Below the pieces are notes generated by a model. That model was not told where the DNA came from. It saw only the letters and a list, made by a program, of their open reading frames with translations, and made no database searches. From assembly GCF_009856825.1 (NCBI RefSeq), contig NZ_WVTD01000005.1, positions 186,001 through 250,000 on the forward strand: DNA of 64,000 bases, written 5' to 3'. The translations under genes were made by a program, and so were the position numbers. Origin of the DNA: Novosphingobium silvae. GTDB taxonomy: Bacteria; Pseudomonadota; Alphaproteobacteria; Sphingomonadales; Sphingomonadaceae. Below, one piece after another: positions 1 to 64,000 of this stretch. Numbering within the stretch: the stretch's first letter is position 1; each line of letters begins with the position of its first letter.

Positions 1-749
1 CCAACGACGATGAGGCCAAGAAGAAGGCCGAGGGCAAGCCGTACCAGACCCGGCGCAACATTACCGTGGATCAGGTACGCGAGATGATCCGGCGCCTCGC
101 CACCAAGCCTACTCTGGGCGAGCGGCGGGCCATCGTGATCGATCCTGCGGACGACATGGAAAAGGGCGCGGTCAACGCGCTGCTCAAGGCGCTCGAGGAG
201 CCGCCGGCCGGCACCTATTTCCTTCTCGTCACTCACCAGCCCGGGCGATTGCTGCCGACGATCCGATCGCGTTGCCGCATCCTTCGCTTCGCCCCGCTGG
301 AAGCGGCCGCGCTCGACCAGATCATTCGCCGCGACGCGCCGCACGCCGATGCCGCCGCGAGGGAGGCCGCCATCACGGCGGCGCAAGGATCGCCCGGCAT
401 CGCGCTCGATTTTGTGGAGCACGACCTTGGCGGCCTTCACGCGCTGATGATGCGGATCCTGCGGGAAGGTGACGCCCGCTTTCACCTGCGCGGCGCTCTT
501 GCGGACGAAATGGGCGCGCGGCCTGCACGCGATCGGCAGGTGGCGGCGCTGGAACTGGCCCGGTCGGTGCTGGTCCAGGAACTGCGCTCCGCCCCGCGAG
601 CCAGGCAGGCAAAGATCATCGAGGCACATGAAGTCCTGACCAGGCTCTCGGTGCAGGCAACGACCTACAATTTCGATGCAGGCCTCCTCATAATGGAAAT
701 TGGCGGGTTGCTGGCCTCGGCCGCGATGCCTAGAGAAGCTGCACGCTAG
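1..749 (+). CDS. holB: DNA polymerase III subunit delta' (5'-truncated by window edge)
   Basis: C-terminal part of a clamp-loader subunit. The open frame runs in from the window edge (first full codon at position 3) and the true start lies outside. The visible protein has the features of the HolB AAA+ region: a DPADDMEKGAVNALLK stretch, the LLKALEEPP motif and the sensor-1-like YFLLVTHQPGRLLPTIRSRC segment, followed by an alpha-helical C-terminal part. Delta' is part of the clamp loader that places the sliding clamp on DNA during replication. The next gene is metG after an 88-bp gap, with a TatD-family gene behind it, the arrangement commonly seen for holB in proteobacteria. The protein identification is firm; the full length cannot be judged. 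Confidence 0.93.
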   Translation, partial: NDDEAKKKAEGKPYQTRRNITVDQVREMIRRLATKPTLGERRAIVIDPADDMEKGAVNALLKALEEPPAGTYFLLVTHQPGRLLPTIRSRCRILRFAPLEAAALDQIIRRDAPHADAAAREAAITAAQGSPGIALDFVEHDLGGLHALMMRILREGDARFHLRGALADEMGARPARDRQVAALELARSVLVQELRSAPRARQAKIIEAHEVLTRLSVQATTYNFDAGLLIMEIGGLLASAAMPREAAR

Positions 750-837
750 TTCCTTTTCGCGTCGGTGCGCAGCTGCGCTCGACATGAGAATGAACCTTAG
801 CTTTTAACATTAAACTATACGGAAAGCGCGACGCCGC

Positions 838-2397
838 ATGGGCGAGCCCTATTACATCACGACCGCCATCAGCTATCCCAACGGCAAGCCGCACATCGGC
901 CACGCTTACGAGGCGATCGCTGCCGATGTCATCGCACGCTTCAAGAAAGCCGAGGGGTTCGACGTACGGTTTCAGACCGGCACGGATGAGCATGGCCTCA
1001 AGATGGCGCAGAAAGCGCGTGACCTTGGCGTCACACCGGCAGATCTGGCGACAGAAATGTCCGGCCATTTTATGCAGATGTGCGACAAGCTTGATGTCGG
1101 ATATGATGTTTTCATCCGCACAACCGAGCCCCGGCATCACGAAGCCACGCAGGAGCTGTGGCGGCGGATGGAAGCGGCGGGCGATCTTTACCTCGATCGC
1201 TACGAAGGCTGGTACTCCGTTCGCGACGAGGCCTATTACGACGAGAGCGAACTCCAGGCAGGAGAGCAGGGCGAGAAGCTGTCGCCCCAGGGGACGGCGG
1301 TCGAGTGGACCGTCGAGGAATCCTGGTTCTTTCGTCTGTCCAAGTACCAGGACAAGCTGCTCGCACTCTATGCGAGCGGAGACTTCATTCGTCCGGAAAG
1401 CCGCAGGAACGAAATCCAGCGCTTCGTCGAAGGCGGCCTGAGGGACCTTTCGGTTTCCCGCACCAGCTTCGACTGGGGGATCAAGGTCCCCGGGTCCGAC
1501 AACCACGTCATGTACGTGTGGGTCGATGCGCTCACCAATTACATCACCGGTCTCGGCTTCCCTGACGAGCAGGGCGATTACGCCAGGTTCTGGCCGGCAG
1601 ACCTTCACCTTATCGGCAAGGACATCGTGCGGTTTCACACCGTTTACTGGCCGGCCTTCCTGATGAGCGCGGGCCTTGACCTTCCAAAGCAGGTTTTTGG
1701 GCACGGTTTCCTGCTGAACCGCGGGCAAAAAGAATCGAAGTCGCTCGGAAACGTGACTGACCCGATCCAGCTTGCCGAGACGTTCGGTGTCGATGCCGTA
1801 CGCTACTTCCTCCTGCGCGAAGTGGCATTCGGGCAGGACGGTTCGTGGTCGCCCGAAGCCATCGTGACGCGTGCCAATGCCGAACTGGCGAACAGCTTCG
1901 GCAACCTTGCCCAGCGCAGTCTTTCCATGATCTTCAAGAACATGGACGGCGAGATCAAGCCGGACCTGCCTGTGAACGAAGCTGACCAGGCGCTCCTCGA
2001 TGCAGTACGGCAAGGCTTCGACGCCATGCGCGCCGCTTTCGACCAGCTGTCGTTCAGCGACGGTCTGGAGGCGTGGATGCGCGCTGTGTTCGCCTGCAAT
2101 CAGTATGTCGACGAGCAGGCTCCCTGGGCGCTGCGTAAGTCGGACCCGGCGCGGATGGAAGCCGTGCTCATGATCCTGTTCCGGGTCGTGCGCGATCTTG
2201 CCATCGCCGTGCGCCCGGTGGTCCCATCATCGATCGATGCGCTGCTGGACCAGATGGGCCAGAGCGCTTCCGCCCGGACCTATGCCGCGCTCGACGACCC
2301 GGAGTGGTTCACCACGCTGTCCGCTTCGGGGTACAAGGTGGACAAGCCCGTGGGCGTATTCCCGCGCCTGGAGTTGCCCGAGGTGGCGGAGGCCTGA
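838..2397 (+). CDS. metG: Methionyl-tRNA synthetase
   Basis: Charges tRNA-Met with methionine in the cytoplasm. The 519-residue protein opens with the class I catalytic core: the HIGH signature (PHIGHAYEA) lies near residue 20 and the KMSKS-loop counterpart reads KESKSLGNV near residue 300. A helical anticodon-binding domain fills the C-terminal third (FACNQYVDEQAPWALRKSD). It is the short form, without the C-terminal tRNA-binding EMAP domain found in the longer enzymes. The start is the first ATG that leaves an intact Rossmann fold. The stop codon shares one base with the ATG of the downstream TatD-family gene, so the two are probably co-transcribed and translationally coupled. Confidence 0.97.
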   Translation: MGEPYYITTAISYPNGKPHIGHAYEAIAADVIARFKKAEGFDVRFQTGTDEHGLKMAQKARDLGVTPADLATEMSGHFMQMCDKLDVGYDVFIRTTEPRHHEATQELWRRMEAAGDLYLDRYEGWYSVRDEAYYDESELQAGEQGEKLSPQGTAVEWTVEESWFFRLSKYQDKLLALYASGDFIRPESRRNEIQRFVEGGLRDLSVSRTSFDWGIKVPGSDNHVMYVWVDALTNYITGLGFPDEQGDYARFWPADLHLIGKDIVRFHTVYWPAFLMSAGLDLPKQVFGHGFLLNRGQKESKSLGNVTDPIQLAETFGVDAVRYFLLREVAFGQDGSWSPEAIVTRANAELANSFGNLAQRSLSMIFKNMDGEIKPDLPVNEADQALLDAVRQGFDAMRAAFDQLSFSDGLEAWMRAVFACNQYVDEQAPWALRKSDPARMEAVLMILFRVVRDLAIAVRPVVPSSIDALLDQMGQSASARTYAALDDPEWFTTLSASGYKVDKPVGVFPRLELPEVAEA

Positions 2398-3188
2398 TGC
2401 TGATCGATTCCCACTGCCACCTCGAGTACGAGGGCCTCGTCGAGGATCAGCGCGGGGTGCTTGCCCGAGCTCGAGAGGCGGGGATCGGCGGCTTCCTGAA
2501 CATTTCGACGCGGCGGTCCGAATGGGACCGGGTCGTCGCCACCGCCTCACGCGAGGCAGACGTATGGGCGTCGGTCGGCATCCACCCCCACGAGGCCGAC
2601 CAGCACGCCGACCTCGGGGAGGGGGCACTGCTGGAAGCGGCGGCACATCCCCGCGTCATCGGTATCGGCGAGACCGGGCTCGACTATTACTACGACAAGT
2701 CCGACCGCGCCGTACAGCAGGACCTGTTCCGCACCCACATCGCAGTCGCGCGCCAAACCGGCCTTCCGATCATCATCCACACTCGCGATGCCGAAGAAGA
2801 TACCGCTCGCATCCTTGAAGACGAAATGGGGAAGGGTACCTTCCCGGCGCTCATCCACTGCTTCACTGCCAGTGCCGAGTTCGGGCGTAAGGTGCTCGAC
2901 CTGGGTCTGACGATCAGCATTTCGGGTATCGTCACTTTCAAGAACGCCAGTGACTTACAGGAGGTTGTAAGGGCGATCCCTGAAGATCGGCTGCTGGTCG
3001 AGACGGACTCGCCGTTCCTTGCGCCTGTGCCGCATCGAGGGCGCAAGTGCGAACCTGCCTTTGCCGCCGACACCGCACGCTTTGTTGCGGACCTGCGCGG
3101 CATCTCGCCGGAAAAGCTTGCCGAGGCGACCACGCGCAACTTCTTCAGGCTTTTCCGCAAGGCCAGCCTTGAGGGGGTCGCGTCATGA
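2397..3188 (+). CDS. TatD family metal-dependent hydrolase / DNase
   Basis: Member of the TatD/YcfH amidohydrolase-like TIM-barrel family, 263 residues. Metal ligands are visible: N-terminal DSHCHLEYE (HxH), GETGLDYYY with the conserved Glu, the IHTRDAEED and IHCFTASAE histidines, and the late ETDSPFLAP aspartate. The chosen start is the ATG that overlaps the metG stop by one base; a longer frame upstream would run back through metG and is not needed. TatD proteins are Mg-dependent 3'-5' nucleases; the exact substrate here cannot be read from sequence. The stop overlaps the next gene by four bases (ATGA), marking an operon with metG and the hydrolase downstream. Confidence 0.93.
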   Translation: MLIDSHCHLEYEGLVEDQRGVLARAREAGIGGFLNISTRRSEWDRVVATASREADVWASVGIHPHEADQHADLGEGALLEAAAHPRVIGIGETGLDYYYDKSDRAVQQDLFRTHIAVARQTGLPIIIHTRDAEEDTARILEDEMGKGTFPALIHCFTASAEFGRKVLDLGLTISISGIVTFKNASDLQEVVRAIPEDRLLVETDSPFLAPVPHRGRKCEPAFAADTARFVADLRGISPEKLAEATTRNFFRLFRKASLEGVAS

Positions 3189-3967
3189 AAGTGACGATCC
3201 TTGGAAGCGGTACGTCCACGGGTGTTCCGCGGCTCGGCGGCGAGGACGGGAAGGCCGACTGGGGCCTGTGCGATCCCGAGGAACCGCGCAATTGCCGGAC
3301 GCGCGTCGCCATTCTGCTCGAGAGCGAGGCAGGCTCACGCATTCTCGTCGACACGCCTACGGACCTGCGCAGCCAGTTGCTGGCGAACGACATCCATCGG
3401 CTCGACGCCGTGTTCTGGACGCACGATCACGCCGATCACTGCCACGGCATCGATGATCTGAGGCCGCTCAGGTATGGCCGCGCCGGTCCGATCCCGGGGT
3501 TTGCCGCCTCTGAAACGGTAAGGCGCATGCGCCAGCGCTTCGGTTACGTCTTTGCCGGGCAGCACGGCTATCCGACGCTGGTGTCGCTGGACAATCTCGA
3601 CGTCGTGCGTCTGTGCGAGGGCTTCCGGGTGGATCACACGCAGATGCCGCATGGGCCGGCCCAGTCCACTGGTTTTCGTTTCGAATCAGACGGCAAATCA
3701 ATCGGTTACGCGACCGACTTCAGCGAAATCACACGCGGGATGATCGATCTGTTCTACGGCTGCGATGTCCTGATCGTCGATTGCCTCAGGCGCGAGCCGC
3801 ATCCTACGCATGCGCATCTGGCCATGTCGCTTGAGCTTGCAGACGTATGCCGTTCGGGAACGACGGTTCTCACGCATCTCGATAAGAGCATGGACTACGC
3901 AACGCTAAGCGCTTCGGTGCCGGAGAATGTCCTGGTGGCATACGATGGCATGGTGGTGGCGCCATGA
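3185..3967 (+). CDS. PhnP-like metallo-beta-lactamase-fold hydrolase
   Basis: 260-residue metallo-beta-lactamase superfamily protein. It begins MKVTILGSGTSTGVPRLGG, typical of the PhnP/YcbX-type phosphodiesterase branch. The metal-binding signature is WTHDHADHCHGIDD near residues 78-91, with further ligands in the YATDFSE region (Asp) and LTHLDKS near the C-terminus. PhnP itself is a cyclic phosphodiesterase of phosphonate metabolism, but no other phn gene is present. This copy sits in a metG-tatD operon, so a general phosphodiesterase role is more likely (inference). The start overlaps the TatD stop as ATGA, and its own stop overlaps the next small gene in the same way. Confidence 0.9.
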   Translation: MKVTILGSGTSTGVPRLGGEDGKADWGLCDPEEPRNCRTRVAILLESEAGSRILVDTPTDLRSQLLANDIHRLDAVFWTHDHADHCHGIDDLRPLRYGRAGPIPGFAASETVRRMRQRFGYVFAGQHGYPTLVSLDNLDVVRLCEGFRVDHTQMPHGPAQSTGFRFESDGKSIGYATDFSEITRGMIDLFYGCDVLIVDCLRREPHPTHAHLAMSLELADVCRSGTTVLTHLDKSMDYATLSASVPENVLVAYDGMVVAP

Positions 3968-4149
3968 ACCAGACCGGCATGATCGTCTCGATCGTCGCAA
4001 TCGCAGGTTGCCTGGTTCTGGCATTGCGCAACTCCGAGATCCGTTCATTGCAGCGCGGCCGAGCACTTCGGCTCATGGCGATTTGGGCGGCGATCATCAT
4101 CGGACTGGTGCTGTTGCTTCAGACTGTGAACGCCGGAGTTGGGAGCTGA
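3964..4149 (+). CDS. Small two-helix membrane protein, function unknown
   Basis: 61-residue protein with two hydrophobic segments, about residues 5-20 and 38-56, separated by a short basic loop (RNSEIRSLQRGRALR). The start ATG overlaps the stop of the preceding hydrolase by four bases (ATGA), which supports real translation as the last gene of the metG operon. I do not recognise a family; nothing catalytic is visible. It could be a small inner-membrane protein. The short length keeps the call at moderate confidence. Confidence 0.7.
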   Translation: MNQTGMIVSIVAIAGCLVLALRNSEIRSLQRGRALRLMAIWAAIIIGLVLLLQTVNAGVGS

Positions 4150-4180
4150 AATGCCCCGCTCAAGCAAGCCTATCCTTTAC

Positions 4181-4194
4181 ATAATCTCGATTAT
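4181..4194. promoter_or_regulatory. Perfect dyad in front of mazG
   Basis: A 14-base inverted repeat, ATAATC-TC-GATTAT, ends 6 bases before the mazG ATG. No Shine-Dalgarno sequence is visible between it and the start codon. It overlaps a CATAAT that is one base from a sigma-70 -10 box. It may be an operator over a promoter or a small hairpin at the start of the mRNA; the sequence alone cannot decide. Confidence 0.35.
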
Positions 4195-4200
4195 CGAACC

Positions 4201-4980
4201 ATGATGCAGAACCTTGAGAACAGCCCGATCCGCCGCCTTTTGTCGATCATGGCGCGCTTGCGCGATCCGCAGACTGGTTGTGAATGGGACCGTGAGCAGA
4301 CATTCGCGACGATCGCGCCGTACACGATCGAGGAAGCTTACGAAGTCGCCGAGGCGATCGCGCAGAACGACCTTGGCGCCTTGAAGGATGAACTGGGCGA
4401 CCTGCTGCTCCAAGTCGTCTTTCACGCGCGGATGGCCGAGGAAGCCGGACATTTCGACTTCGAGGATGTCGCCTCGGCGATCTCGCACAAGCTGGAGCGC
4501 CGGCACCCGCATATCTTTGGCGACGATGCATCGGGTACGGCACAGGTGGATCGCTGGGAGCAGATCAAGGCCAGCGAGCGGGCGGCGAAAGGCGCGACGA
4601 GCGCCATCGATGGCGTCGCCGGTTCCCTGCCGGCCTTGATGCGCGCGGAAAAGCTGCAGAAGCGAGCCGCCCGCGTCGGGTTCGACTGGCCCGATCCCAG
4701 CGGAGCCGCCGACAAGGTTCAAGAGGAGATGACGGAGCTTGCCGAGGCGAACGCCGCCGACAAGCTGGAGGAAGCGGGCGACCTGCTGTTCGCCGCCGTC
4801 AACCTCGTACGCCTGAACGGCATTGCGCCCGAGGACGCTCTACGCGCCGCGAACGCCAAGTTCGAGCGCCGCTTCCGCGGCATGGAGCGCCTTGCGGCCG
4901 CCGACGGCGCAAAGTTCGATACTTTGCCGTTGGACGAGCAGGAAAGCTACTGGCAGGCAGTCAAGCGACTCGAGGGCTGA
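4201..4980 (+). CDS. mazG: Nucleoside triphosphate pyrophosphohydrolase MazG
   Basis: 259-residue all-alpha NTP pyrophosphohydrolase, which hydrolyses (d)NTPs to NMP and PPi as a house-cleaning and stringent-response-related enzyme. Two MazG domains are visible. The first holds CEWDREQTFATIAPYTIEEA with the downstream acidic metal motif ELGDLLLQVVFHARMAEE. The second holds EEMTELAEANAADKLEEAGD and DLLFAAVNLVRL. Length matches the two-domain E. coli type. It follows the metG operon after a 51-bp gap and converges with hflX, whose stop is only 8 bases away. In many alphaproteobacteria mazG lies next to hflX, so the synteny supports the assignment. Confidence 0.96.
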   Translation: MMQNLENSPIRRLLSIMARLRDPQTGCEWDREQTFATIAPYTIEEAYEVAEAIAQNDLGALKDELGDLLLQVVFHARMAEEAGHFDFEDVASAISHKLERRHPHIFGDDASGTAQVDRWEQIKASERAAKGATSAIDGVAGSLPALMRAEKLQKRAARVGFDWPDPSGAADKVQEEMTELAEANAADKLEEAGDLLFAAVNLVRLNGIAPEDALRAANAKFERRFRGMERLAAADGAKFDTLPLDEQESYWQAVKRLEG

Positions 4981-4987
4981 CCACCCA

Positions 4988-6421
<1,434 letters not shown>

Positions 6422-6452
6422 ATCAGTTCAGCTTCAATCCGGAGTCGCGACG

Positions 6453-7034
6453 TCAATCGTCTGCTTCCTCATGCGCCTGAAGGTCCACTGGAGTCACGGG
6501 CTGAATCGTCGAAACCGCGTGCTTGTAGGCGAGCTGGACGTAGCCCTCGCGCTCCAGCAGCATGCAGAACAGGTCGTATGCGGCGACACGGCCCTGCAGC
6601 ATCACGCCATTGATGAGGAACATCGTGACCTGGACACCGGCGTTGCGGATGCTGGACAGGAAGACATCCTGCAGGACGCGCGTCTTCTTCGCCGTTTCGG
6701 AGCCGCTGGAGAACTGGCGTGCATCCACCGGAGTGGAAGGCATGATGGTCGAGATCGCGTGCTTGTAGACGAGCTGCGACTGGCCGTCGCGGCGAAGCAG
6801 GATCGAGAAGTTATCGAACCAGGTGACGATGCCCTGCAGCTTGACGCCCTTGACCAGGAACATGGTGACCGGGGTCTTGTTCTTGCGCAGCAGGTTCAGG
6901 AACTGGTCCTGCAGGTTCTGCCCCTTGCCGGCGGACGGCGTCGGCGCAGGCGTGGCGGCCACGGCGGTTTCCTCAGGCTCGGGTGCCGGCGGCGGCGTGG
7001 GTTTGGGCCGTGCGGTGAGAGTACGACCAGCCAT
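6453..7034 (-). CDS. hfq: RNA chaperone Hfq with two tandem Sm domains
   Basis: 193-residue Hfq, over twice the usual core length. Residues 1-38 are a Pro/Ala-rich tail. Sm domain 1 spans about 40-103 and Sm domain 2 about 120-183, aligned at an exact offset of 80 residues. Both keep the LQD helix start and the YKHA(I/V)ST signature of the proximal RNA-binding face. By hand count about 37 of 64 aligned residues match. Domain 1 looks canonical ([13 protein letters not shown], basic RKNK rim). Domain 2 has lost the basic rim patch (SIRNAG) and carries [11 protein letters not shown]. Hfq pairs small RNAs with mRNAs, normally as a homohexamer. An SD (GGAGA) lies 5 bases before the ATG. The gene lies between ntrX and hflX; trkA, present here in some alphaproteobacteria, is absent. 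Confidence 0.95.
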
Positions 7035-7127
7035 GTAATTCTCCGTGTTTTTGGCGGCCGCTTATGCGGTCCGCGATCTGGCGCCGGATCATCCGATGCC
7101 GTTATGGACTCGAAACCTACTCATTTG

Positions 7128-7138
7128 CTGCAATGCAG
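7128..7138. promoter_or_regulatory. Short dyad in the hfq upstream region
   Basis: CTGCA-A-TGCAG, an 11-base perfect inverted repeat, lies about 95 bases upstream of the hfq start codon in the ntrX-hfq gap, inside an AT-richer stretch that probably holds the hfq promoter. It could be an operator or chance; no known binding motif is matched. Confidence 0.25.
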
Positions 7139-7177
7139 TAAACCGTGTTTTTGTGTTGAAAATGTTACAGTCGCTCC

Positions 7178-8593
7178 TCACGCGGGGCCCTGCACCGCAT
7201 CCTCTCCTTCCACCTCGTCGTCGCGGCGCTCGGACATGCCGAGGAGCTTGAGCTTGCGGTGAAGGGCGGAGCGTTCCATCCCGATGAAGGCCGCAGTCTT
7301 CGAAATATTGCCGGAAAACCGGCGTATCTGGACACGCAGGTACTCTCGCTCGAAGCTTTCGCGCGCTTCGCGGAGCGGCGCGCTCATCATCACCGGCGCG
7401 CCCACTTCCCCCCCTCCCCGGCTGTTGAAGATCTCGGGCGGAAGCATGTCGGCCTCGATCCGGGCGAGCTTGTCTCGCGGGGCCATGATCACGGTCCGCT
7501 CGACGACATTGCGCAACTGGCGCACGTTCCCGGGCCATTCATAGGCCTGCAGAGCGGTCATCGCCTCTCCGCTCACCTGCGGCGGCGTGACGCCCAATTC
7601 GCTGGCGTAACGAGCGAAGAAATGGTCGACGAGCGCGGGCACGTCGTCGCGGCGCTCCCTCAGTGCCGGGATCGAGACTGGAACCACATTCAGCCGGTAG
7701 AAGAGGTCTTCGCGGAAGCGGCGCTCTGCGATTTCCTTTTCCAAATCGCGCGAGGTAGAGGACACCACGCGCACATCCACGCGGATCTGCCTGGTGCCGC
7801 CGACCCGGACGAAGGCCTGGTCGGTCAGCACGCGCAGGATGCGGGCCTGCGTCGAAAGCGGCATGTCCGCCACTTCATCGAAGTATAGCGTGCCGCCATC
7901 GGCGGTTTCAAGCAGCCCGGGCCGGATGAGAGCGCCATCGGCTTCTTCGCCGAACAGTTCCTGTTCGAACCGCTCGGGCGTGATGCGCGCGGAGTTGACG
8001 CTGACGAAAGCGCTGTCGGCGCGCGGACTCCATGCGTGAAGCAGCCGGGCCGCCACTTCCTTGCCGGAGCCCGCAGGCCCGGTGATGAGGAGACGGCTGC
8101 CGGTGTTGGCGATGCGCTTCAGCGTGGCACGGACCTGGTTGATTGCGCCGCTGGACCCGGTGAATTCCTCGGGCCCGGCAAAGGCCTGCCCTTGCTTCAG
8201 CTGTGCGTTCTCGCGCCGGAGCCGCTCGGTCTCGGTCGCACGGCCGACGAGGTGAAGCAGCTTTTCAGCCTCGAACGGCTTCTCGATGAAGTCCACCGCG
8301 CCGCGGCTGATAGCGGCAACCGCAGTGTCGATATTGCCGTGGCCGGAGAAGATGATGACCGGAAGTTCCGGTTCACGCGCCTTGATCGCGTCGAGAACCT
8401 CCAGGCCGTCCATTGGGCTGCCGTGGAGCCACACATCCAGCAACACCAAGGAGGGTCGCCGCGCATCGACTGCGGCGAGAGCGCTCTCGCTGTCGCCTGC
8501 AGTGCGGCATTCATAGCCTTCGTCGCTCAGCACGCCGGCGACCAGTTCGCGGATGTCGCGTTCGTCGTCGACGATCAGGATTTCGAGTGCCAT
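7178..8593 (-). CDS. ntrX: Nitrogen regulation response regulator NtrX
   Basis: 471-residue response regulator. The receiver domain (1-118) has the acidic pair D9/D10, phospho-acceptor D53 (VLLDVWL) and K105. The AAA+ domain follows with Walker A GPAGSGKE (172-179) and Walker B GGTLYFDEVADMP. A Fis-type HTH ends the protein (SKTAAFIGMERSALHRKL). The sigma-54 contact loop GAFTGA is missing: where NtrC has ELFGHEKGAFTGA, this protein reads ELFGEEADGALIRPG (212-226). It is therefore unlikely to be a conventional sigma-54 activator. Partner kinase NtrY is encoded just upstream, 59 bp away on the same strand. The NtrYX pair is linked in alphaproteobacteria to nitrogen, redox and envelope control; the exact role here is inferred only from family. 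Confidence 0.95.
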   Translation of the reverse strand: MALEILIVDDERDIRELVAGVLSDEGYECRTAGDSESALAAVDARRPSLVLLDVWLHGSPMDGLEVLDAIKAREPELPVIIFSGHGNIDTAVAAISRGAVDFIEKPFEAEKLLHLVGRATETERLRRENAQLKQGQAFAGPEEFTGSSGAINQVRATLKRIANTGSRLLITGPAGSGKEVAARLLHAWSPRADSAFVSVNSARITPERFEQELFGEEADGALIRPGLLETADGGTLYFDEVADMPLSTQARILRVLTDQAFVRVGGTRQIRVDVRVVSSTSRDLEKEIAERRFREDLFYRLNVVPVSIPALRERRDDVPALVDHFFARYASELGVTPPQVSGEAMTALQAYEWPGNVRQLRNVVERTVIMAPRDKLARIEADMLPPEIFNSRGGGEVGAPVMMSAPLREARESFEREYLRVQIRRFSGNISKTAAFIGMERSALHRKLKLLGMSERRDDEVEGEDAVQGPA

Positions 8594-8652
8594 CAGCGTT
8601 TCTTCTTCGTTTCAGGAAAATGCGGTCGGTAGGCCGTTTCGGCGGATCGGGT

Positions 8653-10890
8653 TCAATGCACCGCCTCCGCCTTGCGGCCGTGTTCGTGGGCGAGCGGATC
8701 GTGAGCGAACCGCATCGTCACTGTGGTGCCGCCACCTTGAGCGGGCGTGAACGTCATCTCGCCGCCGTGCTCCTCGATGATCTTGTTGACGATCGCGAGC
8801 CCAAGGCCGGTGCCTTTTTCACGCGTGGTCACGTATGGTTCGATGATGCGTTCGCGGTCCTGCGGCAGGCCGATGCCGTTGTCTGTGATGCGCACGAGGA
8901 TCGAACGCTCGTCGTCGGCGACTTCGACCTTGATGGCACCGCGATAGTCCTCGCCGCCATCTTTCGCTTTCGCTTCCGTAGCTTCGACGGCGTTCTTGAG
9001 AACGTTCGTCATGGCTTGGCCGAACTGATGTCGATCGCAGTCGATCATTCCGATGTGGCGCTGGCTGCTGAACGAGAAGTCGATGTCGGGTCGTGCGACC
9101 TCCTGCAGGAACAGGGCCTGGCGGGTCAGCGCCACCGGATCCTCGGCCCGGAACACAGGCTTGGGCAGGCGCGCGAAGGACGAGAACTCGTCCACCATCT
9201 TGCGCAGGTCCCCTACCTGCCGGATGATCGTGCGAGTCAGGTCCTCGAAAAGTTCGGGATTGTCGGTGATCTGCTTGCGGTAGCGGCGGCTAAGGCGCTC
9301 CGTCGCCAACTGGATCGGCGTGAGCGGGTTCTTGATCTCGTGGGCGATGCGCCGCGCGACATCGGACCAGGCCGCCGTACGCTGGTCCAGCAACTGGCGA
9401 GTGATGTCCTCGAACGTGATGACAAAGCCCGTCGCATCGCGGCTCGTCTTCACCGCCAGCGTCAGGAGATCGCCGCCGCGGTTGTACTGGACGATGCCGT
9501 CCGCCGAGCCTTTCTCCAGTAGGGCCGCGATCGCCGGAGCGAGTTCGGCGATCGCCATGCCCTCGGGCACTTCGCCGCTGCGGTCGGTGAGCAGCTTCTG
9601 CGCCGTGCTGTTCATGAGCAGGATGCGCCCTTCGCCATCGAGCGAGATGATGCCGGACGTTACCGATTCGAGGACGGCCTCGATGAACAGGCGCCGCTCG
9701 TGCAACTGGCGGTTGGCGCCCAGAAGAGCCTGGGTCTGCTTTTCGATCTGGCCGGTCATGCGATTGAAGGCGCGGTTGAGCAGGCCGATCTCGTCGGCGC
9801 CGGTACGCCCCTCGATCCGCAGCGAGTAGTTGCCGGCGCCCACCCGGCGAGCAGCGTCCACCAGTTCATACAGAGGCGCCACCTGCCGGTCCGCGAACCG
9901 TAGCGCGAACCATACGGCGAGGCCTACGAGCGCAAGTGAGGCGACGAACAGCGCCACGTTGAACCGCAACTGCAGCACCCGCGCCCTGCTTGTCAGGACT
10001 TCGTAGGCCTGCACGATGTTCTCCGCTCGCTCGCCCTGGCTGAGCGAGAGCAGATCGGAACTGCGGATGACGAGGAGGTAGACGCCGGAACTGCGCTCGA
10101 TCGGAGTGGCCGCGACGATGCGGTTGTCCTTGGCATTGACCACGTAGGGCTCGCCCTTGTCGAGGCGAGCCAGCACGTCCTGGCCGATGCGGTTGTTCTC
10201 TGCCTCGCCATCGGGATTGACGACGATCGGCGTGCGCTGGTTGCCCTTCCCGTCGATCTGGATCAGCGCGGCGACGCTCAGATTGCGGCGCAGCACCTGG
10301 TCCCCGAGGAATGCCTGGAACTCGCGGCTCGCAACGGGATATGCGGTAAGAGCGTCGCGCGAATCCTGTGCCATCGCGACCGATTCGTATCCCACATCGC
10401 GCAAAGTCTGCTCGTAGTAGCCGCGTGCGAGCTTGTTCGCGTTTTCCAGAAGCCCCCTCGAACTGTCGGAAAACCAGAACTCCACGCCCGACTGGAACAG
10501 CCACGAGGCGAACACCACAACGAGCAGCGTGGGGACGGCCGAGATCAGCGAGAAGATGAACACGAGGCGGACGTGCATCGAACTGGTGCCGCCAGTGTCG
10601 GCCGCGCGCCGCAGCGCCATGCGGCGGCCGAGCAACACCAGTATAGCCATGGCCGGCACCAGCGTGCCGACAAGGAGGCTGGCCGTGAGGTTCGAGGGCA
10701 GAAGTTCGCGGCGGTCACCGCCATTGTTCAGCGCGACCCAGGTGGCCGTCGTCATGGCAAGGAAGGCCACGATCGAGAGGACTTCGATCACCGCAAAGAA
10801 GTTGGCCCGGCGCGCAGCAACCTGCATCCGCCGCCACCAGCGTGGCCAGCCACGCCTGCGCCCGCGCTCCTGGACTGAAACTTCCATCAT
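8653..10890 (-). CDS. ntrY: Membrane sensor histidine kinase NtrY
   Basis: 745-residue transmembrane kinase, partner of NtrX. Hydrophobic segments lie at about residues 34-52, 67-85, 107-130 and 310-330. The stretch between the third and fourth forms a large periplasmic sensor region. A HAMP domain follows (residues ~330-385), then a PAS domain (~395-500). The H-box reads [17 protein letters not shown]. The ATPase region has NVLKNAVEA (N box), ITDNGIGLP (G1) and GTGLGLAIVNKI (G2). Length and topology match NtrY of other alphaproteobacteria. The gene sits between ntrC and ntrX on one strand, consistent with a single ntr operon. Confidence 0.95.
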   Translation of the reverse strand: MMEVSVQERGRRRGWPRWWRRMQVAARRANFFAVIEVLSIVAFLAMTTATWVALNNGGDRRELLPSNLTASLLVGTLVPAMAILVLLGRRMALRRAADTGGTSSMHVRLVFIFSLISAVPTLLVVVFASWLFQSGVEFWFSDSSRGLLENANKLARGYYEQTLRDVGYESVAMAQDSRDALTAYPVASREFQAFLGDQVLRRNLSVAALIQIDGKGNQRTPIVVNPDGEAENNRIGQDVLARLDKGEPYVVNAKDNRIVAATPIERSSGVYLLVIRSSDLLSLSQGERAENIVQAYEVLTSRARVLQLRFNVALFVASLALVGLAVWFALRFADRQVAPLYELVDAARRVGAGNYSLRIEGRTGADEIGLLNRAFNRMTGQIEKQTQALLGANRQLHERRLFIEAVLESVTSGIISLDGEGRILLMNSTAQKLLTDRSGEVPEGMAIAELAPAIAALLEKGSADGIVQYNRGGDLLTLAVKTSRDATGFVITFEDITRQLLDQRTAAWSDVARRIAHEIKNPLTPIQLATERLSRRYRKQITDNPELFEDLTRTIIRQVGDLRKMVDEFSSFARLPKPVFRAEDPVALTRQALFLQEVARPDIDFSFSSQRHIGMIDCDRHQFGQAMTNVLKNAVEATEAKAKDGGEDYRGAIKVEVADDERSILVRITDNGIGLPQDRERIIEPYVTTREKGTGLGLAIVNKIIEEHGGEMTFTPAQGGGTTVTMRFAHDPLAHEHGRKAEAVH

Positions 10891-10950
10891 CGTTGCAACC
10901 TTACAACAGCACTGTGGCCCGGCTGCAAGAGGGAATCCACGAAGGTAGAA

Positions 10951-12384
10951 TTACGGTCGACGAGCGAAGTCCTCCGGGTCGAGCGCGAGTTCGCCTAGAC
11001 GCTTGCGCAAGGTGTTGCGGTTGATGCCCAGCGCCTGCGCCGCGCGAAGCTGATTCCCCGCCGTCTCCCGCAGGACCTCGGCAAAGAGCGGACGCTCGAA
11101 AGCGGCCATGGCGCTGTCGTAGATCGTGCCGCTCGCGGGGCGGGTGGCGGCAAGCCACTGCGCGACGGCAGCGGCGATGTCGTTCCGTCCGCCACCGTCC
11201 GCGTCGTGACTTGCACCTTCGCCGCCATCGGCGGGTTCCTGCGCCAGCAGCGGCATCACCGCATCGGCATCGATCAGGTCTTCGCGCGCCAGCAGGGCCA
11301 GCCGGTAGATGAAATTCTTGAGCTCACGCACATTGCCACGCCAGGGCTGGCGGCTCAGCAGTTCGGCTGCATCGGGCGTCAGCATGCGGCGCGGCAAACC
11401 CTCGGTCGCGGCGTGCTGCAGGAAGTGCCGGGCAAGCAGATCGATGTCGTCGCGGCGATCGCGCAGCGGCGGCATGTGGATGGGCACGACGTTCAGGCGA
11501 TAATACAGGTCTTCGCGGAACCGCCCGGCAGATATCTCTGGCTCGAGGTCCTTGTTGGTGGCAGCGACGATCCGCGTATCGAGCCTTATCTCCTCGCGTC
11601 CGCCGACGCGGCGCACCGTGCCGGACTGCAGCGCGCGCAGCAGCCGCGTCTGCGCCTGCATCGGCATGTCGCCGATCTCGTCGAGGAACAGCGTGCCCCC
11701 CGCCGCCTGCTCGAACTTGCCGACGTGACGCGTTACCGCCCCGGTGAACGCGCCCTTCTCATGCCCGAACAGCTCGCTTTCGATCAGTTCGGCCGGGATC
11801 GCAGCCGTGTTCACGGCGATGAAAGGCCCGGTCCGCCGGTTGCCGAGCTGGTGGATCGCCTCGGCCACCAGTTCCTTGCCGGTGCCCGATTCTCCAAGGA
11901 TCAGCACCGTGAGGTCGTTGCGCAGAACCCGGGTGATCATGCGGAAGACCGACTGCATCGCCGGGCTGCGCCCCACCAGGGGCAGGCCCTCGGCCACGGG
12001 CTCCTCTTCGAGCGCCTGCCCCTGCGAGGCTCCGGCCGCCTGGCGCACGGTGCGGGCCAGTTCGTCGATATCGAAAGGCTTGGGGAAGTACTCGAAGGCT
12101 CCGGTATCGGTCGCCCGCACGGCCGTATCGAGCGTGTTCTGGGCCGACAGGATGACAATCGGCATCTGCGCATGCCGTGCCCGTACCCGCTCGATGGTCT
12201 CGATGCCGTCCCCGTCGGGCAGCATCACGTCGGTGACGAGAGCGGCAAACCCGCGCTCCGCCAGCTGGCGATCGCGCTCCGCAAGCGTCTGGCAGTGGAC
12301 GACGCGGAAGCCCTCGTCCTCCAGCGCGGCGGTGATGACGATGGCAATGGACATGTCGTCCTCCACCAGCAGGACGTCCCTCAT
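10951..12384 (-). CDS. ntrC: Nitrogen regulatory response regulator NtrC
   Basis: 477-residue sigma-54-dependent activator. The receiver domain has the DD pair near residues 8-9, phospho-acceptor Asp in LVTDVMLPDGDG and Lys in YFPKPF. The AAA+ domain has Walker A GESGTGKE, an intact GAFTGA loop, and Walker B GGTLFLDEIGDMP. A Fis-type HTH ends the protein (RAAQALGINRNTLRKRL). It should activate nitrogen-assimilation genes when phosphorylated by NtrB under nitrogen limitation. The ammonium transporter gene at 62023 is a plausible target, although I found no clear sigma-54 promoter there. The start overlaps the ntrB stop by four bases, so the pair is translationally coupled. Confidence 0.96.
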   Translation of the reverse strand: MRDVLLVEDDMSIAIVITAALEDEGFRVVHCQTLAERDRQLAERGFAALVTDVMLPDGDGIETIERVRARHAQMPIVILSAQNTLDTAVRATDTGAFEYFPKPFDIDELARTVRQAAGASQGQALEEEPVAEGLPLVGRSPAMQSVFRMITRVLRNDLTVLILGESGTGKELVAEAIHQLGNRRTGPFIAVNTAAIPAELIESELFGHEKGAFTGAVTRHVGKFEQAAGGTLFLDEIGDMPMQAQTRLLRALQSGTVRRVGGREEIRLDTRIVAATNKDLEPEISAGRFREDLYYRLNVVPIHMPPLRDRRDDIDLLARHFLQHAATEGLPRRMLTPDAAELLSRQPWRGNVRELKNFIYRLALLAREDLIDADAVMPLLAQEPADGGEGASHDADGGGRNDIAAAVAQWLAATRPASGTIYDSAMAAFERPLFAEVLRETAGNQLRAAQALGINRNTLRKRLGELALDPEDFARRP

Positions 12385-13502
12385 GCCGTTTTCCTTCGCG
12401 GACGGGAGCGCGGCTCACGCGCGAGCGGCAGGTGTATGCGAAAGTGCGTCAGGCCGGCCTCCTCGTTGCGCTCGTGCGTGATGCGCCCGTTCATGTCGCG
12501 CACCAGCTTGCGCACGAGCGGCAGGCCAAGCCCCTGCCCCGACTTCTTGGTGGTGACGAATGGCTCGAAGATGTGATCGCGCATGGCGGGATCGATCCCG
12601 GGCCCGTTGTCGCTCACGCGGACTTCTATGGGCAAACGCAGCGGGGCGCTGGCATCGCCGGTCTGAAGCTGCAGGCCGCTGGCGAAGCGCGTGCGGATGA
12701 CGACGCGTGGCTCATCGGCATCCTGGCAGGCCTCGACCGCATTGGAGAGCAGGTTGATCATGACCTGCACCAGCCCGTCCGCGCTGCCCAGCACCGGCGG
12801 GAGCGAGGGGTCGAACTCCTCGACCAGCCGGAAGCGCGAGGTTCCTTGGGCGTTCGCGGCATCCAGCACGTCTATAGCGCGGCGCGCGGCCTCGTGAAGA
12901 TTGCAGGGCCCGACGGGAGGAGCGGTGCGCCCGCTCAGCTTCTGCATACGCTCGATGAGTCCGGCGATGCGGTCCACCTCCCCGGTGATGAGGTCGGTCA
13001 GGGCGCGGTCCCGCTCCTCCACCCGGCGGGCGAGCAGCTGCGCCGCGCCGCGTATCCCCGCCAGCGGGTTCTTGATCTCGTGCGCCATGATCTCGGGACC
13101 GCGCAGGACGGCATTGTCCGGCCCGCCCGAGTCGTCCCCCAGTGCATCGGCGGCGCTGTTGTCGTGGATCGTCAGCAGCTGCCAGCCCGGGGTGTCCGCC
13201 ACGGGAGCCACGTTGATATCGATCCGCCGCGCACCCTTGCCCCTGAGCTGTACGACGATCTCACGCGCGGATACCGGCGTTTCATAGTCCGCAAGACGAT
13301 CGGCCAGCCGCCGGTCGGAGATGGAGACCACGTCACGAAGCTCGCAACCGACAAGGCGACGGGCGGACTGGCCGAAGAACTGCTCGGCGGCCGGGTTCAG
13401 CGATGCGATCGTCAGGCCGGGCTCCAGCAGGACCACCGCCTGCGGCAGGCTCGCAAGCAGCCGCTGGGCTTCGGGAATGCCGGTGCCGGCCGAAAGGCTC
13501 AT
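12381..13502 (-). CDS. ntrB: Nitrogen regulation histidine kinase NtrB
   Basis: 373-residue soluble kinase with no membrane segment. An N-terminal PAS domain (about 10-120) is followed by the H-box [20 protein letters not shown], an N box ([13 protein letters not shown]), G1 ([12 protein letters not shown]) and G2 ([13 protein letters not shown]). NtrB phosphorylates or dephosphorylates NtrC according to PII signalling; no glnB/glnK gene is in the window. It overlaps dusB upstream and ntrC downstream by four bases each (ATGA), which places the three in one operon of the nifR3-ntrBC type. Confidence 0.96.
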
Positions 13503-14551
13503 GCGGCCTGGAGATTCGTGCGGGGCTGCTCGTGCGCGAACTCGCCGCCTTCCCGATAGGGGGCATAGAACTCAGCAAGTTCCCGAAGAACTTCATCGGG
13601 ATCGGCGATGAAGTTCACCTTGTTCCTGAACTCGGCAGAACCGCGCACGCCGCGAATGTACCAGCCCAGGTGCTTGCGTGCCATCTTCACGCCGGTGTCG
13701 CGGCCGTAGTGGCTGAGCATGTCCTCGTAGTGGGCGCGCATGATCTCGTACTGCTCGGCAAAGGTCGGATCGCCCGCCACCGGTGCGCCGCGCCACCACT
13801 GCATGACCTGGGAGAGAAACCAGGGCCGGCCATAAGCGCCGCGGCCGATCATAAGCCCGTCGGCGCCCGATTGCTCGAGCGCGCTGGCGGCGTCATCGAT
13901 CGAGCATATGTCGCCGTTGACGATGACCGGGATGGACACGGCGTCCTTCACCTTGCGAACGAAAGCCCAGTCCGCCTCGCCCTTGTACATCTGGTTGCGG
14001 GTGCGGCCGTGGACCGTGATCATCCGCGCGCCCAGATCCTCGGCGATCCGGGCGAGTTCAGGGGCGTTGAGGCTGTCGTGGCACCAGCCCATGCGCATCT
14101 TCACCGTAACGGGCACCTTGACAGCCTTCACCGTCGCCTCGATCAGCTTCGTCGCCAGCGGAACCTGCCGCATGAGCGCGGACCCGGCATCGCCATTGAC
14201 GACCTTGCGGACCGGGCATCCCATGTTGATGTCGATGATCGCCGCGCCCCGGTCTTCCACCAGCTTCGCCGCTTCCGCCATCTGGTCCGGCTCGCAGCCG
14301 ACGAGCTGCATCGAGACCGGGTCTTCCATCGCATCCCACATCGCCTTCTGCAACGACACGCGTGTCTCGCGGATGGCGGCCGGGCTGGCGATCATTTCGG
14401 TGACGTTGAGGCCCGACCCGAAGCCCCGGACCATCTTGCGGAACGGCAGGTCGGACACCCCGGTCATCGGCGCGAGCACGACCGGGCAGTCGATCGTGAC
14501 CGGGCCGACCTGAATGGGCTTGAGTGCCGGGGGATTGGGCAATGATGTCAT
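13499..14551 (-). CDS. dusB: tRNA-dihydrouridine synthase (NifR3/DusB type)
   Basis: 350-residue flavoenzyme that reduces specific uridines in tRNA to dihydrouridine. The TIM barrel shows [20 protein letters not shown] near the N-terminus, [38 protein letters not shown] and GDICSIDDA. The start chosen is the ATG giving [18 protein letters not shown]; the frame stays open for 33 more codons, but that extension resembles no family N-terminus and would fill the divergent promoter region with ispDF. This is the first gene of the ntr operon, historically called nifR3. The 80-bp gap to ispDF must hold both divergent promoters. Confidence 0.94.
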
Positions 14552-14631
14552 GATCTGCGCAGTGCTGCCTAAAAAACAGGCAGCGCATAGTGGATTGCCC
14601 TGCGCCAGGCAAGCCATTACCGGCGTGAGCA

Positions 14632-15810
14632 ATGTCGCAAGAGGTCTCACACATTCGCCCCGGCGGGTCCGAAACGCGCGGGGCCATCGCCGCGCTGGTG
14701 GTCGCCGCAGGTCAGGGCCTGCGCGCGGGGCAGCCCCTTCCCAAGCAGTTCGCGCGCTGGCGTGGGAAGCCCGTGGTGCGCCACTCGGTCGCGGCGTTCG
14801 CGGCTGCCGGTTGCAACCCTATCCTGGTGATGATTCCGGAAGGGGCAGAGGCCGCCGCGCAAGAGGCTCTCGCCGGAATCGAGGGGGTGCGATTGGCAAC
14901 CGGCGGCGCCACCCGCCAGCAATCCGTTGCGCAGGGGCTGGAAGTGCTGGCCGGGTTCGCGCCCGGCGCCGTGCTGATCCACGACGCTGCCCGGCCCATC
15001 GTTCCCGGCCATGTCCTCGAGCGCCTGCTCGAAGCGCTCCAACGCCGGTCGGGCGCGATACCCGTCCTGCCCGTGGTGGACAGCCTGACCCATGCGGGGC
15101 CTGACGATCTCATGGGCTCGCCCGCAGCCCGTGAGAAGCTGCGCCGCGTGCAGACGCCGCAGGCCTTCCGTTTCGATGCTATTCTCGCGGCTCACCGCGC
15201 ATGGCAAGGCACTCTGGACGCGGGCGACGATGCGCAGGTCGCCAGTGCCTCGGGGATGGAGATCGCGCTGGTCGAAGGGGACGAGACCTTGCACAAGTTG
15301 ACTTATGCTTCCGACTTCGCGGCCTCCCTGCCGCTCGTGCGCGTGGGTACGGGCTACGACGTCCACCGGCTCGAAGAAGGCGAGGAGCTTTGGCTCTGCG
15401 GTATCCGCATCGAGCATACGCACGGCCTTTCGGGCCACAGCGATGCCGACGTGGCCATTCACGCGCTCGTCGACGCCATGCTCGGCGCAATCGGCGCGGG
15501 CGACATCGGGCAGCACTTCCCGCCGAGCGAGGCCCGCTGGAAAGGTGCCGCTTCAGACCGGTTCCTCGCCCACGCCGGCAGCCTCGTGGCGGAAGCGGGC
15601 TACGCCTTGGGGAATGCCGACGTGACGATCATCTGCGAGGCGCCGAAGATCGGTCCGCACCGGGAGGCGATGCGCGCACGCCTGGCCGAAATCCTGGGCG
15701 TTGACATCACTTCGATCAGCGTCAAGGCAACGACGACCGAGAAGCTGGGTTTCACCGGCAGGCGCGAAGGTATCGCAGCCCAGGCCGCAGTAAGCCTGAC
15801 ACGCGTCTGA
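14632..15810 (+). CDS. ispDF: Bifunctional IspD/IspF (MEP pathway)
   Basis: 392-residue fusion of two non-consecutive enzymes of the MEP isoprenoid pathway. Residues ~15-230 are 2-C-methyl-D-erythritol 4-phosphate cytidylyltransferase ([20 protein letters not shown] nucleotide loop, [24 protein letters not shown]). Residues ~237-392 are 2-C-methyl-D-erythritol 2,4-cyclodiphosphate synthase ([16 protein letters not shown] with metal-binding [28 protein letters not shown]-like [16 protein letters not shown]). The fusion is common in alphaproteobacteria. It makes IPP/DMAPP precursors; ispA at 50120 and miaA at 54682 use such products. Divergent from dusB. Confidence 0.96.
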
Positions 15811-15835
15811 ACGCCGGACGGACAAGGAACATCTG

Positions 15836-16378
15836 ATGCACGCATTCGCCCGGACGCTTGCCCTTGCGGCCGCTTTCGCTCCCGCCCTCGCCGCGCCGAG
15901 TGTCGCTTTCGCAGCAGAGCCCGCCTGTCTCACCAAGAAGGAGGCTACCGCCCTGATCGCCTATGCCCTGCCGCAGGCGATCAACGGCACGACCCGGCGC
16001 TGCGCCGCTTCCCTTCCGGCCAATTCGTTCCTGCGCCGCGAAGGTGCGCAGCTCGCCGCGCGCTACGCCGGTCAGAAGAACAGGTACTGGCCGCAGGCCC
16101 GTCCGGCGTTCATGAAGACGCTCGGCACCCAGGGCGACGGAGCGGCGAAGATGATCGCGGGCCTTCCGGACGAGACCGTTCGCCAGATGGCAGACGCATT
16201 CGTCGAGGGCTTCGTCGCCCAGCGCATCGCGCTCAAGTCGTGCAACAAGCTGGACCTTGCGATCGACCTGCTTTCGCCGCTGCCGCCGGAGAACACCGCA
16301 GGCCTGATCGCGCTGACGCTCGACGTCGCGGGCGCCGCCGATCCCAAGCTCGGCAAAGTCACGCTCTGCCGCGACTGA
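15836..16378 (+). CDS. Secreted protein of unknown function
   Basis: 180-residue protein with a clear Sec signal peptide (residues 1-26, hydrophobic core then ALAAPSVAFA-AE). The mature part is mostly helical with four cysteines (ACLTKK, RRCAAS, KSCNK, LCRD) that could form two disulphides in the periplasm. An SD (AAGGA) lies 7 bases before the ATG. It lies between ispDF and a CinA-type gene on the same strand, with gaps of 25 and 17 bp, so it is probably co-transcribed. I recognise no catalytic motif. Confidence 0.8.
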   Translation: MHAFARTLALAAAFAPALAAPSVAFAAEPACLTKKEATALIAYALPQAINGTTRRCAASLPANSFLRREGAQLAARYAGQKNRYWPQARPAFMKTLGTQGDGAAKMIAGLPDETVRQMADAFVEGFVAQRIALKSCNKLDLAIDLLSPLPPENTAGLIALTLDVAGAADPKLGKVTLCRD

Positions 16379-16395
16379 TACCGGAAAGGACACCC

Positions 16396-16905
16396 ATGGA
16401 CAGCAATCCGTTCTTCCCTGCCGATCTCGTCGCCCTTGCCCAGAGGGTGATCGACGAGAACAGGGCGCAGGGCCGCACGGTCGCGGTGGCGGAGAGCTGC
16501 ACGGGCGGTCTCGTCAGCGCCGCGCTGACCGAGATTCCCGGCTCCTCGGCCGTGCTCGACCGAGGGTTCGTCACTTATTCGAACGAGGCGAAGATGGAGA
16601 TGCTGGACGTCCATGCCGACATCATCGATTCGTTCGGCGCCGTCTCCCCGGCAACCGCCTGGGCCATGGCGCAGGGCGCGATCCGGAAGAGCCGGGCGGA
16701 CGTGGCGGTGGCGATCAGCGGCATAGCGGGGCCCGACGGCGGCACCGAGATGAAGCCGGTGGGCACCGTAGTGTTCGCCTGCGCGTTCCGGGGCGACGAG
16801 AACGTCAACGCCGAGCAGAAGCTGCTGGAAGGCGGCACTCGGGCCGCGATCCGCCATCAGGCGGCGATCGTCGCGCTCGAACTCCTGCTGCCGCCAACGC
16901 CGTGA
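16396..16905 (+). CDS. CinA family protein, NMN amidohydrolase (PncC-like)
   Basis: 169-residue stand-alone CinA C-terminal domain. The signature VAVAESCTGGLVSAAL is near residue 28, followed by DRGFVTYSNEAKMEML and AISGIAGPDGGTEMKPVGTV. Stand-alone versions (PncC/YgaD) deamidate nicotinamide mononucleotide to nicotinate mononucleotide in the pyridine-nucleotide cycle. The N-terminal molybdopterin-like COG1058 domain of full CinA is absent. The start is the ATG with AAAGGA 5 bases upstream; longer frames run back into the preceding gene. Third gene of the ispDF cluster. Confidence 0.92.
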   Translation: MDSNPFFPADLVALAQRVIDENRAQGRTVAVAESCTGGLVSAALTEIPGSSAVLDRGFVTYSNEAKMEMLDVHADIIDSFGAVSPATAWAMAQGAIRKSRADVAVAISGIAGPDGGTEMKPVGTVVFACAFRGDENVNAEQKLLEGGTRAAIRHQAAIVALELLLPPTP

Positions 16906-17002
16906 GAGGGCGATGACCGAAGGCTGGGTGTCCGAAAGCTGAGGCCGCGGCCCGGCGCATCACGGCGCTGGCTCTGCCTGCTACCGCATCAATGGGCAGC
17001 CC

Positions 17003-17449
17003 TCAGCCCGCTTGCGGCAAGCCGTAGAGTTCCGAGGCACGCGTCTCGAAGGCGGTGACCATCTTGCGGAAGGCCTTGTCGAAGTACTGGCCGGCCAGCT
17101 TCTCGAACAGGGCGTTGCGGAACGTGAAGCGCACGTCGAACTCGATGTCGCAGCTGTTCTCGTCCACGGGATGAAAGGTCCAGCGGTTGTCGAGGTCGCG
17201 CATCGGCCCGTCGACGTAGTGGACCCGGATCTCGCGCGGGCGCTCCTTCTCCACGCGCGACGTGAACTTTTCACGCAGCGCCTTGAAGCCCACCAGCATG
17301 TCGGCGATCATCTCGTGCCCGTCGTCGGACTTCACCCGCGTCGCCACGACCCAGGGAAGGAACTCCTGGTAGCGGCCGACATCGGCAACGAGGTCGAACA
17401 TCTGCTCGGCGCTGTAGGGCATGCGCCGCGTCTCATGAATGCCGGGCAT
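17003..17449 (-). CDS. COQ10/RatA-like START-domain protein
   Basis: 148-residue protein of the SRPBCC (polyketide cyclase/START) fold. It begins MPGIHETRRMPYSAEQMFDLVADVGRYQEFLPW, the hallmark of the coenzyme Q-binding COQ10/RatA group. The usual VDGPMRDLDNRW and CDIEFDVRFTFRN strands follow, and a long C-terminal helix ends in MVTAFETRASELYG. The family in alphaproteobacteria is associated with ubiquinone binding and respiration; a toxin function as in E. coli RatA should not be assumed. Three bases separate it from lipA upstream, so the two form an operon. Confidence 0.9.
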   Translation of the reverse strand: MPGIHETRRMPYSAEQMFDLVADVGRYQEFLPWVVATRVKSDDGHEMIADMLVGFKALREKFTSRVEKERPREIRVHYVDGPMRDLDNRWTFHPVDENSCDIEFDVRFTFRNALFEKLAGQYFDKAFRKMVTAFETRASELYGLPQAG

Positions 17450-17452
17450 GGA

Positions 17453-18409
17453 TCAGGCTCCGGCACCGGCGAGCGCCGCCGCCTTGGCGAGCTTGGCATC
17501 GCGCGCTGCCTTCATCTCGGCGAAATCGGCCCCCGCGTGGTAGCTGGAGCGCGTAAGCGGCGAGGATGCGACCTGCAGGAACCCCTTGGCGCGCGCAATC
17601 GCCCCATAGGCCTTGAACGCCTGCGGGGTCACGAACTCCTTGACCTCGGCGTGCTTGGGCGTCGGGCGCAGGTACTGCCCCATGGTCAGGAAATCGATGT
17701 CGGCGCAGCGCATGTCGTCCATCACCTGGTGGACCTCAAGGCGTTCCTCGCCCAGGCCCAGCATGACGCCCGACTTGGTGAAGATCGAGGGGTCGTGCCG
17801 CTTCACCTCCTCGAGAAGACGCAGCGAGGCGTAGTAGCGCGCGCCGGGGCGGATGGTGGGATAGAGCCGGGGCACCGTCTCGAGATTGTGGTTGTAGACG
17901 TCGGGCCGCGCCATGACGATGGCCTCCACCGCACGCTCCATCTTGTTGCGGAAGTCAGGCGTCAGGATCTCGATCGTGGTCGAAGGCGTGGCCGCGCGAA
18001 GGGCCTCGATCACCTTGACGAACTGCGAGGCGCCCCCGTCGGGAAGGTCGTCGCGGTCGACCGAAGTGATGACGATGTGCTCCAGCCCCGTTTTCAGCGC
18101 CAGTTCCGCCACGTTCTGCGGCTCCATCGGATCCACCCGCCCGGGCATACCCGTCTTGACGTTGCAGAACGCACAGGCGCGCGTGCAGGTATCGCCCAGG
18201 ATCATCACCGTCGCGTGCTTCTTCGTCCAGCACTCCCCGATGTTCGGGCAGGCGGCCTCCTCGCACACGGTGTTGAGCTTGAGGTCGCGCATGAGCTGGC
18301 GAGTCTCGCCATAGCCCTTGCTGGTCGGAGCCTTAACGCGGATCCAGTCGGGCTTGCGCTGGCGCTGCGGGGCGTCTTCGGGGGTCGGCACGGAGGAGAG
18401 ATCGTTCAT
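17453..18409 (-). CDS. lipA: Lipoyl synthase
   Basis: 318-residue radical-SAM enzyme that inserts two sulfurs into octanoyl groups on lipoyl domains. Both iron-sulfur clusters are visible: the auxiliary-cluster cysteines in [12 protein letters not shown] and the radical-SAM CxxxCxxC in [10 protein letters not shown]. The C-terminal RSSYHAG provides the auxiliary-cluster serine. Length is typical. One expected substrate is the lipoyl domain of PdhB at 28101. It lies upstream of the COQ10-like gene and diverges from the carbonic anhydrase gene. Confidence 0.97.
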
Positions 18410-18504
18410 GACGCCCAGATAGTCGTATGTGCCCGAGCTTGCCAGCAGGAATATCCGGCGTAAGGGAAAGGAGACCTTCGTCGCAACGTAAAGGAAAGCC
18501 CCCC

Positions 18505-19158
18505 ATGACTTCCACGGACGACCCTGTGCTCGACACCCTCATCGATGGTTACCGCCGCTTCCGCACCACCGGCTGGAGCTCCAATCGCGAACGCTGGGAC
18601 CAGCTTGGCAAGGGCCAGTCGCCCGAGGTCATGGTCATCGCCTGTTCCGACAGCCGCGTCGATCCCAGCCAGATCTTCGACGTCGATCCCGGCACCATAT
18701 TCGTCGTGCGCAACGTCGCCGCGCTGGTCCCCCCGTTCGAGACCACGCCCGGACACCACGGCGTCTCGGCTGCGCTGGAGTTCGCGGTGCAGGTGCTCAA
18801 GGTGAAGGAAGTGGTCGTCATGGGGCACGGCCTGTGCGGCGGCTGCAAGGCCGCGCTCACGCAGGACCTCAAGGACGCCGAGGTCGGCCAGGGCGGCTTC
18901 GTCGCGGACTGGATCTCGATGCTGGACGAGGCGCGGATCCCCGTGGCCGAGACGCTGGGCACCACCGGCCGCGACGCCGAGCGTGCGATGGAGCAGGCCG
19001 CCGTCAAGGTCAGCCTCGAGAACCTGATGACCTTCCCCTGCGTCCAGAGCAAGGTGGGCAAGGGCCAGCTTCGCCTGCGCGGCGCGTTCTTCGCGATTTC
19101 GGACGGCGTGCTTCACCTGCTCGACAGCGAGACGGGTGAGTTCGCGCCGATCTCCTGA
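18505..19158 (+). CDS. Beta-class carbonic anhydrase
   Basis: 217-residue zinc enzyme interconverting CO2 and bicarbonate. The zinc ligands lie in CSDSRVDPS (Cys, with the Asp-Arg dyad) and GHGLCGGC (His and Cys). The N-terminus and the long loop [22 protein letters not shown] are typical of the plant-type beta class. The start is the ATG with AAGGAAA about 8 bases upstream; a longer frame exists but its extra N-terminus is not conserved. A strong intrinsic terminator follows, so the gene is probably transcribed alone. Confidence 0.95.
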
Positions 19159-19216
19159 GCGGGAGGCCTCTTGCCGGTCCCGGGCGTCGACCCGCCAGGA
19201 GCGGAAGCTGAAACGA

Positions 19217-19251
19217 GAAAGGGCGACGGTTTCCCGTCGCCCTTTCTTTTT
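19217..19251 (+). terminator. Intrinsic terminator of the carbonic anhydrase gene
   Basis: A 13-bp perfect stem (19217-19229 with 19234-19246, GAAAGGGCGACGG and its complement) with a 4-base loop, followed by five Ts on the + strand. Typical rho-independent terminator 58 bp after the stop. On the opposite strand the run after the stem is poorer in U, so it should act mainly on +. Confidence 0.9.
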
Positions 19252-19268
19252 GTCCGTTTAGCCCTGGA

Positions 19269-20630
19269 TCAGTTCGTCGCGGCCGGTGCGGCCGGCGCCG
19301 TACCCGAAGGCGACGCCTTGCCCTTGGCATAGGCCGACCACAGCTTGGCCACCGGCTGGCGAGGCCCGGTCACCTTGGCGAAATTGGTCTGCGCATCCGC
19401 ATACTTGCCGGTGAGTGCCTGGGACATGCCGAGACGCAGGGCTACCTTGTTGGTATCGACGCCGGGCATGGTGAGCGCCTTGGCATAGAAGGTCTCGGCC
19501 TTGGCCGGCTCGTCGTAGCTCAGGAACACGTCGCCCGCGCTCACTACGGTGGCGGCGGTGGCACCCGGCTTGTTCGCGTCGCGCTCGGTAGCGGGAAGCG
19601 AGGCCTTGTCCGCCGCGATGCGGCCCTGCGCATTGGTCAGGTCCGCACCCACTTCGGCCCGGGTCAGCTTGCCCTTGGCGATGCCGTCGTTCATGACCTT
19701 GACCGCTTCGCCCGGGAACGCGCGCGGGTCCACGGCGTCGAGGTATTCGTAGTAGTCACGCTTCTCGGTCATCGAGTTGGTGGCGTACTTGAGGCGGATG
19801 AGGTCCAGGTCCTGCTCGCGGGGCAGGTTGGCAAGCTGCGCCACGACGGAGATCGCGGTGCCCCAGGTCGCCGGGTAGTACTGGCCGAGCAGCGCTGCAT
19901 ATTCGGTCGACGGGCCAAGCTGCTTGGCAGTGTAGGTCTGCTGCAGCACGTTGCGCAGCGAGGTTTCCGACGGCGCGATGCCCTTGGCCTGCGCGGCGGC
20001 GACTTCGTCCTTGGACATCTGCAGCGCGGCGTCGGGGTTGTTCGACTTCTTGTAGGAGTCGGCAAGCACTGCGTCGAGCTGGCCCGTGGAATCCACGTAG
20101 CCTGCGTCCTTCGCGGCCTTCAGGTACTTCGCCGAAGCGGCATAGTCCTGCATCTGGTAGGCGGTGATGCCGGCGCTGTAGTTGGTCTGACCCACGGCCG
20201 CTGCCGGAAGCTTGCCGCTGTCCAGCTGCATCTGCGTGCCGCGCAGGGTGAGCGCGCGGTCCTGCGAGATGATGCCATAGTTGCGCATCCACTGCGCCAC
20301 GGCCATCTTGTCGTCCGCCGTCGTCGCGACCGCGGCAGCGCTATCGAGCGCGGCCTTGCCGTTGCCGCCCACGGCCGCATCGAATGCCGCCTTGGCCGGC
20401 GCCAGGTCGGCGGGCTGGGCGTTCGGCGGTACCTTGGCGGTGGCTTCGGACATCGCCTTCTCGATCGGCCCGGCGACCTTCACGAACTCGGGCGAGAAGT
20501 TGGAAGCCGGAGCCTTATCCTTCTTCTTCGCCGCCATGGCGGGCGCAGCTGCGCCGACGGCGCCCAGCGCAAGCCCGCTGGAAAGCGCGACGGCAAGGGC
20601 GACACGGGATACAAGGAACTTGCGAGCCAT
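19269..20630 (-). CDS. Secreted TPR-like repeat protein of unknown function
   Basis: 453-residue protein with a Sec signal peptide (about residues 1-33, ALAVALSSGLALGAVG core, cleavage near AMAA) and then a lysine-rich KKKDK. The rest is Ala-rich and helical with spacing that suggests tetratricopeptide-like repeats (for example YQMQDYAASAKYLKAAKDAG and VFLSYDEPAKAETFYAKAL). No catalytic motif is visible. Start: the ATG 9 bases after GAGGAG; the frame stays open 18 codons further, but that part lies upstream of the signal peptide. Just before it lies a hairpin with a U tract (20651-20679). Probable periplasmic scaffold; role unknown. Confidence 0.82.
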   Translation of the reverse strand: MARKFLVSRVALAVALSSGLALGAVGAAAPAMAAKKKDKAPASNFSPEFVKVAGPIEKAMSEATAKVPPNAQPADLAPAKAAFDAAVGGNGKAALDSAAAVATTADDKMAVAQWMRNYGIISQDRALTLRGTQMQLDSGKLPAAAVGQTNYSAGITAYQMQDYAASAKYLKAAKDAGYVDSTGQLDAVLADSYKKSNNPDAALQMSKDEVAAAQAKGIAPSETSLRNVLQQTYTAKQLGPSTEYAALLGQYYPATWGTAISVVAQLANLPREQDLDLIRLKYATNSMTEKRDYYEYLDAVDPRAFPGEAVKVMNDGIAKGKLTRAEVGADLTNAQGRIAADKASLPATERDANKPGATAATVVSAGDVFLSYDEPAKAETFYAKALTMPGVDTNKVALRLGMSQALTGKYADAQTNFAKVTGPRQPVAKLWSAYAKGKASPSGTAPAAPAATN

Positions 20631-20937
20631 CCAGGCTAACTCCTCTCGAGACAAAACAAATCCTGCCCGAAAGCAGGATCGCAAGAATGGGCCGGGCAGG
20701 TTTGGCGTCCATTTCGGCCCTTGGCAACCTCGCCTGCGAAATAGGCGCGCGCCAGTGAACGGTGTTTGAACGCAATTCGTCGCACCCGCCGCCGGTTCCC
20801 GAGCATATGTGTGGAAAACGAAGCCCCCCTTCCCTGCATCTGCGCGGTTCCGGTGGCATTCGGCCTGCGCATGTCCTAGGGCGGTCCATCAATCCATCCA
20901 CCGCAACCCTTCCTCAGTAATCGGGCGATAGAACCGC
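20631..20937. other. Gene-free divergent promoter region
   Basis: 307 bases between the start codons of the divergent secreted-protein gene and gyrA. It must contain both promoters. The only structure I can point to is the hairpin/U-tract at 20651-20679. No convincing -35/-10 pair was found, and open frames here look non-coding. Confidence 0.6.
20651..20679 (-). terminator. Leader hairpin with U tract (attenuator or sRNA terminator)
   Basis: On the minus strand a 7-bp stem (ATCCTGC-TTTCGG-GCAGGAT) is followed at once by TTTGTTTTGT. This is the form of an intrinsic terminator, but it lies in the 5' leader about 21 bases before the start codon of the secreted-protein gene, with no gene upstream on that strand (gyrA is divergent). 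It could be a transcription attenuator or the end of a short RNA. Confidence 0.45.
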
Positions 20938-23775
20938 GTGAGCGACGAGACCGACATCAACCAGACCAGCGGCCCCGAGGGCGAGTACCCCCGCGTCGAC
21001 ATCGTCGACGAGATGAAGACGAGCTATCTCGACTACGCGATGAGCGTGATCGTGAGCCGCGCTCTGCCGGACGTGCGCGACGGCCTCAAGCCGGTGCACC
21101 GCCGCATTCTCTTCGCCAGCCAGGAAGGCGGCTTCGTCGCGGGGCGCCCCTACCGCAAGTCGGCCAAGATCGTCGGCGACGTCATGGGCAACTACCACCC
21201 GCACGGCGACAGCGCGATCTACGACGCGCTTGCGCGCCTGACGCAGGACTGGTCGATGCGCCTGCCGCTGATCGACGGCCAGGGCAACTTCGGTTCGATG
21301 GACCCCGATCCGCCGGCCTCGATGCGTTACACCGAGGCCCGCCTCGCCCGCGTGGCGAACGCTCTGCTCGACGACCTCGACAAGGACACCGTCGACTTCG
21401 CCGACAACTACGACGGTTCGCGCCGCGAGCCCACAGTGCTTCCCGCCCGCTTCCCCAACCTGCTCGTCAACGGCGCAGGCGGCATCGCGGTCGGCATGGC
21501 GACGAACATCCCGCCTCACAACCTGGGCGAAGTGATCGACGGCTGCTTCGCACTGATGGACAATCCGGCCATCACCTCGGAAGAGCTGTTCCAGATCATC
21601 CCGGGGCCCGATTTCCCGACCGCGCCGCTGATCCTGGGCCAGGGCGGCGCGCGCAATGCGGCGCTCACGGGCCGCGGCTCGATCATCATGCGCTGCCGCA
21701 GCCACGTCGAGGAAGCGCGCGGCGCAAGCCGGGGCGCCCGCTCCATCGTGCTGACGAGCATCCCCTACCAGGTGGGCAAGTCCAACCTGGTCGAGAAGAT
21801 CGCCGAGGCCGCCAAGGACAAGCGGATCGAAGGCGTTGCCGACATCCGCGACGAATCCAGCCGCGAAGGCGTGCGGGTGGTCGTCGACCTCAAGCGCGAC
21901 GCCTCGCCGGAGGTCGTGCTCAACCAGATTTGGCGCAGCACGCCCGCGCAGTCGAACTTCGCCGCGAACATGCTGGCGATCCGTGGCGGCCGCCCCGAGA
22001 TCATGTCGCTGCGCGACATCCTGCAGGCCTTCATCCAGTTCCGCGAGCAGGTCATCACCCGCCGCACCAAGTTCGAGCTGAACAAGGCGCGCGAGCGGGC
22101 GCACATCTTGCTGGGCCTCGTCGTCGCCGTGTCCAACATGGACGAGGTGGTGAAGATCATCCGCGGTGCTTCGAACCCCGCCGATGCGCGCGCCAAGCTG
22201 CTCGCAAAGGAATGGCCGATCGGAGACATCGCGCCCTACATCCGCCTTGTCGAAGCGATCGAGCCTGACGCCGAGCAGCAGGGCGGCACCTATCGCCTGT
22301 CCGAAGCGCAGGTGAAGGCGATCCTGGACCTGCGCCTCCATCGCCTCACCGCGCTGGGCCGCGATGAGATCGGCGACGAGCTCAAGCAGCTTGCCGTCGC
22401 GATCGAGGAATACCTCTCGATCCTCGCCGACCGCACGAAGCTCTTCGCCGTCATGCGCGAGGAACTGCAGGCCGTGCGCGACGCCTATGCCACCCCGCGC
22501 CTGTCCGAGATCACCGCCGCATTCGACGGGATCGAGGACGAGGACCTGATCGAGCGCGAGGACATGGTGGTGACCGTCACCATGGACGGCTACATCAAGC
22601 GCACGGCTCTCTCTACTTTCCGTGCCCAGGCCCGTGGCGGCAAGGGCCGCGCCGGCATGGCGACGAAGGAAGAGGATGCCGTGACGACGATGTTCGTCAC
22701 TTCCACCCATAACCCGGTGCTGTTCTTCTCCACCGCCGGCAAGGTCTATCGCCTCAAGGTCTACAAGCTGCCCGAAGGCGGGCCGACCACGCGCGGCCGC
22801 CCGATCGTCAACCTGCTGCCCGCGCTCGACAAGGACGAGACGATCCAGACCGTGCTTGCCCTGCCCGAGGACGAGGCGGAATGGAGCAAGCTCTCGGTCG
22901 TCTTCGCGACTGCCCGGGGCAACGTGCGCCGCAATTCGATGGACGCCTTTGCGAACATCCCGAGCAACGGCAAGTTCGCCATGCGCTTCGACGAAGGCAG
23001 CGACGACCGCCTGATCGGCGTGGCGCTGCTGGAAGCCAGCGACGACGTTCTCCTCGCCACCCGGCAGGGCAAGGCGATCCGCTTCGCCGGTGACGACGTG
23101 CGCGAGTTCACCAGCCGCACCTCCACCGGCGTTCGCGGCATGACGCTCAAGGGCGACGACGAGGTGATCTCCCTCTCGATCCTGCACCGCGTCGGAACCG
23201 ATGCGGACGAGCGCGAGCAGTACCTGCGCTTCGCTCCGTGGAAGGGCGAGAAGGACGGCGAGCCGACGCTCGATGCGGATCGCATGACCGAGCTTACCGC
23301 ACGCGAGCAGTTCATCCTCACTGTCTGCGCCAACGGCTATGGCAAGCTTTCCTCTGCCTACGAGTACCGGCGCACCGGACGCGGCGGCCAGGGCATCACC
23401 AATATCGACAACATCGGCCGCAACGGCCCGGTCGTCGCCAGCTTCCCGGCGACCCGCGCGCAGCAGCTGATGCTCGTTACCGACCAGGCCAAGCTGATCC
23501 GCCTGCCGCTTTCCTCGCTGCGGGTGATCGGTCGCGGTTCGGCAGGCGTGCGCCTCTTCACCGTCTCGGGCGACGAGCATGTCGTCAGCGCCGTCCGTCT
23601 TGACGAGGAGGCCGAGAGCGAAACCGTCGCGCCGGTGCTTGGGGAAACCACGGAGGCAGTCGTCGCGGACGTTGCCGATGTGGACGTGGCCGATGTCGCG
23701 GACGTGATCGACCTTGCGGACGGTCCCGAGGACGAGGACGGCGAAGACGACGGCGACGGGCGCGGGGCGGAATGA
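20938..23775 (+). CDS. gyrA: DNA gyrase subunit A
   Basis: 945-residue type II topoisomerase subunit with a GTG start. The catalytic tyrosine is in [11 protein letters not shown]. The quinolone-determining region reads [12 protein letters not shown], so the positions equivalent to E. coli Ser83 and Asp87 are Ser and Asp (wild type). An inserted, less conserved stretch follows residue 230. The C-terminal beta-propeller begins after residue ~530, with a GyrA-box counterpart QARGGKG. The last ~50 residues are an acidic tail with repeated VAD units and a final Asp/Glu/Gly run. GyrA introduces negative supercoils with GyrB. The stop overlaps the start of a DUF952 gene by four bases. Confidence 0.97.
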
Positions 23776-24113
23776 CGGCGACCGTCGCCTACAAGATCCT
23801 CACCGGCGCGCAGCTGGCGCAGCTGCTCGCCGATGGGACGTTCGCCGGGGCGCCGGTGGATATCGCGGATGGCTATATCCACCTCTCCACCGCCGGGCAG
23901 GTGCGCGGCACGCTGGACAAGCACTTCGCGGCGCAGGACGACCTGCACCTTGCCGCGGTGGATCTGGCCGCGCTGGGCGATGCGATCCGATGGGAAGTCT
24001 CGCGCGGCGGTGCGCTGTTTCCGCACATCTATGCGCAGTTGCCCCTGTCCGCCGTCATCGCGCACGCGCCGGTCTCGCGGTACGCCGGCGGCGAGCCCGT
24101 GCTTCCTGCCTGA
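23772..24113 (+). CDS. DUF952 family protein
   Basis: 113-residue protein of the DUF952 group: YKILTGAQLAQLLADGTFAG, then IADGYIHLSTAGQVRGTLDKHF, ending in LFPHIYAQLPLSAV. The IHLS and FPHIY motifs are characteristic. The biochemical role is unknown; the fold is related to ADP-ribosyl transferase-like domains (family knowledge, uncertain). The ATG overlaps the gyrA stop (ATGA), so it is translationally coupled to gyrA. Confidence 0.88.
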   Translation: MTATVAYKILTGAQLAQLLADGTFAGAPVDIADGYIHLSTAGQVRGTLDKHFAAQDDLHLAAVDLAALGDAIRWEVSRGGALFPHIYAQLPLSAVIAHAPVSRYAGGEPVLPA

Positions 24114-24132
24114 GGGCGGAATCCGGCGCATC

Positions 24133-24161
24133 TTGACAGATATAACCAATTAGGTTATAAT
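24133..24161 (+). promoter_or_regulatory. Exact consensus sigma-70 promoter
   Basis: TTGACA at 24133-24138, a 17-base spacer, and TATAAT at 24156-24161: a 12/12 match with optimal spacing, in an otherwise GC-rich genome. It begins 20 bases after the stop of the DUF952 gene. The predicted start site falls near 24169, exactly at the first base of a perfect stem-loop. No protein-coding frame follows within a sensible distance, so it most likely drives a non-coding RNA. Confidence 0.85.
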
Positions 24162-24168
24162 CCGCGCC

Positions 24169-24238
24169 ATCGATTACGATCGATCAAGCGGCGGAACGGA
24201 AAGAAGCGCGTAGCTGACGCTTCCTCCCGCTTCTTTTC
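24169..24238 (+). ncRNA. Candidate small RNA, about 70 nt, with CCUCC loop
   Basis: Predicted transcript of the consensus promoter. The 5' end is a perfect hairpin, AUCGAU-UACG-AUCGAU (24169-24184), with a UNCG-type tetraloop. After a GCGGCGGAAC linker comes a stem formed by 24198-24208 with 24228-24238 (one G-U pair), whose 3' arm contains UUUU like an intrinsic terminator. The 19-base loop carries GCUUCCUCC, complementary to ribosome-binding sites; 24203-24208 could pair instead with 24218-24223. Size, anti-Shine-Dalgarno loop and terminator resemble the alphaproteobacterial SuhB/alpha-r14 and cuckoo RNA class, which act with Hfq. This is resemblance of layout only. Confidence 0.6.
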
Positions 24239-24575
24239 GCAAGCGGTCGGCGCCCGGCAGCAGCACCGGTGATTGCCGCAAGAGGATGCGTGGACGAAGA
24301 TGAGGGTATGCCCTCAGGGAAGACGGCCTGGACGCGAGCCCTGCCCGTCACCCCCACGCACCGCACGGGCCGAGCCCGGGAGAGCAAGGCCGCTCCCGGG
24401 CCGTTCGCAAACGAGAGCCGACCGGCAGCGCCCGCGTGATGCCCGCGAGCAACAATACCAGCGTCGACCGCTTTTCCGTCCGCTGAACTTTCCTCTCCCG
24501 GCGTTATCCCGCACTCGCCAGCGGGCGATCAGGCTTGTCCGAAGATGGCGGCAGTAGCCGAGGCTGAGGCCCGGA
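24239..24575. other. Gene-free region with further hairpins
   Basis: About 340 bases between the candidate sRNA and the convergent YhhN-family gene. Two perfect hairpins are visible: TGAGGG-TATG-CCCTCA at 24301-24316 and GCCCGGGAG with CTCCCGGGC at 24374-24401. Neither has a U tract. Open frames on both strands show no recognisable protein. It may be an extended 3' part of the sRNA locus or a second structured RNA; otherwise I see nothing. Confidence 0.5.
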
Positions 24576-25241
24576 TCATGTAAAGTCGTCCCGCATCCGC
24601 AGCTCACCGGTGACGCCCGTGGCCAGCACCAGGTTGCCGATGTAGAACAGCGGCCACGCCGCGAGCGAGAGGATCGGTGCAGGAGCACCCGCCAGCGCGC
24701 CCAGCGCCGCTATGCCCAGCACGTTGCCGGCCCCGATCAGCGCCGCGCCAAGCCCTACGCGGGAGCGCGCGAAAGTGCTGATCCATGCGGCCGCCGCCAT
24801 GCCGCCCAGCGCCAGCCCCAGAAACAGCGGCACGCCCACGCCCGCCCGGTCCGCCGCGAAGAAGCAGAGCAGCGGCGTGCCCAGCGTCAGCGCCAGTGCC
24901 GCCGCGCGCCTGTCCGCGTCCATCACCGGCCGCCGGTGGGCCAGGAACAGGCCAAGGCCCACGAGATAGCCCACCAGCAGCAGGTTCAGCGCAATCAGCG
25001 GCATCGTCTCCAGCAGCCCGGCGCCCAGCCCTTCCAACACCAGCATCCCCGCAAGCGAGCGCGTGTCGCTTCCCCGGTGGCGCAGCGCGGCGTAGATCGC
25101 CAGCAGCACCAGCGCTCCGCCTCTCAACACCATCAGGTAGAGCCCCGGCGTCTGCCCGCCCTGCAGCAGCAGCCATGCCAACGCGCAGGCCATGCTCGCC
25201 AGTAGCCAGGGGCGGCGTTCGATCAGCGCACGCTTGGGCAT
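24576..25241 (-). CDS. YhhN family integral membrane protein (lysoplasmalogenase-like)
   Basis: 221-residue protein with about eight hydrophobic segments and the family features ALRHRG after the second helix, [16 protein letters not shown] and a C-terminal [15 protein letters not shown]. The YhhN/TMEM86 family includes lysoplasmalogenases that cleave vinyl-ether lysolipids; activity in bacteria is known for few members. The start is the ATG giving [15 protein letters not shown]; the 18-codon upstream extension overlaps the divergent trmFO promoter. It is divergent from trmFO. Confidence 0.8.
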
Positions 25242-25363
25242 CGTCTTCGTCGGTCCTTCTCGTCCACGCGCAGGGCCATAACCCGGAAGGGCCATGGCAG
25301 ATGCGCGCCCCCATTTCCACCGGCCCCTTTTCCGCGCGGCGCATTGGCGCTAGGCGCTGCGCC

Positions 25364-26704
25364 ATGACTTACGACGTCCACATCATCGGTGGCGGCCTCG
25401 CCGGCAGCGAAGCCGCCTGGCAGCTTGCCCGTCGCGGCTTCAAGGTCCGCCTTTCCGAAATGCGCGGAACGGGCGAGCGCAGCCCCGCCCACCAGACCGA
25501 CGGCCTTGCCGAGATGGTCTGCTCGAACTCCTTCCGCTCGGACGACGACGAGAAGAACGCCGTGGGCCTGCTCCACCACGAGATGCGCCGGTGCGATTCG
25601 GTGATCATGGCCGCCGCCGCCGCCGCGCAGGTTCCCGCCGGATCCGCGCTCGCCGTGGACCGCGACGTGTTCTCGGCCGAAGTCGAAGCGCGCCTTGCCG
25701 CCCTTCCCGGCCTCGACATCGTGCGCGAGCGGGTGGACACGCTGCCCGATGCAGGCATGACGATCGTCGCCACAGGCCCCCTGACGGCGGAGGCGCTCGC
25801 CGGCTCGATCGCGCAGGCCACGGGCGCAGACAGCCTCGCCTTCTTCGATGCGATCGCGCCCATCGTCTACCACGACACGATCGACATGGACGTGTGCTGG
25901 AAGGCCTCGCGCTGGGACAAGCCTTCGAAGCTTGGAGGCGAGGCGAAGGACTACATCAACTGCCCGATGGACCGCGATCAGTACCTCGCTTTCCATCGCG
26001 GCCTTGTCGAGGGTGAGAAGACCTCGTTCAAGGAGTGGGAGGCGAACACCCCCTACTTCGACGGCTGCATGCCGATCGAGGTCATGGCCGAGCGCGGTGT
26101 CGATACCCTGCGGTTCGGGCCGATGAAGCCGGTCGGCCTAGACAATCCCAGGACCGGGCGCTGGCCCTACGCGGTGGTGCAGCTGCGCCAGGACAACAAG
26201 CTCGGCACCTTGTGGAACATGGTGGGCTTCCAGACCAAGCTGAAGCATGCCGCGCAGGTAGAGCTTTTCCGCACCATCCCCGGCCTCGAAAAGGCGGAGT
26301 TCGCGCGTCTGGGCGGGCTGCACCGCAACACGTTCCTCAATTCGCCCATCCTGCTCGACAGGCAGCTGCGCCTTAAGACCGCGCCCCACGTGCGCTTTGC
26401 CGGGCAGATCACCGGCTGCGAAGGCTATGTGGAAAGCGCGGCGGTGGGGATGCTTGCGGGCCTGATGGCCGGCGCGGAACTGGCAGGACGCGAATGGCAG
26501 GCGCCGCCCGCCACCACCGCGCTCGGCGCCTTGCTCTCGCACATCACCGGCGATGCCGAGGCGGACAGCTACCAGCCGATGAACGTCAACTTCGGCCTGT
26601 TCCCGCCGCTGCACGACGTGAAGAAGAAGCAGCGCAAGGAAGCCTACACCGCCCGCGCGAAGGACGAGATCGTGCCCTGGCTTTCCGGCCTCGTCCCTGC
26701 CTGA
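25364..26704 (+). CDS. trmFO: Folate/FAD-dependent tRNA U54 methyltransferase TrmFO
   Basis: 446-residue flavoprotein that makes ribothymidine at tRNA position 54 from methylenetetrahydrofolate. The FAD-binding [17 protein letters not shown] is at the N-terminus. The TrmFO-specific [35 protein letters not shown] and [12 protein letters not shown] follow, with [18 protein letters not shown] at the C-terminus. The start is the ATG with no Shine-Dalgarno but a GCTAGG element 10 bases upstream; a much longer frame runs back through the antisense of the YhhN gene and was rejected. It converges with the EF-hand gene. Confidence 0.96.
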
Positions 26705-26735
26705 CGGCCACGACGCCGCCTGAACGCGCGACCGA

Positions 26736-27161
26736 TCAGCACTTGCACTTCGCCCGGGGCTTTGGCGGCGGCGCGGTCCGGCGGAACTCGTCAGGGGTCA
26801 GGTACTGATCGGCGTCCTGATCGGCCTGCGCGAACTTGTCCACCGTCGCCACTGCCCACTCCTCGAATGTGAGGAGGTTGTTGCCGTCCTTGTCGAGCGC
26901 GCGGAATCCTTCGGAGCGGGTGGAAAGCATCTCGTTGCGCGAGATCCGCCCGTCGCGGTCGCGGTCGTACCGGAAGAAGCGGCGCTGCTCCCGCGAGAGT
27001 GCCGTGGCCTCCGGCGGCGCAGGACCGGTGGCATCGCCGGGATCGGCGCTCGGCACCAGGGCCGGTGGCGCTTGAGCGGCTTGCGGGGGCGGGGCGCCTG
27101 CTTCCACTTCGGCGCGGCCCTGCATCCAGAACAGGCCAAGGCCCACCATGGCGAGCGGCAA
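26736..27161 (-). CDS. EF-hand calcium-binding protein, N-terminus probably frameshifted
   Basis: About 141 residues with a hydrophobic N-terminus (PLAMVGLGLFWMQG), a Pro/Ala-rich linker and three EF-hand loops: DRDRDGRISRNE, DKDGNNLLTFEE and DQDADQYLTPDE. It ends in a CKC tail. Probably membrane-anchored or periplasmic. Only weak starts exist in this frame (TTG at 27161, ATG at 27149). In the next frame an ATG at 27201 gives MTGIVTNRFLLGGL, which would join PLAMVGLGLF as one normal membrane helix if a single base near 27161-27168 were absent. The gene is therefore either frameshifted, misread, or starts late. Confidence 0.72.
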   Translation of the reverse strand: MPLAMVGLGLFWMQGRAEVEAGAPPPQAAQAPPALVPSADPGDATGPAPPEATALSREQRRFFRYDRDRDGRISRNEMLSTRSEGFRALDKDGNNLLTFEEWAVATVDKFAQADQDADQYLTPDEFRRTAPPPKPRAKCKC

Positions 27162-27253
27162 GGCCGCCGAGCAGGAAGCGGTTGGTCACGATACCGGTCA
27201 TGAGCCGGGACGCTAGCCGCCGGTCGGCGCCGGCGGAAATTACATCGCTGTAA

Positions 27254-27946
27254 TCAGAGCCCCAGAAGCCCGAGGCGCATTGCCTTCAGGAGCGCCGCTG
27301 GCGATGTCGCCGCATCCTCGCCCTTCTCCAGCCTGCGCGTGGCGAGACCATGAAGCACCAGCAGCGGACGCAAGGGACGCGATACCCGGGCGCGACCGGC
27401 ACGGTGCGCCAGGGCCAGCATGCGCGCGGTCTCCCGCTCGTTTTCATGGCCAAGGCGCATGGCAAGGTCGGCAAGCGCCCACGAGCGGCCAAGCTGCTGC
27501 GCCGCGCCAAGATCGCGCCTGAGGCCGAGCGCCTGGGCGAGCGTGGCGAAAGCGGCGGCACGCCCCTCGGCCATGGCTTCGAGGGCGGACGGGGCCAGCG
27601 GCGCGGCGCCCGTCAGTTCCTCCCATCCGTTCACGAGGCTGACGAGCCCGCCGTGGTGCCCTTCCCAGCTCTTCAGGGCGACGAGAAGCGGCTCGCCATC
27701 GGGCCACTTGGAAGCCGGCTGCGAGAGCGATTCGCGCCACCATGACAGGCGAAGCTGCGCCATCATCGGCTCGCGCGAATTGCGCAGTAGCCCCGCGAGG
27801 CGCGCATCGAGCGCGAAAAGCGCGAGCGTCTGCATGCGCGCGGACCTTGGCGCATAGGCAAGGGCAAGGCGCGAGACGGTCGGCAGGGTCTGGAGGAGGG
27901 TGTCCTCGGTAGTCTGCCGCGCATCGGGGAGAGGGGTTTCACTCAC
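27254..27946 (-). CDS. Squalene/phytoene synthase-like protein lacking catalytic motifs
   Basis: 230-residue alpha-helical protein. The segment LFALDARLAGLLRNSREPMMAQLRL... and SWWRESL resembles the phytoene/squalene synthase superfamily (NDUFAF6-like branch). The two Asp-rich DxxxD motifs needed for prenyl diphosphate binding are not visible, so catalysis of that type is doubtful. Family members of this kind include respiratory complex I assembly factors; that role is only a possibility here. It lies 154 bp downstream of pdhB on the same strand but behind a terminator, so it is likely transcribed separately. Confidence 0.75.
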   Translation of the reverse strand: MSETPLPDARQTTEDTLLQTLPTVSRLALAYAPRSARMQTLALFALDARLAGLLRNSREPMMAQLRLSWWRESLSQPASKWPDGEPLLVALKSWEGHHGGLVSLVNGWEELTGAAPLAPSALEAMAEGRAAAFATLAQALGLRRDLGAAQQLGRSWALADLAMRLGHENERETARMLALAHRAGRARVSRPLRPLLVLHGLATRRLEKGEDAATSPAALLKAMRLGLLGL

Positions 27947-28015
27947 GCCGCCTCCCTAGAGCGGGCGCGGGGCGGGAGCAATCGCGAGGTTGCCGACGCT
28001 GCTTGACTGAATCGC

Positions 28016-28049
28016 AAAAAAGGCGGCCCTGCCCATCGACAGGTCCGCC
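28016..28049 (-). terminator. Intrinsic terminator of pdhAB
   Basis: On the minus strand GGCGGACCTG (28040-28049) pairs with CAGGGCCGCC (28022-28031) around an 8-base loop with one A-G mismatch, followed by TTTTTT (28016-28021). It lies 52 bp after the pdhB stop codon. Confidence 0.88.
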
Positions 28050-28100
28050 TCCAGAGGGGACGAGCAGGGACGGCGCTCGGCACCGCTCCTGCCCATTCGA

Positions 28101-29516
28101 TCAGCGATAGGTGACCTTCTTCACGGCCTCGACGATGCGGCCGGCATCGATGAGCGCGAGCTTCTCGAGGTTGGCCGCGTAAGGCAGCGGCACGTCCTCG
28201 TTGCAGACGCGAACCACCGGCGCATCGAGGTTGTCGAAACCTTCCTCCATGCAGATCGCCGAGATTTCCGACGCGATCGAGCACACCGGGAAGCCTTCTT
28301 CCGCGACGACGAGGCGGTTGGTCTTGGCAAGGCTCGCCAGGACCGCTTCCTTGTCGAGCGGGCGCAGGGTACGAAGGTCGATCACTTCGGCGTCGATGCC
28401 CTCGCCTGCCAGCGTTTCCGCGGCTTCCAGAGCGAGGCCGACGCCGATCGAGTAGGACACGATGGTCACGTCCTTGCCCTCGCGCATGATGCGCGCCTTG
28501 CCGATCGGCAGGACATGGTCGTCAAGCTCGGGCAGCTCGAAGGTGCGGCCATAGACCAGTTCGTTCTCGAGGAACACGACCGGGTCTTCCGAACGGATCG
28601 CCGCCTTGAGCAGGCCCTTGGCGTCGGACGCATCATAAGGCGCGATGACGACGAGGCCCGGGACGTTTGCATACCAGGGGCCGTAGTTCTGCGAGTGCTG
28701 CGCACCCACGCGCGAGGCAGCGCCGTTGGGACCGCGGAACACGATCGGGCAGCGCATCTGGCCGCCGGACATGTAGTTGGTCTTGGCGGCCGAGTTGATG
28801 ATGTGGTCAATCGCCTGCATGGCGAAGTTGAACGTCATGAACTCGATCACGGGGCGCAGGCCGCCCATGGCAGCGCCCGTGCCGATGCCGGCGAAGCCGT
28901 ACTCGGTGATCGGGGTGTCGATCACGCGGGTCGGGCCGAACTCTGCCAGCAGGCCTTGCGTGACCTTGTAGGCGCCCTGGTATTCGGCGACTTCCTCGCC
29001 CATCACGAAGACGCGCGGATCACGGCGCATTTCCTCGGCCATGGCGTCGCGAAGCGCATCGCGCACGGTCGAGGTCTTCATGTTGGTGCCGTGGGGCACC
29101 TCGGGATCGCGCGCGGTCTTGATCTCGCTGGCGAGGTTGGCGGTGCCGCTTTCGGCAGGCTTCTTGTCCTCGGCCGGCTTCTCGCCCTGCTCCGGACCTT
29201 CCTTGACCTGCTCGGGCGCTTCCTTGCCCTGGTCGGCCGAGGCGGCCGGCGCCTCGCTCGCGGAGGCGTCTTCGCCCTCGCCCGCCAGGATGGCGATCAC
29301 GGTGCCGACCTTCACGCCTTCGGTGCCCTCGGCGACGAGGAGCTTGCCGACAGTGCCTTCATCGATGGACTCGAACTCCATCGTCGCCTTGTCGGTCTCG
29401 ATCTCGGCGAGGATGTCGCCCGAAGCCACGGTGTCGCCTTCCTTCACCAGCCAGCGCGCCAGCTTGCCCTCTTCCATGGTGGGCGAGAGAGCCGGCATCT
29501 TCAGTTCGATCGCCAT
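28101..29516 (-). CDS. pdhB: Pyruvate dehydrogenase E1 beta subunit with N-terminal lipoyl domain
   Basis: 471-residue beta subunit of the E1 component of the pyruvate dehydrogenase complex. Residues 1-77 form a lipoyl domain with lipoyl-lysine K43 in [13 protein letters not shown]. An Ala/Glu/Lys-rich flexible linker (about 85-135) leads to the transketolase-type pyrimidine-binding and C-terminal domains (residues ~145-471; [37 protein letters not shown]). A lipoyl domain on E1 beta is a known feature of some alphaproteobacteria. One base separates it from pdhA upstream, so both subunits come from one mRNA. LipA at 17453 would modify K43. Confidence 0.97.
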
Positions 29517-29517
29517 C

Positions 29518-30594
29518 TCAGTAGCTCTCCACCAGTACGTCGGTATACAGTTCGGTCGGGTTGGGTTCGGGCGAGCTCTCGGCGAAGTCGGCCGAGACGG
29601 CCACCTGCGCGCGCACGCGCTTGTCGATTTCCTTGAGGCTTTCCTCGGTCACGCCCATTTCCATGAGTTCCGCCTTGGCATGCTCGATGGGATCGCGCTT
29701 GTCTCGAACGCCCTGCACTTCCTCGCGGCTGCGGTACTTCGCGGGGTCGGACATCGAGTGGCCGCGGTAGCGGTATGTGTTGAGCTCCATGAGCACGGGG
29801 CCGTTGCCGCCGCGCACATGCTCGAGCGCGATCTCGGCGGCCTTGCGGACCTCGAGCAGGTCCATGCCGTCTACCTGCATGCCGGGGATGCGGAAACCGG
29901 TGCCGCGACGGTGGAAGTGCGTCTCGGCCGACGAGCGGCTGACCGCGGTGCCCATCGCGTACTGGTTGTTCTCGATCACGAAGATGATCGGCAGCTTCCA
30001 CAGCGACGCCATGTTGAAGCTCTCGTAGACCTGGCCCTGGTTGGCCGCGCCGTCGCCGAAGTAGGCCATCGCGACGCCGCCGTCCTCGCGGTACTTGTGC
30101 GCGAAGGCGAGGCCCGCGCCAAGCGAGACCTGCGCGCCGACGATGCCGTGCCCGCCGTAGAAGCGATGCTCCACGGAGAACATGTGCATCGAGCCGCCCT
30201 TGCCCTTCGAGATACCGGCTTCGCGGCCGGTAAGCTCGGCCATGATGACCTTGGGGTCGATGCCGTAGGCCAGCATGTGGCCGTGGTCGCGATACCCGGT
30301 GATCACCGAATCTTTCGCGCTGTCGAGCGCGGACTGCAGCCCGACCGCCACGGCTTCCTGGCCGATGTAGAGGTGGCAGAACCCGCCGATGAGGCCGAGG
30401 CCGTAAAGCTGGCCGGCCTTTTCCTCGAAGCGGCGGATGAGCAGCATCTGCTCGTAGAGGTGAAGGAGTTCTTCCTTGTTGGCCGTGTATCGGCGATCTG
30501 CCTCGAGAGCCTCCTGGAGGCTGTGCAGGGCGAAATTCTCGTCTGCGACGGCGGCAGTCTCGGCTACCGGGGCGTCATTCTTGGCTTTGGGCAA
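29518..30594 (-). CDS. pdhA: Pyruvate dehydrogenase E1 alpha subunit
   Basis: 358-residue thiamine diphosphate-dependent subunit that decarboxylates pyruvate. The Mg/ThDP motif reads [38 protein letters not shown] and the phospho-loop region [15 protein letters not shown] are conserved. The start is a TTG placed 7 bases after GGGGGAG, giving [14 protein letters not shown]; the frame stays open 23 codons further, but those residues are not family-like and lack an SD. It forms an operon with pdhB. The residues before ~40 are a variable Ala-rich tail. Confidence 0.95.
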
Positions 30595-30769
30595 CGGGTT
30601 GCTCCCCCATCGTTGATGCGATCGTTTCGGAGCAGCGGTATAGGGAGGCCGGTCGCAAAGCAAAAGCGTCGAGGCTCGAAATCCGGCCTCGATTGTGGAC
30701 TATTTTGCAACGACGTTTGCAGAAACCGGCATCGAGCCCTCTCTCCTGAGAAGAGCAACGCAGAAGCCG

Positions 30770-31081
30770 TCAGGGCAGTTGCATCACCATTTCGTCGGGG
30801 CGGGCGACGTTCAGGTGGCTGCGCACGAGTTCGCCTGCGAGGTCCGGATCCATCCGGCTCTGGTCAAGCAGGGCGACGCGGTTCTTGAGCCGGGCACGCT
30901 CGGCCTGAAGTTCGGCGAGCTTGGCGCGGCGTTGCTCCAGCAGGTGCTGGTTCTCGCCCCAGGCGAGCAGGCCGCTGGGCCCGGCAACGCAGTAGAGGCC
31001 CATCAGCAGCAGCACGGCCAGGGCAATACCCTGGACGAGACGCTCCCTTGCAATGTTGGCTTCCTGTCGCACCGTTCGCAT
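30770..31081 (-). CDS. ftsB: FtsB-like cell division protein (septum formation initiator family)
   Basis: 103-residue bitopic membrane protein. A basic N-terminus is followed by one transmembrane helix (about 16-36), then a coiled coil (NQHLLEQRRAKLAELQAERARLKNR, described here as heptads over residues ~44-68) and the DPDLAGELVRSHLNVARPDEMV tail typical of FtsB/DivIC. FtsB links FtsL and FtsQ in the divisome. It lies upstream of pdhA on the same strand (175-bp gap). The upstream region carries a dyad with two GANTC sites (31091-31106). Confidence 0.88.
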   Translation of the reverse strand: MRTVRQEANIARERLVQGIALAVLLLMGLYCVAGPSGLLAWGENQHLLEQRRAKLAELQAERARLKNRVALLDQSRMDPDLAGELVRSHLNVARPDEMVMQLP

Positions 31082-31090
31082 GGCCCCATA

Positions 31091-31106
31091 GAATCACAGG
31101 TGATTC
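31091..31106. promoter_or_regulatory. Dyad with paired GANTC methylation sites before ftsB
   Basis: GAATCAC-AG-GTGATTC is a perfect 7-bp inverted repeat only 10 bases from the ftsB ATG. Each arm contains a GANTC site, the target of the cell-cycle methylase CcrM in alphaproteobacteria, where GcrA reads methylated GANTC in promoters of division genes. Regulation by CcrM/GcrA here is inference. Confidence 0.45.
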
Positions 31107-31294
31107 GCGGTATCAAGGAAAAATGCTAACGAAAAACCGCCATTTGCGACAGGTCGCGCCCAAGCCGCCCGTCGCGATGCTGTGGGCTTAGGTGTTGATA
31201 ACTTAGCGGCGCCGTCAAGTGTTCACGAGACGACATTCAGGCATGGTCGTATCGTGGTTTCGGTTTGCCGCTCGTGCTGCTAGGCGCTGCGGCC

Positions 31295-33172
31295 ATGTTG
31301 ACCCTACGTGACATCACCGTACGCCTTGGCGGGCGCACCATCATCGACAGCGCAAGCGCGACCCTGCCGCAGAATGGCAAGATCGGCCTCATCGGCCGCA
31401 ACGGCGCCGGCAAGTCGACGCTGGTTAAGACGATCATCGGCGAGCTGGAGCCGGACGGCGGCTCTGTCGAGATGCCGCGCCGCGCACGGCTCGGCTATAT
31501 CGCGCAGGAAGCACCGAGCGGCAAGAAGACGCCTTTCGACGCCGTGGTCGAGGCGGACACCGAGCGCACCGCCCTTCTCGCGGAAGCGGAGACCTGCACC
31601 GACCCCGATCGTCTGGGAGACGTGCACGAGCGGCTCATCGCGATCGACGCGTACACCGCCCCTGCCCGCGCCGCGCGCATCCTCGTCGGCCTCGGCTTCG
31701 ACGAGGAGATGCAGGGCCGGCCGCTCGACAGTTACTCGGGCGGCTGGAAGATGCGTGTCGCGCTGGCCTCGCTGCTCTTTTCCGAACCCGACGTCATGCT
31801 GCTCGACGAGCCTTCGAACCACCTCGACCTCGAAGCGACGCTGTGGCTGGAGAACTTCCTCAAGAGCTATCCCAAGACGCTGCTCGTGATCAGCCACGAG
31901 CGCGACCTGCTCAACACGGTGGTGGACAACATCCTCCACCTGCAGGGCGGCAAGCTGACGCTTTACCCCGGCGACTACGACAGCTTCGAGCGGCTTCGCG
32001 CCGAACGCGCCGCCCAGGCCGCCGCGGCGCAGGCCAGCCAGGACGCGCAGAGGAAGAAGCTGGCGGACTACGTCGCCCGCAATTCCGCCCGCGCTTCGAC
32101 GGCGAAGCAGGCCCAGTCTCGCGCCAAGATGCTGGCGAAGATGCAGCCGATCGCCGCGATGATCGAGGACCCCTCGCTCAGCTTCGACTTCCCTAGTCCC
32201 GATGAACTGCGCCCGCCGCTCGTCACGCTCGACCTTGCGGCGGTCGGCTACGAGGCGGAGAAGCCGATCCTGCGGCGGCTCAACCTGCGCATCGATCCCG
32301 AGGACCGGATCGCGCTGCTGGGCCGCAACGGCAACGGCAAGACCACGCTGGCGCGCCTGTTGGCCCGTCAGCTCGATCCCATGGAAGGCGCGATCAACTT
32401 CTCGCCCAAGATCCGCATCGGTTACTTCACGCAGTACCAGGTGGAAGAGCTGCCCTCCGATTCGACCCCGCTCGAACTGATGACGCGGGCGATGGAGGGC
32501 AAGCCGCCGGTGCAGGTGCGCGGGCAGCTGGGCCGTTTCGGCTTCTCGGGCAACCGGGCCACGGCGGAGACGAAGACGCTGTCCGGCGGCGAGCGGGCGC
32601 GCCTTGCGCTGGCCCTCGTGACGCGCGATGCGCCGCACATGCTCATCCTGGACGAGCCGACCAACCACCTCGACGTCGATGCGCGCGAGGCGCTGGTGCA
32701 GGCGCTGAACGATTTCCAGGGCGCGGTGATCCTCGTCAGCCACGACCGGCACATGGTGGAACTCGCCGCCGATCGCCTCGTCCTCGTCGATGGCGGGATG
32801 GCTGCGGACTACGAAGGGTCGATGGAGGATTACATCGACTTCGTTCTCGGCCGCAACCAGCCCAGGGCGGATGCCGGCGGCAAGGTCTCCGGTCCCGCGA
32901 AGAAGTCCGGCGCCGTCGCGCGCGAGGAGCTGAAGGCGCTGCGCAAGAAGGTCACCGAGGCCGAGACACGCATGAAGCGGCTGCAGACGCAGATCGATGC
33001 CCTCGCCGCGGCGCTTGCCGAACCGGGCGGCGCCAAGGGCGACCTCAAGGGTCTGTCCATCGGCGAACTCGGCAAGCGGCACGGCGCCGCCGCCGCCGAA
33101 ATGGAACGGGCGGAGGAAAGCTGGCTCGAAGTTCACGAGGAACTGGAAACGCTGATGGGACGCGGCAGTTGA
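31295..33172 (+). CDS. ABC-F family ATPase
   Basis: 625-residue soluble protein with two ABC ATPase domains and no membrane segment. Domain 1 has Walker A GRNGAGKST, signature SYSGGW and Walker B VMLLDEPSNHLDLE. Domain 2 has Walker A GRNGNGKTT, signature LSGGERARLAL and Walker B LILDEPTNHLDVD. An interdomain linker rich in Ala/Arg/Lys lies about residues 235-300 and a charged coiled coil ends the protein. This is the ABC-F group (YheS/Uup-like), acting on translating ribosomes. The start follows a GCTAGG element and has no SD. The last base pairs overlap a Gre-like gene. Confidence 0.93.
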   Translation: MLTLRDITVRLGGRTIIDSASATLPQNGKIGLIGRNGAGKSTLVKTIIGELEPDGGSVEMPRRARLGYIAQEAPSGKKTPFDAVVEADTERTALLAEAETCTDPDRLGDVHERLIAIDAYTAPARAARILVGLGFDEEMQGRPLDSYSGGWKMRVALASLLFSEPDVMLLDEPSNHLDLEATLWLENFLKSYPKTLLVISHERDLLNTVVDNILHLQGGKLTLYPGDYDSFERLRAERAAQAAAAQASQDAQRKKLADYVARNSARASTAKQAQSRAKMLAKMQPIAAMIEDPSLSFDFPSPDELRPPLVTLDLAAVGYEAEKPILRRLNLRIDPEDRIALLGRNGNGKTTLARLLARQLDPMEGAINFSPKIRIGYFTQYQVEELPSDSTPLELMTRAMEGKPPVQVRGQLGRFGFSGNRATAETKTLSGGERARLALALVTRDAPHMLILDEPTNHLDVDAREALVQALNDFQGAVILVSHDRHMVELAADRLVLVDGGMAADYEGSMEDYIDFVLGRNQPRADAGGKVSGPAKKSGAVAREELKALRKKVTEAETRMKRLQTQIDALAAALAEPGGAKGDLKGLSIGELGKRHGAAAAEMERAEESWLEVHEELETLMGRGS

Positions 33173-33630
33173 GCGTCGCCTTCCGCCGCGACGGGGACGA
33201 GGAGCATTTAGAGCCCAAGTTCGAAGTGCCGATCCCGCCCGGTCTAAACCTGGTGACCGGAGCCGGCCTGGACCTGATCCGCACCCGGATCGCGGAGATG
33301 GAGGACGCGGTCGGCTCGGCCGGGGACGAGACGGCGCTCAATGCCGCGAAGCGTGACCTGCGCTACTGGCGGGCGCGCCTTGCTTCGGCGCAGCTGCAGC
33401 CGCCCGCCAGCGGGAGCAAGGCGATGTTCGGCAGCTGCGTTCGCTTCGAACTGGGCGGCAAGGTGCGGACGGTCGCCATCGTCGGCCATGACGAGGCTGA
33501 GCCGGCGCAGGGACGTCTCGCCTTTACGGCGCCGCTCGCCCGGGCCCTGCTTGGCGCCGAGGCAGGCGACTTCGTCGACTTCAACGGCCGCGAAGAAGCG
33601 ATCGAGTTGCTGGAGGTTTCGGCGGCATAA
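33169..33630 (+). CDS. GreA/GreB-like transcription elongation factor domain protein
   Basis: 153-residue protein with a TTG start overlapping the ABC-F stop (TTGA). A helical N-terminal part (DLIRTRIAEMEDAV...NAAKRDLRYWRARLASAQ) resembles a short coiled coil. The C-terminal FKBP-like domain has VRFELGGKVRTVAIVGHDEAEPAQ and FTAPLARALLGAEAGDFVDF, typical of Gre/Rnk C-terminal domains. It may bind RNA polymerase; true cleavage-factor activity would need the acidic tip of the coiled coil, which I cannot confirm. Probably co-translated with the ABC-F ATPase. Confidence 0.8.
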   Translation: MSVAFRRDGDEEHLEPKFEVPIPPGLNLVTGAGLDLIRTRIAEMEDAVGSAGDETALNAAKRDLRYWRARLASAQLQPPASGSKAMFGSCVRFELGGKVRTVAIVGHDEAEPAQGRLAFTAPLARALLGAEAGDFVDFNGREEAIELLEVSAA

Positions 33631-33716
33631 TACTTGCCGCGGCTGCCGGTACAAACTTGTACGCCAAAGCCCGCCGCCCATCAGGAATGGTAGCGGGGTT
33701 CAGGGCCCGGACAGGT

Positions 33717-33757
33717 CCAGGCTGACGCCCCGCGCATGTCGCGCAGCGTCAGCCTGG
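33717..33757. terminator. Long hairpin between convergent genes
   Basis: A 12-bp perfect stem, CCAGGCTGACGC (33717-33728) with GCGTCAGCCTGG (33746-33757), encloses a loop that has its own CGCG/CGCG stem. It lies 8 bases from the helicase stop and 87 from the Gre-like stop. No U tract follows on either strand, so a bidirectional terminator or 3'-end stabiliser is likely but unproven. Confidence 0.5.
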
Positions 33758-33764
33758 AATTCGA

Positions 33765-35561
33765 TCAGTCCCGGCCGCCCTTGCGCGGCTTCTTGTGGAA
33801 CGGCTTGCCCGCGCCGCCGCCATGGGTCGGGCGTGCGCGATAAGGCGCCTCGCCCTCGCCGCGCGGCTGCGAATAGCCGCCGCCCTGGGCGCCCGGATGC
33901 GGCCTGCGGCCACGGCCCTGCGGTCCTTCGCGGTCACGGCTGCGATGCTTGGCGGCCTCGCGCGGCGTGTCGGGCGAACGCTCGATAAGGATCGTGCTCT
34001 CGTATTCGCCATCGTCGCGCGCCGTGCGCTGGACCGCGTTGGCGAACTGGTCGGCAAGATTGCGCGGGATCTGGAAGTGCGTCTGGTCGGCCGAGATGCG
34101 GATCTGCCCGACCGCATCGCGGGTGACGTGGCCACGGCGGCACAGCACCGGCAGCAGCCAGCGCGCCTCCGCGTTCTGGCGACGGCCCACGTCCATGCGG
34201 AACCACACCACGTCCTCGAAGCCGGGGCGTTCGCGCCGCTCGCGGTTTTCGGGTGAATTGCCCAGCAGTTCCTCCGGCTGAGGCATCGAGGCGCGGTGCG
34301 CAACCACCAGCGCGGCGGCGAGATCCTCGGCGCTGACCTTCTCGAGCAGGACGCGCGCGATCTCGCGGTCGTCTTCCTCGGCTTCGACGGGCGCCAGCAG
34401 CTTTTCCATCAGTCGCTCGCGATCCTGCGCGCGGATGGCTTCCAGCGTCGGAGCCTCGCCCCATTCGGCCTGGATGCGGGCGCCGCGCAGCATCATCTCG
34501 ACGCGGCGGCGGCGCGGATAGGGTACGAGCAGGACGGCCGTTCCCTTGCGCCCGGCGCGGCCGGTGCGGCCCGAACGGTGCTGCAGGGTCTCGGCGTCCC
34601 GCGGAATCTCCACGTGAACGACGAGGCTGAGCGAGGGAAGATCGATGCCGCGCGCCGCGACGTCGGTCGCCACGCAGACCCGTGCGCGGCGATCGCGGAG
34701 CGCCTGGAGAGCGTTGTTGCGCTCGTTCTGCGAATGCTCGCCCGAGAGCGCCACGGCGGAGAAGCCGCGCTCGACCAGGGTCGCGTGCAGGTGCTTGACG
34801 TTGTCACGCGTGGCGCAGAACAGGATCGCCGTTTCCGCGTCGTGGAAGCGCAGCAGGTTCACGACCGCGCGCTCGATGTCGGAAGGGGCGACCGTGACGG
34901 CCTGGTAGGAGATGTCTCCATGGCCACGGTTCTCGCCCACGGTCGAGATGCGCAGCGCGTTCTTCTGGTAGCGCTGGGCCAGCGCCTCGATCGGGCGCGG
35001 CATGGTGGCCGAGAACAGCAGCGTGCGCCGTCCCTCGGGCGTCGCGTCGAGGATTTCCTCGAGGTCTTCGCGAAAGCCCATGTCGAGCATCTCGTCCGCC
35101 TCGTCGAGCACGACGGCGCGCAGGGCCGAGAGGTCGAGCTTGCCGCGCTCAAGGTGATCGCGCAGGCGCCCCGGCGTTCCGACCACGATGGTCGCGCCGC
35201 GCTCCAGCTGGCGGCGCTCCTTCACCGGGTCCATGCCGCCGACGCAAGTGACGATCCGCGCGCCGGTCTTGGCATAGAGCCACTCCAGCTCGCGGCTGAC
35301 CTGCTGCGCCAGTTCGCGCGTGGGAGCGATGGCAAGCGCGAGCGGGCCTTCGGAATACGGGATGCGCCCGTCCTCGAGAAGCTCGTCGCTCATGGCGATG
35401 CCGAAGGCGACGGTCTTGCCCGAGCCGGTCTGCGCCGAGACAACGAGGTCGCGGCCGCGCGCGTCGGGTTCCGTTACCGCGGTCTGGACGGGAGTCAGCG
35501 CTTCATAGCCATGCGCTGCGAGGGCCTCGGCGAGAGGCTGGGAAACTTGCGAAAAGGTCAT
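33765..35561 (-). CDS. DEAD-box RNA helicase with DbpA-type RNA-binding domain
   Basis: 598-residue ATP-dependent RNA helicase. Motifs in order: Q motif (ALTPVQTA), I AQTGSGKT, Ia PTRELAQQ, Ib GTPGRL, II DEAD, III SAT, IV ILFCATRDNV, V ATDVAARGIDLP and VI HRSGRTGRAGRKG. After residue ~460 a DbpA RNA-binding domain is visible (VVWFRMDVGRRQNAEARWLL, ISADQTHFQIPRNLADQF). The last ~80 residues are Arg/Gly-rich and basic. Probable role in ribosome assembly or cold adaptation (DeaD/CsdA-like). The start is the ATG giving MTFSQVSQPLAEAL; the upstream extension is not conserved. Confidence 0.95.
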   Translation of the reverse strand: MTFSQVSQPLAEALAAHGYEALTPVQTAVTEPDARGRDLVVSAQTGSGKTVAFGIAMSDELLEDGRIPYSEGPLALAIAPTRELAQQVSRELEWLYAKTGARIVTCVGGMDPVKERRQLERGATIVVGTPGRLRDHLERGKLDLSALRAVVLDEADEMLDMGFREDLEEILDATPEGRRTLLFSATMPRPIEALAQRYQKNALRISTVGENRGHGDISYQAVTVAPSDIERAVVNLLRFHDAETAILFCATRDNVKHLHATLVERGFSAVALSGEHSQNERNNALQALRDRRARVCVATDVAARGIDLPSLSLVVHVEIPRDAETLQHRSGRTGRAGRKGTAVLLVPYPRRRRVEMMLRGARIQAEWGEAPTLEAIRAQDRERLMEKLLAPVEAEEDDREIARVLLEKVSAEDLAAALVVAHRASMPQPEELLGNSPENRERRERPGFEDVVWFRMDVGRRQNAEARWLLPVLCRRGHVTRDAVGQIRISADQTHFQIPRNLADQFANAVQRTARDDGEYESTILIERSPDTPREAAKHRSRDREGPQGRGRRPHPGAQGGGYSQPRGEGEAPYRARPTHGGGAGKPFHKKPRKGGRD

Positions 35562-35753
35562 AACTGGCGAATCGATCCTGCCGCATGAGCGGCCTTGGGG
35601 AGCGTGGGGAGGGCTGCGAGGGTCGCCCGCAGGCGCACCGATTGCCCTGCCCATAGACCAAACCGCAAGAATTTGCGCGTACCAAATTCACTTTTCTGCA
35701 ATTTGACCGGCGCAGCGGGCGGCTCGCACCTGTCCGGGCAGGCGCGAAAGAGG

Positions 35754-35969
35754 TCAGCCGGCGCGGCTCCACAGCGGACGGAACGCGCGATCCGCGTCCG
35801 GGCACTGTTCGGGCAGGAGGTCGAAGCTGGGCTGGAATCCGAGCAGGATATACATGTCCCGCTCAAGGAAGGGGGCGGCGTCGCCCGCGCTCATATCGAC
35901 GCGCGCGCACTCGCCCAGGCCCGGCAGCTTGGTCCGGAAAAGTCCTTTGCGCACAGGCGTTACGCGCAT
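35754..35969 (-). CDS. Small conserved-looking protein, function unknown
   Basis: 71-residue protein beginning MRVTPVRKGLFRTKLPGLGE; a longer open frame extends upstream to 36080 but its codons look non-coding. A weak SD (AGGGG) lies 10 bases before the ATG. The sequence is not hydrophobic and has no known motif (ECARVDMSAGDAAPFLERDM, ILLGFQPSFDLLPEQ). It stands alone between the helicase and the M28 peptidase, both on the same strand. It could be a chance frame. Confidence 0.5.
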   Translation of the reverse strand: MRVTPVRKGLFRTKLPGLGECARVDMSAGDAAPFLERDMYILLGFQPSFDLLPEQCPDADRAFRPLWSRAG

Positions 35970-36106
35970 GACAGATGTACCCCTGGAAATGTTGGCGGCT
36001 TGTGGAGGGCGCCCGCTAACGATCCTGACAGTGCCGATCAAGCTGGCCCGCAGGCTGTCACAAATCGGAAAGACGGGCAAGTATCGTGGCCCTGGCCTAA
36101 GGGCAC

Positions 36107-37807
36107 CTACTTACGTGCGCTGGGGGCACGCGCCTCGCTGTAAGTCGGAATGCTGGCCGCAGGCGCGTCGAGGCGAACCCATAGCGCCAGCGCCACCGCG
36201 CCTGCCAGGAGAACTGCGGCCAACGGCGCACTGCGCGTGATAGCGGGGCGAAGCTGCAGGAAAGCGAGCCATGTGGTCGCCAGCGGCAGCACCGCCACCA
36301 TCGGCAGCATCGGCCCTACCGCCTGCATCAGCGTGTATCCCAGCATCAGGCCGTATCCGCCGACGAGCGGGGCGACGACCGCCCCCGCCGCGAGCCCTGC
36401 ATTCCCGCGCAGGCGAAGCAGGGCGACCACGCCTCCCAGCATCAGCGGGATCGTCAGCACGTAGGCGGCGACCGGCGCCAGCGCTTGCAGCGCCGCCCCG
36501 GCAACCCACAGCGGAACCGCGAAGCCGGCTTCCCCCGAAGGCGTGGCAGGCTTGCGCCCGGCTATCAGGATGCCTGCGGCAAGGCAGGCGCATAGCGCCA
36601 TGGCCTGCAGCCTCGGGATCGCCGCGAGCCGGTCGTAGTAGTCTGCCGCAGGTCCCGCGCCCGAAAGCAGGTTGAGCAGGTACAGCCCGCCGCCCGAGAT
36701 CGCAACGAGCGCCAGCATGCGCCCTGCCCCGCCTGCGAGTTCCCGGATGTCGAAGCGCCGCGCCGCGAGCGCCCCATAGCCGATGAGCGCGACCGCCAGC
36801 ATGCCCCATCCCCAGGCAGTGGCGTAATGAAGCACGAACAGTCCGAAAACGTCGAAGAAGACGATGTCCGGCGCCCTGCCTGGCAGCTGCGCCGCCTGCG
36901 ACAGAGCGCGGGCAAGGCCGAGCGCCTGCTCTCCCATCTGCTGCAGAGCGCCGGTATCCAGCGCCTGCGGGGTCGCAAGCGGAGAATGGTAAAGGTGGGC
37001 ACGCCCGATGAACGCGATATTCCACGCCGCATAGCCGCGCGGCAAAGCCACGCTCAGATCCGTGTCGTTGGGAAGCACGCTGTAGATGAAGGTCGCCAGC
37101 GACGTACCCGCCGGATGAGGTGCCGTCGCGGCCCAGGCCCGGGCGACGTCACCGTTCAGCGACGAGGTCTGGAACAGGTTGGCCTTGCCGCCCCCGCCCC
37201 GCGCCTCGAGGTTGACCACGGCGCCGATGCGCCTGCGCTCCGGCGCCTCGGCGAAGAACAGCTTCGCGCCGGTCAGTCCGGCCTCCTCGCCGTCCGTCAG
37301 GATGACGATCACGTCACGCCGGCGCGCGGGGTCGAGCGAAAGCGCGCGCACCGTCTCGAGGATGGCGGCAACGCCTGCTCCGTCGTCGGCTGCCGCAGGC
37401 GATCCGGGCACGCTGTCGTAATGCGCCATGAGAGCCACCGCAGGCAGCGCAGGCTCCCGCCCGGGAAGCAGGCCGATGACGTTGACGAGCGGGATAGTGT
37501 CCGCCGCGGTCCCGTTATGCCGGTTGAACCATGCGCGCATCTCCTGCGGGAACGCGCCGTCCTGCGTGCGCACGATCAGCCCCATCGCCCTCAGCCGCTG
37601 GACGAGATGGCTGCGCACCGTTGCGTGTTCGCGCGAACCGCTGGGGTGGGGATGCCTGCCGATGCGCTTCACGTCCGCCATCGCGCGTCCCGCCGAAAAC
37701 CCTTCGGCAGGAGCGGATGGCCCCTTTGCCGGCGGCGGCGTCGAGCCGAGCACCGCCAGACCGACCGCTAGGACGAGCGCGGCCACGAATGCCTTGATAT
37801 TCCCCAA
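36107..37807 (-). CDS. M28 family zinc peptidase with C-terminal membrane domain
   Basis: 566-residue protein. An N-terminal membrane anchor or signal (FVAALVLAVGLAVLG) is followed by an M28 aminopeptidase domain (about 40-310): zinc ligands in MAHYDSVPGSPAAADDGAG (His, Asp), catalytic TDGEEAGLTGA, VNLEARG and the late AHLYHSPLAT histidine. The C-terminal half has about eight hydrophobic helices. The layout resembles vacuolar/membrane M28 peptidases facing the periplasm. The start is a TTG 6 bases after GGGAG; longer frames run through the antisense of rpiB and were rejected. Confidence 0.88.
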   Translation of the reverse strand: MGNIKAFVAALVLAVGLAVLGSTPPPAKGPSAPAEGFSAGRAMADVKRIGRHPHPSGSREHATVRSHLVQRLRAMGLIVRTQDGAFPQEMRAWFNRHNGTAADTIPLVNVIGLLPGREPALPAVALMAHYDSVPGSPAAADDGAGVAAILETVRALSLDPARRRDVIVILTDGEEAGLTGAKLFFAEAPERRRIGAVVNLEARGGGGKANLFQTSSLNGDVARAWAATAPHPAGTSLATFIYSVLPNDTDLSVALPRGYAAWNIAFIGRAHLYHSPLATPQALDTGALQQMGEQALGLARALSQAAQLPGRAPDIVFFDVFGLFVLHYATAWGWGMLAVALIGYGALAARRFDIRELAGGAGRMLALVAISGGGLYLLNLLSGAGPAADYYDRLAAIPRLQAMALCACLAAGILIAGRKPATPSGEAGFAVPLWVAGAALQALAPVAAYVLTIPLMLGGVVALLRLRGNAGLAAGAVVAPLVGGYGLMLGYTLMQAVGPMLPMVAVLPLATTWLAFLQLRPAITRSAPLAAVLLAGAVALALWVRLDAPAASIPTYSEARAPSARK

Positions 37808-37957
37808 CGCAATCTCCCGGTCATCGGCGACAGGCCAGCCTCGTAACGCACGAAAAGCACGGCGGCACCTGTCGGTAGCGCGAGACTGGCCATGCGGGCA
37901 ACTCGGGACTAAGGGGAGGCGCAAACGAATCCCCGTGAGAAGGACAGACCTCCTCCC

Positions 37958-38395
37958 ATGCGCATTGCGATTGCATCCGATCACGCCGCCGTCGACCTCA
38001 AGGCCGAACTGCGCGAGTATCTCATCGAACTCGGCCACGAAGTCGCCGACCTCGGACCGGAAACCGCCGACCGGGTGGACTATCCCGACTATGGCTACAA
38101 GCTCGCCTCCGTGGTCGCCGACGGCACCGCGCAGTTCGGCGTGGCGCTCTGCGGCTCGGGCATCGGCATCTCGATCGCCGTGAACCGCGACCCCGCCTGC
38201 CGCTGCGCGCTGGTGTCGGAGCCCCTGTCGGCCGCGCTCGCCCGCGAGCACAACGATGCCAACGTCATCGCCATGGGCGCGCGGCTGATCGGGGTCGACA
38301 TGGCCAAAGCCTGCCTCGATGCATTCCTCTCGGCCGAGTTCGGCGGCGGACGCCACGCCGGCCGGGTCGAGAAGCTCTCCAACCCCTCGTTCTGA
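37958..38395 (+). CDS. rpiB: Ribose-5-phosphate isomerase B
   Basis: 145-residue RpiB/LacAB-type sugar isomerase, interconverting ribose 5-phosphate and ribulose 5-phosphate. The N-terminal [20 protein letters not shown], the catalytic cysteine in [17 protein letters not shown], and [15 protein letters not shown] are all present. SD AAGGA upstream. It lies 20 bp before glyA, a common rpiB-glyA pair, so both are probably on one mRNA. Confidence 0.95.
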
Positions 38396-38415
38396 TCGAA
38401 GAGGTCCCAAGAACC

Positions 38416-39729
38416 ATGTCCACAGAAACACTGACTGGCGAAACCGCCATCCGTTCTCCCGGCTTCTTCACCGACACGATCGCCCAGAGCGACCCCGATG
38501 TCGCGAAGGCGATCGGCCACGAGCTCAAGCGCGAGCGCAAGCAGATCGAACTCATCGCATCGGAAAACATCGTCTCGAAGGCGGTTCTCGAGGCGCAGGG
38601 ATCGGTGCTCACCAACAAGTACGCCGAAGGCTACCCGGGCAAGCGCTATTATCAGGGGTGCGAGCCCTCGGACGAGGTCGAGACCCTTGCCATCGAGCGC
38701 GCCAAGCAGCTCTTCGACTGCGGCTTCGCCAACGTCCAGCCTCACTCGGGCGCACAGGCCAACGGTGCGGTGCTGCTCGCGACCGTGAAGCCCGGCGACA
38801 CCGTCATGGGCATGAGCCTGGACGCCGGCGGCCATCTTACCCACGGCGCAAAGGCGGCGCTCTCGGGCAAGTGGTTCAACGCCGTGCAGTACGGCGTCAC
38901 CAAGGACACGCACCTGATCGACTACGACCAGGTCGAGGCCCTTGCGCGCGAGCACAATCCCAAGCTCATCATCGCGGGCGGTTCGGCCTATCCGCGCGTG
39001 ATCGACTTCAAGCGCATGCGCGAAATCGCCGATGCCGTCGGCGCGATCTTCCAGGTCGACATGGCCCACTTCGCGGGTCTGGTCGCGGCGGGACTGCACC
39101 CCTCGCCCTTCCCGCACGCCCACATCGCCACCACCACCACGCACAAGACCCTGCGTGGCCCGCGTGGCGGCATGATCCTCACCAATGACGAGGCGCTGGC
39201 GAAGAAGATCAACTCGGCGGTGTTCCCCGGCCTTCAGGGCGGACCGCTTATGCATGTCGTGGCCGCCAAGGCCGTCGCCTTCGGCGAAGCGCTGCGCCCC
39301 GAGTTCAAGGACTACGCCGCGCGCGTGATCGAGAATGCCAAGGTCCTCGCCGAGACGCTGGCCTCGCGCGGCGCCGCGATCGTCTCGGGCGGCACGGACA
39401 CGCACCTTGCGCTCGTCGACCTGACGCCGCTGGGCGTCACCGGCAAGGACGCCGACGAGGCACTGGAGCGTGCCGGCATCACCTGCAACAAGAACGGCAT
39501 TCCCTTCGATCCGCTGCCGCCCATGAAGACCAGCGGCATCCGCGTGGGATCGCCGGCTGGCACGACTCGCGGTTTCGGTCCCGAGGAGTTCCGCGAAATC
39601 GGCAACATGGTCGCCGACGTTCTCGACGGTCTGGCCAAGAATGGCGAGGCGGGCGACGCTCAGGTGGAGCAGAACGTGCGCCTGCGCGTTGAAGCGCTGT
39701 GTGACCGTTTCCCCATCTACGAGGACTGA
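38416..39729 (+). CDS. glyA: Serine hydroxymethyltransferase
   Basis: 437-residue PLP enzyme converting serine and tetrahydrofolate to glycine and methylenetetrahydrofolate. The PLP lysine lies in [14 protein letters not shown]. Other hallmarks are [43 protein letters not shown] and [12 protein letters not shown]. Its folate product feeds TrmFO and purine synthesis. It is followed at short spacing by a small membrane protein, nrdR and a TrmJ-like gene, an arrangement consistent with an rpiB-glyA-nrdR operon. Confidence 0.98.
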
Positions 39730-39734
39730 CCAAG

Positions 39735-39962
39735 ATGACCGACCCCCAGCGCCCCAACCAGAACGGCGACTTCGTGACCGATGCACGCCAGGAACTCGCC
39801 GGAATGCTCAACGATGGCATGGCCCATCCTTCGACCAAGCCGGTTCTGCTCTGGGGCGCTGCGGGCGCGGTCGCCGCTGCGTTTCTGCCTTTCGTGTCCA
39901 TACCGATGGGCCTTGCGGCAGGCGCAGGTTACAAGTTCTACAAGCGGGTACGCCCTGATTGA
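39735..39962 (+). CDS. Small membrane protein between glyA and nrdR
   Basis: 75-residue protein with one hydrophobic stretch (PVLLWGAAGAVAAAFLPF... to about residue 64, possibly a helical hairpin) and a basic end (YKFYKRVRPD). It starts 5 bases after the glyA stop and ends 14 bases before nrdR, so it is most likely translated as part of the operon. No family is recognised. Confidence 0.72.
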   Translation: MTDPQRPNQNGDFVTDARQELAGMLNDGMAHPSTKPVLLWGAAGAVAAAFLPFVSIPMGLAAGAGYKFYKRVRPD

Positions 39963-39976
39963 TCGAAAGTAACTGA

Positions 39977-40453
39977 ATGCGCTGTCCTTTTTGCGCCCAC
40001 GACGATTCCCAGGTCAAGGACAGCCGCCCGACCGAGGATGCCACCGCGATCCGCAGGCGCCGCCAGTGTTCGAGCTGCGGCGCCCGCTTCACGACGTTCG
40101 AGCGCGTGCAGCTGCGCGAGATCGTGGTGGTCAAGAGCGACGACGCCTCGGGCGAACCCCGTCGCGAACCTTTCGATCGCGCCAAGATCGAGCAGTCGGT
40201 GACGCTGGCCTGCCGCAAGCGGGGCATCGGCCGCGACCAGATCGATCGCCTCGCTTCGGGCGTCCAGCGGCAGGTGGAAACTTCGGGCGAGACCGAGGTG
40301 CCATCGCGCGTCATCGGCGAGCTTGTGATGGAGGGCCTGCGCCAACTGGACTCGGTGGCGTACATCCGCTTCGCCAGCGTCTACCGGGCGTTCAACGAAG
40401 CCAGGGATTTCGAGGAATTTGCAGGAACCGTGCGTGATGTCGGCGTCAATTGA
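39977..40453 (+). CDS. nrdR: Transcriptional repressor NrdR
   Basis: 158-residue repressor of ribonucleotide reductase genes. An N-terminal zinc ribbon ([13 protein letters not shown]...[17 protein letters not shown]) is followed by an ATP-cone domain ([20 protein letters not shown]) and a helical C-terminus. ATP/dATP binding controls its DNA binding to NrdR boxes. No ribonucleotide reductase gene lies in the window. The 3' end overlaps the start of the TrmJ-like gene by 17 bases. Confidence 0.97.
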
Positions 40454-41195
40454 AGTGAAGCAGCCCGTCATCGTGCTGGTCCGCCCGCAGCTGGGCGAGA
40501 ATATCGGCAAGGCCGCCCGCGCCATGCTCAACTTCGGGCTGACGGAGATGCGGCTCGTCTCTCCGCGCGATGGCTGGCCCAACCCCTCGGCGGGTCCGGC
40601 CGCGGCTGGCGCGGACGAAGTGCTGGAGCATGCGAAGGTCTTCGAGACTCTCGCCGATGCCGTGCACGACTGTGCCAACGTCTACGCCACCACTGTGCGC
40701 AAACGCGGCGTCACCAAGCCCGTCGTCACGCCCGAAGAAGCCGCGCACGAGGTGCATAAAGATGCCGGCCGCTCGGCCTATGTCTTCGGACCCGAGCGTT
40801 CGGGGCTGGAAACCGAGGACGTCGCACTGGCCCGTGCCATCCTGACAGTGCCCATCAACCCGGCGTTCGCCTCGCTCAATCTCGCGCAGGCCGTAATCCT
40901 TTGCGCCTACGAATGGTCCAAGGGAGCGGCGCTCGCACAGCCCACGCTGGAGGAACTGCTCCCCCCTGCTCCGCAGCTTGAGCTCGAAGGCATGATCGGC
41001 CAGTTCGAGCGGCTGCTGGAGCCGACCAACTACTTCTATCCCGAAAGTCGCGCGGCGGCCACCAGGCTCACCTTGCGCAACATGCTGACCAAGCCCGGCT
41101 GGAACAGCCTGGAAGTTCGCACGATGCGCGGCGTTCTCAGCGCGCTGGGCGGCAACCGCAAGCCTCGCGAAGTCGGGACGCCGCAGCCGGACTGA
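40437..41195 (+). CDS. trmJ: TrmJ-like tRNA 2'-O-methyltransferase (SpoU family)
   Basis: 252-residue SPOUT methyltransferase. Motifs: [25 protein letters not shown] at the N-terminus (motif 1; NIG), [15 protein letters not shown] (motif 2) and [19 protein letters not shown] (motif 3, here [14 protein letters not shown]). It then has a C-terminal helical extension as in TrmJ, which methylates ribose at position 32 of tRNAs. The start is the ATG inside nrdR giving [11 protein letters not shown]. Confidence 0.88.
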
Positions 41196-41213
41196 CCGGG
41201 CGGCCGCTTTCCC

Positions 41214-41241
41214 TTGACTCCCTGCCCGAAAGCGCTAAGGG
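41214..41241 (+). promoter_or_regulatory. Possible rpsD promoter
   Basis: TTGACT at 41214-41219 followed, 16 bases on, by TAAGGG (41236-41241), in a GC-rich gap upstream of rpsD. The -10 is weak by E. coli rules but resembles GCTARG elements seen before other genes in the window. It would give a leader of about 160 nt for rpsD. Confidence 0.4.
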
Positions 41242-41409
41242 CCACGCCTTCACATGGCGCCTGCCCTTTCGGGCCGGTTCGACCACTCGGCCCCGCACTC
41301 CGGTGAAGCGGCGGCCGCATCCCGCACGGTAAGGCTGGATGGTGCACCCCGGAAAACTATGGATCGCGCCGCCACAGTGGCAGCGCGGCAGCAGAATGGA
41401 AGTAGACTT

Positions 41410-42024
41410 ATGTCGAAGCGCAAGAGCGCCAAGTACAAACTCGATCGTCGTATGGGCGAGAACATCTGGGGCCGTCCCAAGAGCTCGGTGAACCGCCGCA
41501 GCTACGGCCCGGGCCAGCACGGCCAGCGCCGCAAGAGCAAGGTTTCCGACTTCGGCCTGCAGCTGCGCGCCAAGCAGAAGCTCAAGGGCTACTACGGCGA
41601 CGTGACCGAGAAGCAGTTCAAGCGCACCTACCAGGAAGCGTCCTCGATGAAGGGCGACACCGGCCAGAACCTGATCGGTCTGCTGGAGCAGCGCCTCGAC
41701 ATGGTCGTGTACCGCGCCAAGTTCGCGCCGACCATCTTCTCGGCCCGCCAGATCGTTTCGCACGGCCACATCCGCGTCAACGGTGTGAAGTGCAACATCG
41801 CTTCGCGCCGCGTGCGCGTGGGTGACATCATCAGCCTGGGCAACAAGGCCAAGGAAATGGCTCTCATCCTCGAAGCGCAGAACCTGCCCGAGCGCGAAGT
41901 GCCCGACTACGTCGCTCAGGACGGCACCGACAAGGTGACCTTCGTTCGCGTGCCCACGCTCGACGAAGTGCCTTATCCGGTGAAGATGGAACCGAACCTG
42001 GTCGTCGAGTTCTACTCGCGCTGA
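41410..42024 (+). CDS. rpsD: 30S ribosomal protein S4
   Basis: 204-residue S4, a primary 16S rRNA-binding protein of the small subunit. [21 protein letters not shown] starts the protein; the S4 RNA-binding domain reads [17 protein letters not shown]...[21 protein letters not shown]. Length is standard. A 214-base leader precedes it, which may hold a promoter and, by analogy with other bacteria, an autoregulatory site that I cannot identify. A strong terminator follows. Confidence 0.98.
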
Positions 42025-42051
42025 TCGGTCTTCCTTCGGGAACGAACATGC

Positions 42052-42082
42052 AAAAAGGCGGTCTTTCGAGGCCGCCTTTTTT
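42052..42082 (+). terminator. Intrinsic terminator of rpsD
   Basis: AAAAAGGCGG (42052-42061) pairs with CCGCCTTTTT (42072-42081), extended inward by T-G and C-G pairs around a 6-base loop, with six Ts at 42077-42082. It is 27 bp after the rpsD stop. The A-rich left arm makes it potentially active on both strands. Confidence 0.92.
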
Positions 42083-42189
42083 CTTGTCCGCGTCGTGCAG
42101 TCCGCCAGCTTCGGCAGACGCAAAATATTACACGATTTGCTCGACTTGTCCGGGAACTGTCGCATGTTTCTGCGCATTACCGGGGCATC

Positions 42190-42393
42190 ATGAAACGCTA
42201 TCGCTTCGTCACTCCCCATCGCACCGGCAAATGGTATTCCGACCTGCAGACCGCGCAGCGACACGCCTGCGAAATCGGTGCGGGTTTCCTCGACGGAATG
42301 ACCGGCAAGTTCGTCGCCTACGTCGAGACCATGCTGGAAGTCGGCAATGCCGATGACGTGACTGGACCGAAGGACCAAGCCCTGGCAGCCTGA
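42190..42393 (+). CDS. Small conserved-looking protein, function unknown
   Basis: 67-residue protein, MKRYRFVTPHRTGKWYSDLQTAQRHAC..., then AYVETMLEVGNADD. It is rich in aromatic and basic residues at the N-terminus, has no membrane segment and no known motif. A GGGG run 6 bases before the ATG may serve as SD. It stands alone after the rpsD terminator, in a region with an AT-rich upstream stretch (42120-42145) suitable for a promoter. Codon use looks coding. Confidence 0.62.
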   Translation: MKRYRFVTPHRTGKWYSDLQTAQRHACEIGAGFLDGMTGKFVAYVETMLEVGNADDVTGPKDQALAA

Positions 42394-42448
42394 CGGCTCC
42401 GCTCCAGAAACATGGAGCCAAACCTGCCGGAGACGTTAAGAGCGCGGC

Positions 42449-43630
42449 ATGCACCGCCTTCTTCTTCCCGTCTCCGCCTGGTCCTCATCCTTCATCGCCG
42501 CGATCGTCGGCTTCGGCGGCACGGTAGCGCTGGTCGTCCAGGCTATGCAGGGGCTCGGTGCATCCGTCGCCCAGACCAGTTCCGCCGTCACCGCCTTGTG
42601 CCTTGGCATTGCGGTGACCGGCGCGGCGCTGTCCGTCCGTTGCCGCATGCCGATCGCCCTGGCCTGGTCGACGCCGGGAGCTGCCCTCCTCGCCGCAGCG
42701 CCGCCCGCAACCACGTGGCCGGCAGCGCTCGGCGCATTCCTCTGTGCGGGCGCGTTGATGATCACCCTCGGAGCCGTTCCCGCCCTTGGCCGCCTGGCCC
42801 AGCGCATCCCTTCATCCATCGCATCGGGAATGCTGGCCGGAGTGCTGCTGCCGTTCTGCCTCGCGCTATTTCGCGCGGGAAACGCTGATCCGCTGCTGGT
42901 CTTCCTCGCCGTTCTGGTCTTTCTTGCAGCGCGGATACGCCTTCCGCTTTACGCCCTGCTCATGGTTCTGGCGACGGGCACCGCGCTGGTCGTGGTGCGT
43001 GGACAGATCGACGCCCTTCCGCCCGGAGCCACCTTCGGCGTGCTTGTTCCCGTGGTTCCGGAGTTCGCGTGGCAGCCGGTCGCCAGCATCGGACTGCCGC
43101 TCTTCCTGGTGACGCTTGCCTCGCAGAACCTGCCCGGCCTCGCTGTGCTGCGAAGCTTCGGGTACGAACCGGAGCCTTCCCGCCTGCTGAAGGGCACCGG
43201 AATCGCAACGATGATCAGCGCCCCCTTCGGTGCTCATGCCGTGAACCTCTCGGCGATCACAGCCGCCCTTTGCATGAGCCCCGAGGCTCTGCCCGCACGC
43301 TCCCGCCGCTGGCTCGTCGCCTGCATCTACGCGGGCTGGTATCTGGCGCTCGCGCTTTTCGCGCCCCTTCTGGTGCGGTTCTTCCTGGCATTGCCGCCTG
43401 CGGCTCTCGCGACACTCACCGGGATCGCCTTGATCCCGGCCCTGACCGGCGCTGTCGAAGCGGCCCTGGCCGACAGGGAGGAGCGCGACGCCGCGATGGT
43501 GACGTTCCTCGCGGCCGGTTCGGGTATCACTGTCGCGGGCCTTGGAGGCGCGTTCTGGGGACTGGCCGCCGGCCTTTGCGCCCTTGCCCTGAAATGGCTG
43601 TTGCGGCGCAAGCCGGTGTTTCCGGGCTGA
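42449..43630 (+). CDS. benE: BenE family transporter (benzoate/H+ symporter-like)
   Basis: 393-residue membrane protein with about 12 hydrophobic segments. Family features include IAAIVGFGGTVALVVQAMQ, MPIALAWSTPGAALLA, AGVLLPFCLALF, PLFLVTLASQNLPGLAVLRS and APFGAHAVNLSAITAALCMS. BenE imports benzoate in several proteobacteria; no aromatic-degradation genes are nearby, so the substrate is open. No SD is visible; a GTTAAGAGCGC element lies just before the ATG. Confidence 0.9.
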   Translation: MHRLLLPVSAWSSSFIAAIVGFGGTVALVVQAMQGLGASVAQTSSAVTALCLGIAVTGAALSVRCRMPIALAWSTPGAALLAAAPPATTWPAALGAFLCAGALMITLGAVPALGRLAQRIPSSIASGMLAGVLLPFCLALFRAGNADPLLVFLAVLVFLAARIRLPLYALLMVLATGTALVVVRGQIDALPPGATFGVLVPVVPEFAWQPVASIGLPLFLVTLASQNLPGLAVLRSFGYEPEPSRLLKGTGIATMISAPFGAHAVNLSAITAALCMSPEALPARSRRWLVACIYAGWYLALALFAPLLVRFFLALPPAALATLTGIALIPALTGAVEAALADREERDAAMVTFLAAGSGITVAGLGGAFWGLAAGLCALALKWLLRRKPVFPG

Positions 43631-43691
43631 TCCGGCGCGGGAGACCGCACCCAGTGCATGCTCCCCTTCAGCCGGGACATCCGGGACGGGC

Positions 43692-44822
43692 TTACTCCTT
43701 GCTGAAGTAATCTCGCCGGAAATCCGCCGCGAACGTCGCGAAGCGCTGGTCGGCGATGGCCTCGCGCATGCCCTGCATCAGCTGCTGGTAGAACCCGATG
43801 TTGTGCTCGGTCAGCAATATCGCGCCGAGCATTTCGCCGGCCTTGATCAGGTGGTGCAGATAGGCGCGGCTATATGTACCGCAGGTGGGACATGCGCAGC
43901 GCGGGTCCACGGGGCCGGTATCCTCTGCATGGCGGGCATTGCGCATGTTCAGGGGACCGTTCCAGGTGAAGGCCTGCCCGTTGCGTCCCGAACGCGTCGG
44001 CAGCACGCAATCGAACATATCCACTCCGCGTTCCACGGCGCCGACGAGGTCGTCCGGCTTGCCCACGCCCATCAGATAGCGCGGACGGTCTGCCGGCAAC
44101 TGCCCCGGCGCGAAATCCAGCGTGGCGAACATGGCTTCCTGCCCTTCGCCCACGGCAAGGCCGCCGATCGCATAGCCGTCGAAGCCGACGTCGGCCAACG
44201 CCTCCGCGCTTGTTCGCCGCAAGTCCTCGTCGAGCGCACCCTGCTGGATCCCGAATAACGCGGAAGCCTCGGCATGCTCGCCGCCCTGATCGAACGCGGC
44301 ACGGCTGCGCCGCGCCCAGCGCATCGACATTTCCATCGAGCGTGCGATCACATCGCGCGGCTGGTCGATCTTGGGGCACTCGTCGAAGCACATGACGATG
44401 TCCGAGCCCAGCAGCCGCTGGATCTCCATCGATCGCTCCGGGCTCAACATATGGCGCGAGCCATCGATGTGGCTGGCGAAAGTGACGCCTTCCTCGGTGA
44501 TCTTGCGCAGTTCCGACAGGCTCATCACCTGGTAGCCACCACTGTCGGTGAGGATCGGGCGGTCCCAGTTCATGAACTTGTGCAGCCCGCCAAGCCGCGC
44601 TACCCGCTCCGCCCCCGGACGGAGCATGAGATGGTAGGTGTTGCCAAGGATGATGTCGGCACCCGCCACGCGCACGTCCTGCGGCTTCATCGCCTTCACG
44701 GTGGCGGCGGTGCCCACGGGCATGAACGCGGGAGTGCGGATCTCGCCGCGGCGCATCTGGATCACGCCGGTGCGGGCTTTCCCGTCAGTCGCGTGGATGG
44801 AGAACTGGAAACGAGGCTTCAT
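43692..44822 (-). CDS. tgt: tRNA-guanine transglycosylase
   Basis: 376-residue enzyme that exchanges guanine-34 for preQ1 in tRNAs with GUN anticodons (queuosine pathway). The substrate-binding [10 protein letters not shown] is near residue 90. The nucleophile region reads [17 protein letters not shown]. The zinc site is [17 protein letters not shown] with a downstream EHN histidine. QueA, the next step, is encoded at 47692. Convergent with benE, 20 bp upstream of a DUF481 gene's end on the same strand. Confidence 0.97.
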
Positions 44823-44841
44823 GCCGCGCCCGTTACCGCGC

Positions 44842-45891
44842 CTAGAACCCGTAGACCAGCGAGAACCGCGAGATGGTGTCGGTCTTGAGCGATCCGGCCG
44901 GAGGTGAGGTCTCGTGCTCGATCGCGTAGGACAGCTTCGCTCTCAGCCCCTTCACCAACCCGGATTCCAGCGCCGTCAGCGATGTGAAGGTGCTGTTGTC
45001 GGAGCCGACATAGGCGCTTGCGTCCTGCATCAGCTTCAACTGGGGATTGATGCGCCAGTCGAAATCCAGCGACGTGAGCATCGACCATGTCGTCTGATTC
45101 TGCTGGTCCACGTAGTTGATGCGACGGACGGCTGGACCCAGTTCCACCGCGAGTGTCGTCCTGCGTCCATTGAGAACCCGGTAGCCGAGACCGCCCGAAA
45201 GCGAGTAGCGGTCTTCAAAGCCCTGGATGCGGTCGCGCTCGTACTGAACGCGTCCATAGGTGAAGAAGCCCTCGTTCAGGGTATAGCGCGGCTGGTAACC
45301 GGCCGAGAACTGCTCGCGCGTGACGGTGCCGCGGTCCTCCTGGTAATCGGCGCGGGCCTGCACCGTGTGCTCCCACTCGATCCCCTTTCGGTTGAAGTTG
45401 AAGGCCGCGGTGAAGCCGAAGTTGTCGGTATTGCCGGTCGAGCGGAAGGCGCCGAGTTCGACCTGTCCCTTCCAGAGTTCCAGCACCCCGGAGGCGCGGA
45501 TGCGTGCAAGCTCCGCCTCGGTCTTGGCAGCAGCCTCGCGCGCGCGGCGATCGAGGTAGGCGCGGTGCAGATCGCGGATCTCGTCCTTGTCGTAGGGCTG
45601 GGTCGCCTGTGCGAACCGGACGACGGCCGCGACCGCAGCGCTGTCTTCGGTCTGCATCGCTGCGTCGAGCATGGCCCGAACCTGACGCGCGAGACGCGGC
45701 TTCTCGACCTTGATGAAGGGAACGTAGCGGGGATAGGGCGCAAGCTCCAGCACCAGTGGGGGCGGCTCTGCCGGAAGGACGATCAGCGGCGCGGCCTCGT
45801 CCTGCGCCTGCGCGGACGCAGGCAGCAGGACGAGCGCCAGCCCCGCGGGAAGGCCGCGTACTGCCATCATGCGGAGAAGGCGGCAGGTCAT
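44842..45891 (-). CDS. DUF481 outer-membrane protein (YdiY-like)
   Basis: 349-residue exported protein: signal peptide about 1-30 ([16 protein letters not shown]), a helical segment (about 55-125, including [18 protein letters not shown]), then a C-terminal beta-barrel region of alternating strands starting at [14 protein letters not shown] and ending in a terminal aromatic (SRFSLVYGF), typical of outer-membrane porin-like barrels. The start ATG overlaps the stop of the upstream ABC permease by four bases, so the three genes form an operon and may work together in export or envelope maintenance (inference). Confidence 0.86.
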
Positions 45892-46657
45892 GTGCGCAGG
45901 CGCCATCCGGTGCGGAACACCCAGCTGATGAACCCCACGCAGACGAGCAGGAACAGCAGCGTCAGCCCGAGCGAGAGGCCGATGGGAACGTCGGAACTTC
46001 CGTAGAACGTCCAGCGCAGTCCGTTGACGAGGTAGACGATGGGGTTCGCCATCGCCACTGCACGCCAGGGTTCGGGCAGCGAATCGATCGAGTAGAAGGT
46101 TCCGCCAAGGAAGGTCAGCGGGGTGAGGATCAGCATCGGCACGATGGTCAGCTTCTCGAAGCTGTCCGCCCATATCCCCAGGATGAACCCGAATAGGGAG
46201 AAGCTCGCCGATACCAGCAGGATATAGAGGAACGCATAGAAGGGGTGCGCGATCGAGTAGTCGACGCAGAAGCTCGCCGTCAGAAGGATGATGGCGGCCA
46301 GGATCAGCGACTTGGTCGCAGCCGCGCCGACGAAGCCGACCAGCGTTTCGGCTACTCCCACGGGTGCGGAGAGCAGTTCGTAGATGGCGCCTGTGAAGCG
46401 CGGCATGTAGATCCCGAAGCTGGCATTGGACGTGCTTTCACCCAGGATCGTCAGCAACAGCAGCCCGGGCACGATGAAGGCGCCGTAGTTCAGGCCATCC
46501 ACGCCGCCGCTCATCTGGCTGCCGATGGCGGCGCCGAAGACGACGAAGTAGAGCGTCGTGGTGAGAACCGGTGCAAGGATGGACTGCAGCGCCGTGCGAA
46601 AGGCGCGCATCAGTTCCTGCTTGTAGATTGTCCAGGCGCTGCGAACGTTGAAGATGT

Positions 46658-46661
<4 letters not shown>
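45888..46661 (-). CDS. ABC-2 type transporter permease
   Basis: 257-residue inner-membrane permease with about six hydrophobic segments and the ABC-2 motif region VPMLILTPLTFLGGTFYSID near the C-terminus. It begins MNIFNVRSAWTIYKQELMRAFRT, as in YadH/DrrB-like exporters. It overlaps both neighbours by four bases: the ATPase gene upstream and the DUF481 gene downstream. Export substrate unknown. Confidence 0.92.
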
Positions 46662-47614
<953 letters not shown>

Positions 47615-47691
47615 GGCCCCTGAATGGGACGGAAAGCGCCGTTGGCCAACCCCCTTCGACGCATAATTGTCCGATTATTCGGATGCCTGGC

Positions 47692-48720
47692 TCAGGGTAT
47701 GAGCAAGCTGGAGTCGCCGTAGGAATAGAACCGGTAGCCGTCACCAATTGCATGGGCATAGACCGCCTGCATCCGCTCCAGCCCCATCAGCGCCGAGACG
47801 AGCATGAACAGCGTCGACTTGGGCAGATGGAAGTTCGTCATCAGGCCATCGATCGCGTTGAAGCGATAACCCGGAGTAATGAAGATCGCCGTGTCGCCCT
47901 CGAACGGCCGGATCACGCCATCCTCACCGGTCGCGCTTTCCAGCAATCGCAGCGACGTGGTGCCCACGGCGATCACGCGCCCTCCAGCGGCGCGCGCCTT
48001 GTTCAGCCGGTCGGCCGTGGCGGCATCGATGCGACCCCATTCCGAATGCATGCGGTGGTCCGACGTATCCTCGGCTTTCACGGGCAGGAACGTGCCGGCA
48101 CCGACATGAAGGGTCAGCGTCTCGCGCGCCACGCCGGCAGCGTCGAGCGCATCGACCAGTCCGGGGGTGAAATGCAAGGCTGCGGTGGGCGCCGCGACGG
48201 CGCCCTTTTCCCGGGCGAACATCGTCTGGTAGTCGCTCGCGTCGGCCTCGTCAGTCGGTCGCTTGGCGGCTATGTAGGGCGGCAGCGGCATGCGCCCCGC
48301 CCGCTCGAGCAGGACTTCGACCGGCTCGTCACCAGGAAAGGCGAGCGTCCAGCTGCCATCGTCGTGCCGCTCCTCGGCCACGCCCATGACCTCCGCAGGG
48401 AAGGCGATAGCATCGCCGGGGCGAAGACGCTTGGCATTGCGCACGAAGGCCTGCCAGCGCCGCAGGTCGATCCGCTTGTGGAGAGTGGCACCGATGCGGG
48501 CCTCGCCGCGCAACCCCTCGAGCTGCGCGGGAATGACCCGCGTGTCGTTGAAGACGAGGACATCTCCGGCGCGCAGGACCTCGGGCAGGTCGCGGACCTG
48601 GCGATCGGCAAGCGGTCCCGCTCCTTTGGCCACCAGCATCCTTGCCGCATCGCGCGGACGCGCAGGACGCAGGGCGATGTTTTCAGGCGGGAGGTCGAAG
48701 TCGAAGAGGTCAACGCGCAT
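47692..48720 (-). CDS. queA: tRNA preQ1(34) S-adenosylmethionine ribosyltransferase-isomerase
   Basis: 342-residue QueA, which transfers and isomerises the ribosyl part of SAM onto preQ1-tRNA to give epoxyqueuosine. It begins [20 protein letters not shown]. Conserved blocks are [44 protein letters not shown] and [18 protein letters not shown]. Same pathway as tgt at 43692. The upstream start context has CTAGCGCGC about 12 bases before the ATG and no SD. Confidence 0.97.
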
Positions 48721-48797
48721 GGCGCCGCGCGCTAGACCACCCGAACCGCTTGGGCAAGCGCGGCGCTCCTTCGGAAAGGAGCTTGCGCGTCTCTACC

Positions 48798-49481
48798 TCA
48801 GTTCGACTGCGAGTTGCTCAGCTGTGCAGCCGTCGGAACGGCGGGAGCGACCGGTGCCACGGGCACGGCAGGCGCCGGCTTGTTCTCGGAAGCGAGCGAA
48901 GCCTGGACGACCTTGGTGGGATTTTCGGGCGGTTCGCCGCGCTGGATCGCATCGACGTACTGCATACCCGAGATCACCCGACCGAACACTGTATATTTCC
49001 GGTCCAGCGCAAATCGCGGGTAGAACACAATGAAGAACTGGCTGTTGGCGCTGTTCGGTTCGTTGGTCCGAGCCATGGAAACGGTGCCGCGCAGGTGCGG
49101 CATCGAGTTGAACTCCGCTTCAAGGTCGGGAAGCTGCGAGCCGCCCTGCCCCGTGCCGGTCGGATCGCCCGTCTGCGCCATGAAGCCATCGATCACGCGG
49201 TGGAATATCACGCCGTTGTAGAAGCCCTGCTTCGCGAGGGTCTTGACGCGTTCCACGTGATGGGGAGCCCACTGCGGCATGAGCCGGATCGCCACGCGTC
49301 CGCCGTCCGACAGGTCGAGCAGTAGCACGTTGTCGGGCTCGTGCGACATGTCCGTGTCGATAAGCGTCGGCAGCGGCGCGGGCGCCGTGGGGGCGACCGG
49401 TTCCTTGTCCTTGGCGAAAGCCGGGGCGGACATGAGCGCGGCGCCAAGCATCAGCGCAGTCAGGGGAAGGCGAAACTTCAT
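48798..49481 (-). CDS. Exported cyclophilin-type peptidyl-prolyl isomerase
   Basis: 227-residue protein with a Sec signal peptide (residues 1-23, LTALMLGAALMSAPAFA), a Pro-rich spacer and a cyclophilin domain (FHRVIDGFMAQTGDPTGTGQ, FNSMPHLRGTVSMART, NSANSQFFIVF). A Pro/Ala/Val-rich tail ends it. It accelerates folding of periplasmic or outer-membrane proteins. Likely transcribed upstream of queA on the same strand (77-bp gap). Confidence 0.94.
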   Translation of the reverse strand: MKFRLPLTALMLGAALMSAPAFAKDKEPVAPTAPAPLPTLIDTDMSHEPDNVLLLDLSDGGRVAIRLMPQWAPHHVERVKTLAKQGFYNGVIFHRVIDGFMAQTGDPTGTGQGGSQLPDLEAEFNSMPHLRGTVSMARTNEPNSANSQFFIVFYPRFALDRKYTVFGRVISGMQYVDAIQRGEPPENPTKVVQASLASENKPAPAVPVAPVAPAVPTAAQLSNSQSN

Positions 49482-49595
49482 CGATTACTCACAGGCCCAT
49501 AGTTTGCGGATCCGGCCAACCGGCCGTGGCGCGATAGAGCGCGGCCGCTGTCGACACAATGAACGATTACGCTCAGGGTGCCCCCTGCGGCGTGC

Positions 49596-50120
49596 TCAGT
49601 AGTCTCCAAGAAGACCGTTCTGCTCGATCCTTGCCATCACGTCCTCCCGCACCGAAGTGCTCACGAATTTCGTGATGTCGCCGCCGAACATGGCGATTTC
49701 CTTCACCAGCTTGGAGGCGATCGGCTGCAGGCTGACATCGGCCATGAGGAACACCGTCTCTATGGCCGAATTGAGCTGCTGGTTCATGCCCGCCATCTGG
49801 TACTCGTATTCGAAGTCGGCGACCGCGCGCAGTCCGCGCACGATGACCGTGGCGCCCTGCTTCTGCGCGAACTTCATCAGCAGCGCATTGAAGCCTACCA
49901 CGGAGACATTGTCGATCCCCATCGCGGCCACCTCGCGCTCTACCATGGCGATGCGCTCGTCCGGCGTGAAAAGGGGGTTCTTCGAAAGGTTCGTGGTGAC
50001 GCCGATGATCAGCCGATCCACCAGCTTGGCGCCGCGCCGGATGATGTCGGCATGGCCAAGCGTGATAGGATCGAAAGTGCCGGGATAGACGCCGATACGC
50101 TCGGTGACGGAGACTGCCAT
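49596..50120 (-). CDS. coaD: Phosphopantetheine adenylyltransferase
   Basis: 174-residue nucleotidyltransferase of coenzyme A synthesis. The nucleotide-binding RIGVYPGTFDPITLGHADII carries the TxGH motif; VRGLRAVADFEYEYQMAGMN and FVSTSVRED (the KxxSST counterpart) follow. It starts one base into the stop of ispA, so the ispA-coaD pair is translationally coupled. Confidence 0.97.
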   Translation of the reverse strand: MAVSVTERIGVYPGTFDPITLGHADIIRRGAKLVDRLIIGVTTNLSKNPLFTPDERIAMVEREVAAMGIDNVSVVGFNALLMKFAQKQGATVIVRGLRAVADFEYEYQMAGMNQQLNSAIETVFLMADVSLQPIASKLVKEIAMFGGDITKFVSTSVREDVMARIEQNGLLGDY

Positions 50121-51019
50121 CAGTGATCCCTCTCGATGATGTAGCGGGCGACGGCGCGCAGAAGGTCCGCCTCGCGGCCATGCTGGGCAAGGTGGCCGAC
50201 TGCCTGCTCCACCAGCATCCGCGCCTGTTCCCGCGCCCGATCCGGCCCGAGGAGAGAGACGAAGGTTTCCTTGCCAGCGTCCGCGTCCTTGCCCACCGCC
50301 TTGCCGGCAACCGCGGCATCGCCCTCGTGGTCGATAAGATCGTCCGCGATCTGGAAGGCCAGCCCGATGTCACGGGCGTAGCCGCGCAGGTGCCCGCGAC
50401 CTTCGGGCTGCACCCGCCCCAGGATAGCGCCCATCTCCACCGCCGCGCCGAGCAGCGCCCCGGTCTTGAGCTGCTGCAGCCGTGTCACCGTCTGAAGGTC
50501 GAACTCGCTCGTCTCCGCGACGAGGTCCATCATCTGCCCACCGGCCATGCCCTGCGCGCCGCTCGCATGGCCAAGCGTGCGCACAAGTTCGATCTGGGTG
50601 AAAGGATCGGGGCTCGTGGCAGTGTCAGCCAGCACCTCGAACGCGAAGGCGTGAAGCGAATCGCCCGCGAGAACCGCCGTAGCCTCGTCGAAGGCAAGAT
50701 GCAGGGTCGGCTTGCCATGGCGCATGGCATCGTCGTCCATGCACGGGAGATCGTCGTGGATCAGGGAATAGACATGGATCGCCTCGATCGCAACGGCGGC
50801 CCGTATCGCAGCTTCGCGCTGCACGCCGTACATGTCGGCAACCGCCGTCAGAAGCAGCGGGCGCAGGCGCTTGCCCCCGCCGATCGCGGCATAGCGCATC
50901 GCTTCGACAAGCCTGGCGCGCGCGTCGCCCGGAACGGGAAGCAAGGCATCGAACGCGCCGTCGATCTCCTCGGCGATGCGCCCGAGGCTGTCTGCCAGCA
51001 GCGAATCGGTCACGCCCAT
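50120..51019 (-). CDS. ispA: Farnesyl diphosphate synthase / short-chain polyprenyl synthetase
   Basis: 299-residue all-alpha prenyltransferase that condenses IPP with DMAPP/GPP. First Asp-rich motif [19 protein letters not shown] and second [15 protein letters not shown] are intact, with GGKRLRP near the N-terminus. The start used is the ATG giving [11 protein letters not shown]; a GTG 9 bases upstream is possible. XseB precedes it by a few bases, a frequent xseB-ispA pairing. Works downstream of the IspDF enzyme. Confidence 0.93.
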
Positions 51020-51031
51020 GGCGCCCACGCG

Positions 51032-51286
51032 TCAGCGGTCCGGCGCATCAAAGGGCTGGGTTCCCGCAGCCCCGCCGTCCGGCCCCGCGACGATGCGCTC
51101 GATCCGGGCCTGCGCCGCGTCGAGGCGCTTCTGGCAGTGCTGCCGCAGCTTCTCGCCCTTTTCATAGAGAGAGATCGAATCCTCCAGCGGAACGTGGCCG
51201 CTTTCCAGCTGGCGCACGATGGTTTCCAGTGCGCGCAGGGCGTCTTCGAAGCTCAGGGTATCGATGGTTTGCGTGTCGGAAGCCAT
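51032..51286 (-). CDS. xseB: Exodeoxyribonuclease VII small subunit
   Basis: 84-residue helical protein: [20 protein letters not shown], then [19 protein letters not shown], the family hallmark. It forms the multimeric small-subunit arms of ExoVII, which degrades single-stranded DNA; xseA is not in the window. First gene of the xseB-ispA-coaD group, divergent from purL. Confidence 0.94.
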
Positions 51287-51420
51287 ACATCATGCAATGG
51301 CGGGCCCGGCTGGACCGGTCAAGGTGGCACCCCGCGAATTTAGCGCTTGGCACCTGCCCGCCCCCGGCGATTGCCAAGCCATCTAGCGCAGGCGCATCGA
51401 CATGGCTAAGGCGCGTGCCC

Positions 51421-53592
51421 ATGAGCACGATCACCCCCGAAGTCGTCGAGGCCCATGGCCTCAATCCCGAGGAATACGAGCGCGTCCTCAACGCGCTGGG
51501 ACGAGAGCCCAACCTCGTCGAACTCGGCATCTTCTCGGTCATGTGGTCGGAGCACTGCTCCTACAAGTCGAGCCGCTTCCACCTCAAGAAGCTGCCCACC
51601 CAGGCACCTTGGGTGATCTGCGGCCCAGGCGAGAACGCAGGCGTCATCGACATCGGCGACGGCCAGGCCGCCATCTTCAAGATGGAGAGCCACAACCACC
51701 CCAGCTACATCGAGCCCTACCAGGGCGCGGCGACGGGCGTTGGCGGCATCCTGCGCGACGTCTTCACCATGGGCGCGCGCCCGGTGGCGAACATGAACGC
51801 ACTGCGGTTCGGACGGCCAGAGCACCCGAAGATGAAGCACCTCGTCAAGGGCGTGGTCGCGGGCATCGGCGGCTACGGCAACTGCGTGGGCGTGCCTACC
51901 GTGGGCGGCGAAACCAACTTCCACAAGGCGTATGACGGCAACATCCTCGTCAACGCGATGACGGTCGGTATCGCCGACACGAACAGGATCTTCTACTCGG
52001 CCGCGACGGGCGTGGGCAATCCGATCGTCTACGTCGGCTCCAAGACCGGCCGGGACGGCATCCACGGCGCCACCATGGCCAGTGCCGACTTCGGTGACGA
52101 CATCGACGAGAAGCGTCCCACCGTGCAAGTCGGCGATCCCTTCGTCGAAAAGCTGCTGATCGAGGCCTGCCTCGAACTCATGGCGACTGACGCCATCGTC
52201 GCCATCCAGGACATGGGCGCGGCTGGCCTCACCTCCTCCTCCGTCGAGATGGCGAGCAAGGGCGGCGCGGGCATCCGCCTGAACATGAACGCCGTACCCT
52301 GCCGCGAACAGGCGATGACGCCTTACGAGATGATGCTGAGCGAGTCGCAGGAGCGCATGCTCATGGTGCTCAAGCCCGGCAAGGAAGCGATGGCCGAGGC
52401 GATCTTCCGCAAGTGGGAACTCGACTTCGCGGTGATCGGCGAAGTCACCGAAGCCGGTCCGGACGGGGGTCACATGGTGCTGGAGTTCAACGGCGAAGTG
52501 GTCTGCGACATCCCGCTAGGGCCCCTCGCTGACGACGCGCCGGAGTACGAGCGGCCTTACGTCACGCCCGAAGAATACAAGGCCTGGGCGAAGGTCCCGG
52601 CCCTGGGCGACGTGCCTGCCACGACGGATGTGGGTGCGGACCTGCTCAAGCTCATGGGCGGTGCGGACCTCGCTTCGCGGCGGTGGATCTGGGAGCAGTA
52701 CGACAGCCAGGTCGGCGCCGACACCATGCAGAAATCGGGCGGCGACGCTGCGGTGGTCCGCGTACACGGAACGAGGAAGGCGCTGGCGATCAGCACCGAC
52801 TGCTCGCCCCGCTACTGCTACGCCGACCCCTACGAGGGCGGCAAGCAGGCCGTGGCCGAGACCTATCGCAACATCAGCGCGGTTGGCGGCCTGCCGCTCG
52901 CGATCACCAACTGCCTGAACTTCGCCAACCCGCAGCGTCCCGAGATCATGGCCCAGATCGTCGGCTGCCTGAACGGCATGGGCGATGCCTGCCGCGCGCT
53001 CGACTACCCGATCGTCTCTGGCAACGTCTCGCTCTACAATGAATCGAAGGCGACCGGCGGTGGCTCGGCGATCCTGCCCACGCCCGCAATCGGCGGCGTC
53101 GGTCTGCTCGCCGACCTCGAAGCGACGACCACGATCGCCTTCAAGGCGGAAGGCGAGGACATCTATCTCCTCGGCGGCGAAGGGACCCATCTGGGCCAGT
53201 CGCTCTGGCTCAAGGACATCGCGGGCCGCGAAGCAGGCGAGCCGCCGGTCGTCGATCTCAAGGCGGAAGCGCGTAATGGCGCTCTGGTGCGTGGCTGGAT
53301 CGGCGAGGGCAAGGTCACCGCGGTCCACGACGTGAGCGACGGCGGCCTTCTCGTGGCGCTTGCGGAAATGGCGCTGGCCAGCGGGCTGGGCTGCACTCTC
53401 GACGCCCACCCGACGACACCGCAGGCATTCGGAGAGGATCAGTCGCGCTATGTGCTGACGGCTCCCGCGGGCACCGAGCTTGCGAACGCCGTGAAGATCG
53501 GCACGGTCGGTGGAACCACGGTCGCAGGTGTCGAGATCGCGGCGTTGCGCGCGGCGAACGAGGCGTTCTTCAAGGACTGGATGGAAGCCTGA
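51421..53592 (+). CDS. purL: Phosphoribosylformylglycinamidine synthase subunit PurL
   Basis: 723-residue small-type FGAM synthase subunit for purine synthesis; it needs PurS and PurQ, which are not in the window. Hallmarks: [66 protein letters not shown] and [14 protein letters not shown]. The start is the ATG giving [15 protein letters not shown]; there is no SD but a GCTAAGGCGC element lies just upstream. The frame continues upstream through xseB antisense, which was rejected. Confidence 0.96.
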
Positions 53593-53600
53593 ACCCTGGC

Positions 53601-53621
53601 GCCCCGGAGTTCATCCGGGGC
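53601..53621. terminator. Hairpin after purL
   Basis: GCCCCGGA-GTTCA-TCCGGGGC, an 8-bp perfect GC-rich stem 8 bases after the purL stop. No U tract, so it may stabilise the 3' end rather than terminate. The following 186 bases to serB hold no recognisable gene. Confidence 0.4.
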
Positions 53622-53807
53622 ACCCTGCCCGCTCGAAGGCGCGGCGCACCTGCTCCGGCAAGATAGGTCTGGCCTTGAGACGCGCGGGTTCATGGCGGAC
53701 CTTACGCCAGTGCGTCTGTCAGCGCCCGCATGAGCGCCCATTCAGGGAATGGCAGTAGGCGAACCTGATCGACGCCCGGCGTTCCCTGCCGGTCTTGCTT
53801 CCGGGTA

Positions 53808-54689
53808 CTAGCGCACCCATTCCTTCTCGGGGATGCCCAGAAGGCGCAGCACGCTGGTAAGGTCCCCGCGGTCGATCCAGCCATTGGCGGCGGCGCGGGC
53901 CTTGGGTTTCGCATGGTAGGCGATGCCGTAGGTCGCCGCCTCCAGCATGGGGATGTCATTGGCGCCGTCGCCCGTCGCGAGCGTGGTCACTCCCTCACCC
54001 GCAGCCTCGATCTCGGCGAGCAGCGTCGCCTTCTTCACGGCCGAATCGACGATGGGGCCATTCAGCCCGCCCGTCAGCTTGCCGCCCGCCACATCGAGGC
54101 GGTTACCCACCACATGCTCGAAGCCAAGCTGTTCGGCCACGGGATCGGCGAAGTGGTGGAAGCCGCCCGTGACGAGCACGGTCCGGCAGCCCAGCTTCTT
54201 CAGCGTTTCCACCAGTACCCTCGCGCCCGGCATCGGCTGGATCCGCGTGGAAAGGCACTGCGTTATCGCTTCTGTACCAAGGCCCTCCAGAAGGCCTACC
54301 CGCTCGCGCAGCGCCTGCTCGAAGTCGAGCTCGCCCTGCATCGCGCGCTCGGTGATTGCGGCGATGCGTTCCTTGAGCCCTGCGAAATCGCCAAGTTCAT
54401 CGATGCATTCCTGACCGATCATGGTGGAATCCATGTCGGAGATGAACACGCGCGGGACAACCGGCTCGTCCGTGGTGACGAGACCGTCGGTGGGCGCGAA
54501 GTGCGCATCCAGCGCCGCCCGCAGCGCCGCGGCGTCGTCATCGGGCGAATCGATCTGCATGGTCCTGCCGCAGAACTCGAGCATGGCGGCATCGGCGATG
54601 CGTACGCCGGCTTTCTCCATTTCCGCCTTGGCAGCCTCAAGTCTTGCCGAAAGGTGATCTGGTTCTGCTATCAGACGGGCGATGAGCAC
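53808..54689 (-). CDS. serB: Phosphoserine phosphatase
   Basis: 293-residue HAD phosphatase, last step of serine synthesis. The catalytic motif I is FISDMDSTMIGQECIDELG (DxDST). GAMQGELDFEQALRERV-type helix, VLVTGGFHHFADPVAEQLG (motif II) and TLATGDGANDIPMLEAA (motif III) follow. An N-terminal ~80-residue region of ACT-like type precedes the HAD domain. The start is a GTG with AAGGGA 7 bases upstream, which overlaps the start of divergent miaA by 8 bases. Confidence 0.93.
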   Translation of the reverse strand: MLIARLIAEPDHLSARLEAAKAEMEKAGVRIADAAMLEFCGRTMQIDSPDDDAAALRAALDAHFAPTDGLVTTDEPVVPRVFISDMDSTMIGQECIDELGDFAGLKERIAAITERAMQGELDFEQALRERVGLLEGLGTEAITQCLSTRIQPMPGARVLVETLKKLGCRTVLVTGGFHHFADPVAEQLGFEHVVGNRLDVAGGKLTGGLNGPIVDSAVKKATLLAEIEAAGEGVTTLATGDGANDIPMLEAATYGIAYHAKPKARAAANGWIDRGDLTSVLRLLGIPEKEWVR

Positions 54690-55662
54690 TGCAATTTCCC
54701 TTGATGCGCCATACGATATCGAAGCCGGAGACCGGCCACCGCTGGCGCTCATCGCAGGGCCGACCGCCAGCGGCAAGAGCGATTGTGCCGTGGCGCTGGC
54801 GCTGGAACTGGAACGCCGGGGCCGCCACGCGGTCGTCATCAATGCCGACAGTTCGCAGGTCTACGCCGATCTCACCATCCTGAGCGCCCGGCCCGTCGCT
54901 TCGGAAATGAGCGGCATCGATCATCGCCTGTTCGGCGCCTGGGACGGCGCGCAAAGCTGCTCCGCGGCAGACTGGGCCCGCGCTGCCGCCGCCACGATCG
55001 CGGAAGTCCACGCCAGCGGAGGAGTACCGATCCTTGTCGGCGGCACCGGGCTTTACATACGCACTCTTCTCGAAGGGATCGCCCCGGTCCCGCCGATCGA
55101 ACCAGAGGTGCGCCAAGTGGTGCGCGCCCTCCCCGTCGAGGAAGCCTATGCGGCTCTCGTGGAAGAGGACCCGGAACGCGCCGCCTGCCTGGCGCCGGCC
55201 GATACGACCCGCGTGGCCCGCGCGCTCGAGGTCGTCCGCTCCACCGGCCATGGTCTCGCATACTGGCAGGCGCGGCCCAGTGGCGGCATCGGACACACCC
55301 TCAGCGTTCACGGTGCGGTGCTGCTTCCAGAGCGTCAGTCCCTCTACCATCGCTGCGACCTGAGGTTCACCCGCATGATCGAGCGCGGCGCCATGGCGGA
55401 GGTGGAGGCGCTCCTTGCCCGGCGGCTGGAGCCCGATCTCCCTGTCATGCGGGCGATAGGAGTGCCCGAACTCGCGGGCGTAATCGACGGGAGATGGCCT
55501 CTCGAAACCGCCATAGAGCGCGGTGCCCAGGCCACGCGGAACTACGCCAAGCGGCAGTTCACCTGGCTGCGCCATCAGCTACCGGAGCAATGGACGCGAC
55601 TTGAATTTGAAAATTACAACGCAAACGCTGTAACTGATATTTTATTACGTTTTCCGGGTTGA
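54682..55662 (+). CDS. miaA: tRNA dimethylallyltransferase
   Basis: 326-residue enzyme that adds a dimethylallyl group to A37 of tRNAs reading U-starting codons. The P-loop reads LIAGPTASGKSDCAVALAL; INADSSQVYADLTILSARP, GGTGLYIRTLLEGI and the C-terminal RNYAKRQFTWLRHQ are conserved. The start ATG has no SD and lies inside the first codons of divergent serB; TTG at 54700 is the alternative. Uses DMAPP from the MEP pathway. Confidence 0.94.
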   Translation: MSTAISLDAPYDIEAGDRPPLALIAGPTASGKSDCAVALALELERRGRHAVVINADSSQVYADLTILSARPVASEMSGIDHRLFGAWDGAQSCSAADWARAAAATIAEVHASGGVPILVGGTGLYIRTLLEGIAPVPPIEPEVRQVVRALPVEEAYAALVEEDPERAACLAPADTTRVARALEVVRSTGHGLAYWQARPSGGIGHTLSVHGAVLLPERQSLYHRCDLRFTRMIERGAMAEVEALLARRLEPDLPVMRAIGVPELAGVIDGRWPLETAIERGAQATRNYAKRQFTWLRHQLPEQWTRLEFENYNANAVTDILLRFPG

Positions 55663-55829
55663 CCTGACATATCGTCCTGCCTAGAGGCCGATCCGTCCTT
55701 CAGGCGTAAGCCGCGTGGGATGCCAGGAAAGCTGTCGACGGGCGAAAACCTCGCTTTCGACGATTTCAAGAAAGTGCCGGGCTGCGCAATACAGCCTTTC
55801 CGCCCGGCCGATCGGTGAAGGAATATGTT

Positions 55830-57572
55830 GTGAGTGAAGAGCGCAGCGGCGCGAACATCCTGGTCGAAAGCCTGGTCAAGCAGGGGGTCGAATTCGTATT
55901 CGGGTATCCCGGCGGCGCCGTGCTACCGATCTATGATGCTCTCTTCGGTGACGAACGCCTTCGCCACATCCTCGTGCGCCACGAAGCAGGCGCGGCCCAC
56001 GCCGCTGAAGGCTATGCCCGCTCCACGGGCAAGCCGGGCGTCGTCCTGGTCACCTCGGGGCCGGGCGCGACCAATGCCGTCACCGGCATCGCCGACGCCT
56101 ACCTCGATTCGATCCCGCTCATCGTCATCACGGGGCAGGTCCCGACCGGGCTGATCGGCTCGGACGCGTTCCAGGAAGCCGACACCGTCGGCATCTCGCG
56201 CCATTGCACCAAGCACAACTACCTCGTGAAGGACCCGGCCGAGCTTGCCGCGGTCATCGATGAGGCGTTCCAGATCGCCACCACCGGCCGCCCGGGCCCT
56301 GTCCTGATCGACATTCCCAAGGACGTCCAGATCGCCTCGGCCGTGTGGACCGATGCGCTCGCGCAGCGCCGCCAGCGCTATGCTCCGCGCACCCAGGGCA
56401 CGCGCCAGGAGATCGCTCAGGCGGTCGAGATGATCGCCGCGGCCAGGCAGCCGATCCTATACACGGGCGGCGGCGTCATCAACTCGGGGCCCCGTGCCAG
56501 CGAACTCCTGCGCGAGCTTCAGGCGAAGACCGGCGCGCCGGTCACCTCCACGCTGATGGGCCTTGGCGCCTTCCCGGCTGATCATCCCGACTGGCTCGGC
56601 ATGCTGGGCATGCACGGCACCTATGAGGCCAACCTGGCGATGAACCAGGCCGACCTCATCGTCTGCATCGGCGCGCGCTTCGACGACCGCGTGACCGGCC
56701 GCCTCGATGCATTCTCGCCCAATTCCAAGAAGATCCACATCGACATCGACCGCTCCTCGATCAACAAGATCGTGCGCGCCGACCTGCCGATCGTGGGGGA
56801 CTGCGCCGCCGTTCTCGAGCAGATCCTGGCCGAGTGGGGCAGCCGCAAGGGCCAGGACCTCACCGAGTGGAAGGCCTGCGTCGATACGTGGCGCGAGAAG
56901 CAGAGCCTCTGCTTCCCGCTCAACGACGAGGCCATCATGCCGCAGCTGGCGATCCAGCGCCTCTACGAGCTGACGAAGCACAGGGATCCGGTCATCTCGA
57001 CCGAGGTCGGGCAGCACCAGATGTGGGCGGCCCAGCACTTCCCGTTCTTCTCGCCGAACAAGTGGCTGACGTCGGGCGGCCTCGGCACTATGGGCTATGG
57101 CCTGCCCGCCGCGATCGGTGCGCAGTGCGGCAATCCGGACAGCCTCGTCATCGACATCGCGGGCGATGCCTCGATCCAGATGAACATCCAGGAACTGGGC
57201 ACCGCCACGCAATACCGCCTGCCGGTCAAGGTCTTCATCCTCAACAACGAGTGGATGGGCATGGTCCGCCAGTGGCAGGAACTGACCTATGAAAGCCGCT
57301 TCTCGAACTCGTACTCGGACAGCCTGCCCGACTTCGTGAAGCTGGCCGAGGCCTATGGCTGGAAAGGCATCCGCATCGAAAACGAGAGCCAGCTGGACGC
57401 CGGCATCCAGGCGATGATCGACCATCCCGGCCCCGTCATCGTGGACTGCCTCGTCCACAAGGAGTCGAACTGTTTCCCGATGATCCCCTCGGGCGCCTCG
57501 CACGTCGACATGCTTCTCTACGGCGACCACGTTCTCGGCACGATGGACGACGAAGCCAAGGCGCTGGTCTGA
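55830..57572 (+). CDS. ilvB: Acetolactate synthase large subunit
   Basis: 580-residue ThDP/FAD enzyme, first common step of branched-chain amino acid synthesis. Features: VFGYPGGAVLPIYDALF, VRHEAGAAHAAEGYARSTGK (catalytic Glu near residue 50), VTSGPGATNAVTGIADAY and the ThDP motif GDASIQMNIQELGTA...NNEWMGMV. The start is a GTG 6 bases after AAGGAA, giving MSEERSGANI; an upstream GTG at 55815 is less well placed. The 167-base upstream gap shows no leader-peptide attenuator that I can identify. Forms an operon with ilvN and probably ilvC. Confidence 0.96.
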   Translation: MSEERSGANILVESLVKQGVEFVFGYPGGAVLPIYDALFGDERLRHILVRHEAGAAHAAEGYARSTGKPGVVLVTSGPGATNAVTGIADAYLDSIPLIVITGQVPTGLIGSDAFQEADTVGISRHCTKHNYLVKDPAELAAVIDEAFQIATTGRPGPVLIDIPKDVQIASAVWTDALAQRRQRYAPRTQGTRQEIAQAVEMIAAARQPILYTGGGVINSGPRASELLRELQAKTGAPVTSTLMGLGAFPADHPDWLGMLGMHGTYEANLAMNQADLIVCIGARFDDRVTGRLDAFSPNSKKIHIDIDRSSINKIVRADLPIVGDCAAVLEQILAEWGSRKGQDLTEWKACVDTWREKQSLCFPLNDEAIMPQLAIQRLYELTKHRDPVISTEVGQHQMWAAQHFPFFSPNKWLTSGGLGTMGYGLPAAIGAQCGNPDSLVIDIAGDASIQMNIQELGTATQYRLPVKVFILNNEWMGMVRQWQELTYESRFSNSYSDSLPDFVKLAEAYGWKGIRIENESQLDAGIQAMIDHPGPVIVDCLVHKESNCFPMIPSGASHVDMLLYGDHVLGTMDDEAKALV

Positions 57573-57588
57573 GGGAGGCACGAGAACA

Positions 57589-59233
<1,645 letters not shown>

Positions 59234-59246
59234 TCCGTTATGAGCG

Positions 59247-59270
59247 GCGGGCGGCGAGTGTGCCGCCCGC
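59247..59270. terminator. Hairpin between convergent ilvC and HNH gene
   Basis: GCGGGCGGC-GAGTGT-GCCGCCCGC, a perfect 9-bp stem 13 bases after the ilvC stop and 7 bases from the HNH stop. There is no U tract on either strand. Likely a shared bidirectional 3'-end hairpin. Confidence 0.45.
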
Positions 59271-59277
59271 TGCCGAA

Positions 59278-59562
59278 CTACCGTCGCTTTTTCGTCAGCG
59301 CGTGGAAGTCGGGCGGCTTTCCCGAGACCCAGCGCACGAACCGCGCGATTTCCTCCACCTTGCGCATGGCCGCGGCATCAGGTGGCATCTTGGCCAGCTG
59401 GGCATTCGTCAGCGTTGCGTGGATCGTGCGATGGCAGATCGGATGAACGGGCACGGTCTCCCGGCCGCCACGGCTTTTCGGCACCGGATGATGCCATTCA
59501 ATGCGGCGCCCCAGCGGGCGATTGCACAGCCAGCATTGCCGCTCATCCGCCTCCGCCTTCAT
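59278..59562 (-). CDS. HNH endonuclease family protein
   Basis: 94-residue protein with a clean HNH signature: CWLCNRPLG (first CxxC), IEWHHPVPKSRGG (HH), and VHPICHRTIHATL (C-H with the final His). The fold is a beta-beta-alpha metal finger that binds Zn or Mg and cuts DNA. No restriction-modification or toxin partner is next to it; many such genes are of unknown role. The start used is the ATG with GAGG 4 bases upstream; a GTG at 59586 is the alternative. Confidence 0.85.
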   Translation of the reverse strand: MKAEADERQCWLCNRPLGRRIEWHHPVPKSRGGRETVPVHPICHRTIHATLTNAQLAKMPPDAAAMRKVEEIARFVRWVSGKPPDFHALTKKRR

Positions 59563-59643
59563 CGCGCCTCGCAAAGCCTGCACCACCCTGCTCGTCCATT
59601 AGTAAGTTATCAAAGTTTCAACCTTAATCAGGAGCCGTTCGCA

Positions 59644-59715
59644 ATGGTTCACGCCCGCAAAGCGATGGGCGGCGTAAGGGTTGTTTGCAAAGATGACGGC
59701 ATTCGGTCGGCGTAA
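59644..59715 (+). CDS. Short leader ORF overlapping the cpaF start
   Basis: A 23-codon frame, MVHARKAMGGVRVVCKDDGI..., with AGGAG 9 bases before its ATG. It ends at 59713-59715, inside the start of cpaF (ATG at 59693) in another frame. CpaF itself has no well-placed SD (AAGGG lies 12 bases before). Translation of this ORF could therefore couple to or regulate cpaF. It may also be a chance frame. Confidence 0.4.
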   Translation: MVHARKAMGGVRVVCKDDGIRSA

Positions 59716-61222
59716 CGGTGTTGGCGGCATGGGTCAGGGCGTGCGCCCTGCCTTCGGCGTTGCCAAGCCTCTCAAGGGAGCCCCTGAAAAGCCTGCCGGC
59801 CCGGCTAACGGCGGCTCGGCTGCGACCCCGGGATCGGAGCCCTTCCCGGCTGCTGCGGGTGATGGCGCTTCCGCCTCCCTCCAGGGCATGCGCGAGGATG
59901 CGCTTTCGCGACTCGCCGATCGGGCCAACGCCGTTCACGAGCAGTCGGAGCAGAACGGCTTCGAGGCCTCGATCCACAAGATCAAGGAACAGGTCCTTCC
60001 GCGCCTGCTCGAGCGTGTCGACCCGGAAGCGGCGGCCACGCTGACCAAGGACGAGCTTTCCGAGGAATTCCGACCGATCATCATCGAGGTGCTGGCTGAG
60101 CTCAAGATCACTTTCAACCGGCGCGAGCAGTTCGCGCTGGAGAAGGTCCTGATCGACGAACTGCTCGGCTTCGGCCCGCTGGAAGAACTGCTGAACGACC
60201 CTGAGATTTCCGACATCATGGTCAACGGCCCCAACCAGACCTACATCGAAAAGAAGGGCCGCCTGCAGCTTGCGCCGACGAAGTTCCGTGACGAACAGCA
60301 CCTGTTCCAGATCGCGCAGCGCATCGTCAACCAAGTAGGGCGCCGCGTCGATCAGACCACGCCGCTGGCCGACGCCCGCCTCAAGGACGGCAGCCGCGTC
60401 AACGTGATCGTACCGCCGCTGTCGCTGCGCGGCACTGCTATCTCGATCCGTAAATTCTCCGAAAAGCCGATCACCATCGACATGCTGCAGGGCTTCGGCT
60501 CGATGAGCGAGCAGATGGCAACAGCGCTCAAGATCGCGGGTGCCAGCCGCATGAACATCGTCATCTCGGGCGGTACCGGCTCGGGCAAGACGACGATGCT
60601 CAACGCACTGTCCAAAATGATCGACCCGGGCGAGCGCGTCCTGACGATCGAGGACGCGGCCGAACTGCGCCTGCAGCAGCCGCACTGGCTGCCGCTCGAA
60701 ACCCGTCCGCCGAACCTTGAGGGCCAGGGCGCGATCACCATCGGCGATCTTGTCAAGAACGCGCTGCGCATGCGTCCTGACCGCATCATCCTGGGCGAAA
60801 TCCGCGGCGCCGAGTGCTTCGACCTGCTCGCTGCCATGAACACTGGTCACGACGGCTCGATGTGCACGCTCCACGCGAACTCCCCGCGCGAGTGCCTGGG
60901 CCGTATGGAAAACATGATCCTTATGGGCGACATCAAGATCCCCAAGGAAGCCATCAGCCGCCAGATCGCCGAATCGGTCGACCTCATCGTGCAGGTGAAG
61001 CGCCTGCGCGACGGCTCGCGCCGCACGACCAACATCACCGAGGTCATCGGCATGGAAGGCGACGTCATCGTCACGCAGGAACTCTTCAAGTTCGAGTACC
61101 TGGACGAGACCGACGATGGCAAGATCATCGGTGAGTTCCGAGCCTCGGGACTTCGCCCGTACACGCTCGAGAAGGCACGCCAGTACGGCTTCGACCAGGC
61201 TTACCTGGAAGCTTGCCTCTGA
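59693..61222 (+). CDS. cpaF: CpaF family ATPase (type IV / Flp pilus secretion ATPase)
   Basis: 509-residue secretion ATPase. A long Gly/Ala/Pro-rich N-terminus (about 1-75) precedes the N-terminal helical domain (VDPEAAATLTKDEL, LGFGPLEELLNDPEISDIMV). The ATPase core has Walker A ISGGTGSGKTTMLNALS, Asp box MRPDRIILGEIRGAE, and His box HDGSMCTLHANSPRECLG. It belongs to the CpaF/TadA group that powers Flp pilus assembly. No other cpa/tad genes lie in the window, so its partner complex is not visible. A TTG at 59681 is a possible alternative start. Confidence 0.93.
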   Translation: MTAFGRRNGVGGMGQGVRPAFGVAKPLKGAPEKPAGPANGGSAATPGSEPFPAAAGDGASASLQGMREDALSRLADRANAVHEQSEQNGFEASIHKIKEQVLPRLLERVDPEAAATLTKDELSEEFRPIIIEVLAELKITFNRREQFALEKVLIDELLGFGPLEELLNDPEISDIMVNGPNQTYIEKKGRLQLAPTKFRDEQHLFQIAQRIVNQVGRRVDQTTPLADARLKDGSRVNVIVPPLSLRGTAISIRKFSEKPITIDMLQGFGSMSEQMATALKIAGASRMNIVISGGTGSGKTTMLNALSKMIDPGERVLTIEDAAELRLQQPHWLPLETRPPNLEGQGAITIGDLVKNALRMRPDRIILGEIRGAECFDLLAAMNTGHDGSMCTLHANSPRECLGRMENMILMGDIKIPKEAISRQIAESVDLIVQVKRLRDGSRRTTNITEVIGMEGDVIVTQELFKFEYLDETDDGKIIGEFRASGLRPYTLEKARQYGFDQAYLEACL

Positions 61223-61247
61223 TCCTACCTGAACGTGCCGGGCAGGA

Positions 61248-61736
61248 TCAGGGGGCGCCGGTGCCCCAGAGCCTGTCCTCGCGGACAAACCCCTTGTGGC
61301 CGGTCGCATCGAATGCGCACCAGCCATCCTTGCATTCTCCGAGGAGCCCGACGACGCCGGGCTCGACCCGCCACAGCATCGGCGCGCCGCTGCGTCCTTC
61401 GGCGCGCATCTCCGTGAGACCGCCCTTCTTCACCATTCCGGCACGCTGGCGCGAAAGCAGCAGGTCGCGCATCCACCCCTTGTCTCCGCTCGGATCCTCG
61501 ATGAGTCGCCACGATCCCTCGCGGCGCAGCACTTTCACCGGCAGGTGCGGACGGCGGTAGACCCAATCGATGCGGTACGAATCGCCCGGGCCCACACGAA
61601 GGTTCGCGATTTCAGCATCGACCGAAGCCCAGTACGGCACCCTGTCGTCATCAGCGGCCCGGACGGGCGTGATCGCGGCAAGCCCGAGGCCGCAGATTGC
61701 GCTCAGAGGAAGCAAAATTTTGCGCCAGTTCATCAT
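61248..61736 (-). CDS. SH3-like domain periplasmic protein
   Basis: 162-residue exported protein: signal peptide about 1-27 (ILLPLSAICGLGLAAITPVRA), then an SH3-like module (ASVDAEIANLRVGPGDSYRIDW, SWRLIEDPSGDKGWMRDLLL) and a second similar stretch (PGVVGLLGECKDGWCAF, GHKGFVREDRLWG). Such bacterial SH3 domains bind cell-wall material. The start chosen overlaps the stop of a small upstream frame by ATGA; ATG 61745 or GTG 61757 are alternatives. Convergent with cpaF. Confidence 0.84.
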   Translation of the reverse strand: MMNWRKILLPLSAICGLGLAAITPVRAADDDRVPYWASVDAEIANLRVGPGDSYRIDWVYRRPHLPVKVLRREGSWRLIEDPSGDKGWMRDLLLSRQRAGMVKKGGLTEMRAEGRSGAPMLWRVEPGVVGLLGECKDGWCAFDATGHKGFVREDRLWGTGAP

Positions 61737-61930
61737 CCAATCCATACTGTGTCGCACAACCTTGCTTCAAGCGTCTTCGCTCCTTCGCTGTGGACGGTAA
61801 GGCGTTCCATGCGGGCCATCGGCAGGGGCAGCGGAAAGGCCGGCCGCCCCTTCGCCATGGCAGCCTCGACAAGCTGCGCCGCGAGAGAGACTACCCCGCG
61901 CTTGCCTCCCGGTCCGCAACGGTACGGCAT
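61733..61930 (-). CDS. Possible small protein coupled to the SH3-like gene
   Basis: 65-codon frame (MPYRCGPGGKRGVVSLAAQL... ) whose stop overlaps the SH3-like start as ATGA. Third-position GC is high, as in real genes here. No SD precedes the first ATG; an internal ATG at 61858 has GAGG 5 bases upstream. No family or membrane segment recognised. Could be a chance frame. Confidence 0.35.
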   Translation of the reverse strand: MPYRCGPGGKRGVVSLAAQLVEAAMAKGRPAFPLPLPMARMERLTVHSEGAKTLEARLCDTVWIG

Positions 61931-62022
61931 GCGCTTGTGCAGGGTTAGTATCCTGATCTAACCGCAGGTGACATGCCCAGCGTTTCAAACCACGCTCGAC
62001 GGCATCAGGGGGATAGTACGAG

Positions 62023-63327
62023 ATGAACAAGCAGCATCTGCTGCCGATCGTCGCTGCCGGTCTAGCGCTGCTTTCGCCCGCGGCGATTGCGCAGGACGGA
62101 CGAATCGATGTCAGCAGCGGCGGCGACACCGCATGGATGCTGGCGTGCTGCTCCATGGGACTTCTCACCCTGCCCGGGCTCGCCCTGTTCTATGCCGGGC
62201 GCGTGCGGAGCAGGAATGCGCTTTCCCCCATCATCCAGTGCGCTGCCATCTTTGCCCTTTGCTCGCTGCTCTGGTTCATGGTCGGCTACACGCTGGGCTT
62301 CGGCGAGGTGGGGAAAGGCTGGATCGGCAACGGCAATGCGTGGATGCTCGTCAGTCTTGGCAACCTTCGGGACGGCACCTCCGTGCCGGAGAGCGTCTTC
62401 GCTCTGTTCCAGATGATCTTCGCGTGCCTGGCACCGGCCTTCCTCGCAGGCGCTTGGGCGGAGCGGGCGCGCTTCGGCTGGACACTCGCCTTTGCGGGGG
62501 CGTGGAGCATCGTCGTCTACGCGCCGGTCGCGCATTGGATTTCGGGGAGCGGCTGGCTTGCACGCGGCGTCGGGACACTCGACTGGTCGGGCGGGATCGC
62601 CGTCCATGTCACGGCGGGCGTCTCCGCCCTGGCACTTGCCATCATGCTCGGCAGGCGCAGGGGCGTGGCGCCTGGCCAGGTAGCCCCCCATGGCTCACTC
62701 ATCACCGTGGCCGGGGCATCGCTCCTGTGGATCGGCTGGCTCTCGCTTGCCGGCGGATCGGCGCTCACCGCCAACGACGATGCCGGAGCCGCCATAATTT
62801 CCATGCATGTCGCGTGCGCAGCATCGGCGCTGACGTGGATGCTGCTGGAGCGTATTGCCCGCGGCAAGCCCTCGGCCACCGGGTTCGCGATCGGCATCAA
62901 TGCCGGGATCGCCGCCGTCAGTCCCGCCGCAGGCTACATCTCGCCCGGCGGCGCGGCGGTGTTCGGACTTGCTGGAGCGATCGCCTGCTGGTGTGCGATG
63001 CAGTTCATGAGGCGACGGCTGAAGATCGACGATGCACTCGGCGTCTTTGCGGTCCACGGCGTGGGCGGGGTGCTGGGCGCTCTCCTTCTTGCGCCGTTTC
63101 TTTCTCCGCTCCTCGGCGGAGTGGGCTACGGCGAGGGCATGAACCCGATTGCGCAGCTGGTGGCGCAAGGCGTTGGCGTTGCGGTGGTAGCGGCATGGTC
63201 GCTGATCGCGAGCGTCATCATTGCGCTGATGGCCTCGCTTGCGTTCCCGATGCGAGTGTCCGAAAGCGCCGAACGCACAGGCCTCGATGCAAGCAGCCAC
63301 GGGGAACAGGCGTGGCATTTCGATTGA
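62023..63327 (+). CDS. amt: Ammonium transporter (Amt/MEP family)
   Basis: 434-residue Amt with a cleavable N-terminal signal (LPIVAAGLALLSPAAIAQ) and about 11 membrane segments. The conserved entry region DTAWMLACCSMGLLTLPGLA is present. The twin pore histidines are in DWSGGIAVHVTAGVSAL and FAVHGVGGVLGALLL. It imports ammonium/ammonia under nitrogen limitation and is usually NtrC-controlled. The usual partner glnK is not adjacent. A dyad GGTTAG-N9-CTAACC lies at 61943-61963, but I see no clear -24/-12 sigma-54 promoter. Confidence 0.95.
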   Translation: MNKQHLLPIVAAGLALLSPAAIAQDGRIDVSSGGDTAWMLACCSMGLLTLPGLALFYAGRVRSRNALSPIIQCAAIFALCSLLWFMVGYTLGFGEVGKGWIGNGNAWMLVSLGNLRDGTSVPESVFALFQMIFACLAPAFLAGAWAERARFGWTLAFAGAWSIVVYAPVAHWISGSGWLARGVGTLDWSGGIAVHVTAGVSALALAIMLGRRRGVAPGQVAPHGSLITVAGASLLWIGWLSLAGGSALTANDDAGAAIISMHVACAASALTWMLLERIARGKPSATGFAIGINAGIAAVSPAAGYISPGGAAVFGLAGAIACWCAMQFMRRRLKIDDALGVFAVHGVGGVLGALLLAPFLSPLLGGVGYGEGMNPIAQLVAQGVGVAVVAAWSLIASVIIALMASLAFPMRVSESAERTGLDASSHGEQAWHFD

Positions 63328-63358
63328 CAGCCGCGCGGCGATTGCCGGAATGGGCGCG

Positions 63359-63868
63359 ATGAAGGACTACTTGCGCCACGTGGGCCAGACACTTGCCCGA
63401 GCCCTGGAGTTCCAGGGTAGGGCCCGCCGGCGCGAGGTGATCGACTATCTCGTTATCTCGGCAGCATTCCTGATGATCGTCAACGGGCTGGCAGGAGAAC
63501 TGGCCGAGCCGCACGTCGCTCGCTGGGTAGCATTTGCAACGCAGTATCTCATCCTCGTTCCGGCGGCTGCCCTCGTCGTTCGTCGCCTTCACGACATCGG
63601 CTGGAGCGGGCGATGGAGCATCGTGCTGCTCCCTGTCGCATTGCGGAACATGGCGCTCGATCTGCTGGCGCAAATCGGTGGGTGGGAGGCGCGGCGGCCG
63701 GTGGAGGCGGTCCTTGCCTATGCCGACTGGGTGCTGTTTCCACCCTTCGCGCTGCTCTACCTGCTTCTGATCGTGGCGCCCGGCAAAAAGGGTCCGAACC
63801 GCTTTGGTCCGGACCCTCGTATAGGCGATGACGGTGCAGTCAGTGACAGGACTGCGGGCGACGTCTGA
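63359..63868 (+). CDS. DUF805 family membrane protein
   Basis: 169-residue membrane protein with about four hydrophobic segments. Family signature RRLHDIGWSGRW near residue 78, GRARRREVIDYLV near the N-terminus, and the late GPNRFGPDPR tail. Function unknown. The start is the ATG giving MKDYLRHVGQTLAR (ATG at 63350 is an in-frame alternative). It lies 31 bp after amt on the same strand. Confidence 0.85.
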   Translation: MKDYLRHVGQTLARALEFQGRARRREVIDYLVISAAFLMIVNGLAGELAEPHVARWVAFATQYLILVPAAALVVRRLHDIGWSGRWSIVLLPVALRNMALDLLAQIGGWEARRPVEAVLAYADWVLFPPFALLYLLLIVAPGKKGPNRFGPDPRIGDDGAVSDRTAGDV

Positions 63869-64000
63869 TCAGTCGCCGGTCAGGATGCGATCCACCAGTT
63901 CCTTGACCGTAGGCGTGAAGCCGTTGGAATAGAACGGATCCTGCTTGAACTTGTAAGCCGCATGGCCTGCAAACATCAGGTTCTCTTCCACGGGGCCGCC
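63869..64000 (-). CDS. C-terminal end of an unidentified protein (truncated by window edge)
   Basis: The last 43 codons and stop of a minus-strand gene whose start lies beyond the window. The visible C-terminus includes MFAGHAAYKFKQDPFYSNGF and PTVKELVDRILTGD. The codon use looks coding and the frame is open to the edge. I do not recognise the family from this fragment. It converges with the DUF805 gene: the two stop codons are adjacent. Confidence 0.6.
   Translation of the reverse strand, partial: GGPVEENLMFAGHAAYKFKQDPFYSNGFTPTVKELVDRILTGD

Follow-up and report, generated by a model that had tools for sequence, protein, structure and literature searches.

The forward strand of the window, the whole 64-kb stretch of Novosphingobium silvae DNA that was analysed, carries downstream of a DUF952 gene an element that comprises a promoter and a predicted structured RNA gene. 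The preliminary description had pointed to a TTGACA-N17-TATAAT promoter with a 12/12 consensus match, and this promoter is indeed present on the + strand at 24133-24161 and is unique within the window. The pattern TTGACA-N16..18-TATAAT has a single match in the 64-kb window and none in 100 shuffles. Between 20000 and 28000 it is the sole promoter-like site (shuffle mean 0.4). A perfect 19-bp palindrome inside the promoter (24141-24159) is absent from that description. The features of the element DNA are:

24133-24541, + strand: whole element, promoter plus structured RNA gene, a family A copy of about 410 bp
24133-24138, + strand: -35 hexamer TTGACA; TTGAC has a C before it in 22 of 23 copies of the same genome
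24156-24161, + strand: -10 hexamer TATAAT, by sequence match
24141-24159, + strand: perfect palindrome TATAACC-AATTA-GGTTATA, covering spacer and -10
24144-24156, + strand: core operator AACC-N5-GGTT, a core also found 5' of XRE genes and of some gene transfer agent (GTA) clusters

The site had been read as a single locus with a transcript of 65-75 nt. Neither part of that reading holds. The stretch 24133-24238 is not the unit, because the conserved element of ~400 nt continues to about 24541, and at least 23 copies lie in the N. silvae genome. The 3' edge was set where near-identical copies diverge and is accurate to about 20 nt either way. The site is thus the 5' end of a multicopy structured RNA, not a ~70-nt sRNA.

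Secondary structure of the element RNA

Comparison of aligned copies establishes that the + strand encodes a conserved RNA secondary structure, with a predicted outer helix, a long-range helix (P1), a P2-P4 domain and a 3' pseudoknot. Its parts in the window copy, with two hairpins near the 5' end, are:

24169-24184, + strand: 5' hairpin ATCGAT-TACG-ATCGAT with a UACG loop, by folding
24190-24194, + strand: outermost helix, 5' strand GGCGG, pairing with 24476-24480 (helix 1; 100% paired, two-sided changes in 2 of 5 pairs)
24197-24239, + strand: hairpin 2 (the CCUCC hairpin), 12-bp stem 24197-24208 / 24228-24239
24241-24253, + strand: P1 long-range helix, 5' strand AAGCGGTCGGCGC (helix 3)
24284-24293, + strand: P2, 5' strand GGATGCGTGG (helix 4; 97.6% paired, two-sided changes in 4 of 9 pairs)
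24302-24315, + strand: P3 hairpin GAGGG-TATG-CCCTC (helix 5; two-sided changes in 4 of 6 pairs)
24322-24349, + strand: P4 hairpin, GACGG 24322-24326 / CCGTC 24345-24349, with the conserved GCGAGCCC within (helix 6; two-sided changes in 5 of 8 pairs)
24354-24362, + strand: P2, 3' strand CCACGCACC (alignment A1)
24461-24473, + strand: P1 long-range helix, 3' strand GCGTCGACCGCTT (A1 and the cross-family P1 table)
24476-24480, + strand: outermost helix, 3' strand CCGTC (alignment A1)
24500-24525, + strand: 3' H-type pseudoknot, GGCG 24500-24503 / CGCC 24516-24519 and CCCGC 24508-24512 / GCGGG 24521-24525

Alignment A1 holds 14 family-A-like elements from eight genomes, five of them from the N. 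silvae genome. Sixteen elements had been prepared, and two shorter forms (L128 and L078) were left out. RNAalifold predicts 61 base pairs on A1, 29 of which show compensatory double changes. For scoring, the pseudoknot was written in instead of a competing 4-bp helix. With it, 96.2% of the cells are paired as compared to 86.5 +/- 0.7% in shuffled alignments, and none of 500 shuffles was as good; slid versions of the fold reach 38-53%. Two-sided changes occupy 88 cells versus 28.4 in the shuffles, which ignore the relatedness of the 14 sequences. The comparison across A, B and other families covers P1 and the pseudoknot only.

The H-type pseudoknot ends 49 elements of different species and subfamilies. 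These are the sequences that pass a strict pseudoknot test among 192 distinct promoter-pattern sequences, viral and truncated ones included; matches to the promoter pattern that were listed from beyond Sphingomonadales were not considered, being attributed to chance or to unrelated uses of the pattern. In the layout a GGCG is followed, after a few nucleotides, by a 4-8-bp stem and by a loop with a CGCC that pairs with this GGCG. Forms of the stem include CCCGC/GCGGG, GTCCGG/CCGGAT, CGTCCGC/GCGGATG and TTCCGC/GCGGAG. The stem alone is not decisive, with 91.7% paired against a permuted mean of 86.1%, a level equalled by the best of 1000 permutations. The GGCG/CGCC pairs are uninformative by themselves because all four never vary. 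The pseudoknot GGCG can also pair with an upstream CGCT (A1 columns 395-398, 414-417 and 432-435; RNAalifold), and the predicted RNA 3' end may switch between two folds.

Of the 49 elements, 47 have P1 at the homologous motif, and L142 and L303 gave unrelated helices. Its strands lie in the first 30-110 nt of the predicted transcript and just 5' of the pseudoknot, ~125 to 365 nt apart. In the core, compared over 29 distinct rows, eight positions are paired in all, with a CG/UA exchange at one. The two outside positions are GC, CG or AU/UA and are paired in 26 and 25 of the 29 rows. Over 13 columns 90.2% of P1 is paired, against a row-permuted mean of 78.9% and a maximum of 83.6% (1000 permutations), a pairing that is partly owed to the method because P1 was located by maximising it.

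The two 5' hairpins of the preliminary description are where it placed them. The UACG hairpin occupies 24169-24184, and the second hairpin holds GCUUCCUCC in its loop and UUUU in its 3' arm. Folded alone, 24168-24245 (78 nt) has ordinary stability (z -1.0; 29 of 200 shuffles were as good). A hairpin at the position of the first is of variable length, judged by eye, in the folded copies of the same genome and in L002 and L003; L160 and L123 have no equivalent. In hairpin 2 the stem letters vary between families and the pairing is kept, and the CCUCC loop is not conserved. Promoter and stems, whose conservation had been proposed as a check on the site, are kept in other copies and species. The region was also described as free of protein-coding sequence, and it does appear noncoding: only short open frames overlap it on the + strand. 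Among 14 copies in the same genome the longest forward frame varies from 32 to 125 codons, in a comparison where one copy is truncated and several frames run past the end of the stretch.

The search that had been suggested against covariance models, RF00519 included, returned no Rfam family that reaches its gathering score, either for the window or for 20 element loci. A permissive scan of 24050-24600 returned two snoRNA hits below the cut-off, both at 24524-24569 and the best with an E value of 0.93. That the RNA forms a structured class is nearly certain.

Copies, loci and distribution of the element

In a search of 61 genomes with 24113-24260, 14 of 37 candidates in the N. silvae genome were scored, the window copy counted. 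Among the scored matches L007 reaches 96%, two short ones 87-90% over 40-46 nt and the others 69-72%. Five other genomes gave one match each, two of them long. The pattern AACCNNNNNGGTTATA has 28 strand-hits in the N. silvae genome vs 0 for the control. At least 23 copies there bear the exact operator, 14 of family A (that of the window copy) and nine of family B. This is a count of operator sites matching elements that were read, and some copies are cut by contig ends. All 23 begin with TTGAC-N6-AACC-N5-GGTT and continue past the operator as one of two related sequences, family A or B. Two further places are marked by the pseudoknot pattern; both lack the exact operator, and one is within 230 nt of a contig end.

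The copies are scattered over the contigs. Identity among ten close family-A copies is 85-97% (mean 92%) between AACC and the element end, and their flanks are 28-30% identical over 100 nt on each side, which is chance in this ungapped comparison. Elements of this close set are 415-421 bp long. The copied or exchanged unit seems to start at the AACC operator, because the ten copies agree by only 46% over the 6 nt that separate TTGAC from AACC. TTGAC, with a C before it, is invariant in all ten, and the -35 would be kept through target choice or selection. L001 and L007, the closest pair, remain alike for ~25 nt past the usual 3' end (window 24541-24565) and then diverge. In several copies of KLAP68, a metagenome genome, a REP-like hairpin (GGGTCAAGCCCGGG or CTGAAACAAGTTCAGC, by eye) is present shortly 5' of the -35 (L096, L127, L128, L088, L143 and L164).

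The ends of the element were compared for the marks of transposition. Terminal inverted repeats were sought without gaps in one copy (L008), where 9 of 30 positions agree with either choice of 5' end. For a target site duplication, the longest strings shared by the flanks of ten copies are 3-7 nt, with no common length or place. The marks of a MITE-type transposable element, inverted termini and a target duplication, were thus not found in the copies compared.

The DUF952 gene is present in 48 of 59 genomes, and 30 of its loci were fetched, that of N. silvae included. Downstream of the gene, 28 of the 29 relatives read are without an intact element, and in 15 of these relatives the same gene still follows within reach. 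The gap after DUF952 is occupied by a family-B element in G028 and by an apparent remnant (by eye) in G031. Elsewhere, loci with common flanking genes on one or both sides bear elements in at least two species, sometimes of different subfamilies. Such groups are L015/L002/L121, L080/L122/L142/L340/L353 and L018/L335/L336. Our reading is that these loci are old, that copies within a genome exchange their contents, and that elements have also been gained and lost. A similar locus pattern would be expected of a mobile element that prefers certain sites.

Across 397 genomes of the order the pseudoknot pattern has 79 hits in 13 genomes, and the reversed pattern used as control has one. Two or more hits occur in eleven of the 13, and other families of the order gave zero hits among the genomes drawn. 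Thirty of these pseudoknot loci were fetched. The exact palindrome is present in 23, one mismatch in two and no site in one, and four are cut by a contig end. The exact palindrome is therefore found in 23 of the 26 loci with enough upstream sequence, where six of the 30 (L339, L341, L350, L352, L361, L363) lie in N. silvae or G193 and belong to a type of place that the promoter had already revealed. In the 23 loci the exact AACC-N5-GGTT lies 226-569 nt upstream of the pseudoknot, preceded by TTGAC in 22, a few at N5 spacing. A search that begins from the pseudoknot thus recovers the operator, which indicates that promoter, palindrome and fold belong together.

Plasmid and phage records contain no blastn match to the window copy, and the element as phage or plasmid cargo was rejected on this ground. 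None of 70 viral contigs with the promoter pattern is among the family-A profile hits or the pseudoknot-test hits. Four viral contigs with the pseudoknot pattern have no operator in the available upstream sequence (up to 700 nt; 67 nt in L424). L424 is a 6.2-kb 'viral' contig on which two ClpB genes face apart in mirror image, with the element pseudoknot at both ends; it is probably misassembled from a bacterial genome and looks misfiled as viral.

The probable XRE regulator and a possible gene-transfer-agent link

The N. silvae genome has one clear XRE homologue (C33:70293-70853, HTH_3 by Pfam), and AACCAGATCGGTT lies 12 nt upstream of its start codon. The same operator is thus 5' of both the XRE gene and the RNA genes in this genome. 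A site just 5' of the XRE start codon looks like self-repression and connects the palindrome with the XRE protein. Sixteen genomes were considered: 13 had matched the pseudoknot pattern, G031 was included for its confirmed element, and G066 and G150 matched the promoter pattern only. The XRE gene is present in 16 of 16, so in all 14 with confirmed elements, and in 13 of the 16 the exact palindrome lies 12-18 nt before its start codon. Within the 14 confirmed-element genomes the upstream site is exact in 11, has one mismatch in one and is absent from two.

The XRE gene is far more widespread than the RNA (35 of 41 genomes). Thirty XRE loci of relatives were fetched and 29 scored, L280 being left out; the exact site is upstream in 18 and the other 11 are without the exact form. 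The sites make it likely that the XRE protein switches the RNA family. A terminase-small-subunit-like HTH protein was also considered as the regulator. The palindrome is directly 5' of its gene in L119 and L129 and near its start in L239. The site occurs in four of 30 homologue loci, three times at a neighbouring GafA-like gene, and the protein was dropped because the site is rare there while the XRE gene carries it. In unrelated bacteria (L067, L074, L083, L094, L146, L149) the spaced pattern lies 5' of short genes that resemble HigB/RelE-type toxins by eye, and other XRE-type antitoxins may use a similar operator.

In three genomes from other families of the order AACC-N5-GGTT lies between divergent XRE-type and GafA-like genes, beside terminase genes. 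Pfam confirms DUF6456 in one of the three. In PMC9638019, homologues of GafA, a GTA activator, are annotated as DUF6456.

A possible link to GTAs is also seen in N. silvae. The site C11:31082 precedes an RcGTA-like cluster (L304, G000 C11:30800-50000), with the AACCTATTAGGTT site ahead of the promoter. By Pfam the cluster has terminase, portal, S78 protease, capsid, DUF2460, BR0599 and Rcc01698_C. The arrangement is AACC-N5-GGTT, 7-8 nt, TTGAC and then usually a GGTACATA-like -10, and it recurs in about half of the TerL loci of the genus that were examined. The exact site is upstream in 12 of 29 such loci, and of the 17 without it three more have one mismatch in the same place. A palindrome 7-8 nt 5' of the GTA -35 is in the position expected of an activator. 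Ten further TerL loci, all from genomes picked for elements or the promoter pattern, have the exact site in one and one mismatch in the same place in one.

Twelve of the 14 element genomes have one TerL match. In these 12, where the match is whole, four have the exact site (G000, G031, G034, G405) and G193 has one mismatch. G028 has nine pseudoknot elements and no TerL match, and G151 has TerL in split pieces only; a GTA is not found wherever the RNA is. Conversely, the GTA marker Rcc01698_C is far more widespread than the RNA (118 of 197 genomes of the order). The strict promoter pattern is in eight of these 197, seven of them with the marker. The GTA site is present in some loci but uneven. 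In part of the group the RNA and the GTA thus appear to be under a common regulator, and neither needs the other. We regard the GTA link of the RNA family as weak to moderate.

Alternative explanations and meaning

OLE, GOLLD and ROOL are large RNAs, some with phage or stress links. The element RNA resembles them in being large, ornate and apparently noncoding with a conserved fold. Unlike them, it is ~400 nt long, has many copies per genome and an XRE-type operator in the promoter, and is confined to one family of the order among the genomes drawn. It has no match to their Rfam models. Homo-oligomers are reported for all three in the available part of PMC12286853.

SuhB (alpha-r14, RF00519) has a conserved CCUCC-type loop. 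The cuckoo (CcsR) RNAs of Rhodobacter are several related copies under a shared regulator, adjacent to each other and each with a CCUCC-rich loop. Both LhrC and cuckoo RNAs are short. The element has no covariance-model match to SuhB, and its CCUCC is not conserved; its copies, dispersed over contigs, do not fit the cuckoo RNAs either. Membership in both groups was rejected. For LhrC of Listeria the available part of PMC4132741 describes several related copies under a shared regulator. The element is likewise multicopy under an apparent shared regulator, but its fold is ~400 nt long.

RogA is a repressor of the XRE class. With the proposed XRE repressor and the pairing of an XRE gene with a divergent GafA-like gene in genomes of other families, the system described here is similar to RogA. 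In the RogA/GafYZ system the repressor controls the Caulobacter GTA (PMC9632790 and PMC11150451, in part). GGAA-N4-TTCC repeats of a promoter region are apparently tied to RogA in the available part of PMC9632790, whereas the operator here is AACC-N5-GGTT. By this passage the motifs differ, and identity with the RogA site was rejected to that extent. The regulon as described in the available parts of PMC9632790 and PMC11150451 has no RNA family. The RNA family is not described in the available parts of these two papers or of PMC10688885, PMC11109978, PMC8632094 and PMC9638019. On current evidence, set against Rfam 15 and the open-access papers searched, this is a new structured RNA class; its function may be of a known kind.

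We rate it somewhat better than an even bet that a new multicopy RNA family, switched by the XRE protein in an XRE-gated, phage-derived stress programme, has one of its copies at this site. The original proposal, a ~70-nt Hfq-dependent riboregulator of the SuhB/cuckoo type with an anti-Shine-Dalgarno CCUCC loop, is now barely credible. The window copy does have the promoter, the two hairpins and the CCUCC, but CCTCC is in the 5' region of only five of 31 elements and absent from L007, the closest copy. Rfam gives no match, and P1 ties the 5' region of the window copy to sequence ~210 nt downstream. Another reading makes the DNA the active part, with scattered operators titrating the XRE protein and setting a threshold for its other targets. 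The numbers would suit it, since the genome has at least 23 element operators vs one XRE site and one GTA site. However, a decoy would not require a -35/-10 promoter, nor an RNA fold of ~400 nt preserved through compensatory changes, and we consider titration very unlikely.

A stronger competitor, although still an unlikely one, is a selfish non-autonomous mobile element that is incidentally transcribed, with an RNA or DNA fold that serves its own spread and a site of the host regulator borrowed for expression. The element is similar to mobile or repeat sequences such as MITEs in being multicopy, dispersed and structured with unrelated flanks. The near-identity of the ten copies between flanks at chance, the apparent start of the copied unit at AACC, the patchy, lineage-specific amplification (13 of 397 genomes) and the 28 of 29 relatives without an intact element downstream of DUF952 all favour mobility. 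Unlike in MITEs, inverted termini or a common target duplication were not found in the element, some of its loci are common to species, and it has its own regulated-looking promoter. The window copy is without a blastn match in plasmid and phage records, and fold and promoter are strongly conserved. Occupation of some same-flank loci across species fits old loci and exchange, although the flanks may be paralogous.

For the XRE-switched RNA family the promoter and the fold suggest that the elements are transcribed, and the identity and position of the operator point to repression of the RNA genes by the XRE protein. The XRE protein would bind the predicted operator AACC-N5-GGTT and repress its own gene and the RNA genes, where the operator lies over the -10. 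It would act on the GTA promoter from upstream, in an activator-like position in some species. When it leaves the operators, all copies would fire together, and a large amount of structured RNA would be made in one pulse. This RNA would most probably act in trans, by binding protein or by self-assembly, in the XRE-gated phage-derived stress programme, and exchange between loci would keep the copies alike. The molecular job of the RNA is a guess.

A narrower and rather improbable version makes the RNA a working part of the GTA programme. Here an XRE-gated pulse from two dozen loci would assemble or scaffold something for making, releasing or surviving GTA particles. To our knowledge, no structured RNA class has yet been assigned to a GTA regulon.

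The predicted operator and its predicted regulator provide a handle on the family, as deletion of a single gene could be used to look for the conditions of expression. Should the GTA link hold, an RNA layer would be added to a gene-transfer programme otherwise described through proteins. The patchy class is also a good case for the gain, exchange and homogenisation of multicopy RNA genes.
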